Source: Lolium rigidum (taxonomy: Eukaryota > Streptophyta > Magnoliopsida > Poales > Poaceae). From it: DNA of 64,000 bases. Under the pieces are notes generated by a model. That model ran no database searches. It saw only the letters and a program-made list of their open reading frames with translations, and had not been told where the DNA came from. Position numbers and translations under genes: made by a program. Below are positions 1 through 64,000 of the stretch, piece after piece. Each line of letters starts with the position of its first letter. Within the stretch, counting starts at the first letter, position 1. The stretch covers positions 207,600,254 through 207,664,253 of the forward strand of contig NC_061509.1 of the NCBI RefSeq assembly GCF_022539505.1, read 5' to 3'.

Positions 1-192
1 ACTCCCTCCCTTTTGCGCATTATTTTTCAGAGTACATAACAGTGTATTTGCCTCTGGTGTATTTACTACTCCTTCATAAATGCCTCTCAGTCAAGTGCTT
101 AATGCTTGAGAAACAGTTTTTTAATTGTTTTGTTCTATCTGACATCTCAAGTTTGTTTACTGACCTGTTTCGTTGAATTCTTGTATATCCAG

Positions 193-3100
193 CACAAATG
201 TGATCTGATTAACATGAGCTATGGTGAGCCCACTATTCTCCCCGACTATGGAAGATTCATTGATCTTGTTAATGAGGCGAGCTCCTGCTTTTTACTGTTA
301 TTTCTTATACATACATTCTTGGACATTCTAGTTTTCCTTTTTAGAATATTTTGTTGGAACTTATCTGGAGCTCTATTTTATTTCACAGGTTGTGGACAAG
401 CATCGTATTATATTTATTAGCAGTGCTGGAAACAACGGCCCCGCTTTAAACACTGTTGGTGCTCCTGGGGGGACTAGTTCAAGCATTATTGGCGTTGGTG
501 CTTATGTCTCACCATCTATGGCTGCTGGAGCTCACTGTGTCGTACAAGCTCCATCAGAGGGGATGGAATATACATGGTATGTGATCAGTTGATAACTCTG
601 TTATTGCATTTGACAGTATAGTTCTCAAACTACCGCATCATCAGCCCTCAAATATACGACGAACAATTGGGCGATGCTAGGCCAGATGCGCTCATTGTCC
701 TCTAATTCTCAAACCATATATTTTGTTGCTAATATGAGTTCTTTGATTTTTAAGGTCCAGTCGAGGTCCGACAGCTGATGGGGATCTTGGTGTCTCCATT
801 AGTGCTCCTGGTGGAGCAGTGGCCCCTGTACCGACATGGACACTTCAGTCTCGCATGCTCATGAATGGTACTTCCATGTCATCTCCTTCTGCCTGCGGTG
901 GGGTTGCTCTTCTTGTTAGTGCCATGAAGGTTTGTCTGGCCAACAACTTCTCGGTTAATGCAATGCGACCAACTGTTTTTGGTATTTAGTAACGTAGGAA
1001 ACCATGTATTCTGTTATTTTAATGAAGTATATATATTTTAGGCTGAAGCCATTCCATTAAGCCCTTATACTGTGAGGAAGGCAATCGAAAACACAGCTGC
1101 ATCTATAAGTGATGTGCCTGAGGAGAAACTGACTACAGGACATGGGCTTTTGCAAGTTGATAGGTTGACACAAATTATCTTCTCTCTGCTATGCTTTAGC
1201 GAAACATCTTTCTTAACCAATGCTATTGATTTTGAGTTAACATCATACTGTTGCTGTTTTTTCAGGGCTTTTGAATATGCGCGGCAAGCTAAGAAGTTGC
1301 CACTTGTTTCTTACAAAATCTCAATCAATCAAGTTGGGAAGTCAAGTAAGTATCATATTTTTCCATTAATATTTCATGTAATAAATCTTCTGCTGATTTT
1401 TTTTCATTTAGTCAACTAGTGGCAAGGTTCTTCTTTTTCATTGAATGCATTCTTACTTGGGTTGCATGTGTGTGTGTTACTCTTGTTGATGCTACTATCA
1501 ACATCTTGACACCTCCTGCAATGTTGTTTTGCTCTTGCATTTTTCATTGTGGCTGTTGCTGAGTTGGTGCTACAATCTCTGTTTTGCTATACTTGTCCAT
1601 AGCCCACCGGGCGACAGACCAATGAAGCATTGAATCTTACAAAAGTTAATGAGAATGAAGAATGACATATTGACACTTGCGGATGAAACCTGCTACCCAG
1701 AGGGGTAGCTACGCACCCCCTCCGGAGCCAACACCTGTCTGTTTGGTCAAACGTGGTTAGCACCCGCACGTCCTTAACAGTTAACACAACAGGCGATTAA
1801 TTAGCGCAGTCACAGAGTGTACCCCACGCGCTCCTCTGCTCACTCTAGCTACCGCCCCCTCTGCTCGTGCTCCTCAACGCCGGCCTGGACCTTGAGCCCT
1901 GCCGCCGCCAAGTCGCTCCCGTCCGGGCGCCCCTTCGCAGCTCTTCGACAGGGGCCACCAACGCCGGACAAGTTGAGGACCCCCGCGGGCGAAGTCGGCC
2001 GTCCCACCGCACGCGAAGTCACCGCCGTCCTACAGATCAACTAGATCGAATCGGGGCTTGGGGCGCTCGAATAGGGGTGCCTCCATCGCCAGCGCTCGGG
2101 ATCTGCGGGAGGATGGGAAGGCAGACCCGCCTTAGCTGCTTCGCGAAATGCCGCCGTAGGTTGGGTCTCGTCGAGGAAAACTTGCTGGCTCCATTAACAG
2201 CGGCGGCGCGTGGCGGCACGGCGTGAGTTCATGTCTGACTCCCGCAGGACCTTCTCCCTGACGTAGTGCAGTAGCAGGTCTCCGGGGAGGTCGTGGCGCG
2301 GAAGGACCTCGGCGCGCATCCAGGCAGGCACCGTGTTGCCCGCGGAATCCACGGCTCGGTTGTTTTGGGCGGGTGCGACGGGCGGGTGCGACGGGCGGGT
2401 GCGGGTTGGCCCTTCTCCTTCAACCTGCGCCTGCGGCGGGCTGCCCGAGGGAACTGGATTGCGAGGAGGGGCAGGGCCTGAGGAGGGGCTTCAGTTCACA
2501 GGGCGGGGACGGCGCCGCTGTTGGTCGACGGCTGCTCGGCCGCTTCTTGGGGCAGATGGGATGCCAAGGTCCATCACAGCGAGCAACAACAGCAACCCAT
2601 CGGTGCCACCACTCGTCGGCTGCGGCGTAAAGCGTCGAGCAGCGGCGACGCTGCCGGTCGTCGGCTGCTCGATCTTGACGCGCTTGCTTTACGGCTCATC
2701 CGCGCCACCGCACGCTCCCACTGAAGACGAGCCGCTGAACCGCGCAAGGTCGAGGCCGAAGACGCGCCGGCAGTCTCCTCCGGGCGCTCGATCTGCTGCA
2801 CGGTGGGCTGTTCGGGAGGTGCGGGCGGCGGCGGTCGCGTCCCTCGCCGCGTTGGGCGCGTCCAGATGGGGAGAGGGGCAGCGGTAGTCTGGGTCAACAG
2901 GAGCTCGTGGGGCAGCTCGCGGCCAGAAGTAGTCCAGCTCGAGCGAGAGCGTTTTCGGTGGGATTAGAGGATTAGCTTCTCAAATTACTGTGCGTGGCAT
3001 GGGACACGGTCAAAGGATAGGCCAAACCAGTACGAATCTCCACACAGATTGGATGGTGATGAACGCGTGCGTAGGTACCCATGTGTGTAGCAAATCCACT

Positions 3101-6100
3101 CTCTTGACACTTGCTGCACGTCACACTACAACCACTGATTACTGAACCTCTTTTGAAACATTTTATTTGCTCATTCTGTTTTCTTCTGAAAAGCTTTCCT
3201 GTAGAATTTAAGTAGAGACTAGCCACACTGAACTAACATAAACGGAACATGAAAAGATAACACAATTTTTTGAAACGTACAATAACACTTTCTCAAGCTT
3301 TACATGTGCTTTCTTACCTTGAATATTGTTGATGTGGAAGAAAATTATAAGAGACGAACATGCAACTGTGTGTACTTTTTGCGAAGGCTAGTATATATTA
3401 CTCCCCCCATCCTGAAAAATCTACTCCATTTCATTTCATTTCATTTACTCCCTCCATCCTAAAGCGGTCGATTTTCCAAGGCGGAGGGGGGGCGCCTGGA
3501 TGCCTAAGCGTTGCCTAGGCGACGCCTTTAAAACCATGACTATTACTACGACACTTGATTGCTCAATGGATGAGCACTCTGAACTTAGTTTCCCAAGGCC
3601 ATGAACAAATGTAGCGGAAAGAGGGATTAGTCACATATAGCTTCTGCTGTACCCAAAAGCTGTATGTATGATTTGATATTTTTTATCGATTCCGGAATGC
3701 TGTCTTGGCCTAGAATAGCAGTTTTCAATCCGGAGGAAGGAACACTACTTGATGTCGAGCTCATATAGTATTATATTTGATAACATAACACAATGTATAA
3801 TTTGCAGCTCCAAACTTAAGAGGGATATATCTACGTGGGAGTAATGCATGTCAACAAACGAGTGAGGTCAGTTCCTGGTAATTTGTTTGGATGATCCGAT
3901 ATGCTTATATTTTCCCTTTCTCCAAAAAGAGAGTTTTCTATTGTTTCAATCATTACAATTAACTTCATGTTTTATTGCTTTTCTTTACAGTGGACTGTTC
4001 AACTTAACCCAAAATTTCATGAGGATGCCAGCAATTTGGAGCAATTGGTTCCATTTGAGGAGTGCCTGCAGCTGCATTCCACTGATAGCTCCGTTGTCAA
4101 AATTCCCGAATATATATTGTTGACAAACAATGGGCGCAGTTTCAAGTTGGTACCTTTATTCTGTTCAACTAGATGATCAATTTCATTTAGAACAGTAATT
4201 TTGAATATGAAACTGTAGTTGTCTTCCTATAATTTTTTAGACTTTGGGTTTATAAGGACATGCCCGGTAAACTGAACTGCGCTGTATAGCACTGTAGCTC
4301 ATCCCCTATAGGTATTTATTATGCATATTTGTGTCATCCAAACATGATTACTGATGCCATATTCTCTTTTATATTTATGCATGTAGCAACCTGACATCAC
4401 TAAAAGGTAAAAACTAGCGAGGCAGTATAACTTAAAAGGTGCTTGAAGCACAAATAATTGTATGTTTAATATCATAGCACATAATGGCAGATGAACTTAA
4501 TGCCTTTTCAGTTAGACTTGCGCAATAGTAGTAGTAAATAATTTGTTCATTTACATTTGGTTTGCTTTGCCTTTTTGCAGCATTGTTGTCAATCCGGATA
4601 ATATTAGTAGTGGCCTTCACTACTATGAAGTTTATGGCATGGATTGCAGAGCACCATGGCGTGGGCCCATTTTCCGGGTGCCAATTACTGTAATAAAGCC
4701 AATTGCTCTATCCGGAGAGCCCCCAGTATTGTCACTTTCCAAACTTTACTTTAAGTCAGGTATTAATTTTATTTTTTGCTTACCATGAGCCCTTCTTGCT
4801 TGGGACAAAGGGATTTATTGTTTTTATTATCATGAGCCCTGGTTATGTTAACATGCCTGTATATACATCAATATTTGGAGAGTTTCGGGAAATGCGGAAA
4901 GTGCACTCTTGGAGGAACTAGATGCATGATACCGATGTGCAGATCTGACTTTCACTAGATAGCAGCATCTTTCTGTATTTAATCCTGGTCTCAGACAGCA
5001 CCTTTGTCCCCACCAACACATTAAAACTGTTGTCTGTCTGCACAGATTCATTTAAAAACACTTACATATGATCAAGCTCCTTTCTCTTTGGTGATGAATT
5101 GACCAGTACACCTTGTTTATTTCAACCTATTAACACTACTATGGTGAACCAATGAAGTGAGATTAGCTCACATGGGGTGGGTTCTGGACGGACAATCCAA
5201 CCACCTGGTTTCACTTCCTATTTATCAGCCAATACCATCAAGTTCAATTGCTAAAACTCTTGAACAGGCATTGTTTCCAACTTCCATGGATGCACTGCCA
5301 TATATATAATTAATTTTTTTCTGTTTTAATACAAAATAAAGAGAAGTTGATTTGTTTCCATCTTTTTTGCAGGTCACATCGAAAGGAGGTTCATAAATGT
5401 GCCTATTGGAGCTTCGTGGGTGGAAGTTACCATGTGCACATCAGCATTAGATACTCCTAGAAGGTTCTATTTGGATACTGTTCAGGTATACACTACATCG
5501 AGATTCTATCTTCATTCCTATGATTTGAAGATGTGATTTCTAGTATCAAATGTGAGTATATTACAGATGTGTCCACTGAAGCGACCTATTAAGTGGGAGG
5601 CTGTTGTTACTTTCTCTTCACCATCTATCAAGAATTTCAGTTTTTCTGTTGAAGGTGGCTTAACTATGGAGCTGTCTATAGCCCAGTTCTGGTCTAGTGG
5701 AAATGCTAGCCATGAACCTACATGTGTTGATTTCGAGGTTCCTTTATCAACTTCCCTTATTTTCTGATCAGCTTTATTCTTTGGCTTCCTAGCTAAAAGT
5801 CTAACATGTGTAAATAGACTAGCATAGCATCTGGTTTATATTAGTGACATTATTCATTTGGAACTCTGCAGATTGTGTTTCATGGAATTTCTGTCAATCA
5901 GAAAGTAATTGCCCTTGATGGTAGCGAGTCACCCATATGTATTGTTGCTAGATCATTATTAGCATCAGAAAGGCTTGTTCCTGTTGCCAATCTGAACAAG
6001 GTTGGTTAAGAATCTATTGAAGGCTGTCACTATTTGCTCTTATTACCAGATATTGATTTTTGTGTCCTGCAGATCAGGATACCTTATCGACCAGTGGAGT

Positions 6101-9100
6101 CCAACTTTTGTCCGCTTCCCACTAGCCGTGATAGATTACCCTCTGGCAAGCAAATTATTGCACTGACTTTAACGTGAGTTATGCTTGGTTCTGGCACTCT
6201 GGGTAATTTTGTTCTAGTTAGTCCTTGATATGGTTTTCACAATCCTCCCTCTGAACCTATACAGTTACAAATTCAAACTAGAGGACGGTGCTGAAATAAA
6301 GCCCCATCTACCCCTACTTAACAACAGAATATACGATAATAAGTTTGAGTCTCAGTTCTACAGAATTTCAGATTCAAATAAGGTACACTTCTTTTCGTTA
6401 TACACAGTTATTTATTTAATTCCTGTATCTCTTCAATGGCAGGATAGTTAAGATGTGATTCCAGTAACTGTTATTCCTGGTGGTGATTTAAACAATGCAC
6501 TTGGTGTAACATTAGTTGTACTGCATTGAGGCCCAAGTGGCACATATGTACTGGATACACAAACCCTAGACTATAGTATGACATTATACACTTAGAGTAC
6601 CTTTTTTTTCCCCTTCTTTGTATTCTTCTTGCGCTAGTCCAGTATGAAAGTACACTTTGTGTATGTGTTATGTCATTCTTCTACCTAGACATACCATTTT
6701 GTTGTCAGACCAAATAGATGACCACAAATGCTATACAACACCCAACCAATTTTTTCAATGAAATCATAACCTTTGGATGTGTTTGAAGCTCCATACGTGC
6801 CCTCTGCCGCATGGCCCCCTCTCATCTGGTTGTCATTTTTGAAAAGCAGTATGGACACAGCCATATTGGTCCACATGCATCTGTGCAATAAGCAGTACTA
6901 ATTGGTTTGGTCTCCTGTTCGCAAGTTAAAGATGTCAATTTCATGCACTAGCCAACGCAACCAAAAGTCTGAACTGATGGAAAGAGCTAGTACAATCCTC
7001 TTATATACTTTACAACACCCTCTCTCACGTGTGACGGGAGAAGAGAAAGGCAACATGTGAATAGAAGAAGAGCAAACACACGTATGAATAAAGAGGCCAA
7101 TACACGGACAAAGAGGGGGCAACAACGATTTTAGGATAAATTGCGAAAACCAGGACTCAAACTCGAGACCCTGGGCTCTGATACCATGTCAAGCTTGATG
7201 CACTAGCCAATGCAACCAAAAGTCCGAACTGATGGAAAGAGCTAGTACAATCCACTTATACACTTCACAACAAAAGACGTAGTAGTTTGGTTTTTAATTA
7301 GAAATTATGATACATTATGTTGTTAGAGTTCAGTACTACCTTTTGAATTTACCGAAATAGAATAAAGTTCTCACCAAACAGTGAGTTGTATAAAACAAAA
7401 TTTACATAATAGATGTTCAAATCTAGCTTAGAGCCTTAGCAAATCCAACTAGAGGCATGTAATCTGTTAAGAAAAGCTTATGTTTGAAAGGGCCAATGTG
7501 ATTAAATCTGGCCTGAGGATTGAGCTACCATATGCCCATTTAATAATGAAGTATTACACCTACTTTGCATTTGATAATTTGGTATGATGTTTTTGCATTA
7601 TGAAATATTTTGTACAATCCAAATACCGAATAAGCAATTGTGGTATTTTCAGCACGGTTCCTGTGGCTTATTCCTTTCAGTTCAGGGCTATCCCTAATCC
7701 TGGACCCATTATCATTTCAACCTGCATATCTGATGCTCTGTTACTGACTTAGAATGTTGACCCATTATTACTTCAACCTGCATATCTGATGCTCTGTTAC
7801 TGACTTAGAATGTTTCCTTTTTGTTTGAAAATAGTCTGTTTACTCTTCTGGCGATGTCTATCCTAGTTATGTCAAACTTCCAAAAGGTGAATACACACTG
7901 CAATTGTATATAAGGTACAGCTCTCCCACCTACTAAGTATTGATGTATATATGGTTAGATGACTTCTACCCTCTGTTCACTAATATAAGACATTCTAGAC
8001 ATTTCAAAATGAACTAGATACACACCATAGTGAGTGAATCTACACACTGAAAGTAGACTAGATACATACCAAAATAGATGAATCTCGCAAAAAGCTAAAA
8101 CATCTTACATCGTTGAATGGAGGGAGTATGATCTTGGTAACTCTGTACTGAGTTGTTGTATAACTTTGTTTTCCTATGTAGAAAGTAGAGTTAATAAAGA
8201 GAAACTTATCATAAAACCGGAAGTACTTACAAAACCTGCCATTTTTGGAGGTCCTACTTATTTTCATTGGCTTCGGAATATTAGTCTTTATTCCTATTTC
8301 GGCAATCTATGCATAATTCTACTTCTTGAAACCACCACCAAATATCAGAACTAAATAAACCACCACCAAATATTATTAGCTTGGTTAAGGTTCTGTTTGG
8401 CATTGTGTTGGCTTCTTAAAAGTACCTTTTGCGACTATTTATAGATATGGTAGTTAACTGAATTCCACAGCTACGCACAGCAACCACAAAAAGAGTCTTC
8501 AGGAGGGTGATACTAACTGTTAATCATCTAGCTGTAATAGGTTATACGTTGAGAATGGAAAACTAGAGCGTTTCACCCCGACCAAAACCTGTTTGAAACA
8601 CAGGAAAGTAAAAACACAGGAATAGGGATAGTGAAGGAATGGGATAGGAATGCAAGTGTAAATCAGAGGAAAGAGAAACCTAGGAAAGTTTTCAAGTTGG
8701 TCGTTTGGAACGCAGGAAAAGGTACGACATAGGAATTGAACTTGATTGACTCGTTAAGAATTTTCTTTACTAAAATATTGGTCACTATCATGTGGTTAGG
8801 CCCGTCAGCCTCGATACCAAAGAGCAAAACCTTCGATGCCAAATGTCCATTTACCTCGATCGACGCAAAGGAAAGGAAACATGAGCTCCGAGCCAATGTT
8901 TTGATTCCTGTGGTTTTCCCATGAAAATGACTGCATAGGAAACTTTCCTTTGCTTTTCCTACACTTGATTCCTGTGTTTCAAACGTTGTTATAGGAAACT
9001 TTCCTATAGGAATGCTTTCATGTGAAATTCCTCCAGAAATCCTTCGATTCAAATGAGGCCTATGTTTTTTAGTTCATTCTTACCCCAATATTAGAAGTTG

Positions 9101-12100
9101 ACAAAAATACAAATTATGAATAGAAGTGCTGAATGTTGATAGGATACATAATATGTTTTAATTTTGGTAAATGAGCAAAAGAGAGCATAGTTTTGTGTCA
9201 TCTAGATGAGTGCAACGTTTGTGCTCTTGGTATTTAAAGAATCAAAAATAATATGTCAAAGATTTGAAAAATTCCAATTTTTTAATGTGAATATATGTGG
9301 CTTTGAAAAGCAAAAAAGTAAGTCTATTTAGCTTTCAACATTTGCCTATTTTTTTATGCAGAACACATATGGAAAGATATTTCGATGCAAGTTTAGTTGT
9401 ACATACTAGACATGTATATGTACTTCTACATTTACTTTTTGCGACGCGTTATGGGTAGATTCTGACGCGTTATCAACTACCTCGCGCTGAAGGAGGTCTA
9501 TCTCAACGGCCGCCGCTATACTTGGTGTTGCGGAGCGTAAGCATTGTTATCTTCTTGAGACTGCTCGTGGGATGATGATCGCTTCTTCTCTTCCGCCTCA
9601 TTTCTGGGCTGAGGCTGTCTCTACCTCGGTCTATCTCATTAATATCCAGCCGTTAGCCGCACTTTAAGGTGGCATTCCTCTCGAGCGACTTTATGATCCT
9701 GACTATTCCATGCTTCGTCTGTTTGTGCGTTTGCTATGTTCTCCTCGCTCCTCGTGAACGCACTAAGCTTTCCGCTCAGTTTGTTGAGTGTGTTTTTCTT
9801 GGATATAGTGATGAGCATAAGGGCTATCGTTGTTGAGATCCGATGCTCGTCGGATGCGCATTTCTCGGGATGTGATTTTTGACGAGTCTCGTCCTTTCTA
9901 TCCGCGTTCGACCTCCTCGACCTCTATTGTGGAGGATCTCTCTTTTCTTGCTTTTCCCGACTCTCCTCCCCCGGCTCCACTTGTCTCTTCTCCTCCTTTT
10001 GTGTCGTCTCCTTCGACCTCCCCGACGGTTTCTTTTCCTCCGTCTCCTTCGACGCCACCACCTTCTCCTCCGACTTCTTCGACGCCTCCTTTGTCTGCAC
10101 CTTCTTCACCGCGTTCTCCTCCTGTTGCTTCTTCTCATCCTCCTTTTCCTTTTCACTATACTCGCCGTCCACGTGTTGTGCCCGAGTCGACTGATGCACC
10201 CTCCACTTCTGGTGCCCCTTCTAATTCTGATGCACCCTCTACTTCTGGTGCACAGTCTCAGCCGTCTTATTCTCTACGTACTCGGCCCCGTCCTTCTCCT
10301 GATTTCTATAATCCTGCTAGCTATAGTGTCTCGGCTATCCCGGAGCCGACTACTTATCGTGAGGGCTCGCTATGGCTGAGGAGATTGCTGTGCTTGAGCG
10401 CACTGATACGTGGGAGCTCGTTCCTCTTCCTCCTCGTGTTCGTCCTATCACCTGTAAGTGGGTCTATAAGGTTAAGACCCGCTCTGACGGTACTCTTGAG
10501 CGATACAAAGCTCGACTCGTTGCTAGAGGTTTTCAGCAGGAGCATGGTCGTGATTATGATGAGACTTTTGCTCCTGTCGCTCACATGACCACTGTTCGGA
10601 CTCTTCTTGATGTGGCCTCTGCTCGCCATTGGTTTGTGTCTCAGCTTGATGTTAAGAATGCCTTTCTTAATGGTGAATTGCGTGAGGAGGTTTATATGCA
10701 ACCACCACCTGGGTATTCTGTCATAGATGGCATGGTCTGCCGCCTTCGTCGCTCTCTCTATGGCCTTAAGCAAACCCCTCGTGCATGGTTTGAGCGCGTT
10801 GCCTCTCCAAGACACATGGTTCACTCTTCTCCTCGTGGTCGCACTCTTCTTCTGTATGTTGATGACATGATCATCACTGGTGATGACCCTGAGTACATTG
10901 CCTTAGTACATTGCCTTTGTTAAGGCACGTCTCAGTGAGCAATTCCTCATGTCGGATCTTGGTCCACTTCGTTATTTTCTTGGGATTGAGGTTTTGTCCA
11001 CCTCTGATGGTTTCTTTATATCCCAAGAACGTTATATTCAGGACCTTCTTGATCGTGTTGCTCTTAATAATGACGTACTGTTGAGACTCCTATGGAGCTC
11101 AATATTTCTCTTCGTGCCTCTGACATCTTGTCGGGAGTCTTGTCTATCTGGCTGTTAGTCGTCCATATATTTCTTATCCTGCCCATATTGTGAGTCAGTT
11201 TTTCTATGCACCCACTTCGGTTCGCTATAGTCACATTCTTCGTGTTCTACGCTATTTACGTGGAATGATCTCTATTTGTCTCCTCTTTCCTCGTGACAGC
11301 TCCAGTCCTACTCCGATGCCATGGGGGCGAGTGATCCTTCGGATCGCTGTCTGCCTACTGTGTTTTTCTTGGTGGTTCTCTCATTGGCTGGAAGACGAAG
11401 AAGCAGACTGCAGTTTCCCGTTCGAGTTGCGAGCTATGGCTCTTCCGACTGCAGAGGTGACTTGGTTACAGTGGTTACTTGCAGATTTTGGTGTCTCTGT
11501 TACGACACTACGACACCCACTGACACCACTGACAGTACAAGTGCTATCAGTATTGCACGTGACCCTGTGAAGCATGAGCTTACCAAGCATATTGGTGTTG
11601 ATGCTTCTTTTGTCCGTGCGCTTATGTGCCTTCAGAGTTGCAGTTGGCGGACTTCTTTACGAAGGCCCAGACTAGAGCGCAACATAGCTTTCTACTCTCC
11701 AAACTCAGAGATCCACCATGAGTTTGAGGGGGGGGTTAGAGAGATAGTTGTATATTGTATTATCCCCAGTAGTTAGGGGGTTCCCTGCATATTTCACCTT
11801 GTACGTGTACTATATATTGTGGCCTTTAGCCCCCGTGGAATACAAGTTGCATATTCCCTAACACCCGTCAGCTACCTGGGCATCCCCCTGACGCTTCGCC
11901 GCCCACATCTGCCTAGCTCTAGCCCGTCGTCAACAAAATAGCCGGGAGGCTGCCCACATGGAAAGCCGGGCTCATGAACAAGGCCGGGCGCTTCGTGTTT
12001 GTCAAGTCCGTCTTGAGTGCGATCCCCGTTCACCAGCTGAAGGCGCTCGCACCGCCTAAGAAGGTGTTCAAGCTGCTCAAGAATATATAGAGAGGATTCC

Positions 12101-15100
12101 TTAGGGCAGGGAGGACGGAGGCGGCAACTGCCATGTCAATTGGCGTCGCGTCTGCCGGCTGTGAAATCCTAGCCCAGGGCTTAATAGGATTGATAGAATA
12201 CTCATACCATCAAGTTGCAACTTCTTTTCCGGAAGCTCATCTCCAAAGAACTCCGAGGTTAAGCATGCTTGCCCTAGAGCAATTTGAGGATGGGTGACCG
12301 ACCCGGAAGTCTTTTCCGGGTGTGCACGAGTGAGGACAAAGTGCGCAGGAAAGTCATGTGTTGGTATGTGGGGCTGGTCTAGAGATCCTAGAGAGGTGTC
12401 AGGGGTATAACAGGCCCGGCCAGGGGGTGGCTGGGGTGTTACATCGGCCCATCTCCTTCGGTGGCCTCGGAGTCCGGGACATGGAGCACACCGGTCTGGC
12501 GCTCCGCATGCGCTGGCTCTGGTTCATCCGCGTTGACGATGACCGGGCCTGGAGTGGCCTCGACCTGCAGTTCTCCATGGAGGAGCGCGCCTTCTTCTTC
12601 GCGTCCTCCTCTATGGATGTGGGAAATGGCCAGCGCGCCGTGTTCGTTGGATCAACGGGCGCTCCGTCGCGGAGCTCACGCCACGCTTGTACGGCTGCAT
12701 CCCCAAGCGTCGCCGCAAGGCGAGAACCGTGGCTGACGGGATGCAAGGAAACCGCTGGGCATCAAACATCCACGGGATCATCGGCGTGCATGAGATCGGC
12801 GAATACCTCTTGCTCTGGCAGACGATCGTGCACACCGCGCTCACGAACGAGGTAGACCTGCTGCGATGGAAGTGGAACACGAACGGCACCTATTCGGCCC
12901 ACTCATCTTACCTTGCGACCTTCTATGGCTCCATTGCATGCAACGTCTGATGTTGGGCACCGCCGCGTGTGCGCTTCTTCCACTGACTGGCCAACCTCGA
13001 CCGCTGCTGGACTGCTGACTGCCTGGCTCGTTGGGGCCTGCCACATCCGCCGCGATGCCCGCTCTGTGACCAGGCGCGATTCACCACCTGTTTCTGGAAT
13101 GCCCATTTTCCAGACAGGTCTGGCATGAGATCCTAGCCTGGCTGCGCCTTACCTGCAGGCCACCCGACGGCGAGCCCACCCTTGTGGATTGGTGGCGCAC
13201 TGCTAGACAGTGCTCCCCCAAGCCCATGCACAAAGGCCTCACGTCTGTTACCTTGCTCATTCCCTGGATGATATGGAAGCATTGCAACGACTGCGTCTTC
13301 GAGAACGCCCAACCATCGATCACCACCTTGGTCATCGGCATTAGGGATGAGGCTGCCCTCTGGGCAAAAGCCGGAGCCGCTGGCCTGGGTGCCATCCTGC
13401 CACAGACCTGGGATGTGCACTAAAACCTTTTTTTATTTTACCTGTAATTCGCCTCCTAGGAGGATTGTACCAAACTCCTGCTTTCCAATGAAATGAAACG
13501 CAAAAGTCTTTTGTGTTTTCTCAAAACATTTCCTTTTAAATATTCTGGAGATAAAAAGGAAATTTTCGATTTTTTAGTGAGTTCACTAGAGCTCGGAAAC
13601 TAAGGATTTTTTGCTTCTAGACTGCATTTATTGATGCCTTTCTTAGTTTGTGAATTAGGCGTTGCTGTTATGATTTCATGTCAAAATAGGTCTGATAGCT
13701 AAACAGTCTAAGGAGGAAGTAGGAATGGAAAATAGTACTCCCTCTGATCCAAATTAATTGTCGCAGATTTAGGCAAAATGTTGCGTAAAATCTGTCTAGG
13801 TAATGAACCTGACAAATAATTTGGATAATTTGGATCAGAGGTACTCCCTTCGATTCATATTAATTGACTCAACTTTGTCTAGATACAGTCAACAAACATG
13901 TTTGTATACATTCGTATCTAGACAAAGTTGAGTCAACTAATTTGGATCGGAGGGAGTAGTGCATTTCTTTGCAGGCAAATATGCGATCTTTCTATTTTAC
14001 ATTTGGATGGTTATCTTATGTTAGATGTTGTTGATTATTTCATCTATGGTCTATTACATGAATTTATCTTATGGTGGGTGTAGGCATGAAAATGTGCAAT
14101 TCTTGGAGAAGCTTAAGCAATTGGTTCTATTTATTGAGAGGAAACTAGAAAATAAGGTATTGCCTCTAATTACTATGCAGGTTGCAAGCGATACTAAATG
14201 CTTATGATGAATGTTGTCGTGCAGACTATTTATCTACCAATTTTACCAATACAGGGTTAATGTAATTGTTTCATCTAATTGCAGGATTGCATTCCATTAA
14301 GTTTCTACTCTCAACCTGATGGCCCTATAGTTGGAAATGCCACCTTTAAGTCCTCTATTTTAGTTCCCGGGTATGTTCATTTTGAATGTTCAGTGCTGTC
14401 AGGGCTTCCTCTACAGTTTTCAGCTGAAAAAAAGTTTACTTTCTTATTACAATAACACCTCATCATAACCGTTGTTTATTTTTTTAAGAGAACCTGAAGC
14501 ATTCTATGTTGGTCCACCATCTACAGAAAAACTTCCAAAGGTACATATCATGTTGATATTCGATTAGATATCACTAGAATAGTATTTCTGTTTTGTGATT
14601 TTTGTTTTGAAAGGAGTTTTACTATTTTGTTTTGGTGTTATATGTTGAATTGCTTTGCAGAGTTCTCCACCTGGTTCTGTTTTAGTTGGCTCCATAACCT
14701 ATGGTGTAGTAAGCTCGTTCAACAAGACTGAACAAAACCAGCATGCTCCAGCGTCTTACAGTATTTTATGTGTCATTCCACCAGCGAAGGTCAGTAGCAC
14801 CGGATTGAATTGTCTACTCCCTTTGATTTACTACTCCCTCCACCTCGAAAAGGATGTTGCAGATTTGTCTAAATTTGGATGTATTAGACATACATCCAAA
14901 TTTAGACAAATATGCGACGTCCTTATAATGCTAAACCACCAGTTCAGATGTAAATCGAATAGGATGACAATACGGCCCTAGTGGTTTCCAGTTTTCAAGT
15001 TTTTCTCACATGTTCAGGGTATTTGGTATGATTATGTATATTGCAGGTCGATGATAATAAAGAAAAGGAGGTTTCAGTTGGAACAAAGAAGAGTGTTTCT

Positions 15101-18100
15101 GAGCGGTTAAATGATGAGGTTGGCACACTTCGGTAGTTACTTAAATGTTGTTCACTTGAATTCAGACTGTTGTTGAAGTTTCTAACATAATTATTTGATT
15201 CTTATTCTCTCAGCTCGCTTTATTAGTTGTCAATAATTCGATATTTGTCTGTAATATAAATGCCATGTCCATGTAATTTTTTCATAAATGATAAATCTTG
15301 GTCCTTGGATAGAATACAGTGAGCTTTAGTTGTTTGTAAGAATCATGAGCAATGCTGTTTTTAGATAATAGATAAAAATGGTTTTCCTTATTGCAATTTA
15401 AATGGCTGGGGGGCTTATATGATCTTCACGATGAATTGAATTAATAGGTTCGAGACACCAAGATAAAGTTTCTTTCCAGCATTAAGCAAGAAAACGAGGA
15501 CCAAAAGTCTGGCTGGACTGAGCTTGTCGCTTCTCTTAAGGTAGTGATCACTTCCATTTCATAGTCATTTATAATCTTATATTTTGAGATACAATCAGGA
15601 AAAACCCAGATGTGAGGATTTCACTTAAACTTTGTGCTATCAAATCTACTCCCTTTGCATCCCCGACACTTTTTGGGGATCGGAGGGAGTATCACTTTGT
15701 CAATACTTTCTTAGTTACCCCCTCCGATCCCCAAAAAGTGATACTCCCTCCGATCACTTTGTCAATCCTTTGTCAATCCCTTTTTGGGGATCGGAGGGAG
15801 TATCACTTTGTCAATCCTTTTCTCTTGTATGCTATTAAATGTATTAGTTTGTCAGTACTTTGGCTAATTTTATTATCAGTACTTTGGCTAATTTTATTAT
15901 CAGTACTTTGGTATAATCTTCACAATACTTTTTTTCCTTGAAACATCGGAGTATATTGTATACAAGCATCACTTTCCTTTGTGTCTTGTTTTTGGTATTA
16001 TCTTTTATGTGGTTACAGAGTATTATGACCCAACCCTCTGCAGATGTTTTATTGTTTCGTTCACACATTTCACAGATCTGAATTTGTAGCTCCTTGTGAG
16101 CTGTTATTTTACCTTTTTTAGGAGAATATGTTGTTTGAATAATTACTGTGATCTCTCTGCTAAATCGAACTTGCTGTACATACTTAGAAATATGATTAAG
16201 AATATGCTAAAATGCTACTCCCTCCATTCCTTTCTATAGTGTCTATAGATTTTTGGCATTTGTTTCAGAATGTAAGGTTGTAGCTTAGCTTTTTTCCAGT
16301 TACCCCCTCCCCGTTCAGCTCCCAAATCGTTCAGGTCCCAAATTTGTTATGGTAAGTTAGTAAGATATGGATTTCCCAAATTTTACGTTGATCTCAAATC
16401 GTTCAGCTAGGGGTCTTGTGCAAAAATTACTCTTGCGCTAATTTCCGTGCCAAAAAATAATAGGCACTATAGAATGGAACAGAGGGAGTATATCTTATTT
16501 TCATTTTCTTGCTAAACATGTTCATCCTTACGCTATCCTGCTATCGAAATTGTGAATGATATTGGGTTGCATTGATGTTTTCTCTGCTGTCAATTAACTT
16601 ACCATACCTTTCCTGGCATATTTGCAGTCAGAGTATCCAAAATATACACCTTTGTTTGCCAAGATTTTGGAATGTGTACTTCAGGAATCAACCTCTGATG
16701 ATAAAATTAGCCATCACAAAGAGGTAACTGATATTGATTGATTGTTTATGCTGTACTGCATCTGTCTTGAATTGCTGGTCTTATGACTATGGACAAAGGT
16801 GCTGCCTTTATCTGAAGCATGCTTCTTGTTCAGACTTTCCACCCATCTCTGCTTGATAGTTGGTACATGTAACAATTGTTGTTAATGTCCATTATTTAGA
16901 TATGTGACGGGGGGTGAAGAAACCACTAGGGGCAACCTGATGTACCTTATACTCTTTTACAAAAAAGATCTGATCCTTTAGTCGATGACTTAACGCAACA
17001 GAATTTCTAATTCCTTCAGACAAGGAAATTATTGCTGATGACAAAACTGGCCTGAAGTTCATTAGTATAACCTGGTGTTTGATACGCTGGCTAAACTGAT
17101 TAGTCTTAGAAATAAATATCTGAATTCAGGCCTTAAGTGGATAGAAACCTGAAAGGATTTCATCACTGCGTAAGGACATCAAAACTCCTGGAATGCGTAT
17201 GTTGGTTCTAGCCAACAATCAGACGGCCACACAGTCTACAGTCTTGCATCTTTCACATGATACTTCCTGATATCATTCCCCGGTTTAATTTGTTTTAGTT
17301 AATTAAATAATATTCACAGTGCTCTTCGACCTCTATTTAGATGGCACTTTTTTGGTGGGAGATTAATTCTTTGGTGTTGAATAAATGGTATCAAATTGCC
17401 AATTTGAAGAAAAATGTACATTAAGTAACAGTATAACTCAACAACCTAGGACCTCCCACGGCGATTTACCGTCCTAGAACGTCTGATAAGCCCACTGAAT
17501 GATCCAGACCATCACATCTTTTCTGCAACGTCGCTCAGCTTGTTCGGTCAGTCAAATCGCGCCAGATGGGCCAGACCAGCGTTACCGGGCTGCTACTACG
17601 CAGACTGAGCTAGCTGAAATCTGGTTACTTGGGCCTTGTTAGCTTCATAAAACGGGCCTTGAGGCCTTTTATCTTGCTCGCGTATTCACGCTCAAATCAA
17701 CTATATTCATTTTTTCACTTGACTGTCAAATTTTATAATCCAATAAGAGATTTGTTTCTGACTTTATCTATGGTCTTCTTGGTGTTTAGGTTATTGTTGC
17801 AGCTGATGAGGTTGTGGACAGTATTGACAAAGAGGAGCTGGCAAAGCTTCTGTCTTTAAAACCTGATCCTGAGGACGAAGAATCACAGGTATTTAAGATA
17901 TTACTATCTTTGCTCATTACCTAGTCAAGTGTACCAGCTCCTACTGAATGTTGTTTTCCTGAAATATTTAATGCTAAATAGAAAACTAAGAAAAAGATGG
18001 AAGAAACGCGAGACCAGCTAGCAGATGCACTATACCAAAAAGGTCTTGCATTGGCAGAGATCGAGTCACTAAAGGTGCATTATCTTCCTTTACATCTTAT

Positions 18101-19860
18101 ATTTTCCTTTACCTGAATGTCAAGTTCCCCTTAAGTTAATATTATATACTCATACAATCAATTGTTATAACCTAGAAACTGGGTTCCGCACTAGGCTGTT
18201 AGACAATGTACTCTAGAATCTCTGTTATATTTGAATTTCTAACATCGTGCTCAGACGATTTGTAAATTATTTCAACACCCCAATCACTCCTAGGTCTGTG
18301 GTATTTACTACTGGCAGCTCTGTAGGATATTTAGAATGGCCCCACTGACCTACACAAGTCTTTCCAATTCGTACTCACCCCCCTGGGACACCATGTAGGA
18401 GTACCGACTTGTGTATGCCATGGGGCTCTAGGACAATATATAGTACATTTATAGGTGTTGTATATGGATACCTAAAACAGCTATAATACATATAACTAAC
18501 AACCTGTTCCTTTTCCTTTTACCCATTCTCCTTTTCTTTGCCTTTATCAGCTTTAAGCATTTCTTCACTCTGGTGAAGATGCCTTGCTTTGGGAGCCATG
18601 ATAACCTGCTTCGCCTTCTATATTATAAACTAGCAGTCTCTAGTGTACGAAGTGTATTTGATTTTTCATTTTCTATGTTTTATTTATGGAAAATCTCTTT
18701 CAGCCTGATGAGTCAACTGAGGCATCTGCTAAAGATGTTTTTGAGGAGAATTACAAAGAATTAATTAAATGGGTTGATGCCAAAACTACAAAATACGGCA
18801 CTCTGACTGTCTTACGTGAGAGGCGCTGCGGAAGATGTGGCACGGCATTAAAGGTATATTCTCCTTGCAAAGTTCCTGTTATCTGTACTCTTAGCTTTTG
18901 CAGTTGCAATTACAAGAACTTTAAGGAAAATAGAATGTTGAGTTTTTCAAATAGCTCTACGAATGAGAGGATGTGGGTTGTTAAGTAAATGCATGTCTCT
19001 TATAATGAATCTAGTTCGCAAGTAAATTTTTTTGACGTGTGCAGCTCAACCCTTGTTCGTTGGCCTTTTGGCTGTCAGCAAGTGGTATGTCCTTGTTACA
19101 AAAACATTGAGGATATTAATTCTAACCTTGTACCACTCAATAAAGTGTCACTCCCGTAACCCATTTTGTTCTCCTACTCACCGATAAATTTATGCTAATA
19201 CAATACTTTTGTACAGTTTTCTTATTCATTGTGTGCGTAGAAATTTTATCAAGCTCAGTTGTAACTAATATGCTATTGGTTCAACTATATTCTGTTGTCA
19301 ACACACGAACATAAGGTAAATGTGTTGGTTTAACTCTGTGATGTGTGGCCCAAGCATGTAATATGTTGTAAATACCTTTATCATTTAACAGAAAATTAAC
19401 CGCAGGGGGGCTCCTCCCCCTACAGTTTTCTTGCAAAATAACCGTTACCGGCATAATTTCAGCTGCCACAACCATCAATTTGCACTTGCATGGTTTATTT
19501 GGGAAGTAACATAAGGACGAAACCAGAGTATTCGACAATTCACACTTGATAAACCACAATCAAAACAAGACGAATGCTCAAAACCAACAAAATTAGATTC
19601 GGGTTTTAATTTAATTGCATTTTATTTTTCCGTAAAGAAGTGAAGAACCCTACTTTTTTTCTGTTTACTTGCTCATATTATCTTTCTTTATGACGTGTTA
19701 GGTTCTAAATGACATGATTCAAGAGGACTCTGCGCAACCGAAGAAAAAACTTTACGATCTGAAGATCCAGCTGATTGAGGAGATAGGATGGGCACACGTA
19801 TCAGCTTATGAAAAGCAGTGGATGCATGTCCGCTTTCCCCCATCTTTGCCTCCCTTTTGA
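193..19860 (+). CDS. TPP2: Tripeptidyl peptidase II, C-terminal 951 codons (5' part outside window)
   Basis: Giant cytosolic subtilisin-type serine exopeptidase that removes tripeptides from proteasome products. Twenty-five exons splice into one frame (2,856 nt): 193-276, 389-576, 755-929, 1042-1163, 1266-1345, 3808-3866, 3991-4145, 4581-4759, 5373-5485, 5567-5737, 5872-6000, 6073-6173, 6265-6382, 7835-7914, 14084-14156, 14285-14370, 14489-14540, 14661-14789, 15047-15118, 15448-15540, 16628-16723, 17790-17888, 17982-18074, 18704-18853, 19702-19860. Visible motifs: the oxyanion-hole segment SSAGNNGP (exon 389-576) and the catalytic serine motif [13 protein letters not shown] (Ser codon 873-875). 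TPP2-specific C-terminal domains follow, ending in [13 protein letters not shown]. Plant TPP2 is about 1,350 aa, so roughly 400 N-terminal residues, with the catalytic Asp and His, lie upstream. All introns are GT-AG except the first visible one, which appears GC-AG. No frame break was seen. Several introns are swollen by transposons. Confidence 0.96.
1590..2960. other. GC-rich coding-like insertion in TPP2 intron, possibly a captured gene fragment
   Basis: The 2.46-kb intron 1346-3807 is AT-rich at both ends, but about 1590-2960 is strongly GC-rich. It holds overlapping open frames on both strands. On the minus strand, around 2340-2230, one frame reads like real protein ([20 protein letters not shown], then [13 protein letters not shown]), but no frame stays open across the block. 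I do not recognise the protein. No terminal inverted repeats or target duplication were found, so capture by a transposon is only inferred. Confidence 0.4.
3403..3535. repeat. Degenerate Stowaway-like MITE ends
   Basis: Two copies of a TACTCCCYCCATCCT-like terminus lie 45 bp apart, followed by a GC-rich stretch with the palindromic motif TTGCCTAGGCGACGCC. They look like broken MITE ends; no complete element could be delimited. Confidence 0.4.
6933..7272 (-). mobile_element. TRIM/SMART-type miniature LTR retrotransposon with 5-bp TSD
   Basis: Two direct repeats of about 85 bp (6933-7017 and 7187-7272, roughly 90% alike) flank a 169-bp internal region without an ORF. In minus orientation the LTR runs TG...CA. 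The base after the 5' LTR starts TGGTATCAGAGCCC, the classic initiator-tRNA-Met primer binding site. A purine tract (GAGAGAGGG) precedes the 3' LTR. The element is bounded by a perfect AAAGA duplication (6928-6932 and 7273-7277). It is non-autonomous and depends on proteins of another LTR element. It sits in the TPP2 intron 6383-7834. Confidence 0.88.
7969..8126. mobile_element. Stowaway MITE
   Basis: About 158 bp bounded by CCCTCTGTTCAC... and ...GAATGGAGGGAG, with TA at each side, inside a TPP2 intron. The terminal repeats are imperfect. It has no coding capacity. Confidence 0.75.
8590..8984. repeat. Foldback repeat with 16-17-bp inverted ends
   Basis: GTTTGAAACACAGGAA near 8590-8606 recurs inverted at 8969-8984, and many AGGAA/TTCCT motifs lie between and outside, up to about 9060. 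It resembles a decayed MITE. No target duplication was found. Confidence 0.45.
9500..11863 (+). mobile_element. Ty1/copia retrotransposon remnant (integrase end, RT, RNase H, 3' LTR)
   Basis: Fragments of one copia polyprotein occur in order with several frame changes and stops. The integrase C-terminal part is near 9520-9830. A proline/serine linker ([17 protein letters not shown]) covers 9830-10370. Reverse transcriptase covers 10372-11160, with [20 protein letters not shown] and the catalytic LLYVDDMII. RNase H debris continues to about 11720. A purine tract (gagtttgagggggg) leads into a ~130-bp 3' LTR. The 5' LTR and gag are absent, so it is dead. It lies inside the 6.2-kb TPP2 intron 7915-14083. 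Confidence 0.9.
11734..11863 (+). repeat. 3' LTR of the copia remnant
   Basis: This short LTR follows the polypurine tract, starting GGTTAGAGAG (the expected TG is lost) and ending ...TTCCCTAACA. It contains the TATA-like CTATATATTG. No matching 5' LTR is in the window. Confidence 0.7.
11864..13505 (+). mobile_element. 3' fragment of an L1-type LINE, split by a Cassandra LTR
   Basis: Degenerate frames match the C-terminal part of plant LINE ORF2. The RT thumb/connection region ([27 protein letters not shown]) runs to 12159. It continues after the insertion at 12444 with [12 protein letters not shown] and then the zinc-finger RVT region ([15 protein letters not shown]), ending with [13 protein letters not shown] and [10 protein letters not shown] 3' UTR follows to about 13505. 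It is 5'-truncated and has many frameshifts. It abuts the copia 3' LTR directly and lies in the same TPP2 intron. Confidence 0.85.
12160..12443. mobile_element. Cassandra solo LTR with 5S rRNA-like segment
   Basis: A 284-bp block begins TGTGAAATCC and ends GGGTGTTACA, and interrupts the LINE reading frame. Its middle (about 12240-12311) resembles plant 5S rRNA: AACTCCGAGGTTAAGC, GCTTGCCCTAGAG and GAGGATGGGTGACC, which correspond to the A box and C box of the internal Pol III promoter. That arrangement defines Cassandra TRIM LTRs. The flanks CCGGC (12155-12159) and TCGGC (12444-12448) agree at four of five bases, consistent with an aged target duplication. No second LTR or internal region is present. 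Confidence 0.87.
13738..13841. mobile_element. Stowaway MITE (first of a tandem pair)
   Basis: It begins CTCCCTCTGATCCAAATTA and ends TAATTTGGATCAGAGG, bounded by TA. It shares its right TA with the next MITE. Confidence 0.85.
13844..13956. mobile_element. Stowaway MITE (second of a tandem pair)
   Basis: CTCCCTTCGATTCATATTAA is mirrored by TTAATTTGGATCGGAGGGAG-type sequence at the right. Nearly the whole 113 bp folds into a hairpin. It is bounded by TA on both sides. Confidence 0.88.
14833..14925. mobile_element. Stowaway-like MITE, right end decayed
   Basis: It starts CTCCCTCCACCTCGAAAAGG after TA. A strong palindrome (GTCTAAATTTGGATGTATT mirrored at 14888-14912) fills its centre. The right terminal CTCCCTC complement is missing. 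Confidence 0.65.
15659..15910. repeat. Cluster of Stowaway-like termini and a short tandem repeat
   Basis: Several CTCCCTCCGATC / GGGGATCGGAGGGAG termini alternate in both orientations within 150 bp, the first pair forming a 31-bp hairpin bounded by TA. A ~24-bp unit (CAGTACTTTGGCTAATTTTA) then repeats about 2.5 times at 15855-15910. It lies in TPP2 intron 15541-16627. Confidence 0.6.
16218..16488. mobile_element. Stowaway MITE
   Basis: A 271-bp element with ends CTCCCTCCATTCCTTTCTAT and CTATAGAATGGAACAGAGGG, bounded by TA, in the same TPP2 intron. It is non-coding. Confidence 0.85.
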
Positions 19861-20807
19861 TTGTTTTTTTTAAGAATATATGCTGGCATCATGTCAGTAC
19901 CTTGTGTCATTGTTGGATGCAACATTTGTTGTTTTGGAATCTTCAAATTGGCATTTTGTTCCTTGAATGATGACAATGATGGTTGTGGCTATTGAATGTA
20001 GTTGCTTTCATATTACTGCAGCAGAAACATCAGTTGAAAAGGCTAGCAGCTTGTTTCACAATTAGCATGGCATGCTGATAATGTTTGTGAGAGTAATCTC
20101 ATGCAATGCTATTTTGTAATCTTTCATGTTTATTTATAGACTTCGCATAAGTTATAAATATACACCCATACCCACAAAAGTTTGGCTTTGGTCTTGAGTT
20201 GACTTGCATAAGTAATAATTATATGAATATACGTGGATTGCCCACCTTCAATTTTTTCTTCATCAGTTTGAACTTTTGGTTTTACTCTTGGTGCATAAAG
20301 GTAATATGGCATTCGAGAAAATGTCTTGGATTTAAGTCTTTCGTGAAAAAGGCTCCTTACTTCTCTTGTGGCGCCCCTTCCTGGTGAGGAAGATGCTAAA
20401 GACGGTTCGATAGACTCCTCGAGAGCCTGCCCAAAGCAATCCCTTCTGTAGACTCTGTGAGAGCCTGCCCGAAGCAATATGAGCATCTTCGGTACTAAGG
20501 ACGTGAACAGTATCCCATTATATGTCTTTCAAGTTTTTGAAATAATTTGCACTTGCCCTTCTTTTATGTATAAATGTATATATGAACTGCCCATCTTCTC
20601 TTCGCAAGTTTAGACGTTTGGTTCTACTGATTTCTGTATGAAAACTTAATCGGTTGTTCCTTCTTTGAGTCAGAAATAAATGGATGCATCATTCCTCACT
20701 GTGTGGGGCTAACACTCTTACAAAAAGTACATAAAAATGCAATGTTACTCTTATATGAGATCAACACTTTTATAGAAGACAAATAAACAAACCTTAAATG
20801 AGATTCC
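19861..20807. other. TPP2 3' UTR and intergenic DNA
   Basis: AT-rich sequence follows the TPP2 stop. The transcript end was not located precisely. Around 20380-20480 a motif (GAGAGCCTGCCC-AAGCAAT) occurs twice, about 55 bp apart. No gene is supported. Confidence 0.5.
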
Positions 20808-21001
20808 GGGAAATACTTTTGTACTTACATGCATGGGTGTGTATGTTTACGTTACCGTTTATTGTGCTTTGAGATTCGGATAAAAAGATGAGAGAGAAAT
20901 GAATCTTTTCATCTACTATGGTGAGCACGAATCTCGAAAAATGAATAGATGGTGACGGAAATACCCGAACCCATGCTTGTAAGTACAAAAATTCACTCTC
21001 G
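20808..21001. mobile_element. Small Mutator-like MITE with 9-bp TSD
   Basis: A 194-bp non-coding block has inverted ends sharing TTTGTACTTACA-GCATGGGT. It is flanked by the perfect 9-bp direct repeat TGAGATTCC (20799-20807 and 21002-21010). A 9-bp duplication is the Mutator-superfamily hallmark. Confidence 0.65.
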
Positions 21002-21286
21002 TGAGATTCCAACTCAAACATTGTTCTGGATTTTAGTTCCCCTTTCCACTTGACTTCCCTGGTTGTGCACCCAGATATTATTGAGTAAATAAGTTGGAAA
21101 GAGCTTTCCTTTGGTGGAGATGTACATGTAAAAAAATATTATTAAAAAATTTCGACACTTCAAATTATGTTTTTTGGTAGACGGAGTCTAGGAGCCGAAT
21201 TAAATTTCTGTTTTTATGCTCTCTTTTTTCTCACTATAAACACTTAGTGCACCCATGGTACTAACACTTTGGGCGCGTTTGGTAGC

Positions 21287-22886
21287 TGATACGTCTCCGA
21301 CGTATCGATAATTTCTTATGTTCTATGCCATATTATTGATGATACCTACATATTTTATGCACACTTTATGTCATATTCGTGCATTTTCTGGAACTAACCT
21401 ATTAACAAGATGCCGAAGTGCCGGTTCTCGTTTTCTCGCTGTTTTTGGTTTCGTAAATCCTAGTAACGAAATATTCTCGGAATTGGACGAAACGAAGACC
21501 CGTGGGCCTATTTTGCCACGAACCTTCCGGAAGACCGAAGAGCATACGAAGTGGGGCCACGAGGTGGCGACACCACATGGCGGCGCGGCCAAAGGGGGCC
21601 GCGCCGCCCTATGGTGTGGGCCCCTCGTCGGGCCCCGACTCTGCCCTTCCGCCTACTTAAAGCCTCCGTCGCGAAACCCCCGATGCGAAAAACCACGATA
21701 CGGAAAACCTTCCCGGAGACGCCGCCGCCGCCGATCCCATCTCGGGGGATTCTCGGAGATCTTCTCCGGCACCCTGCCGGAGAGGGGATTCATCTCCCGG
21801 AGGACTCTACACCGCCATGGTCGCCTCCGGAGTGATGAGTGAGTAGTTCACCCCTGGACTATGGGTCCATAGCAGTAGCTAGATGGTTGTCTTCTCCTCA
21901 TTGTGCTTCATTGTCGGATCTTGTGAGCTGCCTAACATGATCAAGATCATCTATCCGTAATACTCTATGTTGTGTTTGTCGGGATCCGATGGATAGAGAA
22001 TACCATGTTATGTTAATTATCAAGTTATTACATATGTGTTGTTTATGATCTTGCATGCTCTCCGTTACTAGTAGAGGCTCTGGCCAAGTTTTTGCTTTTA
22101 ACTCCAAGAGGGAGTATTTATGCTCGATAGTGGGTTCATGCCCGCATTGACACCTGGGACGAGTGACGAAAGTTCTAAGGTTGTGTTGTGCTGTTGCCAC
22201 TAGGGATAAAACATTGGCGCTATGTCCGAGGATGTAGTTGTTGATTACATTACGCACCATACTTAATGCAATTGTCTGTTGCTTTGCAACTTAATACTGG
22301 AAGGGGTTCGGATGATAACTCTGAAGGTGGACTTTTTAGGCATAGATGCAGTTGGATGGCGGTCTATGTACTTTGTCGTAATGCCCAATTAAATCTCACT
22401 ATACTTATCATGTCATGTATGTGCATTGTTATGCCCTCTCTATTTGTCAATTGCCCGACCGTAATTTGTTCACCCAACATGCTTTTATCTTATGGGAGAG
22501 ACACCTCTAGTGAACTGTGGACCCCGGTCCATTCTTTTAATATCTGAAATACAAATCTGCTGCAATACTTGTTTTACTCGTTTTCTCTGCAAACAATCAT
22601 TTTCCACACAATTCGATTAATCCTTTGTTACAGCAAGCCGGTGAGATTGACAACCTCACTCGTTTCGTTGGGGCAAAGTACTTTGGTTGTGTTGTGCGGG
22701 TTCCACGTTGGCGCCGGAATCTCCGGTGTTGCGCCGCACTACATCCCGCCGCCATCAACCTTCAACGTGCTTCTTGACTCCTACTGGTTCGATTAAACCT
22801 TGGTTTCTTACTGAGGGAAACTTGCCGCTGTGCGCATCACACCTTCCTCTTGGGGTTCCCAACGGATGTGTCAACTACACGCATCA
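21287..22886 (+). mobile_element. Solo LTR of a high-copy grass Ty3/gypsy family
   Basis: The 1,600-bp block begins TGATACGTCTCCGACGTATC and ends ...ACACGCATCA. It is flanked by the perfect 5-bp duplication GTAGC (21282-21286 and 22887-22891). The sequence is one I recognise as a very abundant Triticeae/Pooideae gypsy LTR; I do not assign a family name. No second LTR or internal domain is present, so recombination between LTRs removed the rest. Open frames inside it are not genes. Confidence 0.88.
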
Positions 22887-23344
22887 GTAGCCTGCATGGA
22901 TTTCCTGCACCACTGGGCTAGCGAGATGGGTCTCACTGCGCGTCGCGAATGGGCCATGGCCATGAAACACGGGTCCTTTGGTAGCCTGGGCGGCCTGCGC
23001 CGGAGAGGGAAGCCAGACCACATTGTTTGAGTGCATGTACAGACTACTTTCTTCCCTGCTCGTGCAGCCCACACGCTTGTTTGGTTGCAGATATGAGCGA
23101 GTTGTGGTAACCCCTCTCCTTAGAGTGGTGAGATTATCCTGCTAATAACTGAATTTCAACACACATCAGATTCAATTCATCAGAAAAGGTGCTGGTAATA
23201 CACAACAACTACTTAGTGAGCGATGCATCACGAGCAAAACAACTATACTTCGTGATGCATCACTGTTTCATCACACGAGGGGTTAGTATATACCACCTCG
23301 AACAAGTTCATCACTACAGATCGGGGATCAGTTTCAAGCAAGTC
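22887..23344. other. Non-coding flank between solo LTR and Myb/SANT pseudogene
   Basis: Joining the flanks across the LTR restores a GGGCGCGTTTGGTAGCC-type sequence like PIF/Harbinger or MITE termini. No gene is visible. Confidence 0.35.
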
Positions 23345-24642
23345 CTAGCTAATGGAGGGATACGAGACCACCTCCCAAAACGAGTAGATCATGACCATGG
23401 ATGCAGCAGTAAGCAGGAAACTGGTTGCGAAGCCAGGTCCTAAGACAACTCCTCCTCTCCGCTGGCAGCAGGTTACGGTACTCGGCATACTCTTCTTCAT
23501 TGTCTGCAATGAAGTCGATAGCCCTGACCGGCAACTTAGGTTGGAACAGTTGCGCCTGCATACAAACCGGGGCGTGAAGATCTTCTTCATGCGAGCATAG
23601 TTCGTGATCGGGGTCCCGACGTACTGATGATGTCTTGGGTTGCGCTGCAATCCACAAGGAACAACTGTTAGTGCAGACGATATTCACATATACAGATATA
23701 TGAAGTAACTCAATAAGGCTTACTACCTGAATGTACTCGTCCGCCGTATCTTCATCAGCAGCATAGAAGCAACAACCATCTTCGCTCCAGTCTAGATTGA
23801 CATCGGTTTTCATCTTTAGTATGATGCTCCACTTGGTCCTCCAGTTTCTGATGTGGTTGTAGAGCTGAAGAGTGGTCACATGTATGCCAACGAATGCAAG
23901 AACATCAGCATCTACCTTCTTCATCTGTTGCTCTTTGAATCCCATGTTGAAATGGACACCGCTACGGACGAGCTGAACCAACCAGTTCAGCACAAACTCT
24001 AATAGATCAGGTTTCCAAACCATGGCTAATTTGCTTGAAATAAAAGATTGCTCAGCATTGACAGTAGGAGCAGAAAGATCAGGGGAGCCCAATGGTATGA
24101 CCGCCTACATGAGAAACACTACCAGATCAATGAACTACTACTACCACATCCACATCCTTAAGCAGTTCCACTAGCAGATCAATGAACTACCGCATCCACA
24201 TCCTTAAGCAGTACCACTAGCAGATCAATGAACTACCACTACCACATCCACATCCTTAAGCAGTACCACATCAATGAATCACGAGAAAAGTAAGAGCGGC
24301 CTTACAGCCAGAGAGCCACACGCATCACCGAGGTTGGGGAAGCAGGGGACCCAGGCGAAGATGTAGGCAGCACTAGCGTCCCAGTGGTAGAGTCATATGC
24401 AACCTAGACAACCTCCACAACCTCGACCGGGGACGAAGGAATGTCCTACAATGTATTCGTTTAGACCACCCATGTGTACCCACAAGATCTAGATCTAATG
24501 CTAGGGTTTGCAGTAGCTTACCACAACCAAAGTCATCGATGTAGAGGAAGAAGACGACTATCCGCGGCTAGTAGCCGCCGCCACAGCCACCGTTGCCGCC
24601 GCAAGCCTCGCCAACCGTGCGGGTGAGGAAGAGCCGGCCATG
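23345..24642 (-). pseudogene. Myb/SANT-like domain protein (transposon-type), degenerate
   Basis: The minus strand carries a Myb/SANT-like (Myb_DNA-bind_3 type) domain: VWKPDLLEFVLNWLVQLV, LQLYNHIRNWRTKWSIILK and WSEDGCCFYAADEDTADEYI. A GT-AG intron follows (about 23724-23648), then RNPRHHQYVGTPITNYARM, the usual end of this domain. Upstream exon-like pieces read MAGSSSPARLARLAAATV (from 24642) and PSSPVEVVEVV (near 24440) but contain in-frame TAG codons. The C-terminal frame also shifts after the domain. Such genes occur as the second ORF of PIF/Harbinger transposons and as free host families. Given the stops I call it a pseudogene. No Harbinger transposase was seen. Confidence 0.6.
24130..24275. 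repeat. Tandem repeat (~3 copies of ~50 bp)
   Basis: A unit with AGATCAATGAACTACC and CACATCCTTAAGCAGTACCA repeats three times within the upstream intron of the Myb/SANT pseudogene. Confidence 0.8.
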
Positions 24643-24720
24643 TCGCTAGATCCGGAAGGGTGGATGAGCTCGAAAAGTGGGAAATGGGGGATTTGGATTT
24701 GGTGGTGAGAGAGCCGCCCC

Positions 24721-24726
24721 TATATA
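24721..24726 (-). promoter_or_regulatory. Candidate TATA box of the Myb/SANT pseudogene
   Basis: TATATA in a GC-rich context, about 80 bp upstream of the minus-strand ATG at 24642. Spacing fits a plant core promoter. Confidence 0.4.
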
Positions 24727-24939
24727 CGGTGGCGAAATTTCAAACGCGGTGACCGAATTCATCCCGCCGAGATTTCGCCGTCCCACGCGAGCTCGCGCCA
24801 TCTCCCGCGGTGGCTCTGCGGGAACGCGGTATTCCCGAGTTCTGCCGGAACAGGGGTGGCTCACTAGAAATGGCCGAACCAAGCGCTTCTTTAGGGTCTG
24901 GGCCGAGGATGCTTTAAGAAATGATTGGTATGCTCAATT

Positions 24940-25425
24940 GTAGATTTACACAAAAATAACCCAAAACTGAAAGAAAAGCACAGACTGACCCTCCGGCGAA
25001 ACTATTTCACCAATCTAACCCTTTTGTGTGGCGCCCCTCCCACGGGCGCCACACATGCCCATGTGGCGCCTCTGGCTCTGGCGCCACACACCCATCCGAC
25101 GTGGCCCATCGACGCTGAGCTGGTGACCCCGATCCGACGTGGCAGCACGAGTGGCGCCTCTGTGGACGGCGCCACACTTTGAAAGTGTGGCGCCCCTGGC
25201 AGGGGCGCCACACATTCACTTAAGTTTGGGCGCCGCGCGCGCCCAGCCCGACCCTTCTTCTTTCTTTCTCTTCTTCTCCCCCTCCTCCTCAACCCGGTTC
25301 TCTCTCTCCTCCCTCTCCCCCCACCAAATCCACCACCAAATCGTCAGATCTGTCCGTGGAGATCGTTCCCCATCCATTTGTCAAGGTAATCTCCTTCAAA
25401 TCTTCTCCATTCATCCACTAATTTC
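24940..25425 (+). repeat. Left TIR of the MULE, with four GTGGCGCC hairpin modules
   Basis: The inverted copy is at 29850-30331. Modules of the form (T)GTGGCGCC-spacer-GGCGCCAC(A) lie at about 25026-25054, 25061-25090, 25151-25177 and 25185-25213. A C/T-rich 5' UTR-like stretch follows, then a GT donor after 25384. Confidence 0.88.
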
Positions 25426-25711
25426 ATAGATCGGGCTAGATTTGGACATGAACCCTAGACATGTTTTTTTTTTTTGTGCACTCTATATTGTATTGTTTGT
25501 GTTGGAGATGGTAGCCTCATGTATGCATGTGTTTGAACCATAGATTTGTAGAAATCTACATATGAAATTTCACATGTATGTGTATGAACTCTATGTATGT
25601 ATGTGTATGTATGTGTATGAACTCACATGTATGCCTAGTATTTGTGATGGAGTAACTCATATTTGTTAGTTGAATGGATCGTAATATGGTTCAAAAATGT
25701 AAACATGTAGG

Positions 25712-26201
25712 ATGGCCGGTGCCGGTGGACGGGGAAGGGGCGGCCGCCGCGGTCCTCGGGCGCCCCGGGCCGGGGAAGGGGCCGCCGCGGTGGAGCAGCA
25801 AGGGCCCCACGATCACCGTCACCTGCATCCTCCTCGTCTTCGCATGACAAACGCTGCTTCGAGTTCCTCCTCCGCATCGACGACGACCCACTCGGCATCA
25901 AGCGGCTACCGGACAAGTTCGCCGAGTTCGTCGACGGCCACGAGCCGGCACACTTGCAGCTACGGGAGGCTAGCTGCAACTTCTGCCGCTGGTCCGTGGA
26001 GGTCCTGTTCGACGGGCAGGGCAAGATGTACCTGCACACGGGGTGGGACAAGTTCGCCCGTGACCTCCACCTCGAGCCCGGCTGCCAGCTCACCTTCTCG
26101 TACGAGGGGACGGCGACATGATCGTCAAGGTGTTCGACGACACCGCCTGCCGTGTGCACTACCCCCACACCGGCGAATCCGGCTCCGACACCGATATTTA
26201 G
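25712..26201 (+). pseudogene. B3 DNA-binding-domain protein encoded by the MULE, frameshifted
   Basis: B3 domains bind DNA and are typical of plant transcription factors. After a glycine/arginine-rich start (MAGAGGRGRGGRR at 25712), the frame changes between about 25780 and 25850 into a clear B3 fold: FEFLLRIDDDPLGIKRLPDK, FAEFVDGHEPAHLQLREASC, WSVEVLFDGQGKMYLHTGW, DKFARDLHLEPGCQLTFSY. A second single-base shift near 26110 leads into MIVKVFDDTACRVHYPHTG and the stop at 26199-26201. The acceptor just before the ATG (ACATGTAG) fits a 5' UTR intron begun in the left TIR. It occupies the place of mudrB in MuDR but is unrelated to it. As read it is a pseudogene; sequencing error in this GC-rich stretch is possible. 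Confidence 0.82.
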
Positions 26202-26376
26202 ATCGTCGAGTGTTGTCAACTCTATCTTCGTTGCTTCGTGTTGTTTGAATGCTTTCTTAAATTGTATGAAACTATGTGCTACGATGTTAGGTTTGATGAT
26301 GTTATGTCCATGATGTGTGTACAAAATGGTTGTTGATATGATGTGTGTATGACATAGCTTTTGACATGATGGGAGT

Positions 26377-26823
26377 TTTGTTGGAATATGGTAGGATTTT
26401 CGATGGTTTTAACACATGTCAATGAGTGGCGCCCTTCCCACTGGCACCACATTGCACAGTGTGGCGCCCGTGGCATTGGCGCCACACATGCATGTCTAAT
26501 TTCCCAAAACATACTGTAAGACAAATCGTCTGGGACTTAGCCGTTTTGGCGAGGCTCTTTGTGTGGCGCCGATGCCACGGGCGCCACACAAGCATGTGTG
26601 GCGCCGGTGCCACGGGCGCCACACAAAGAGGGTCGCCAAAACGGCTAAGGACTTATCGTCCGGAGCCCCTGGATGTTTTCGACCAAATAGCTCATATAAG
26701 TTGGCATGTGTGGCGCCGATGCCACGGGCGCCACACTTGCACTTGTGGCGCCAGGTGAGAAGGGCGCCACACATGGACTTGTGCTAAAACCATGAAAAAT
26801 CCTACCATATTCCAACAGTTTTG
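26377..26823. repeat. Long inverted repeat (hairpin) of ~440 bp made of GTGGCGCC modules
   Basis: Outer arms TTGGAATATGGTAGGATTTT (26381-26400) and its near-complement at 26795-26813 enclose six hairpin modules (26425, 26459, 26561, 26595, 26706, 26743). An intermediate arm CTTAGCCGTTTTGGCGA (26537-26553) is mirrored near 26634-26650. The centre of symmetry is about 26594. It lies between the 3' ends of the convergent B3 and coiled-coil genes. A read-through transcript from either TIR would fold into long double-stranded RNA. ORFs called here are translation artefacts of the repeat. Confidence 0.88.
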
Positions 26824-27006
26824 ACAACAAGAACATTGCACCTGAATATGTACCATACATTGACACAACATAATGGTTCAAATGACAAATAAGGTTCGAC
26901 GACATCAAGGTTTCAATTACAATAAGGTTCAACGACACGAAGGTTCGAGAAGATCAAGGTTCGGACAACATAATGGTTCGACAACAAGAACATAGCCAAA
27001 GGGACA

Positions 27007-27511
27007 TCAACTGCGTCGCAAAGGCTCCCTCCCCCTTGCCTTCTTCTTCTTAGCTTCTTCGACCAATTCTTCCTTCTCCCTTAAGTCACGAGCCAACCGA
27101 ACGACCGAATCGAAGAAGTGGTGGCGCTCCTCCGTCTTTGCGGCTTCCGCTTGAGCTCTCTCCTCCTTGATGCGTTCAGCCTCCCTAGCCACCTCCTCTA
27201 GGTGCATCCTATTGGCCCTCTCCCTCGCAATTTGCTCAAGTTGGCAGCTCCTCGGGAATTTTATCCGTGCCTCGCGGTCCCGTTCGGCCTTCAGCTTGGC
27301 ATTCCTCCTCTTGTGGAACAATATGTATTCCTCATACTTGTTTTTGCATACGGGCACTCTCCGCCATCTTCTTGTCTTCCTCCTCCTTCTTCTTCCTCTC
27401 TAGTTCTTCCTTCTCCTTCTTCCGCACCGTCCTTACCGCCTCCTCCCAAACGGACTCCTCCTTCTCATTGCCCTCCCATGCTCCCTTCCCCTTGGTGGGT
27501 TGAGTTGCCAT
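27007..27511 (-). pseudogene. Coiled-coil accessory ORF of the MULE, one frameshift
   Basis: It starts MATQPTKGKGAWEGNEKEE and runs through a very charged stretch (KKEKEELERKKKEEEDKKM). A frame change near 27365 leads to CKNKYEEYILFHKRRNAK and a helix-rich tail ending GREPLRRS. The heptad-like K/E pattern predicts a coiled coil. It lies 65 bp downstream of the transposase stop on the same strand, so it may be a separate exon set of the same transcript or a second gene. Function is unknown. I know similar proteins from grass MULEs only as unnamed ORFs. Confidence 0.65.
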
Positions 27512-27576
27512 ACCTGTAAACCAAATTGAAAAACCAAAGTTAGTCATGGAATATGAAAATAGAAAGTACAATGCAA

Positions 27577-29643
27577 TTAGTAACTTCGAGACACATATGG
27601 ATAAGGCCCCGCTAGGTATCGTAGCATACTAGCACCGCGACGGCCACCTCTACTAAGCCCTACGTGAATCCTTTGTTGCCTTGGAGCTTGTCGCCATTGT
27701 GGTTGATGCCTTGAGGCTTGTTGCCTTGGAGCTTGTTGCGTAGGAGCTTGTTGCCGTTGGGCTTGTGTGCTTGGAGCTTGTTGACGCGTTTGGGTTGGAG
27801 GAGGTTGACGCGTTTGGCTTGGAGCTTGTTGACGCGTTTGGGTTGGAGGAGGTTGACGCGTTTGGCTTGGAGGAGGTTGACGCGTTTGGCTTGGAGGAGG
27901 TTGACGCGTTTGGCTTGGAGGAGTTTGACGCGGTTGGCTTGGAGCTTGTTGGCTTGGGGTTTGTTGGCTTGGAGGTTGATTTGAAGCTTGTTGGCTACTT
28001 GATGCTTGACTTGTGCTAGCATCATTGCCCTTTGATTTTTTGCCGGATGTGCACTTCCTTTTATTGTGGCCCTTACTATTGCAGGATCCACAATTAGTTG
28101 GCTCGCGAGCTTCTTGGAATAACTTCGTTTCCGGAATGACCCCATCTATCCATATCTCCGTGATACCTCTTCGTCTTTCTTCTTCCACGTTTCACAACCT
28201 TCCATTCCGGATCTGGCCAAACTTGCACTCCATGATACTCCGGCCATTGTGATTGATCCAAGTAAGGACAAAACCTTGGAGCCCATGTCCTCTTTGTGGC
28301 TTCGATTGAGAACTCGGACTTCCGAACGGTGAGCGGGTTATTGTAGTCGACACGTCTAGTGCGTGCCGCTGTTAGCAAGTGGGAGCAAGCCAAATGAAGC
28401 AAAGAGGGCCTCCTACATGTGTATTCACATGTCTTTAGGGACACACGGAAAGCCCGGCCTCCGTGTTGGACACCACCTTGTGTGGTGCCTCCCGGCTCAT
28501 TCACTTGGTAAACCCAGTCAACATTATCATAACATGTAGCCATTTGGGAGTCGGCCTTCCTCGCCTCGAAAATCCATGAACTCTTGAACCTTCTTTGGGA
28601 ACTCGGCATTCAAAGCAATTTCCTTCTCCGTTTCATCGGTGTAGTTCTGGAAATAGACATTCAACTTCTCGAATGTGTATTGAATGATTGCCGTCACGGG
28701 CAATGCACGGACACCCTTCAAAACATTGTTGAAGCACTCGGCCATGTTGCTTGTCATTTGGCCATATCTCCTCCCATCCTCATCATAAGCTCTCGCCCAC
28801 TTTGAATTAAATACGAGGTGTCTATGAAGAAACTCTTGACCACCCGCGTTGAGGTCTTTGTGCTTCAGCAAGCCGTTGTATAGGTTTGCGAAGCGGCGCT
28901 CCGAATAAGCGAGGCAACAATCTTGAAGAAGGTCAGACAACTCTTTGCTCTTGCATGCCCGGTAGAAGTTTGCACAAAAATGCCTCATGCACCATCGGTG
29001 ATGCAAGGGAGCATGCCCGGGAATTGGAACCTCCACCGCATTGAGAATTCCTTGATGACGATCGGAGATGACACACACTTCCTTTGAGGGTGGTATGACC
29101 CTCGTCCTCAATATATGGAAAAACCATTGCCAGTTATCATTGTTCTCAATCTCTACCAATGCAAAAGCTAATGGTACTAAATGGTTGCTTGCATCACTTG
29201 CTATTGCCACCAATAGTGTGCCCTTGTACTGACCGGTCAAGAAGGTACCATCCACGGCTATGACGGGCCTACAATGTTCGAATGCCCTCGTGCATTGCTG
29301 GAATGATCAAAATGCACGGTGAAATACCCTCACTCTTTTACCATCATACAATGTCATCTTGTGACCCGGCCACCGTCTCCTTGTAAATGGACCAACGTTG
29401 CTCGGAGTTGATACGCATTATCTTCCAACGGGTGTGCATTCCAAACCCCACATTATGCCTTCCCTCTAGCTCAATACCATCATTTGGCTCATTCCAATTC
29501 AACTCAACCCTAACTTGTGCTACCACCTCCGCAAAGCTAGGGCTAACGTCAAACACCAAGTCAACCTCTTCCGGGTCCGGCTCTATGTTTCCCTTCAAGT
29601 AAGCATCCTTGTCCACATGATGAACATGAACAATTCTTTCCAT
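27577..29643 (-). pseudogene. MURA-type Mutator transposase, internally deleted and frameshifted
   Basis: The N-terminal start MERIVHVHHVDKDAYL (29643) follows a likely splice acceptor. A PB1-like region runs to KETVAGSQDD, then jumps near 29340 directly to the catalytic domain, so a few hundred residues (including the MuDR DNA-binding region) are missing. The catalytic domain shows AVDGTFLTGQ (first Asp), VCVISDRHQGI (second Asp), CMRHFCANF and SNMAECFNNVLKG (Glu). A TGA replaces a conserved Trp near 29310. Frame changes occur at about 28560 and 28190. A SWIM zinc finger (CEYTCRRPSLLHLACSH) and a CCHC knuckle (CGSCNSKGHNKRKC) follow, with a Gln/Pro-rich tail. It cannot encode an active enzyme. 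Confidence 0.88.
27780..27950 (-). repeat. 24-bp coding tandem repeat in the transposase tail
   Basis: About seven units translate to QTRQPPPS / QTRQQAPS on the minus strand, a low-complexity Gln/Pro tail after the CCHC knuckle. Confidence 0.85.
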
Positions 29644-29849
29644 CCCCCTAGCATAATGGGAACAACACATACACACATGTGTTCATTAGATACCATAATC
29701 AACATAATCTACCGATACAAACTAGCACACTACCATTTCTTCTACTTCAACAACCCTAACATCCAACCAAATCCATCTCCACCCTCAAATCAACCAAATC
29801 CACATCTAGGGTTTCACATATAGATTGGAGCAAATACACAAAATCAATG

Positions 29850-30331
29850 GATGAAAAGAGGGGAAACGGAGGAGATTACCTCAAGCAACGAGTTGGGAAC
29901 GATCTCCACGGACGGATCCGACGATTTGGTGGTTGATTTGGGGGGGGGAGAGAGGGGGAGAGAGAAAACCGGGCGCCTTTGGAGGAGAGAAGAAGAACAG
30001 AGAAAGAAAGAAAGAAGAGGGTCGGGCTGGGCGCGCGCGGCGCCCAAACTTAAGTGAATGTGTGGCGCCCCTGCCAGGGGCGCCACACTTTCAAAGTGTG
30101 GCGCCGTCAAGAGAGGCGCCACTCGTGCTGCCACGTCGGATCGGGGTCACCAGCTCAGCGTCGACGGGCCACGTCGGATGGGTGTGTGGCGCCAGAGCCA
30201 GAGGCGCCACATGGGCATGTGTGGCGTCCGTGGGAGGGGCGCCACACAAAAGGGTTAGATTGGTGAAATAGTTTCGCCGGAGGGTCAGTCTGTGCTTTTC
30301 TTCCACTTTTGTTATTTTTGTGTAAATGGCC
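29850..30331 (-). repeat. Right TIR of the MULE
   Basis: Inverted copy of 24940-25425, with four GTGGCGCC modules (about 30061-30089, 30097-30122, 30183-30210, 30217-30247) and the presumed promoter and 5' UTR of the transposase. Confidence 0.88.
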
Positions 30332-30659
30332 TGCTCAATTAGGTAATCAAACGGGAAAATGCTGGACCGATGCGAATCAAGAGCGCCCACGTTACCAACC
30401 CGCCCTTCTTGAATGATATCTTTTGCCCATGGTCGATATCATTTCGCAGATTTATTCAGTGCTACTGTGCTAGTCAGTAGTCAGCACAAAGGAGTGGGAA
30501 TATACCAGTCGCTACTATTTGGCCCTCCGTTCCCGATGGACGGTGAGGATTCGTTCCAGCCCCGCCCGTGCTCCTCCCTTCTCCAGCAGGACGCCCAGAA
30601 CCCTCTCCCCTCTTCTTCCTCCCGCCCACCGCCTCCCAGTCCCAACCAAGCAACCGCCC
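30332..30659 (+). promoter_or_regulatory. Promoter/5' UTR region of the lipase gene
   Basis: AT-rich DNA grades into a C-rich leader (CTCCCGCCCACCGCC) before the ATG at 30660. The MULE ends only 320 bp upstream of this ATG and may contribute regulatory sequence. No clear TATA box was picked. Confidence 0.4.
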
Positions 30660-33600
30660 ATGGCGGCCAAGCACCTCCTCTCCCGCGCCCGCCTCCTCAC
30701 TACCCACCGCATCCGCCCCACAATCCTCCCGCCCGCGCTCACCCGCTTCCTCTTCGGCGGGGCCGAGAGGACCCAACCGGAGGACAAGGCCAGGGCGGCG
30801 GCGGCCGCGGCCGTCGCCTTGGAGGCCAGCGCCAAGAGGGCCAAGCGGGACGGGTCGGACGACGACGAGGAGGACGCCGGCCTCACCTGGAGGGCCTGGA
30901 GACCCGACGTCGCCTGGCTCACCAAGGCCCTCGAGCCCGCCCTGCAGGTCTACAAGCAGTACAACTGGAAGCCTTTCGCTTGTAAGTCTTTTCTATACTG
31001 TTATTATGCTTACCTTGCCTCTAATTCTTGTGTTTCTTTATAAAATTCCGTGTGAACAAGTTATTGATAGCCAAGCTGTTGCCCTCGAGACATACTGATG
31101 CAACGCACGTCATAGGATTTAGGAATAATCAAGATCTTGCATTCTTTTCCTAACATGTCTTTTCCCACAAAGCTGAATCTTTTCCGGATAAAATTGATCA
31201 CTCGGTATGTAATGTGAACCCCAAAATCAACACTCCCCAGCACACACAGAAATCATTCAGGTAATAGCAAGTTAGGAAGTATGCTACATTTGAAAGTCAT
31301 CACTATTTCCCTGGCAAAAAAAAAAAAAGGAAGTCGTCACTATCCAAACAAGCAGTACAATTGAAAGCCTTCGCTAGTTCGCTTGAACGTCCCCTCGCCA
31401 CTCTTTTCTATAACTATGCTTGTTTTGCTGAAGTAGAAACTTCTCTGTAAAGAATTGATGACACGGATTGAAGCAACATAAGTAGGACTTCGGACTTCGG
31501 ATTTAGGACTAATCAAGATCTTGCATTCCTGTTGCTAACATGTCTTTTCACAAAGTTGAATCTTATCTGAAATAAAAAGGACTCTTGGTAATTGGTATGT
31601 AATGTAACCCCAACTAACTATTCCTATGCCACACATCACTAACTTAATACTACAAAGAACCACAATATTTGGAATTCATAGCTACCATGCCTCATAAACT
31701 ATTAGCTGTAAGTCAAGAGGCTTTTCACAGGTAAAATAATTATTCAGAATGTTACAGTCATATAACTCATATCTGCAAATTGGGGAGCTCTCTGCAATGG
31801 AGCTTGCTCCAATCAGCTTTCTGAAATTACGCAGCTCAAATGCTACTCATGTGTTACAAAAATAAAGAAGAAGCTGAAACTGTACAATCTGATTGCAGCT
31901 ACCAGTGGAGGGAACAGCATCCCCGAAAGCACCCGGTCTTTTAGTGAGGTCCTTAGTGACCTCCAGCGCAGTAAGGTAAGCATAAAGGACTGGAGCCTCA
32001 GCGATCTTACCGTCGGTCTCTACCTCATTTACCTTAGCCAAGCTTCTGCAAAGAACGCAGAAGCCTTCAAGGGTGTTCAGATATCCTCCAATAAGAAGGT
32101 ATGACCTGAGGGATTCTCTTCATGCTGCTCTACTTCTCACGATTTTGAGGTATTACCTAATCCAAAAGGGATTGCCCTCTTCCCCTTTTTGTAGGTTCAA
32201 GAACTAATTTATCACCTTGAACTTGCGAGAGGTTGCTATAAGTCCAGTGCAGATGTGCTTGCACGGCATAGCATGCTTCGCAAGAGGAATGTTCTAAAGT
32301 TTGTGAAAGACTCTAGTATTTTAAGACCTGGGTACTACATTGCTATCGATCCACGTGCTAAATTGGTCATCCTTGGGATTCGGGGAACTCATACGGTCTA
32401 TGACCTTGTTACCGATTTGGTTGCTCTGAGCGATAAGAAAGTATCGCCTAGAGGTTTCTCGACACACTTTGGAACATACGAGGCTGCTCGATGGTACCTT
32501 CGCTGGGAGTTGAAAATTATCAGCCAGTGTTTGGAGAAGCACAAGGTGGGAAATAGTATTCTAGGCAGTCTGCTTCTTCATGTCCTCTTCTTATTTCCCT
32601 TCTGTGATTTTGTTCAAAGCAGGACTACAAGTTGCGGTTAGTAGGTCACTCCCTTGGTGGAGCTTCAGCTGCCTTGCTTGCTATAATGCTAAGGAAGAAG
32701 TCAAAGGAGGAGCTTGGATTTAGTCCTGACATTATTTCAGCTGTTGGATTTGGAGTCCCACCTTGTGTATCAAGAGAAATAGCCGAGAGTTGCGCCAGCT
32801 ATGTATCTACGGTTGTACTGCAGGTTATATTTGAGCTTTCCTTGGTGTAAATATCTTAGTTTTGGTGTCTTCCCCTATGTGATTTTTGTAGTTGCCATCT
32901 CCTTTTCTGTCTTGCAGGATGATATAGTTCCTAGGTTAAGTGCAGCTTCACTGGCGAGACTGCGAAATGAAATAATTGAAACAGATTGGTAAGTATTGAG
33001 ATTGAATTGTTAGTAAATTAAAACACATCTTTCGACTGATTGTTCATAATTTTGGATGAATTTGCACACTTAAATTTCGGATGAATCTGCGTACATTTGA
33101 ACTGTGCTGCTTTGTAGGGAAAAAGTTTTGGAAAAGGAAGACTGGAAGCATATAGTGGATATTGTGACCAACGCTAAGCTAGTCGTTACGTCCATTCAAG
33201 ATGTGGCGAACAAGCTTGCTGATTACGCGAAGGTTGTAACAACATCAGCTAGCTCTGGTAAGTCCAGTTGCACAACATGATTGTTATATAGATTTGTAAT
33301 CGTCCATTATGCTGTTTGTATATTATTACTGAATCTGGCTCGGCTCCTGCTCTGTCAGATGTCATTACAAAATCATCACCGCCCCGTCTCCAGAGCCCAA
33401 CAGAAGTTCCGAAACCAGACAGCGAAGAAGACGTGTACGTGCCCGAGGACCTCTTCCTCCCCGGGACGCTGTACTACCTCAAGAGGGACGTGGAGGTCGT
33501 AAACGGCAGCGAGGACGAGTCATACACGCTCTGGAGAGGCGACGCTGGGGAGAATTTCCAGCGGATACTGTTGTCTGGCAATTTGATATCTGATCACAAG

Positions 33601-33663
33601 TGCGAGAACATACAGCATGCGCTCAGAGATGTTCTCAAGACTCAGCCTCTCCAGGAGGAGTGA
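30660..33663 (+). CDS. Class 3 (alpha/beta-hydrolase) lipase, 529 aa
   Basis: Predicted mono-/diacylglycerol-type lipase. Seven exons join in frame (1,590 nt): 30660-30981, 31899-32098, 32195-32545, 32623-32823, 32918-32988, 33118-33257, 33359-33663. The N-terminal part (MAAKHLLSRARLLTTHRIR...) is Ala/Arg-rich and could be an organelle-targeting sequence. The lipase-specific N-terminal domain follows. The nucleophile elbow LVGHSLGGASAA places Ser at residue 301. DDIVPRL (359-365) gives the probable acidic residue and ISDHKCEN the probable catalytic His508. The ATG at 30660 was chosen because it opens the frame that splices correctly; an upstream ATG at 30537 is out of frame. No breaks were seen. 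Intron 1 (917 bp) carries an internal duplication. Confidence 0.94.
31109..31625 (+). repeat. Diverged ~130-bp duplication within lipase intron 1
   Basis: Sequence around GGATTTAGGA-TAATCAAGATCTTGCATTC through GGTATGTAATGT near 31113-31215 recurs near 31499-31605, about 385 bp apart, with substitutions. Confidence 0.7.
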
Positions 33664-34468
33664 TCGGTACTGGCTTTCTTTTCAAAGCTTTTGAGCCGCC
33701 TGGATCGTATGTGTGTAGTTTTTGATCTCCATATGAAGTAGGAAGGCTGCTTTGAGCAAATTGAGGGTTTTGTTTGTTGTACAGCTGTAGCTTTTGTAAG
33801 GGTTTGACAAGAATAATAATACGGTGGAGAACTTCCAAGTTGCAGTCTGGAGTTCGCGGTACTGATCTAGGTGTAGTTTAACTCTTGTTTGAAACTCGTG
33901 GCAAAAGAGGGTAAAAAGTTAAAAACAGAGTTCTATGGAACCGTCTCTATTTCTTCTACTAAGTTAAAAACAGAGTTCTATGGAACCGTCTCTATTTCTT
34001 CTACTATACAACATTGTATTTCCATGTCCATAAATAATGTCTCCGAGAGAACTAGCAAGTCTCTTTGAGACCTCAAGGATCCACGGAACAGCTGCCACTA
34101 ACACAAGACTGCAAACAAAACAAGGATGCTTGAAACGCTCACATGGCAACAAATTTGGATGAACTCCAACTCTCCAGGAGTTAAACTGTTCATTTTTTTT
34201 TTTGAATATTTTGAGTATCTGTAGTTTCTGGTCTCACAAGCTACAGCGAGTAATTCTTCAAATACAGAAGCATGAGTGCATAACAAAGAGAAACTCTGAA
34301 ACCCATCACATAAAAACACTTATGTGCTTGGGGAATCGACAGTAGAGTACAAATACACTTGATTTATCTACCACACGTATCAAATGTTTTTTACTGAAAC
34401 TTGAACACGCTACAGCTTGCAATCGGATCAGTACTTTTATTTAGAAAACCTAAACTAAAATGAACTCA
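33664..34468. other. Lipase 3' UTR, intergenic DNA and cyclophilin 3' UTR
   Basis: Convergent genes meet here. AATAATAATA near 33812 is a plausible lipase poly(A) signal. No gene is visible between. Confidence 0.5.
33916..34005 (+). repeat. Perfect 45-bp tandem duplication
   Basis: The unit AAGTTAAAAACAGAGTTCTA...CTTCTACT occurs twice back to back (33916-33960, 33961-34005) without a mismatch. Confidence 0.95.
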
Positions 34469-35005
34469 TCAGCACTGCTCGTCGTCGGCGATCTCGCCAC
34501 AGTCCTCGATGACAACGCTCTGCGCCGGCGTCCCGCTGTTGCTCCCGACCTTCTCCATCTTCTCGACGACACCATACCCATCCACCACCTGCCCAAACAC
34601 GACGTGCTTCCCATCAAGCCACGACGTCTTCTCCGTGCATATGAAGAACTGCGACCCGTTGGTGTTGGGCCCGGAGTTGGCCATGGAGAGAACGCCAGGC
34701 CCGGTATGCCTCAACTTGAAGTTCTCGTCGGCGAACTTGGCGCCGTAGATGGACTCGCCGCCCGTGCCGTTGCCGCGGGTGAAGTCGCCGCCCTGGCACA
34801 TGAACCCGGGGATGATGCGGTGGAAGGCCGACCCCTTGTAGTGGAGCGGCTTGCCGCACGCGCCAAGGCCCTTGGCGCCGGTGCAGAGGAGCCGGAAGTT
34901 GTCGGCCGTGCGGGGAACTTTGTCGGCGAAGAGCTCCATTGTAACGCGGCCGGCGCGGGTCTGGCCTATCAGGATGTCGAAGAAGACCTTGGGGTTCTTC
35001 GCCAT
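34469..35005 (-). CDS. Cyclophilin, peptidyl-prolyl cis-trans isomerase, 178 aa
   Basis: A single-domain cytosolic-type cyclophilin that catalyses proline cis-trans isomerisation. The coding part is one exon. Active-site residues are conserved: Arg63 and Phe68 in [15 protein letters not shown], Gln71, Phe121 in SQFFICT, Trp129 and His134 in [11 protein letters not shown], so it should be active and bind cyclosporin. The plant-type seven-residue insertion is present (GACGKPLH, 48-55), with Ala49-Cys50 where many grass copies have Lys-Ser. Length is typical (172-178 aa). It is convergent with the lipase gene. A 5' UTR intron is likely (see 35048-35381). Confidence 0.96.
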
Positions 35006-35047
35006 TGCTGCGATATGCAGATCAAAGACGGCTTCTTATTTCTTTCC

Positions 35048-35381
35048 CTGGAACAATCAAACGTACATACATAAGCTCAGTCTAGCAAAATTATAGACTT
35101 TTTGAGATTCGTGGGGGTATGGAAGTAAAAGGGGAAACAAGATCGAATCGGGGGTTGTTAATTTGGAGTGTGCTCATCATCCTTGCATGGTCTCCAGGGT
35201 AGCACTGCTGGAGATCATGTGGCGAGGAGACGAACATTAATTTGGCACAAACATTGAGCTCAATAGGCCTTTGGAAAATGACGCCTAGAAAGCCTTCGAT
35301 ATGTGCAAGGCTAGCAAGATCCAAAGCGAATCAAACATCCATAAGAACAGAAAGAAGAAGCAAGATCAAGAACAAATCTAC
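35048..35381 (-). other. Probable 5' UTR intron of the cyclophilin gene
   Basis: On the minus strand CCAAG is followed by the donor GTAGATTT at 35381, and TTGTTCCAG ends at 35048, 42 bp before the ATG. No coding frame crosses it. This is inferred from splice signals only. Confidence 0.5.
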
Positions 35382-35455
35382 CTTGGAGGTGGCTTGTGCT
35401 GCTGTGAAGAGAGGGATGGAGCTGGCGGCTGCGTGGGGGAGATAAAAAGGAGAAG

Positions 35456-35467
35456 GGTTTAGGGTTT
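35456..35467 (-). promoter_or_regulatory. Telo-box-like element in the cyclophilin promoter
   Basis: The minus strand reads AAAACCCTAAACCC, as in promoters of many plant housekeeping genes, close to a TTTTTATC TATA-like stretch (35441-35448). Confidence 0.45.
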
Positions 35468-36534
35468 TGAGAGCACAGACACCTCGGATTATAACGGGCC
35501 TGGGCCAATGTGGTTGCTAGCCCATTTTTACTTCACCTTACCCGGCCTGGTAAGTAGCCAAGCCCATTCAAATGAGTTCAATAGAAAATATCAGTCCATT
35601 ATTTTGATTGAAACAGAAGAAAAACAAACAAAAAGTATTTGCTCGAATATAAAAAAGAAACAAACACAAACTAGCAATAAGATTTTTACATAGTACAAGT
35701 TTTTTATAAAGGAGTTTGTTTTTCATGGAAACTTTATATACGACAGCTTTTGTACAAAATTTCCATAGGATATATAGCTTCTATACTAGTACTGTAATAG
35801 TATACAAAATTATTTATCTGAACTCTGAACAAATATGGCAGTCCGTTGCAGCCTTGTAGGCCAGCCATTGCTGCTCTGAAACATGTTTCATCTTCCTAAC
35901 TTGGCATATGAAGCTGTTTTTAGTATCTCGTTGCCCCATACACCCTCCGTCCAATGAATAAGACACTATCGTTAGTCATGTTTTTCTTTCTGAGTAAGAA
36001 TTTTCTAAATATATAAAGATTATTGAGATAAAATTAGTACTATTATTTGAAAGCGTTTTAAATACAAATTCAACAACACAATTACGTACAATATAATTAA
36101 GATTTTCTTGCTCAATTTTTCTGTCAAAGTTATTCTTGCAATGTGCATGTACCTTTTTCACCGAAATAGAGATAGTAATGTACATATGTGGTGCAAGTGG
36201 TGTACCCGGTCGACTCCACCGCCATGTGCAAGTGCTCAATGGTTGTTGATCCCGGAAGGAATTGTAGTAAAAACAAACATGAAGACTTGGCACATGTGGC
36301 CCGACGCAAACATATCGATGTGGTCCGTTTGTGTCCGCGCAGACACGTCAGGAGCAAAACCTCAGCCTAGCGGCGTGACGCAAACGGGATAGCATGTTCG
36401 TGGCTATCCATTCACGACTTAAATTTGGGTTGGCAATACGTTGCCACGGACCATTCATGTGTCCACGATAGACGTCCACAACTCGTCATTGGCACATAAT
36501 AGTACTAATAGTTCATTTATATAGATGGTTACAA
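35468..36534. other. Intergenic AT-rich DNA
   Basis: There is one MITE-like end (CCCTCCGTCCAATGAATAAG near 35943) without a partner. No ORF of interest was found. Confidence 0.4.
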
Positions 36535-37253
36535 TGTTGGTGTCGTCGTGGTGAACAAACAGATGCCATAGGATGGCTTAGGTTGGGGCCGAATGGACGC
36601 AAGAGGATTCGGGGGAGGGTTTGTGATTAGATGGGATGAACTTCCGGATGGTTTCCTCAAGAACTTAACCAAGGCTAGAGGTTCAAGAAGAAAGACATAA
36701 GGAAGAACTCGCTCTAGATCATCTTCTTTATTGATCTCAACAGGATACGAGTTTCTCAAGTACAAGTGTTCTTGTGTGTTCGTGTTCGCCCGTAAGAGGG
36801 GCTGCCCCTCTCCTTATATAGGGGAGAGGGTGGCTTACGGAGGCAAGAAACCCTAATGGCATCTTTGACTAGACAAACTACTTTACAAAGCTACTTTAAT
36901 CATAGAAGACACCGGAGGCCTCTTTAATCGGGGATGCCGACGTCCTCCGGCTTCTTTGACCGTCATCCTTCTCTTTATCGTCGGCCCTTCGTCTAAAGCT
37001 ACTTTGCTTAGCTCATCCTTGTCTTCTAGCTCGGAGAGAATCTTTGACCAGATCCCGCCGACCTGCTCTTCCTTCCGGTAGCCCGGCATCTTCTTATCCG
37101 GTTCCGGCATACCCCTCTTGGGGATACCGGCTTAGCTTCACTTAGCTAAGTTCTTATCTCTAAGTTCCGGTACGAACATTAAACCGGTATCTTGATGGCT
37201 CAAACCATCCGGTTTGGCATGCCTTTGGCATACCGGGGGTCATCCCCCCAACA
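36535..37253 (-). repeat. 3' LTR of the gypsy element
   Basis: A 719-bp block has TGTTGG...CCAACA ends in either orientation. On the minus strand CTATATAAGG (around 36813-36822) is a good TATA box. The LTR is inverted relative to the extra ORF beside it. Confidence 0.78.
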
Positions 37254-37730
37254 TTAGTCCCCGAAGCTGGTATAGTCTGGCGGATCCTATCCAACAGACC
37301 ATGTCAGGTTCTTTCATTTTAGGATACCGATTTAATCTATCCGGCCTTAGGCTTGGATCCGGCATTTTTGCCCAGGTCCTTGCTGTCTCTTCTTCTTAAG
37401 ACATTATCCGGCGTCTTATCCTCCGGCATCTTAGTCATTAAACACTTCCTCGGCGACGTCGAGAATATCTCGGGCCCCGCGCCTGTCAGTGACATGCGCA
37501 CCGTGGATCGACGCGCCGGTGTCGGGGTCACTTCCCTTCGGCCTCGCGCGCGCATTAATCGCTTCACAGCGAATCCCAACCGCTTCACTGGATCCGTGGG
37601 CACCTCCCTGTGGCTTATTATTTTTTCGCGTGTATCTCTGTGCCACGTGGCGGCCCGTGGAGTGAACCGCCGCGACCCACGACCCAAACCGCCGAGGCCC
37701 AGCGGTTTTCGGCCCACATCTCCCTCTTCC

Positions 37731-37738
37731 TTTATAAG
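37731..37738 (+). promoter_or_regulatory. Candidate TATA box for the antisense extra gene
   Basis: CTTTATAAGGGGG about 470 bp upstream of the ATG at 38202, followed by a C/T-rich leader. This puts a plus-strand promoter inside a minus-strand element. Confidence 0.5.
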
Positions 37739-38201
37739 GGGGAATCGCTTCTCCTTCTTCCTTTCCTCGCATTCTCCAGTTCCTCGCGCACAAGTACTTC
37801 TCGCTCTCTGCGCCTCCGCCGCTCCGCTTCGCTGCCTGAGCTCCGCCGCCCCGCGAACCTTCGATACTGCTACGCCGGACATCGCCGGACTTCGTCGCGC
37901 GAAGAACTTCTGCAGCGCTTCTGCCCCCGCCGCGGCATTGGTGCTTCTTCGAGCTTCTTCTCACCTCGCCGCCGACGGAATACCTCGCCGGCCTTTGGCT
38001 CATCGTTCCTCCGGCGAACCTCTTCCTCAACTACTCCGCCGCCTCAGGTTAGGCTTAATCTGGATTTACTCCTCTTTTGCTTGCTTTCTAGATCTCGACT
38101 CGGTAGTGTATTTACTTCTTCTTTTTCTTGCTTTTTCTCTCCTTCGTAGATCTTCACGCGGGAGTATATTGTGGGATTCTTGTTTCTCTTCGTCAAATTC
38201 C

Positions 38202-41200
38202 ATGTCTAGTATGGAATCCTCATCTACTTCTTCTTCTGCGTCTTCCTGTACTAGCCGGCGTAGCAGATCTTTCGACGGACTTTCCGCCGATCTTGCCCGG
38301 ATGGACGCCGAGTCCGGTAGCAACCGTGCATCCGGTAGCAATCGTGCATCCGGTAGTTCTAGCGAAGGTTCCGGTATGGATTCCTCCGGTATCACCCGTG
38401 GGGCCTGGATGGGCTCCAATGTTACTAAGTTTGAGATTGACTGGCTATACCGGTCCAGGAGGATTCCGGAAGGAGTGACCTGCCGGCTTCCTCGCGACGA
38501 AATCAAACCGGTGCCCGAACCCGGTGAACGAGTTGTTTTTCTTGCTCACTTTGAGGGCGGCTTTGGCCTTCCTGCGTCCGATTTCTTCCGGCGCTTCCTT
38601 GATTTTTATCAACTTCAACCTCACCATCTCCCTGGCAACACCATTTTTTACCTCTCTTGCTATGCCACCTTCATGGAGGCTTATATCGGCATTCGTCCCA
38701 CTCGTGAGACGTTCGCCCGCTTCTTCGCTCTTCGGATCAATTCCGTTCAGGGCAAGAACATTCCTAAACCCAAACCCCCGTTCAATGCGGGTCTTGCATC
38801 ATCGGCTCCCGTCAAGGGAGCCCCTTTTTTAAGTTCTCCGGTCTCGAGTCATGCCGGCTATGGCAAGGGACCTTTTTCTATGTGAAGAACAAGGGCGCCC
38901 CGGACCTTATCAACCTGCCGCCCTTCAATCTGGTGCCGCCCACGAGGGCCAACTGGAGCTACAATCCGAAAGACTCTCATATTGAGACCAACCGGATTAT
39001 ACGCTTTATGAGGCAACTGATGAAGGATACCAACATCTGCTCTGATGATATCATCCGCGCCTTTATCTCGCGCCGGGTGCTTCCGCTCAAGCGCCGCATG
39101 CACAAGATGAGCGAGATGTACGGTCCCGGTGATCCTACAAAGATCACCGGAATTCCTCTTAGCAAGAAGGACGTTGTCCTCAAGGCCGGCCAGATTTGCC
39201 GGACCGCCATGCCGAGGATCGGGAATGGGGCCTTCGGCCTCTCAGTTCCACTAACCCCCCGACCCAAGATGTAAGAAATTACGCAACTCAGGTCGGCGTA
39301 CCGGTAACTTTTGCATTGTGATTAACCTCTTTCTGTCTTTCTTGTTCTTTCAGGCCAAGGACCGTTTCCCCGGCATCGAATCTGATCGATGAGGCCCTGC
39401 CCAGAAGCGAGGTTTGGACAAGTTCGACCCCGACCCCGTCATCTATTGGAGGGATCTGAAGATGGGCAAGACCGCAGCCTCGCGCCTCGGCAGGTCTCCG
39501 CCGGAGCCCGCTCGTTCGTCCGACGACCTGACGATGCTTGAGGTAGTTTCTCTATTTGACCTCTCATATTTTACCGTCGTTGTTCCTCTGTAGATCCTTC
39601 CTCAACCAACATCAACCCGCAGATTCACGAGCACGCCACCCCGCTGCAAGCCGAGGTTGGCCGGGAGTTCCTGGACAACCTCGTTGTCGGGGGCAAGAAG
39701 AACAAGACCCCGACGTCGGGTGCCGGGCCAAGCCAAGAGCCTCCGGCCAAACGCTTCCGGACCGAGCCTTTTGCCGGGAAGCAAGTAGGCACGAGGCGCT
39801 ACAAGAGCAAACAGATGCCCACTTCCTCCGGGTAAGACCTGTTCCTTTGCTTTTCTTGTTCTTGCCGAGTCTTTTCCGGCTGCTTTTTCCAATTCTTTCT
39901 CTTTCTCCTTTTTCAGCCCCGCGCTCAAGCTTGGGCCCAGGTCTGAGGGCTCTGCCGGCTCCGCTGGAACCTCAACTCCTCCTCCTCGTTCAAGCCCGAC
40001 ACCATCTGGTGCCGGCAACATCTCCCGCCGCCTCCGGGGGCACTACAAGTTCGGGCGCGCGGCCCCCAAATCTCCCCGATCACCGCGCGGAGGAGGATCT
40101 TACCTCCCCTCCAGAGACCCAAGATACCGGCGCCAGCAACATCGGCGCCGATGAAGAAGCTGCCGGGCGGTCGGAACCTTTGGTTCCTTCCGTCCAGAAA
40201 GAAAAGAAGAAGAAGAAGAGTTCGCGCTCTTCCCCCTCCAAGGCCGTGCCGGAAACTTCCGTGCCGGCCTCCTCTACCTCAGCGCCAGAAGCTCCAGCGC
40301 CTGACGCCACGCCAACTCCTCCGCCGGAAACTCCTGTCCCTGAGGCGACGCCAACACCTCCGCCGAGCCAGGGACCCCTCGCAACTGCGCCGATGCCGCC
40401 GCCGGCAGCCCCCAAGACCACTAAGCGCCTCAAGCCGGGGGAGTCGCGCGGAAAGGCCGTGGAGGCGCTCAGCGGCTCGCGGTCCTTGGTGCTGCACGTC
40501 GGGCCCGCCGCCGCCGCGGTCTCGGAGAAACCTTCCGGCCTCCTCGGCCGGATCGTTGAGCTCAAGCGCGAGGGCAAGGAGCTGGGGCACCTTCTCCCCT
40601 ACGCCGAGAAATGGAACGCGGCGGACATCTCCGCCGCCACGAAGGGCTTGGGGAAGGACCGCCTTCCGGCGCCGGATCCGGCCGGGCCGCGGTCCACTGA
40701 AGAACACTTCATGCGACTCAAGCGAGCCGTGAAGGAGTTCGACAAGTGCTCGGTACGACGCCACCAAGCAATGTCGTGGTAAGTTTCTCCAATCTCCTTG
40801 TAATTTTTGCTCGATGCCGGTTTGTTTCTTTCCGGATCTTGTCTATCCTCCCCAGTCCCCGAGTTTCGTGTTGAGAGCGCAGCTCTTAGCGCGAAACTTA
40901 ATTAGAAAAGCGCAAAACCGGCATAGCCAGTCCCCGAGTTTCGGGTTAAGATCTTTGCTCTTAGCGCGAAACTTAACTAGAAAAGCGCAAAACCGGCATA
41001 GCCAGTCCCCGAGTTTCGGGTTAAGATCTTTGCTCTTAGCGCGAAACTTAACTAGAAAAGCGCAAAACCTAGCGCATAGCCAGCCCTCCGGTAGTTTCGG
41101 GTTAAGATCTTTATTTTTCCTTTCTCATAATTATCTTCCTTTGAACAGAGCACCGCTGATGCCCGGAAGCTGCTCTTTGAGGAGCTTCTGTGGGAGCACC

Positions 41201-42531
41201 GGGATCTCGCTGAGGCCCACAGCCACTGCCAAGGTTTGTTTTCTTTCTCTTCTTCCGGCATCTTTCCACCGAAAACTTTTCTTCTTTCTTTGTTATTTAC
41301 TAACTTTCCGCATAACAGCTATTCCGGAAGCCTCCCTTGAGGCCCTCAAAGTCCAGGTTGCCGCACTCCAAGGTATCCTTTTTGTTTTCCGGTTAACTTG
41401 CTTTCTTCGCATCGTATAAGTGCAATTGTACTGACACTTGCTTTCCGATTCTTAGCTGAGAAGGACAAACTTGTCCAGAAGCACCAGGAGGAGCTAAGCG
41501 CCCAGCAGACCCTCTACGGGGAGCTTAAGCGTCAGCATGTCCAGCTTGGTCTCGACCATGCTAAGGCACTGAAGGCCGCTGAAGCTGCTGCGGAGGCTAG
41601 GCTCAGCGAGGCGCTGGAGGATGCCGGCAACGCCACTGTGGTGCTGCAGACCGAGCTGGAGGAGGCCACCAATGCGCTGAAAACAGCTGAAGGCAAGGCC
41701 GCCAAGGTGCACAAAGCCGCTGCTGAGGAGGCCGCCAAGGCACAGAAAGCAGCCGAGGACAAGGTGGCGCGGCTGGAGGCGGAGCAGAAGGAGTACGACC
41801 TTCTGGTCACGCGAACTGACGCGCTCGCCCTTCGTATGTTTTTCTTTTCCCTTTTCCGGTTTCTGCTTATAAGCTTATTTGTTCCGGTAACATGCACTTA
41901 ACTTCTTTTCGTTGTCTTGCAGGGCTCTTTCCGGACTCCCAGGCGCATGCTGCGAAGAAGGTTGAAGAGTACCGGGGTGCCCAAGGGCGTACGGACTTGG
42001 CCGCTGCCTGGGATCCTTACGAACACCTGATCGCGCTGAGCTCGCGGGTTTCCCACATGCGCTGCGTGGACCGGAATGTCTCTGACATTCCGGAGGTGGC
42101 CGCCCAGCTCTTCAGGACTCTCTGGCCTGGAGAAGTGGTGCCGGATACCTTCTCCCTCATCAGCGACCGCCTGAAAGGTGCCGGCAGAAGGATCCGGGAG
42201 TGGCAAGTGTTCCGCTGCCCGTGCCGGGAGCGGACTCGGCGCTCGCGTTGCCTGCTCCTGGTACCCAGAGCTGGATCTGGACGCCCTTGTCGGTGTGCGC
42301 GAAGGAGCTCCTACTGAGGTGGATCCGGTCCTTGCCGCCAAACGGCAGGATCGCGCGTACCACATCGCGGAGTACGCCGAGATGCGCACCTTCATCCCCC
42401 CTCCTGAAGACGTCAACGACTACCTCAGCGATGAGGAAGAAGAAGACGGAGGCGAAGATGAAGATGCCGAGGACGCGCCACCGGAGGCTCCTGAGGCCGG
42501 CGCTGCTCCCCCTGAAGCCCCTGCTGTCTGA
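38202..42531 (+). pseudogene. Antisense extra ORF of the gypsy element (Transposase_28/gag-like and coiled-coil protein), frameshifted
   Basis: Start MSSMESSSTSSSASSC at 38202. A domain annotated in grasses as putative gypsy-type transposon protein follows: FEIDWLYRSRRIPEGVTCR, HFEGGFGLPASDFFRRFLDF, then (after a one-base loss near 38780) FFYVKNKGAPDLINLPPF. A GT-AG series links further exons: end 39270; 39354-39542; 39623-39831; 39917-40778; 41149-41233; 41319-41372; 41456-41833; from 41923. They encode a Pro/Ser linker, a long Ala/Glu coiled coil (QKHQEELSAQQTLYGELKRQ...) and an acidic tail ending APPEAPAV. Further frame changes near 40040 and 42215. Function is unknown; some such proteins are thought to be regulatory. 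Confidence 0.75.
40853..41112 (+). repeat. 75-bp tandem repeat, 3 full copies plus a partial
   Basis: Units starting CAGTCCCCGAGTTTCG begin at 40853, 40928 and 41003. A degenerate one begins near 41080. It lies wholly in an intron of the extra gene. Each unit contains GCTCTTAGCGCGAAACTTAA. Confidence 0.92.
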
Positions 42532-43289
42532 TTTATCCTTGAATGATGCCTGTATCATGCTTGTCCTGCTATTCTCAAACAACGCCCGTTAAATTCTACC
42601 CCGGTATGCCGGGGTTTATGATGTAAGTTAAACTTAAGCTCTTTCTGGCTGTGGTACAACTTCTGCCGGTGTCTTGTACACCGGTAACCTATTAAGTTAT
42701 GTTGGTTTGCGACTTAGCATTTTTGCTTATCGGTTTGATTTTGGTCTTGCATCGCAATGATTCCGAAATTGTTTCTGCATCCAATTTGATGCACACTTGG
42801 CTCTTTTGCTTTGGCTCGCCTACCTTCTCTCGGGTGTTTTTGGCGTATGAGCACAAAGTTCTTTTACCAAGCAAGCATTTTCTTGAACTTAGAAATAACT
42901 CGAAATTTTTGCAAAAACCGGTATAACCGGGGTTAGTTAAACTTTTCCGGATTGTTCTTTCCCGGTCCTCCTCTTCGCAGTTCATGTGCTTATCCCCTAC
43001 CGGTTTATCTTGCTTGCCATGAAGCCGGGTTACGGATACAGACAGCAGTCGAAGACTCCGGTAGGATTTAGCACACTACTAAACCGGAAAGAAAAAACGT
43101 TCAATAAGCAACCGGTAAACTGAAAAAATAGACAAGTTACATGCAACCTTAGTGGGGTAGTCCCCGAGATTCATTCGAGGTTCCGACATCTTTTATTCAT
43201 AGCAAATAAGGTACAAAAAGGAACTTCTTACACCACAACTTCAAGAGTAGAAAGGACGCAACAAAGCTACATTCCATGGACGCTTGGTC
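42532..43289. other. Non-coding region between extra gene and pol
   Basis: This is the 3' UTR of the extra gene and the spacer to the integrase C-terminus. CCGGT motifs are frequent. No ORF is supported. Confidence 0.5.
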
Positions 43290-44931
43290 TCCTCTCCGAC
43301 CTGTCCGCCTTTCCTTTCTTCCATTCCCGTGCATCAATCGGTAGTAGGCATCATTGTGGAGAGCCTTGCTCACAATGAAAGGCCCTTCCCATGGCGGGGA
43401 AAGCTTGTGCCTGCCTTCAGCTGCGCTGCACTAGGCGTAGCACTGGTCTCCTTCCCGGAAAACTCTCGGTTAACCTTCCTGCTGTGATAGCGTCCGAGGT
43501 TCTCGCTGGTAAATGGCTGTTCTTGCCAAGGCCAGCTCTCTTGCTTCTTCTAGCAAGTCCACATCGTTCTCTCGAGCTTCCTTTACCTCTTCTTCGTTAT
43601 ATAGTTGCACCCTTGGTGAATCATGGAGAATGTCGGTTGGTATGACCGCTTCGCTCCATAAACCATGAAAAATGGAGTGTATCCGGTTGACCGGTTTGGA
43701 GTAGTTCTTATGCTCCACAGCACTGATGGTAGCTCATCGAGCCAACACCCCGGCGATTTTTCTACCGCATCGATGAGTCTCGGTTTGATACCGGAGAGCA
43801 CCAAAGCGTTTGTTCTTTCCACTTGGCCATTGCCTTGTGGGTGTGCGACTGAGCACAAATCCAACCGGATATTGTTGTCCTCACAAAATCTTTTGAACTC
43901 ACCTTGAGCAAAGTTTGTGCCATTGTCGATGATGATGCTATGTGGGTATCCATACCGCAAAATGACATCTTTTAAGAATTTAACCGCTGTGCGCCCATCA
44001 CACTTTGCGATGGGTTTGACTTCTAGCCACTTGGTGAATTTGTCCACCATAACCAAGATGTGGGTCATGTTTCCCCTTGCTGTTTTGAATGGGCCAACCA
44101 TGTCTAGGCACCAAACCGCAAACGGCCAAGTCAATGGTATTGTTTTCAAGCCGGAGGCTGGGGTATGATTTTGCTTGGCGTACCTCTGGCACCCATTGCA
44201 TTTTCTTACCATATCCTCCGCGTTTTCCAAAGCTGTTGGCCAATAGAACCCATGCCGGAACACCTTTGCCACCAGCGCCCTTGAGGAAGCGTGATGTCCA
44301 CACTCTCCTCGGTGAATCTCCTCGAGCATTTCCTTTCCTTCTTCCGGTTCCACACATCTTTGGAGGACACCGGTGACACTTCTCTTGTACATCTCGCCAT
44401 TGATGATAGTGTAAGCCTTGGACCTTCTTTGGATCCTCCTTGATTCATTTTCGTCAACTGGCAAGGTGCCGTTGACTAGGAATTCCTTAATAGGTTTAAC
44501 CCATGATGGTGTCTCCCGAACTAGGAACACCGGTACGTCTATGTCCATGTTGTCCACCAGCATTGTTTCTTCCGGTAGCGCAGCAGCGGCTGATCTTACC
44601 GGAACAGTCCCCGAGTTTACCGGAACAGTCCCCGGGTTTCCTTCGTCGATATCCATTGGTACAATGTGTGACTTCGGTACAAAAATTGATTCCGACTCCG
44701 GACTTGGCTTGATTGATGGTACTCTCAGGTGTGCCAAGGCTATTCCGGGAGGAATTTCTTGTCTGGATGAGCCCAGCTTGGACAAAGCATCCGCAGCCTC
44801 ATTTTCTGCACGCGGTACATGGTGAAACTCACACCCTTCGAAGAAGCCGGCAATCTTTTGCACGTGAAACCGGTACGAGGCCATGTTGGCATCTTTTGCG
44901 TCCCAATCTCCGGAACATTGCTGCACCACAA
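43290..44931 (-). pseudogene. Ty3/gypsy pol fragment: RNase H end and integrase
   Basis: The minus strand opens inside RNase H (KIAGFFEGCEFHHVPRAENE, AADALSKLG). The integrase follows: HHCC zinc finger (HRGECGHHASS...CNGCQRYAKQ) and core with Asp in WCLDMVGPF, Asp in IIIDNGTNF and Glu in GNGQVERTN. After VYGAK a frame change near 43655 leads to AVIPTDILHDSPRVQLYNEE and LEEARELALARTAIYQ. The C-terminal chromodomain-side region is degenerate to about 43290. It is truncated at its N side by the junction at 44931. Confidence 0.9.
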
Positions 44932-45485
44932 GATATGAATCTCCATAGCATTTTCAATTTGTCTAGACCTAGCAATTGTAGCATCTAGAAAAGTTCCCAA
45001 TGAACCACTATCATCAAGCACAGCAGAAATATTATCAGTATTATGAGAGTTTTCAGATTCAGCAGAAGTACCGACATTTGAAGCATGTGGCGGTGAAACA
45101 AGTTTATCAATCACGAGATGGTGAATCAAGAGCAGCGAGAGGTACTCGAGTTGTACCTTTTCTTGTAGTGGATGGTAATATGGCGACCTTAGTATCGCGA
45201 GGTTTACCCATGATGGAGAATTTGCAGCGAACAATATCAATCCAAGTGAACTTCCAAATAAAGCTATGCTCCCCGGCAACGGCGCCGGAAAATAGTCTTG
45301 ATGACCCACAAGTATAGGGGATCGCAACGAGTCTTCGAGGAAGTATTACCCAATTTATTGATTCGACACAAGGGGAGACAAAGAACACTTGAAAGCCTTA
45401 ACAGCGGAGTTGTCAATTCAGCCGCACACTGGAAACGGACTTGCTCGCAAGAGTTTATCGATAGTAACGGTTTTATAGCGATAGC
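44932..45485 (-). mobile_element. Fragment of another gypsy element: gag start, leader and LTR end
   Basis: On the minus strand the LTR 3' end (...ACTTGTGGGTCATCA, ending at 45299) is followed by a GGCGCC-containing primer-binding region, a leader, and a gag start MGKPRDTKVAILPS. After a stop, NVGTSAESENSHNTDNISAV and LDATIARSRQIENAM follow. The family is a high-copy Triticeae gypsy. It is cut on the left at the junction with the other pol fragment and on the right by the assembly gap. Confidence 0.75.
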
Positions 45486-45585
45486 NNNNNNNNNNNNNNN
45501 NNNNNNNNNNNNNNNNNNNNNNNNNNNNNNNNNNNNNNNNNNNNNNNNNNNNNNNNNNNNNNNNNNNNNNNNNNNNNNNNNNNNN
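45486..45585. other. Assembly gap (100 N)
   Basis: Exactly 100 N, a conventional gap of unknown true size. The order or orientation across it is not proven by this sequence. Confidence 0.99.
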
Positions 45586-45925
45586 GATGTTTTCTCTTCT
45601 GTGACTATCTCTTCTGTGCTTGATCCGACCGGTTTTCTTTTTTCCATTGAGAGAAAAATGAGGACATTGTTGCATCTATTTGGTAGGGAATTGGTAAGAA
45701 GTTATGTGCGCAATTCGTGAAGTGTTCAATTCACTAGCCATTAAAATAAACAAATTATCCCTACAAACCATCACTTGAGGATTGGTAAAATGATGCTTTA
45801 TTTGCAGGTTGATGAAGGTATTCAATGAAGCCTTGAATGTGGCATTCGGCACAAAATACCCTAATGCTAACTTGTATTTCCATGAAATTTAGAAAGTGGA
45901 GCTCACATTGCACTAGTATAGAATA
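45586..45925 (+). pseudogene. hAT transposase fragment (ricesleeper-like)
   Basis: After a likely acceptor (TTTGCAG, 45802-45808) the plus strand reads ALNVAFGTKYPNANLYFHEI, then a TAG where hAT proteins usually have Trp, then KVELTLH. This resembles the conserved block of BED-finger/ricesleeper transposases. Only a scrap remains beside the gap. Confidence 0.5.
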
Positions 45926-46200
45926 GACTACCAGTCGTGTGTTTTTTTAGCTGCCAGTTGTGGGCCCTGGTCCGCCACTGATACCGGTATGATTTTACTA
46001 GTCGCGTTAGAGCAAGTACAATAAGTCCTAGTCAGCTGACTATAAGGGGATTTTAGCCTGCGCATCTTCTCTCCTCGCCGCCTTCCACGCCAATCTCCTC
46101 AGGCTGAGGATCGTCCCCGCCGGATAGCTCCATCCCACACTCACCGGCTCCTCTGCCATAGTACATTTGTTTATTCTTTATCTGTTTTGAAACTGGGAAA

Positions 46201-49200
46201 ATGAACGTTGAGGGGAGCGTAATTTCCGGAGGCGATCTGGATGGCGCCTTCGCGACTCCGTCGCCGGCGAGGGAGACTTCGTCTGGATGGCTCGGGGGAA
46301 GTCGTTTCTGGCTACTCCAAGAGTCCGACGACGAAGGGGATGACGGCGAGGAGGAGCCTTTGTCTGGAGGTGCGGATTCCGACGGTTCGTTCAGGTATCT
46401 GTGCCGTACGCCCTCGCCGGCGAGCGGTATAGATATCGCTGATGAATCGCGAGATCTGGCGCGCCGGACTATCAAGCGGATCAAGAAACGTGATGCACAA
46501 CGGCAGGCTACCAAGATTTCTCTGCTGTTTGCGTCCATGGAAGGTACGGCTCTTTCTTCTCCGACGCCGTTGGGCAGTCTGTCAGTTAAAAGCAAAATCT
46601 TGGCTCGGCCGGTTCTAGAACCCTCAGTTTTCAACGATGATAACGACGGCGGTTGGATGGTGGTTTGCCGGAGGCGTCGGCCGCCGGCGATCACTGAAAA
46701 CGTCTCTGATTCAAATAAAGTGAATGACAAAAATTCATCGGATATTCCTGGTATGGGCCTGGATCGATTGCGGGCTAGCCCAGCCAGATATCCTATCCGT
46801 CCAAATCCAGTTGTGGAGACGAATTTGTCTTTGCAGCGGGTTCGGCGGGTCGTGGATCCTGGGCCACGTCAAGCAAGGGTCGGAGGGGTACACGCAGGTC
46901 ATGCCTTCAGGAAACTGTTAGGGTTCATCTGGCGGAAAATAGCGCCTGGTGAACCTGTGTGGCGGCGGCTCGATTCTCCGTCGAAGATGAGCGGAGATGG
47001 TGGCCGTGGAGGCTTCAATCCTGGGCGTGGTACTTTCAACGCTGGACGTGGTGGTTTCCAGGGTCGTACTGGTTACCAAGGACGCGGATATCAGGGAAGA
47101 GGAGGGTTTCAGGGACGCCATGGCTTCCAAGGTCGCGGGAACGCGGCGCCGCGCAGCCGGCAGGGGACCGGTTGGGGAGGCCACCGTGCTTATCAAGGTT
47201 CATTGGATCCTTCTGCTTTGGGGAGTGGGTCCAACTTTGTGCAAGGTGAAAGTAGCAACATGGGGGCCTCGAACAACGACAATCAGCGTCAACCTTGGGC
47301 GCAAAATAATCAGAGGAACAATGGGTATGGCCCTGGAAACAATGGAGGTTTTGGTGCGCAGCAGCAGCGATGGCAGGGTGATCGTGCATACCAATACCGT
47401 CCTCGTGATAACATGCAATAACGGTCGGGTATTGACCCTGATCTACTTCAGCAGACAGTGCAAGCAGTTGTCGCCGCGGTCACGGCAGCAACAAAGACTA
47501 CAGAGCCAGCTCCGGGAGTTCCTTCGGCGATTACAGTACCTGGAGGAGCTGGGCAGTCTACGGATCAATCAGTTGTGATGCCCGAGGCAGCTCCTCAAGC
47601 ACAGGAGGTACTGGATAACCAGGGGACAGTAACTAAAACAAAAGATAGTGAAGGGCAAGGTCCTCATAAGAAGAAGAAGGAGGAGAAGTCGGGATGTTTT
47701 AGGTGTAAGCAACCTGGACACCACCTTGACAATTGTCCTACTCCATTTTGTGATCTATGTGAGTCTGTTCATCATGCCACTCATGTTTGTCACTTACATC
47801 AAGCCACCAAACCCACAGCTATTCTCCATGGCTATGCAAATGAGGCCTTGATTTTTTTTGAGCTTGCATGTGGTGCTTTCAAAGCTAAGGTGGAGAACCC
47901 AAGACTTGCTAAGATCACTGTGGAGGGAGATGCTATGACAATTCCCGAGCTCATTGATCAACTTAAGAAGATAGTTCCTTCTGAAAAGTTCAATTGGGAA
48001 GTTTTCCATCTCAAGGAGAATATCTATAGGGTCAAACTTCCAAGTAAGTTAGAAGTGCAGCGTCTTAAAAATCTTGGTACGTATATTTGCAATGATAGGG
48101 AGTCACACCTTGTTTTTGATATTTGGTCTTCTTTGGAGGAGCCAATGTATATGTTACCAGAGGTTTGGGTTCGTGTGACTGGTGTGCCTAGTGACATTAT
48201 ATCTGATTATTTGTCCCTATGGGGTGTGGGCACTCTTTTTGGTAAGACGCTGGATGTGGATATGGCTTTTACTAGGAAACATAAGGTGCTTAGGATCAAA
48301 ATTGGTTGTTTGGACAGGCGTCTTATTCCTAAAGATAGTGACATGTTTATTAGAAGGGGTTTTTTCAAACTTTTCTTTGAAGTTGAGGATGATAATGGGA
48401 ATCAAGAGGTAGATATGCTTGAGGTTAATAATGGTGGATATGGAAATGATGATGCGTCAAATGGTGAACACAACAAAGAAGGGGAGAATTCAATGGATAT
48501 GGACCCAAAGGGAAAAGATGAGGCTATTAATTCAAACAATGGAGGACAAGATGGGGCTTTCATGAGTAATGGAGTCCAAGGGATGCATTTGGCTCAAACA
48601 GAAATTAGTTTTGGGGCTATCAAGGTGCCACTTAGCCCATCAGGTGATTATTTATCTACAAAAAATTTGAGTCCAAATAATTTTTCTCATAATTCTATTG
48701 CAAATGTCCATTTTCGGCTAAAAGACAACCCTGTTTCTGATCCCAATGTTGATTCTGTGGCAGGGATACCGACTTGGGGATTGCCCCATGTTTTCTCGGG
48801 ATCGGTGAAGCTGCCTGGCAGTGGGAGTGGCAGCGCTGAGGTGCAGCAGCTGTCTGCCTCGAAGCAGGCGTCGTCAGCTGATGGAGGGCGTGCGGGCGAA
48901 CCGGAGCCGAACACGTGCGGGTGTGCTGCTCTCACAGGAGTAGAGGGCGGATCCGGTGTGGCCAGGGTGTTACCATTTGGCAATGTCGAAGACTGGCCGA
49001 CGGTGCAGAAGATCTGCATGCAGCAGAGGCCGGTGAGTGGCCTGTCACCGCGGCAGGGCACGCAGGAGCAGAAAAAGAGAGGTGGATCCTCTACGCCGGT
49101 GCAGAAGATTTTGAGCACAAACTCGGGCTCGCTGCCACAGACGATCCCGATGGTTAGCCCTGCGCGGGACCGGACAGACTGCACCAATCATTGCAAGGTG

Positions 49201-50166
49201 GTTGGCCAATCATTGCAGAATCTGACCTCTGCAGTGCGTGGATCTTCTGTGCATAGTGCGCATGTAGCTTCTGGTATGGACCATGGTTCTCATTATTCTT
49301 CTATTTGTCTTAATTTAAAGAATTGTGGAAATGAGTTTATGATGACCGGTGAAAATTTATTTAATACAGGGTTTGTGGATGATACAAGTTCAATGGGAAC
49401 TTTTGATTTGGCTCAAGACATCAATGGAGAAGCGTTTAAGTTACATGGAGGAGATGGGAAACTAAATAGCAATAAGCCGAATAAGATGGGGATTGCCACA
49501 TCTATGGAGGCCATTGGTAATTTAGTTACTACAATCTCAACTGATTTAAATTCTTCTTGCACTCTTAAGCTTATTGATTGTGTCCCTGACAATGTACCAG
49601 CTAATCCTTCTGTTGAGGAGGTTATTGCTTTTGGGGGTATTCCAAAACCCTCACCCGGAATGAGATCAAGCTCCAGGCTGGGACATCAGAAGGATGGGGA
49701 TATGTCTCAGTTAGACAGAGCTATGAAGAGGGCACAAATGCGGGATGATCTTCCCAGTACAGGTAATTTTTCAATTCCGAATTTTTCCATTGTTAATATT
49801 CCAGATACGGATTTTATACATAGAGCAGAGTCTTTAGGTGTGCCCTTGGGGACTAATGATATGGAGGTGTTAAGATCTATTAAAGGAATTAAAAATCTAG
49901 AGGAAAAACGTATATTAACTATGTTGCAAAAAAATGTAGATGACAATTTGTATAAGGATGAGGGGCCATCGACTCTTGTTATGTCCAAAGTATCTACTCT
50001 TTGTGAGGACTTAATTGAGGATGAGAGTGTTCCGCTTGATTTTGATGATTTGTTGGAACACTTAAAGCCGGTTATCAAGGTGAAAAAAACTAGACAAAGG
50101 AAAGTTTATGACACAAACAATATTCGCAAGAGTACTAGGAAGAGATTTAAAAAACAATTATCATAA
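46201..50166 (+). pseudogene. LINE ORF1: RNA-binding gag-like protein, one internal stop
   Basis: One frame runs from MNVEGSVISGGDLDG to the TAA at 50164-50166 (about 1,320 codons), broken only by TAA at 47419-47421. Features in order: acidic N-terminus; RGG-type repeats (GGFNPGRGTFNAGRGGFQGR); a CCHC knuckle CFRCKQPGHHLDNC with a second Cys/His set CDLCESVHHATHVCH; a DUF4283-like domain (FFELACGAFKAKVENPRLAK, VWVRVTGVPSDI); a long Ser/Asn-rich tail. The protein would coat LINE RNA. The stop codon overlaps the ORF2 ATG. Confidence 0.85.
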
Positions 50167-53100
50167 TGCAGAATCTAAAAGGCATGAATTGGAATCCAGG
50201 GGGTTTTGGAGATACTGCAAAGCATTTGTTTGTAAAAGAGGCAATTAGGGAACATAAGTTTGATTTCTTAGCCTTGTTGGAGACTGGGAGATCAAACTTT
50301 TCTATACCTTTTCTAAATCAGCTTGCAGCGGGATATAATTTTTCGTGGTTTTGTTTACCCCCTCATGGTAGGTCTGGAGGTATTCTAGTGGGAATAAATT
50401 CAGATAGCCTACAGGTGATAAAGGTAACCACGGGGGATTTTTGTGTCAAACTTCATATCAAATGTAAAAGAGATGGTTTTGAATGGATTTTTGTGCCAGT
50501 TTATGGGGCTGCCCAAGATTTGCACAAGGGAGAATTTTTAGCAGAATTAGTGCGTATATGTGAATCCGAAACATTACCTATGTTGGTAGGTGGTGATTTC
50601 AATATTATTCGGGAAATGGAAGAAAAGAATAATGATAATTTTAATGCTAGATGGCCCTTTGTGTTTAATGCAATTATCGAACATTTAAACTTAAGGGAAA
50701 TTGCGCTCTCAGGAAGACAATATACGTGGGCGAGTCGTAGAAACGAACCTACATATGAGAAACTAGATAGAGTTCTAGCATCAATTTCTTGGGAACAGAA
50801 ATTTCCTTTAGTGACTGTTCGTGCATTAACCAGGGCAGAGTCCGATCACACACCGATTCTCATTGACTCAGGGGTCAAAGCTCATTTGGGTAATATCTCA
50901 AAATTCTCTTTTGAGCTACATTGGTTGAAACAGGAGGGTTTTTTTTGAGATGATACAAAAGGAGTGGAATTCGGTGTCTAATGGTCTTAATTCTATTGAC
51001 GTTTGGTTAAATAAATTAAGACATATTAGAAAATTTCTCAAAGGCTGGGCAAAAAATCAAAGTGGGAAATACAAAAAAGAAAAAAAGAAATTAATACAAA
51101 TTATAGATCTTTTGGACATTAAAGCAGAAATTAATCCTCTGGAGCCGCATGAGAGAGAGGAGCTTCGAAAAGCCAATGAAGGTTTGCGTAAGTTGAGAAG
51201 GGAATAAGAATCTAAGTGGGCTCAACGAGTGAAAGTTAAACATATCCAGGAAGGGGGGAATAATACAAGGTATTTTCATTTGATTGCAAATGGTAAACAC
51301 CGGAAAAATAAAATATTCCAATTAGAACAGCAAGAAGGGACAATTGTTGGAGAAGACAATCTAAAGGTGTATATCACTGAATTTTATAAAAAATTATTTG
51401 GGTCACCAGAACCAACTAATATTTCATTAATTGAAGGAATGGTGCATGACATTCCACAGATTTCAGTTAATGAAAATGAAATTCTAACAAATCCTTTTAC
51501 TGAAGAGGAGGTGTTTGAGGCGATATCACAAATGGAGCATAATAAAGCTCCAGGACCTGATGGTTGCCCGGCGGAGTTTTACCAAAATTTTTGGAACGTA
51601 ATAAAGTTAGATTTGATGGCACTATTTAATGAGTTAAGTACAGGAGAGTTGTCTCTTTTCAAACTCAATTTTGGGGTCATTACCTTATTACCCAAGAAAG
51701 AGGACGCAGTACAGATCCAACAGTATAGGCCTATTTGCTTACTGAATGTGTGTTTCAAAATTTTTACTAAAGTTGGGACAAATAGAATAACGGGGATTGC
51801 CCCAAAGGTTATTAAACCCACACAAACAGCGTTCATGCCGGGGAGAAATATTTTGGAAGGGGTTGTCATTCTGCATGAGACGATCCATGAACTTCATACT
51901 AAGAAATTGGATGGGGTATTATTTAAGATTGATTTTGAGAAAGCTTATGATAAAGTTAAGTGGTGTTTCCTACAACAAACCTTGAGAATGAAAGGTTTTG
52001 CTACGGAATGGTGTAGCTTAATACAGAAATTCGTTCAAGGTGGGAGTGTGGGAGTTAAAGTAAATGATGACATTGGTCATTATTTTCAAACAAAAAAAGG
52101 TTTGCGGCAAGGGGACCCTTTGTCCCCAATGTTATTCAACATTGTTGTAGATATGCTTGCCATCTTGATTGAACGTGCAAAAAATGATGGTCAAATCAGA
52201 GGGCTTATTCCTCATCTTGTTGAGGGGGGTATCTCTATACTACAATATGCCGACGATACAATCCTTTTTTTGGAACATGACTTACTTAAAGCTGTGAACA
52301 TGAAGCTAATTCTATGTATTTTTAAAGAATTATCGGGACTTAAAATCAATTTCCATAAAAGTGAGTTATTCTGCTTTGGAAAGGTAAAGGATGAGGAGGG
52401 CGAATATAAACAGATCTTTGGATGTGATGTTGGATCTCTTCCCTTTCGATATTTAGGTATCCCAATCCATTACAGAAAACTGAGAAATTCTGATTGGTAT
52501 CCAGTTGAATCACGGTTTGAGAGCAAACTAGGATGCTGGAAAGGAAAGCTTTTATCTTATGGGGATAGATTGGTGCTTATTAATTCAGTTTTAACCAGTT
52601 TACCTATGTTCATGTTATCCTTTTTAGAGGTACCTGTTGGGGTAAGGAAAAGATTGGATTTTTATAGATCTAGGTTTTTCTGGCAATCTGATGAAAATAA
52701 GAAAAAGTATAGGCTTACAAAATGGAATATTGTTTGTCGGCCTAAAGATCAAGGTGGTTTAGGTATTGAGGTACTTGAACTAAAAAATAAGTGCTTATTG
52801 AGTAAATGGTTGTTTAAGTTGCTCAATGAGGAAGGGGTATGGCAGGAATTATTACGTAATAAGTACTTAAGGCATAGGACTTTATCGGCAGTACAATTGA
52901 AGCCCATAGATTCTTCATTTTGGAAGGGTTTAATGCGAGTAAAGGATGAGTTTTTTGATAGAGGTTTTTTTAAATTGGTAATGGAAGGAGTGCTCATTTC
53001 TGGGAAGACGTGTGGTTAGGGAAAACCCCTCTGGCAAATCAATATCCGTCTTTATATAATATTGTGCGTCACAAAAATGTAACGGTAGCTCATGTGTTAG

Positions 53101-53843
53101 CCCAAATCCCACTGTATATTAGTTTCAGAAGGGCATTACTGGGGAACAGATGGAATTCATGGTTGCAGTTATGCCAAATCCTAATGACGGTAAATTTAAA
53201 TGATGAGAGGGATCACTTTGCTTGGGGATTGACATCCAATGGTAATTTTACGGTAAAATCTATGTATGAAGATCTTATGAGCGATCATACCCCATACTTG
53301 AGAAAATATTTGTGGAAGGTTAAAGTTCCTTTGAAAATTCGGATTTTTATGTGGTTCCTTAGTAATAAAGTTTTGTTAACTAAAGACAATTTAGCTAAGC
53401 GGAATTGGAACGGGTGTATGAAGTGTGTTTTTTGTGGTGCACAGGAAACTGCTGAACATCTTTTCATTGCATGTCCTTTAGCTAAATTGCTCTGGCGTAC
53501 GGTTAATTTCACTTTCGACCTTCCACCTCCAACCAATATTACAAATATATTTGGAAATTGGTTAAATGGAGTAGATAGACAATCCAAAGCTTTCATCCGT
53601 GTTGGGGTTTCTGCTTTATGTTGGTCTATTTGGAGGGCAAGAAATGATATTATCTTTAACAAAAAACAATCTTTTCATTATTTGCAGGTTATTCACATGA
53701 TGGCTCAGTGGGTTCAGCTATGGGCTCTCCTTTCACCGGAGGGAGTACGGGATGCCATGGTTTCTGGATGCACACGGTTCCTGATGGTCGCTCAGGATAT
53801 CTTGTGCCAGGCTGGTTGGCGTCATGCTAGTAGGCTACAATGA
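50166..53843 (+). pseudogene. LINE ORF2: endonuclease and reverse transcriptase, frameshifted
   Basis: APE-type endonuclease (MNWNPGGFGDTAKHLF, VGGDFNIIREMEEKN, AESDHTPILI) runs to 50948, where a T-homopolymer shifts the frame. TAA at 51205-51207 interrupts the linker. Reverse transcriptase follows: HNKAPGPDGCPAEFYQNFW, YRPICLLNVCFKIFTK, FKIDFEKAYDKV, GLRQGDPLSPMLFN, and the catalytic LQYADDTILF near 52240-52270. A one-base loss near 52980 precedes the zinc-finger RVT region (VPLKIRIFMWFLSNKVLLTK, CVFCGAQETAEHLFIAC). As written it makes no single enzyme. Confidence 0.92.
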
Positions 53844-56311
53844 TGTGTAGTTTTATGATGCTCATTTTATTCCGCTGGTTGATTTTTGTACAACTATAGG
53901 CGATGGTTGAGATTTGCGAGGTGTAAGACTTTATACTTTTGTGATTTTAATAAAAGGCCGTGTGCATCACCATGATGCAGAAGCGAGGTTAAACTCCCCA
54001 TTTCGAAAAAAAATCTGACTATAAGGATTAAAATAATATATTCATACTTAGTTGGAGGAGAGAGAGGAGGAGAGAGAAAAAGAGTGGGCTCTCATGCAAG
54101 AGCAAGCTCTAGCACGTGCTCCTAGGCACTTTGTGAGAGTGAAATGTGGGCCATATAATTATAAAGTAGTACATATTTATAGCTCAGTATTATACATATT
54201 AGCTCTATATTAACTACAGATGACATATGACATGGTTTATAGATAGCAGTTGGCTATACTATTAAACTTGCTCTTATCCGACATGCAACTAGTATTAGTT
54301 CAATCGAGAATTAGCAAAAGCATAGGAAAAATGGGAGCGGCCCGTGCGTGAGTGCAGAGGTCTTGGTCGAGCCAGGACTAGCCGAGGCCTGAGACCTAAA
54401 CGCAGCTAGACATGGCCGCCCCGCCGTCAGCCGCCGACACCGCCGCCCCGCAGCCGCCTCCTCCTACCGCGGATCCCGCCGCGAAGGTCTCCCTTGCTCC
54501 TTCTGATATGGCTACTCCGGCCGCAGCCGCCGACACCGCCGCCCCACCGCCTGCTCCAGCCCCTGCGACCGCATCACCCGACACTGCCGTTCCGCCACCT
54601 CCCCCTCCAGCAACGGAGCCTGCGGTCCACATGGCCGCTCCGACGGCACCCGCCGATACCGCCGCCCGGCCACCACCTCCTCTTCCTCCAGCCCCGGAGT
54701 TCGCGCCCAAGGTCTCTTATCATCTCCCCCATTTTCCTCCTCACCCCGATGCGCCGGCGCCGAAGAAGCGGAAGTTGGAGGAGGCGGGGTTCCACGCCTC
54801 CCCCTACTACAAGATCCGGGCCACCGTTGCCGACCTCCGCCTCCGCTTCATCCAGGTCCGCACTCCTACATGCCACCATCTTCTAATAATTTTTATGCGT
54901 ATGTGGAAATTGCTAGCTAGTTGGTCTCTTAACCTTCAGAAAGCAGAGGTTTGGGGCAATTTTTCGTCTGCAAGACCGCAGAAGAAATCTGCCAATCCGA
55001 TCTCTCACGCGCTTATGCTCAGTGAATTATTTTGTATGTTAAGCTGGTAATTTCTTCTGAACTGTTTGCCTCCTTTTCCTTTAAGGTCCACGAAGCTACT
55101 GATTTCCGAAAGAGTGATGCTGCTCGTGAGATTCTGAGAGGTAATGTTTCTCTCGAACATATTTAGAGACAATAAAATAGAGCTAGCGTTGAGCCCTCAT
55201 CTATTGATGTCCTCACATGGCCGATCTCAGAACTTCTGCAAGCTAATTAAATAATGAGATTTGCTAACCCACATGTTCCATGTGGTTCCGATCTCAGAGC
55301 TAACCATGTTAGAAAAGGCATTAGTTATCTTAGGTGACCTATGGTCCAGGAAAGAAGAAAGGAAAGGAGAGAAAAAAACAAGTTCTTTCGCCGTGGATCC
55401 GAATATCAACACTGTTGCATTATCATAAATTCATCCAGAGGTATCCTCACTTCTGTTTGTGGTTGTTAGTGAGGTGGAGCATGAGGGACTATAGTTCCGT
55501 TGCATGAGTTAGGCGGGCGGCAACAGGGTGGACCTAGGAAAAATATTCAGTGGAGGGCACTTAATTTGTGAACTAAAAAAATTGAATCTTTTCTTCGAAA
55601 TTCAGAAAGGTTTGAGAAATTTGTCCCCACTCAGCTCTTTTTGGGTCTGCCCCCTGGCAGCGAGGAATGTAAACTTGATATGAGTGGTAGAGAGGACATC
55701 AGAGTGCCAAGTTTGTAACCTGGAATGAGCTCCCACGGGGTCTTCCAATTGTTGTGGGGGGAATGGTGGAGAAAGTTGAATTGATGTATGACCACCTACG
55801 TGTGTGGGCGAGAGGATAGGTGTAGGGTGTGGCTTAACTGATGAAGTTCAATGGAGTGAGTTAATTTTTCTCCGAGAAAACTGGAGTGAGTTAATTTAGG
55901 GGGATGATCCAGCTTACTACGTTATCTATTGATTGAAGTGGATCAACAATCCAAACTTTCGATCTGTCTGATAAAAAAAAGGAAGGAAAAACTAGAGGTA
56001 GGGTCATATGTGACGGGGAGATCTAATTTGGTGCCTGGGAAATCGTGAAGAAGTACACTGTTAGATGATTGTGGACAGATATCCTGAAGAAGTACACAAT
56101 CTGAGGATTGTGGACAAACATAGAACCACCTACTTTGGCGAGAATAGAACAATATGTCGAAGGCGGACTTAGGGAGAATTACATATCCTATATTGATGAA
56201 TTAATATAGGAGCAAAAAGTCTAAATTTGAAATTAACACCTTTATAATAAAAATTGTCTCTGACACCCGAGCTCCATTGGTCCTGGTATCGTAGCCATCA
56301 GTTCACCCATA

Positions 56312-57353
56312 CAGGGGCGGAGGCATTACTAATGGCCGTAGATCGTTACGTCATTAATTGATTGTACCTAAGCCCATGTTTGATTGGTTGGAACTCTGTA
56401 CAGCAAACTACACACGGAAGCCCAACAAAACAAACAGCCCACATAGCCTGAAGCTGTTTGTGGTATTTGCCCAGACCTTGTCGCCGCCACCTATAAGAGA
56501 TTCATCAATCGATTGATCGGAACTGAAGCCTCTGTCTCGCTGCTAGGGCTACGGCACCTGCCCCCTGCTGCCACTCGCCATCCACTAATCACACCGCCAA
56601 CAGATCAGACCAGTTAGCCGCTCAGATGCTCGTCCTGCTGTATGCAGCACTGCCTTTGAAGGCCGTTGAACCATCGATTAATCCCATGGTAACAAAACCT
56701 ACCGTACCATTTGTAGCTACTAATTACTTGCTACTCCCTCTGTTTCGAATTAGTTATCGCAGCTTTTTTCCAAAATGAGCGAACGCACCCATTAAAACGT
56801 ATATAGACATATCCGTATCTAGACCAAAACTGCGACAACTAATTTGGAACAGAGGGGGTATCATTTTGGGGATAAATTGCAGCGTTCTAGTCTAGTTTTT
56901 TTATTGAGGAACTTGCATACAAAATAAGATTACATTTTATGTTTTAGATCTGTCTTTCTGTTCACTCTTTGTTCACTCTTTATGCCTCAAATAAAAAAAA
57001 GGAAAACACTAGTAACAAAATGTTTACCCAAGTCAATTGCTTCATATTGTCAAACATATTATATATTGGTTATGCTTTGGAACCATTGTCATTTTTTCTC
57101 AAACACACAGCTAAATATTTGCATTTTTTTGTATAGAAAACGTCAAGACGCGCTACCAAAATATCCCTAAAACCAAATGCATAAATAAACAAACAAAAAT
57201 GTAGGCCTAAGTTAAATAAGGTACATCTAGTCTATACAAAACAATGGAAAGTCAAGGAACTCTCCACCAAAGGACAATGTCGTGATGTTTCATCTCCTAT
57301 TTGATCATTGGCTTTCTCGACCACCTCATGGTCAAATCCTGGCTCCGCCCCTG
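56312..57353. mobile_element. Non-autonomous hAT element with 8-bp TSD
   Basis: Termini CAGGGGCGGAGG and GGCTCCGCCCCTG are inverted. The flanks carry a perfect 8-bp duplication CACCCATA (56304-56311, 57354-57361), the hAT signature. No transposase is encoded. A Stowaway MITE is inserted inside it. Confidence 0.88.
56734..56858. mobile_element. Stowaway MITE nested in the hAT element
   Basis: CTCCCTCTGTTTCGAATTAG is mirrored by CTAATTTGGAACAGAGGGGG, with TA on both sides, 125 bp. Confidence 0.88.
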
Positions 57354-57809
57354 CACCCATACATCCTTTTCCGAATTTTGTTATAGTGATCATGTTTTAT
57401 GTTATCCTGCAATAACCAATGTGTAGTAAACTCTCACATGTGCCAACATGCCTATTTAAACACGTCGCGACTGACATGTCTCCACACGGTGTACTCACCC
57501 GAGAGATTTCTTTCTCTGGTCCTCCATGGAGCACAAAATAAGTGAAACCTGCTCAGTTTTAGGATGTTTTGTTGTTTGTTAGTGTACCTGTGGTGTACCC
57601 TTTGGTTGAAATAGAAAGTTGCTTACACTGTTTAGATAAAACATACCCCCCTCCCGCCCAACACGCACACACAACCAAAAGTGACACATCTGCATTATGC
57701 TGTACGTGGCCCCTCAAGTCAGTGTACCAGGTAGCACGAAGTAGCAGTGGTGCCCTACAAGGCCATTTCTTTGCCAACAGGAATTTTTTTAATAAAATTT
57801 ATTAGAGCT

Positions 57810-59015
57810 AAATGTATTATTCTCACCTCATAATCTATTTTCAAACACTCAAAAAGGCTAATTTGTGTATTGCAGTGTAATTGCAATGAAATTAACAGCC
57901 TAACTCATAATAATTTTCAGTTTCTTGCATTACTTAAAAAATAATTACTAGGCAAAACACTAGTATCCACTTGTTCACGAGCACACTGATTTTTTCTTTC
58001 CGTCAGTTTAGCTCAACGTGCATCAAAGCTACTAAATCATTGGACATATTTTGAATGCAAGATAGGCTTACCGAAGTACGTGCTGAACTGCCTCCGACCT
58101 ACAACCCTCCCTACGATAAGTCTTCTCTTTTTTAATTTTCTAACTCCATTTATGATTTTATTGTTCGCAGATAATCATGCATGGAGTTCATAAATTAAAA
58201 ATGCAAAATAATTATCATAGGGTTATAGGTCAGATGTTGTGATGGTAATCTAGCACGTAGGCACGTAGCTTGCTGAGCGTAGATTGAATTCAAAATCCTT
58301 CCAAAGATTTAGTAGCTGTGTTGCACGCTGCCTTGACAGAGAGAGCAAACCAGTGTGCTTGTGAACAAGTGGATACTTGTGTTGTCTACTCGAAATGATA
58401 ATGTCACATGATCAGTGATTTCCTAGGATGGCTAGATGTTAGACTTCACGCTTTGGCGCAGCTTAGTGTTAACGCAATGTTCTTGTTGGACTAGGATTTG
58501 CTGGATGATCACCTTAGCAGTTAGCAGGGGCTGATTGGTGGGCCGGAAAACGGTGTAAACAATAGCAACTGTGAGAGGTGTAGGGTGCGCATAGTATGAC
58601 GAATGTGTTTTCATGTTGGGCTCAGGGAGCACGCAACAAACAGATAAAATAGAGACACTGACAAGGGAGACAGGTGATCTGATGTAAAGTTGCATGTTGT
58701 GGTGCCGACAACACAATCATAATGGCCAGTAAGATGGCTTTGCCCTCTGTAGACATAAATGCACTGGTATGTTCGCAATGGCCAATATATTCGTATTTAT
58801 TGGATGGATAAAAGAGGTTTAACAATTTATGTTTCATTATTTTGGGTTGTCCATGGTAAATTTGTAATTATCTTTTAACTAATGCAAGAAACTTAAAACT
58901 GTTATAAGTCAGGTGATTAGTTTTGTTGCGACTAGGGTGCAATATATAAATTGGTCTTTCTGAATTTCTGAAAAAAATGGTCAAATGAAAAATGGATTAT
59001 GAGGTGAGGATAATA
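57810..59015. repeat. Large inverted repeat, ~150-bp arms
   Basis: The left arm (TATTCTCACCTCATAATC at 57818, TTTCTTGCATTACTTAAAA at 57921) is mirrored on the right (58867-58905 and 58993-59013). The interior has no ORF. It is probably a non-autonomous DNA transposon; termini and target duplication were not resolved. Confidence 0.65.
57951..58392. repeat. Inner inverted-repeat element
   Basis: AGTATCCACTTGTTCAC-AGCACACTG at 57962-57988 recurs inverted at 58351-58377 with one mismatch, and the similarity continues about 10 bp outward. It lies within the larger inverted repeat 57810-59015. Confidence 0.7.
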
Positions 59016-59995
59016 TAGTTGGCTTTGACAAATGTTAGGAGTGAATTTTATGAAAGAACATTTTGATGGGTCCATCATATTTATTTCTGTAGTTTTTCGG
59101 AAAAAAATGGACTCCTAGGGTACCGTCTACTTTAGGCAGTGCTACTCGTAGACACTGACTTGTGGGCCTATGTACAACAAGTTGCCGCATGGAACCCATC
59201 AAAGAATAAAGAATCCTAACACTTTGGGCACTAGTTCTATGCTTCTAGAGAGAAACAGAGTAAACGGTGTGGGGACATTTCAGTCGTGAGGCATGTTCAA
59301 CTAGGGATTGTTGGCGCAGGTGGCCGTTCCTTGTACTTGACTTAATGCTTAGACGGGCCGGTATACGGAAGAACATAAAACATAACCACCGGGAAACAGT
59401 TCGGAAAAGGGATGTACGGGGGGGTACCGGATACATGAAATTATGACTACGATATCAGGACCACTGGAGCTCGGGTGCCAAAGACAATTTTTGCATTTAT
59501 ACTTTTTAATATGTTGGATCTTGATTCTTGACATACATTGTCTTTTTTGTGTGTTTCAGAGATAAAGACAGTCATGGAATTCTCCAAGAAAATGAGGCTT
59601 GATCTGAGTGCCTCTTGTGAACCTATGAAACCTTTAGAGAAGCCTTTAGCTGGAGCTGTGAAGGACGGTCCCACGGAGCCAATTCCATCTGTAGAAAGAA
59701 ATCAAGTTCCTCAGACAGGTCAGACTGCAACTCCTCCTAATATTGCAAATGATGGTGTGCCGACAACCCAAGCCTAATGACTGGCAACTCAGCGAGTGCA
59801 GCGGAGAAAATAACAGAGGAAATCCAGCGCAGTGAGATGGCAAATCACCCAAAGCACCTCGGCAAAACTGTGCAAGGGTCTTATGTGGTTGGTGGATCTC
59901 CTATTGGTTGGAATTTTCTTGTATGGCCTGGTGGCAAAATAATTTATTATGGGTTGACCAAAGAGGTGTTTCGGACGCGCCAAGCTGCAAGTTAA

Positions 59996-62350
59996 AATGT
60001 TGTTGTTCCACATTCAAACATTCTGATTTGTACTGTACTCTGAAACTGATGTAGAGGATTTAATTTTAAAAATAGTCACTATGTAATCTGATTCTCTGCG
60101 TCATTCTGCTGTGGTATGAACTATTTATCTATATAAAATTAGTGATTCAAAACAAGAAGAAAATTTGAAGAAAGAGATACATGTCCTTTTTATATTGTAA
60201 TTTAGAGATCCATGTGATTCAAAAGGGAAACTAGTCTGGAGAACAGAGAAACTGGCGAAGATGTTGAATTGTCTACATTGGATTGTGAATTTGAGGTATT
60301 TTGCCTACATGTGCTTTCAGTCATTACCTTTCTGTCATTATATTTGCTTTCGTCCTATAATACTCAGTGTACTCTGAGAGTCAGAACACCACAATCAACT
60401 AGTCAAGATAGTTGGTCGGTCGATTGGTTGGTGGATACTGAAGTCCGAGTTACTCCATGCATCCAGAGTTCCAGACACCGTAGGTATATAGCATGAACAA
60501 GTGTTGAGTTACACCCAGTGAGTCAGCTGCGATAACTTAGATTAACAGGATGCATCGCGAGAAACTGGGCCGGACACAAATGTCAGCCTGGAGCGATGTC
60601 TAGCAGGAAAATCAAGGATCCGTGTCGAGCGGCCATGGAGGATCTCAGGCAGGAGGTCCTTGGCTTGGCTGGCGAGGAGACTGTAGTGTGCAGCTCTGGC
60701 CTCGTGGTGTGTTCCTGGTTACTGTGTGAGAGGTGTAGTGGTGGGCGTGATAGAAGAGTGGTGGCACGACTCCGGGCAGTGGATGTCCCCCATTGGTCGA
60801 GTGTCTTGGCATGGTGGAGGTCTTTCGGTTGTCGCGGCGGCTCGACACAGCGGGGTTGGTCTGCTCTGGTGTTGGTGGAGTTGGGGTTGTGCATCTCGGC
60901 TCCAGACGATGTTTGCTGCTTCGGAGGTGTGGCTTTAGTGCGGTCTTAACGCCGTTGAAGATGAGAATTTCGAGTTTTGTGGGCAAGGCAGGAGCGTGGC
61001 CTCGGGGTCACCGTGGAGTTCGGAGCGGTGTCTCCTACATTTCATCTACCGGGTGCTGAGTTTGGTTGCCTAGTCGACAGACACTGCAATCATGTTGGGA
61101 GCGTGGTCTCGGGGTTGGCGTGGAAGGCGATGTGACGGCTCTTTATGGATCAAGTTATGGCTACTTGTGTGGCGGAGTTGACTAGTTTGGGGTGCTGCCT
61201 TGGGGCTGGCGTGGAAGGCGAAGTGACGACTCTCTTTGGTGGGCTTCAACTACTTGGTTGGGGCGCGACCTTAAGGTCGGCATGTGGAGGTTGGTGTGTT
61301 CCGGTGGAGGCATTGGGTGGAGGTTTGCAAGCTAGATCGGGCGAAAGCCTTGTCTTTGGTGGTGGCGGAGCCAACACCGTCCCTTCCTGTAGGTGTTGTT
61401 GAGGTAAAGCTCTCGCCCCTCCCCTTGGTCAACTTCGGTGGAACCCTAGGTCCTCGCGATCGGACATTTTCTTCTTAAGAGCTTTGTCTTTTGAGTTATG
61501 CTTCGGCCGGAGTGATAAGCAGAAGACAGTGGCAACGGTGCACGACAACAAGGTTCTGTCGCGTCGGTGTGAAGTTCAGAGCAGCAGCTCTTTTCGTGGT
61601 GTCGGGTTGGTTGGGGTTGGCAAGCATGCGTTTTTTTAGGTTGCACCCCAAACTTAGGAGCCTTTGATTTTCCTTTTTTCAGAATAAAAAACACCCTACT
61701 GTCGCGCGCCCAGGGACGGTCAAACCTAGCTGCCAAGTTTATCGCCACGATGTACGACGAGATTTACGTTTACAGCATTGAACCAGTCATGAATACGATC
61801 ATTATGGCCCAATTAAAAACTACCTTTTCCCATTTTCCCCACAGCTTTATTTTGAGAAACCCTATGTCGATCCCATCAATTCAGGATCTGATCCGACAAT
61901 CCCGCCCATCAATTTTCAGGCCGGAGTCACCACGAATCCTCCCCGGCCTCAAATTCCGAAACCGCCCGGTTCGCACTCTCTCCAGAGCCGGATAGACGCG
62001 TGGCTCGTGGTGGCGTGGGGAACAAGCGAGGCAAGGTTCAACCGCTCAAGCTACAAAGACGGCACGACCGCTCAACCAGGTCGACGCGAGATCGGTGATC
62101 TTGCGGATTCGGCGCGTGCTGCAAACGCCCCCGCGCGCGCGATGGATGGATGTGGGCTTTCGCTCCGCGATCGATCGATCGATCTCGCTATATCGGCACA
62201 GCGCGCGCGGAGGGCAATTGGGCTCCCCAGGCGCCCCGATCTCTCGGAGCACCCCGATAGATACCACCATGGGATCGGCAAGGCGGCAGCCGCTCCTCGT
62301 CCCGCCAGGAGGAGGAGGAGGAGGAGGAGGCGCGTCGACTCGGGCGGCCG
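59996..62350. other. Intergenic region with a GC-rich block, then the SPT2 promoter
   Basis: AT-rich DNA runs to about 60540. About 60540-61480 is G-rich (GGTGGAGGC, GTGGTGGGCG motifs) with only short frames, perhaps old LINE or retroelement sequence; I could not assign it. From about 61750 promoter-like DNA leads to the SPT2 gene, with a GGAGGA microsatellite at 62308-62331. Confidence 0.4.
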
Positions 62351-62351
62351 C

Positions 62352-62360
62352 TATAAGTAC
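62352..62360 (+). promoter_or_regulatory. TATA box of the SPT2-like gene
   Basis: TATAAGTAC in a GC-rich setting, about 130 bp before the 5' UTR splice donor. Confidence 0.55.
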
Positions 62361-62491
62361 GTACCCAGGGCTCCCACCCCCGCCCACGCGCGCGCCAGGA
62401 GAACCAGACGAGACGATCCGCAGGACGCACGCGAGGAGAGCTCCGCCTCGATCTTCTCCTTCCGGCGACCCGGGACTCGCGACATCGTCAG

Positions 62492-63041
62492 GTGAGCTCG
62501 ATAGATCCGATATCTCTCTCGCCGTGAGCAATTCCGTCGTCGATCGCTTCTCTGTTCGATCGATCGCCTGCCTCCCCGCGTTGCCGGGATCGATCGAGGC
62601 GGTTGCGCGTCTAAAGTTAGGGTTCTTTGTTTTCGACGACTTGATCTTCTCGTTCGGTTCCGGAAAACGCGTTCTTGTTCCTTTTAGACGGAAAATTCTT
62701 TCCTTCGATACAATTTTGTTTCTTTTTTACCATATACAATCAAGGCTTTCGCCGCTGCGTGTTTAGAGCTAGGGTTCTTTACTTCTTTGTTTCCGCCGAC
62801 TTGATCTTTTCGTTCGCTTCCGGAAAACGCGTTCTTGTTCCTTTTTTAGACGGAAAATCTTTCCTTTGGTACTAGTTCGTTTCTCTTTTTACATAGAAAG
62901 TTTCCGATCTCGTTTGTTTCTTGTTGAACACGATCGAGGACTTTTCTTTCATCTAGGTTCGATTTGCTGTGTGTATACTCATTGATTTCAGGCTTCATCA
63001 TCAAAAAGCTCACACATAATCAAATCCGACCTTTCTTGTAG
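62492..63041 (+). other. 5' UTR intron of the SPT2-like gene with a tandem duplication
   Basis: The donor CGTCAG/GTGAGCTCG at 62492 and the acceptor TTTCTTGTAG ending at 63041 lie 45 bp before the ATG. Inside, about 120 bp (TTCCGGAAAACGCGTTCTTG and neighbours) is duplicated at about 62616-62732 and 62768-62897. Confidence 0.7.
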
Positions 63042-63086
63042 GAACTATTATTCTGAGTTGCGTTCGGTGAGATCATAGTCGAGGAG

Positions 63087-64000
63087 ATGGCGAACTACGA
63101 CGACTATGAAACCAATGTAAGATCTCTCTCTTGCCATTTAAACGCATCTTTTGTTTCTTCATTGTTTTGGTCAAGTAATTCCCAATAACATGATTGTCCA
63201 TAGATTAAAAAGGAACCCAACAAGATCGTATCACAAATTCACAACTATACGCTCTAATTAGCCATTGCTTATATGCATGATTAGCAGATCGCCTTCTTAA
63301 TTTTCTTAATAATGGCATTGATTGATGTGCATCCAGCTAATGGAGGACGAGTACGACGACCTTGATGATTTTATCGTTGGAAGCGATAATGAGGGAGAGG
63401 AGGAGGAGCTTCCGGATGCTGAGGAGGAGGAACAAGCTGAAGAAGAACAACAAGTAGAAGAAGCGGTTGAGGAAGAAGAGCCTCCGGTTGGCGTGCAAGA
63501 GATCCTTTCCATAAGGGAGCAATTAAAGGCCAAATACAGGAAACAACATCTGTCTGCCGGCGCCGGGACCTCCAGCTGCTCGCCGTCTGTGCAAGAGCCG
63601 GCCAGGTCCAGGTACTGATAATGTAGTTTTCGCATGGTTTTCTTGATTATAGCATTCTCTTTTAGCTGTTAACGGCGTCACTAATTCGTTGTAGATTTGG
63701 CACCTTCTTTGGGCCATCCACGCCTGCACTTGCTCCTCGACTGATCGAAGCAGGGAGCTCATCGATCATGAGGGAGATTCAGAACGTACCGTCAAGAGTA
63801 TGTACTACACTACTAAACTTGTTGAAGAATCTTATTTTTCTGATCTGTCAAGTAACACTTCACACTTGCGTAATAATTGTCCGCAGAGAGATGCTGCTCC
63901 GTCGTCTTCGAAATCGGAGCCAAATGCAAGCGACCATGAGCAGAAACCTAAGATCATAACAAAGGTTAAACGAAAGGTTGACACCCTTAGAGAGAACAGG
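63087..64000 (+). CDS. SPT2-type chromatin protein, 5' part (runs off window)
   Basis: SPT2 proteins are histone H3-H4 chaperones that act during transcription. Exons: 63087-63116 (MANYDDYETN), 63337-63611, 63695-63797, 63887 to the window end, all joining in frame. The N-terminal part is very acidic (DDLDDFIVGSDNEGEEEEL, then Glu/Gln runs), followed by a basic helix (SIREQLKAKYRKQH), the FGTFFGPSTPALAPRLIEAG block seen in plant SPT2 proteins, and a Lys-rich segment (KIITKVKRKVD). The SPT2 C-terminal domain lies beyond the window, so the family call rests on the acidic start and the FGxFFGPS block. Confidence 0.65.

Follow-up and report, generated by a model that had tools for sequence, protein, structure and literature searches.

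A B3-domain gene within a Mutator-like element of Lolium rigidum, probably an accessory gene of the element family

Is the plant B3 DNA-binding domain that lies inside a Mutator-like element (MULE) of Lolium rigidum part of a standing gene of the element family, or is it cargo taken from the host? The element is 5,392 bp long and occupies positions 24940 to 30331 of the window, i.e., the whole 64,000-nucleotide stretch of contig NC_061509.1 that was analyzed (Table 1). It is flanked by two identical 9-bp target site duplications (TSDs) and bounded by terminal inverted repeats (TIRs) of ~485 bp, the outer 306 bp of which are 96% complementary; identity over the whole arms (24944 to 25424 versus 29841 to 30327) is 90.4% in 490 columns. 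Long TIRs are usual, though not universal, in MULEs, and these TIRs, the ~9-bp TSD, and a PF10551 (MULE) domain (E value = 3.5e-22) place the element in this superfamily. A PF02362 (B3) domain was recovered on the opposite strand (E value = 3.5e-9; 36.9 bits versus a gathering score of 30.1), confirming the convergent pair of B3 and MURA-type genes that the initial annotation had described.

That annotation had also called the element a complete MULE with 480-bp TIRs and a 9-bp TSD, which holds for the ends and fails for the genes. Both main genes are broken, which rules out a complete working element. The transposase lacks ~350 residues, equivalent to residues 100 to 448 of its Lolium relative P0046 and to the region of the MuDR DNA-binding domain, and it contains an in-frame stop plus additional frame breaks. 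The PF03108 DNA-binding domain, present in relatives P0046, P0048, and P0069, is absent from this copy, which is thus a defective family member rather than an autonomous MULE; with its reading frames broken, it cannot yield an intact B3 protein or an intact transposase. It is not a Pack-MULE (a host gene without a transposase) either, as transposase remains lie within it. A third gene, ORF2, overlooked in the initial annotation, lies on the transposase strand. Its product is rich in lysine and glutamate and perhaps a coiled-coil protein; Lolium gene models fuse it to the transposase, and its identity to these models (76 to 92%) is less even than that of B3 and transposase.

Table 1. Features of the element and its flanks (positions in the window)
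Feature	Position	Strand	Basis or remark
Left target site duplication TGCTCAATT	24931..24939	.	Sequence identity
Left TIR	24940..25424	+	Contains four dyads and the splice donor for the B3 gene
Four dyads GTGTGGCGCC-N9-GGCGCCACAC, left TIR	25026..25213	.	Motif scan
Predicted 5'UTR intron, B3 gene	25386..25710	+	325 bp, sequence signals only
B3 gene, two frame changes	25712..26200	+	B3 core (PF02362) 25864-26109
Palindromic spacer between convergent genes	26379..26817	.	439 bp, folding versus shuffles
Six dyads, spacer (five N9, one N10)	26424..26772	.	Motif scan
ORF2	27007..27511	-	Lysine/glutamate-rich, frame broken near 27340
MURA-type transposase remains	27577..29643	-	MULE domain (PF10551) ~28968-29264; deletion ~29347-29360; frame breaks, in-frame stop
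Predicted 5'UTR intron, transposase gene	29648..29879	-	232 bp, sequence signals only
Right TIR	29841..30331	-	Contains four dyads and the splice donor for the transposase gene
Four dyads, right TIR	30060..30247	.	Motif scan
Right target site duplication TGCTCAATT	30332..30340	.	Sequence identity

The layout has several parallels among known MULEs. Maize MuDR shares with the element long TIRs, a 9-bp TSD, two opposed genes, and a MURA-type transposase, whereas the element has B3 where MuDR has mudrB and also contains ORF2, on the same strand as the transposase, and a palindromic spacer with dyads. The place held in MuDR proper by the convergent mudrB is thus taken by a PF02362 B3 gene, an assignment made by domain; mudrB is not known to be a B3 protein. 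The mudrA/mudrB layout is as cited in excerpts of PMC9168764 and PMC6446971. Abermu MULEs of grasses, according to excerpts of PMC9168764, have the transposase and ORF2 on one strand and ORFR on the other, a type I layout found in Triticeae and Poeae (Puccinellia). By a comparison of layouts, our element shows the same arrangement of two genes on one strand and a third opposite, with a 9-bp TSD. Abermu elements differ in having TIRs of 138 to 145 bp, a length of 8.2 kb in barley, and an ORFR of unclear function (PMC9168764, excerpts), and the term "B3 domain" has no occurrence in the main text of that paper. Other MULE groups carry a PMD, FAR1, SET, OTU, or DUF domain, often antisense to the transposase, and so have a standing additional domain of the kind that we propose for the ryegrass element; the corresponding table (Table 1 of PMC6446971) does not include B3.

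The B3 open reading frame had been noted to begin right after a splice acceptor that pairs with a donor in the TIR, and we found these signals (donor 25386 inside the left TIR, acceptor 25710, ATG 25712, with 1 base between acceptor and ATG). The transposase gene start is its mirror image, with a donor at 29879 inside the right TIR, an acceptor at 29648, and an ATG at 29643, 4 bases from the acceptor. Because donors and acceptors pair, the TIRs appear to supply the promoter and first exon of both outer genes. This shared design argues against ordinary capture, by which B3 would be roleless cargo from the large Lolium B3 family and its relatives would be other captures or host genes. So do the equal identities of B3 and transposase to their Lolium relatives and the dispersed, high-copy, constrained nature of the B3 family. 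Capture of host genes is frequent in MULEs (PMC13317346, excerpts), B3 and transposase are both broken here, and the pairing of this TIR with B3 was seen in one copy; with these points in its favor, we regard capture as somewhat unlikely. The claim that B3 is an integral element gene is partly supported: it gains from the copy number of the family and from the TIR-donor start shared with the transposase gene, and loses from the broken state of this copy's own B3.

A search with the single B3 sequence returned 45 relatives, the named ones being 23 from Lolium and 1 from Puccinellia, and a profile search returned 203, many of them full length among the matches listed (120 of 203). The closest relative, among the matches listed, is 94% identical over 89 residues. 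In alignment A1, made of the window B3 and 22 of the 45 matches, all 23 members matched PF02362 at E values up to 0.1. The B3 sequence is therefore not an isolated pseudogene, a reading that had been named beforehand as fatal to the proposal and that the many full-length members dismiss. Column-to-column variation in conservation exceeded that in all 300 neutral simulations, indicating protein-level constraint; these used 70 of the 71 proteins of alignment A2 (P0254 omitted) and a neutral model without indels or a CpG effect. Two other measures did not stand apart from neutrality: mean conservation, which was matched by design, was equaled or exceeded in 184 of 300 simulations (89 of 300 within the domain), and in an earlier run of 100 simulations the maximum number of conserved columns was 28, versus 27 observed. 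The B3 family is constrained and multicopy.

A B3 fold was predicted for relative P0001, with At1g16640 as the nearest structure; we take At1g16640 and VRN1 to represent the REM-type B3 class. VRN1-type B3 domains bind DNA with little sequence preference, a point against the dyads as specific B3 sites. Compared with these proteins and with the host-like Lolium gene P0255/P0256, which encodes a pair of B3 domains and is represented by few members (3 and 4), the element B3 is short, single domain, and high copy, with a Gly-Arg-rich N terminus and an acidic C terminus. A long branch parts P0255/P0256 from the other 116 rows of a tree of the window B3 and 117 B3 proteins, selected from 137 by profile span (at least 75) and length (at least 110). 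This separation also speaks against capture, in a tree that gives no direction because P0255 and P0256 were set as the outgroup.

Linkage of B3 to this MULE at other loci was sought in protein models, since the element layout is known as DNA from this single copy and its relatives as proteins. One protein model, P0155, combines TIR and transposase at another locus and was alone in matching the TIR peptide patterns; B3 was joined to a TIR peptide in 0 of 257 proteins. Among the 45 B3 proteins, the TIR-coded peptide had no convincing match (one weak match, P0026, at 0.032). Fourteen L. multiflorum transposase locus tags, each representing a cluster, formed no adjacent pair with B3 tags among the matches listed (compared by eye; the closest were 11 apart). 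The transposase had 179 matches (120 of 179 listed), and barley and Brachypodium have relatives of it at ~65 to 70%. No B3 protein from these two grasses was named among the 45 single-sequence matches; this counts in favor of capture, and B3 may be restricted to part of the transposase clade. Virus contigs scanned with the B3 protein, B3 alignment, and TIR pattern, and prokaryote contigs scanned with alignments of B3 and of the transposase, yielded no confirmed relative, which is what one would expect of such collections. In the open-access literature, among the matches listed (titles and abstract starts), a B3 gene inside a MULE is unreported, and excerpts of a paper on MULEs with tandem TIRs (PMC3310237) contain nothing on B3. 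A sugarcane B3 gene beside a Mutator-type transposase was rejected as a precedent; per excerpts of PMC3418495, it neighbors the domesticated MUSTANG gene, in an arrangement that sorghum and rice share, and does not belong to an element.

The spacer between the convergent genes forms a single hairpin of 439 nt when folded (-303 kcal/mol; 100 shuffled versions average -151, z = -23). The element contains 14 dyads of the form GTGTGGCGCC-N9-GGCGCCACAC (one with N10), all 14 in noncoding element DNA; as they were chosen by their half-sites, half-site identity is inflated, and ~7 are independent after the TIR and palindrome duplications. A lone half-site with one mismatch lies inside the transposase at 28480. 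Both the palindrome and the dyads had escaped the initial annotation. The hairpin itself and an AGTTTTG repeat at either palindrome edge (seen by eye) would fit a nested foldback element or a shared hairpin terminator unrelated to B3. We consider this origin quite unlikely, as the spacer dyads have their half-site, the length of their core, and a doublet spacing of 35 bp in common with the TIR dyads, and an edge repeat of merely 7 bp may be due to chance.

Another explanation keeps B3 as a standing gene with a different role, e.g., as an integration aid in the manner of mudrB, and assigns the dyads to the transposase or host factors. MURA binds the TIRs in MuDR, mudrB may help integration, and TGGCGCC resembles the E2F consensus. 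Eight of the 14 dyads lie inside the TIRs, whereas the spacer holds the other six, where the genes have their 3' ends, remote from the termini, and such places are unexpected for transposase sites; we hold this explanation possible but doubtful. The TIR dyads, viewed by themselves, could equally serve as transposase sites. Given the dyad array, the TIR recognition or self-regulation by B3 that the initial annotation had suggested would be plausible.

VANDAL elements of Arabidopsis encode a DNA-binding accessory protein, VANC, and carry arrays of short motifs in mainly noncoding DNA (PMC5735166 and PMC10398659, excerpts). The ryegrass element is similar, by an argument from how such systems work only, in pairing a protein with a DNA-binding domain with a motif array of which every dyad is noncoding. 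In the same excerpts, VANDALs differ by their degenerate TIRs and by a motif in single orientation rather than in dyads, and antisilencing, shown for VANC, would be a putative role in the ryegrass element. The term "B3 domain" has no occurrence in PMC5735166.

We think it probable that a MULE family of Poeae grasses, with its closest named sequences in Lolium, carries the B3 gene as a standing accessory gene, and the B3 protein may bind the dyads. The present copy is a defective, internally deleted member, and full-length members probably encode a MURA-type transposase, a same-strand ORF2, and a convergent short B3 protein; other copies, we infer, also carry B3. The B3 gene probably descends from a host gene of the B3 family, taken up long ago and retained as a standing gene. 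Its most likely job would be to bind the noncoding GTGTGGCGCC dyads of both TIRs and the spacer, and B3 could keep the element transcribable against silencing, as VANC does, or assist the transposase. By analogy with VANC, binding to the dyads is conceivable though tentative, and an antisilencing role is a still weaker candidate. Similarly speculative, and unlikely on present evidence, is the fuller proposal that a grass MULE turned B3 into a self-recognition or antisilencing protein that binds inverted GTGTGGCGCC dyads in its TIRs and between its genes, an independent counterpart of VANC with a different fold, in which B3 clades and motif variants codiverge.

Should B3 prove to be a standing MULE gene, many ryegrass gene models labeled "TF-B3" would be transposon genes and not host regulators. 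The combination of a DNA-binding accessory protein with an array of likely sites would then be known from another, independent DNA transposon. Coevolving self-recognition, as between VANC and its motif, could be tested directly in grasses, and the element would show one way in which a host transcription factor can become an accessory protein of a transposon.

CATGCA, TGTCGG, and CACCTG, which we take to be motifs of other B3 classes, are rare in the element (2, 0, and 2 occurrences; complements, 3, 1, and 1). Beside the B3 of relative P0042, AGTGGCGCAC repeats form a candidate motif variant.

The Mutator-like element (MULE) has long terminal inverted repeats (TIRs), the arms of which match at 96% over 306 bp and at 90.4% over 490 alignment columns. 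Sequence signals place a common splice donor, AGGTAATCTCC, in both TIRs, and the predicted leader introns of the B3 gene (325 bp) and of the transposase gene (232 bp) have acceptors ending one base before the ATG at 25712 and four bases before the ATG at 29643, respectively. Therefore, the two convergent genes appear to be built alike. The initial annotation had described a long-TIR MULE with a 9-bp target-site duplication, B3 on the left facing a MURA-type transposase on the right, and a B3 frame opening just after an acceptor served by a TIR donor; the first two points are borne out directly, and the third is borne out by predicted splice signals. Its description of the element as complete holds for the ends but not for the genes, as the B3 frame carries two changes from ATG to stop, and the transposase has an in-frame stop and further frame breaks and lacks a counterpart of residues 100 to 448 of P0046, a Lolium gene model in which that stretch carries PF03108. 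This copy is a non-autonomous relic. ORF2, the third gene, is fused to the transposase in six Lolium gene models (P0046, P0049, P0057, P0058, P0059, and P0063), so it is also part of the element family. Identity to the nearest Lolium relatives is 94% for both B3 and the transposase and 76 to 92% for ORF2.

Features of the element and its surroundings (window positions)
Feature	Position	Strand	Description
Mutator-like element	24940-30331		5,392 bp; the same 9-bp duplication, TGCTCAATT, on each side
B3 gene	behind left TIR	+	PF02362, E 3.5e-9, exceeds gathering score
Spacer	26379-26817		single large imperfect palindrome, folds as one hairpin at meeting of convergent genes; AGTTTTG at both edges
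ORF2	27511-27007	-	behind transposase; lysine/glutamate-rich
Tandem repeats	27673-27944		periods 15, 45, and 24 bp; glutamine/proline-rich 3' part of transposase gene
MURA-type transposase	behind right TIR	-	PF10551, E 3.5e-22
Myb/SANT-like ORF	23352-24104	-	PF12776; 0.8 kb left of element
Retroelement remains	37323-38882		gypsy-type (PF04195)
Retroelement remains	43586-44953		integrase/RNase H
Retroelement remains	51208-53840		reverse transcriptase with zf-RVT

Accessory genes and domains known in MULEs include mudrB, VANC, PMD, FAR1, SET, and OTU (PMC6446971) as well as Ulp1 (PMC13317346), and Abermu elements share the three-gene layout seen here, with an opposite-strand ORF of unclear function, ORFR (PMC9168764). 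Among the titles and abstract openings listed in literature searches, none describes a B3-bearing MULE, and the phrase "B3 domain" is absent (0 occurrences) from the main text of each of PMC9168764, PMC5735166, PMC13317346, and PMC6446971; hence, a B3 gene would be new among such accessory genes.

The initial annotation had named an isolated B3 pseudogene as one of two findings that would count against it. Instead, a single-sequence search with the window B3 core matched 45 proteins in total (23 Lolium proteins, of L. perenne or L. multiflorum, 1 from Puccinellia, and 21 others, mostly metagenomic), many of them full-length at about 145 to 175 residues, with a Gly-Arg-rich arm at the start and an acidic end. 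A profile search gave 203 matches, of which the 120 listed represent 598 member sequences. Among the matches listed, the L. multiflorum members, inspected by eye, are spread over all seven large contigs and their locus tags are scattered, the pattern expected for transposed copies. Judged by sequence, the window B3 is a member of a family and no accident. It adjoins the related protein P0001 (94% over 89 residues) within a 27-row set including Puccinellia, in a tree with 62 of 115 inner branches unresolved and without direction, since the outgroup, P0255/P0256, was our choice. This outgroup, a Lolium protein with two B3 domains and few members, may resemble the donor. A second, distant short-B3 clade in L. 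multiflorum (P0251, P0252, and P0241, with clusters of 129, 127, and 56 members) may be a further transposon family whose members carry TF-B3 gene annotations.

We compared a 70-protein B3 alignment with neutral codon evolution simulated along the tree of that alignment, with stops forbidden and scaling to the alignment's mean identity (0.561 versus 0.562). Between-column conservation variance was higher than in every one of the 300 simulations; 27 columns had an identity of 90% or more (simulated mean, 17.7; 9 of 300 reached 27), or 26 in the domain alone (mean, 15.2; 6 of 300 reached 26). This simple model, which is distinct from dN/dS, supports protein-level selection over the history of the B3 family, and a portion of the signal may be older than the capture.

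When at most one mismatch is allowed, the window contains 31 occurrences of the 10-mer GTGTGGCGCC, versus 2.2 expected, and 28 of these are inside the element, one (28480, one mismatch) within the transposase. The sites make 14 dyads of inverted half-sites around a core (at most two mismatches per half), 13 with 9 nt between halves and 1 with 10, forming seven doublets, 35 to 36 bp apart; four dyads lie in the left TIR, four in the right TIR, six in the spacer, and none in genes. Across nine aligned dyads, half-sites are 94 to 96% alike, cores 51%, and flanks 29 to 38%, likeness being inflated by half-site selection and by TIR and palindrome duplications. The fixed spacing and variable cores look like those of protein-bound dyads, making these candidate sites. 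The spacer folds at -303 kcal/mol, versus a mean of -151 for 100 shuffles (z = -23). The likeliest role of the B3 protein would be to act on the element's own noncoding DNA, for which we draw a parallel with VANC of VANDAL elements, described in PMC5735166 and PMC10398659 as binding short motifs arrayed in noncoding element DNA and counteracting silencing. Alternatively, the dyads may be sites for the transposase or for a host factor, or B3 may be passenger cargo.

Among the related proteins compared, TIR, B3, and transposase were not seen together at any further locus, and by eye 0 of 14 L. multiflorum transposase tags adjoined B3 tags among the matches listed. In the L. multiflorum protein P0155, the N-terminal transposase sequence is split by a peptide encoded by TIR sequence (E 7.8e-7 against the right TIR), so TIR and transposase stand together at a second locus. 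Nine peptides in another relative, P0042, are readable as AGTGGCGCAC repeats (0 of 10,000 shuffles reached nine), which suggests a motif related to the GTGTGGCGCC sites near another B3. Its B3 tail, 96% identical to the window's over 28 residues, is followed by a piece of RNase H1 N-terminal domain. The same junction of B3 tail to RNase H1 N-terminal (Cauli_VI) domain is found in both P0041 and P0042, from two large L. multiflorum contigs, and there may be a related element with both domains.
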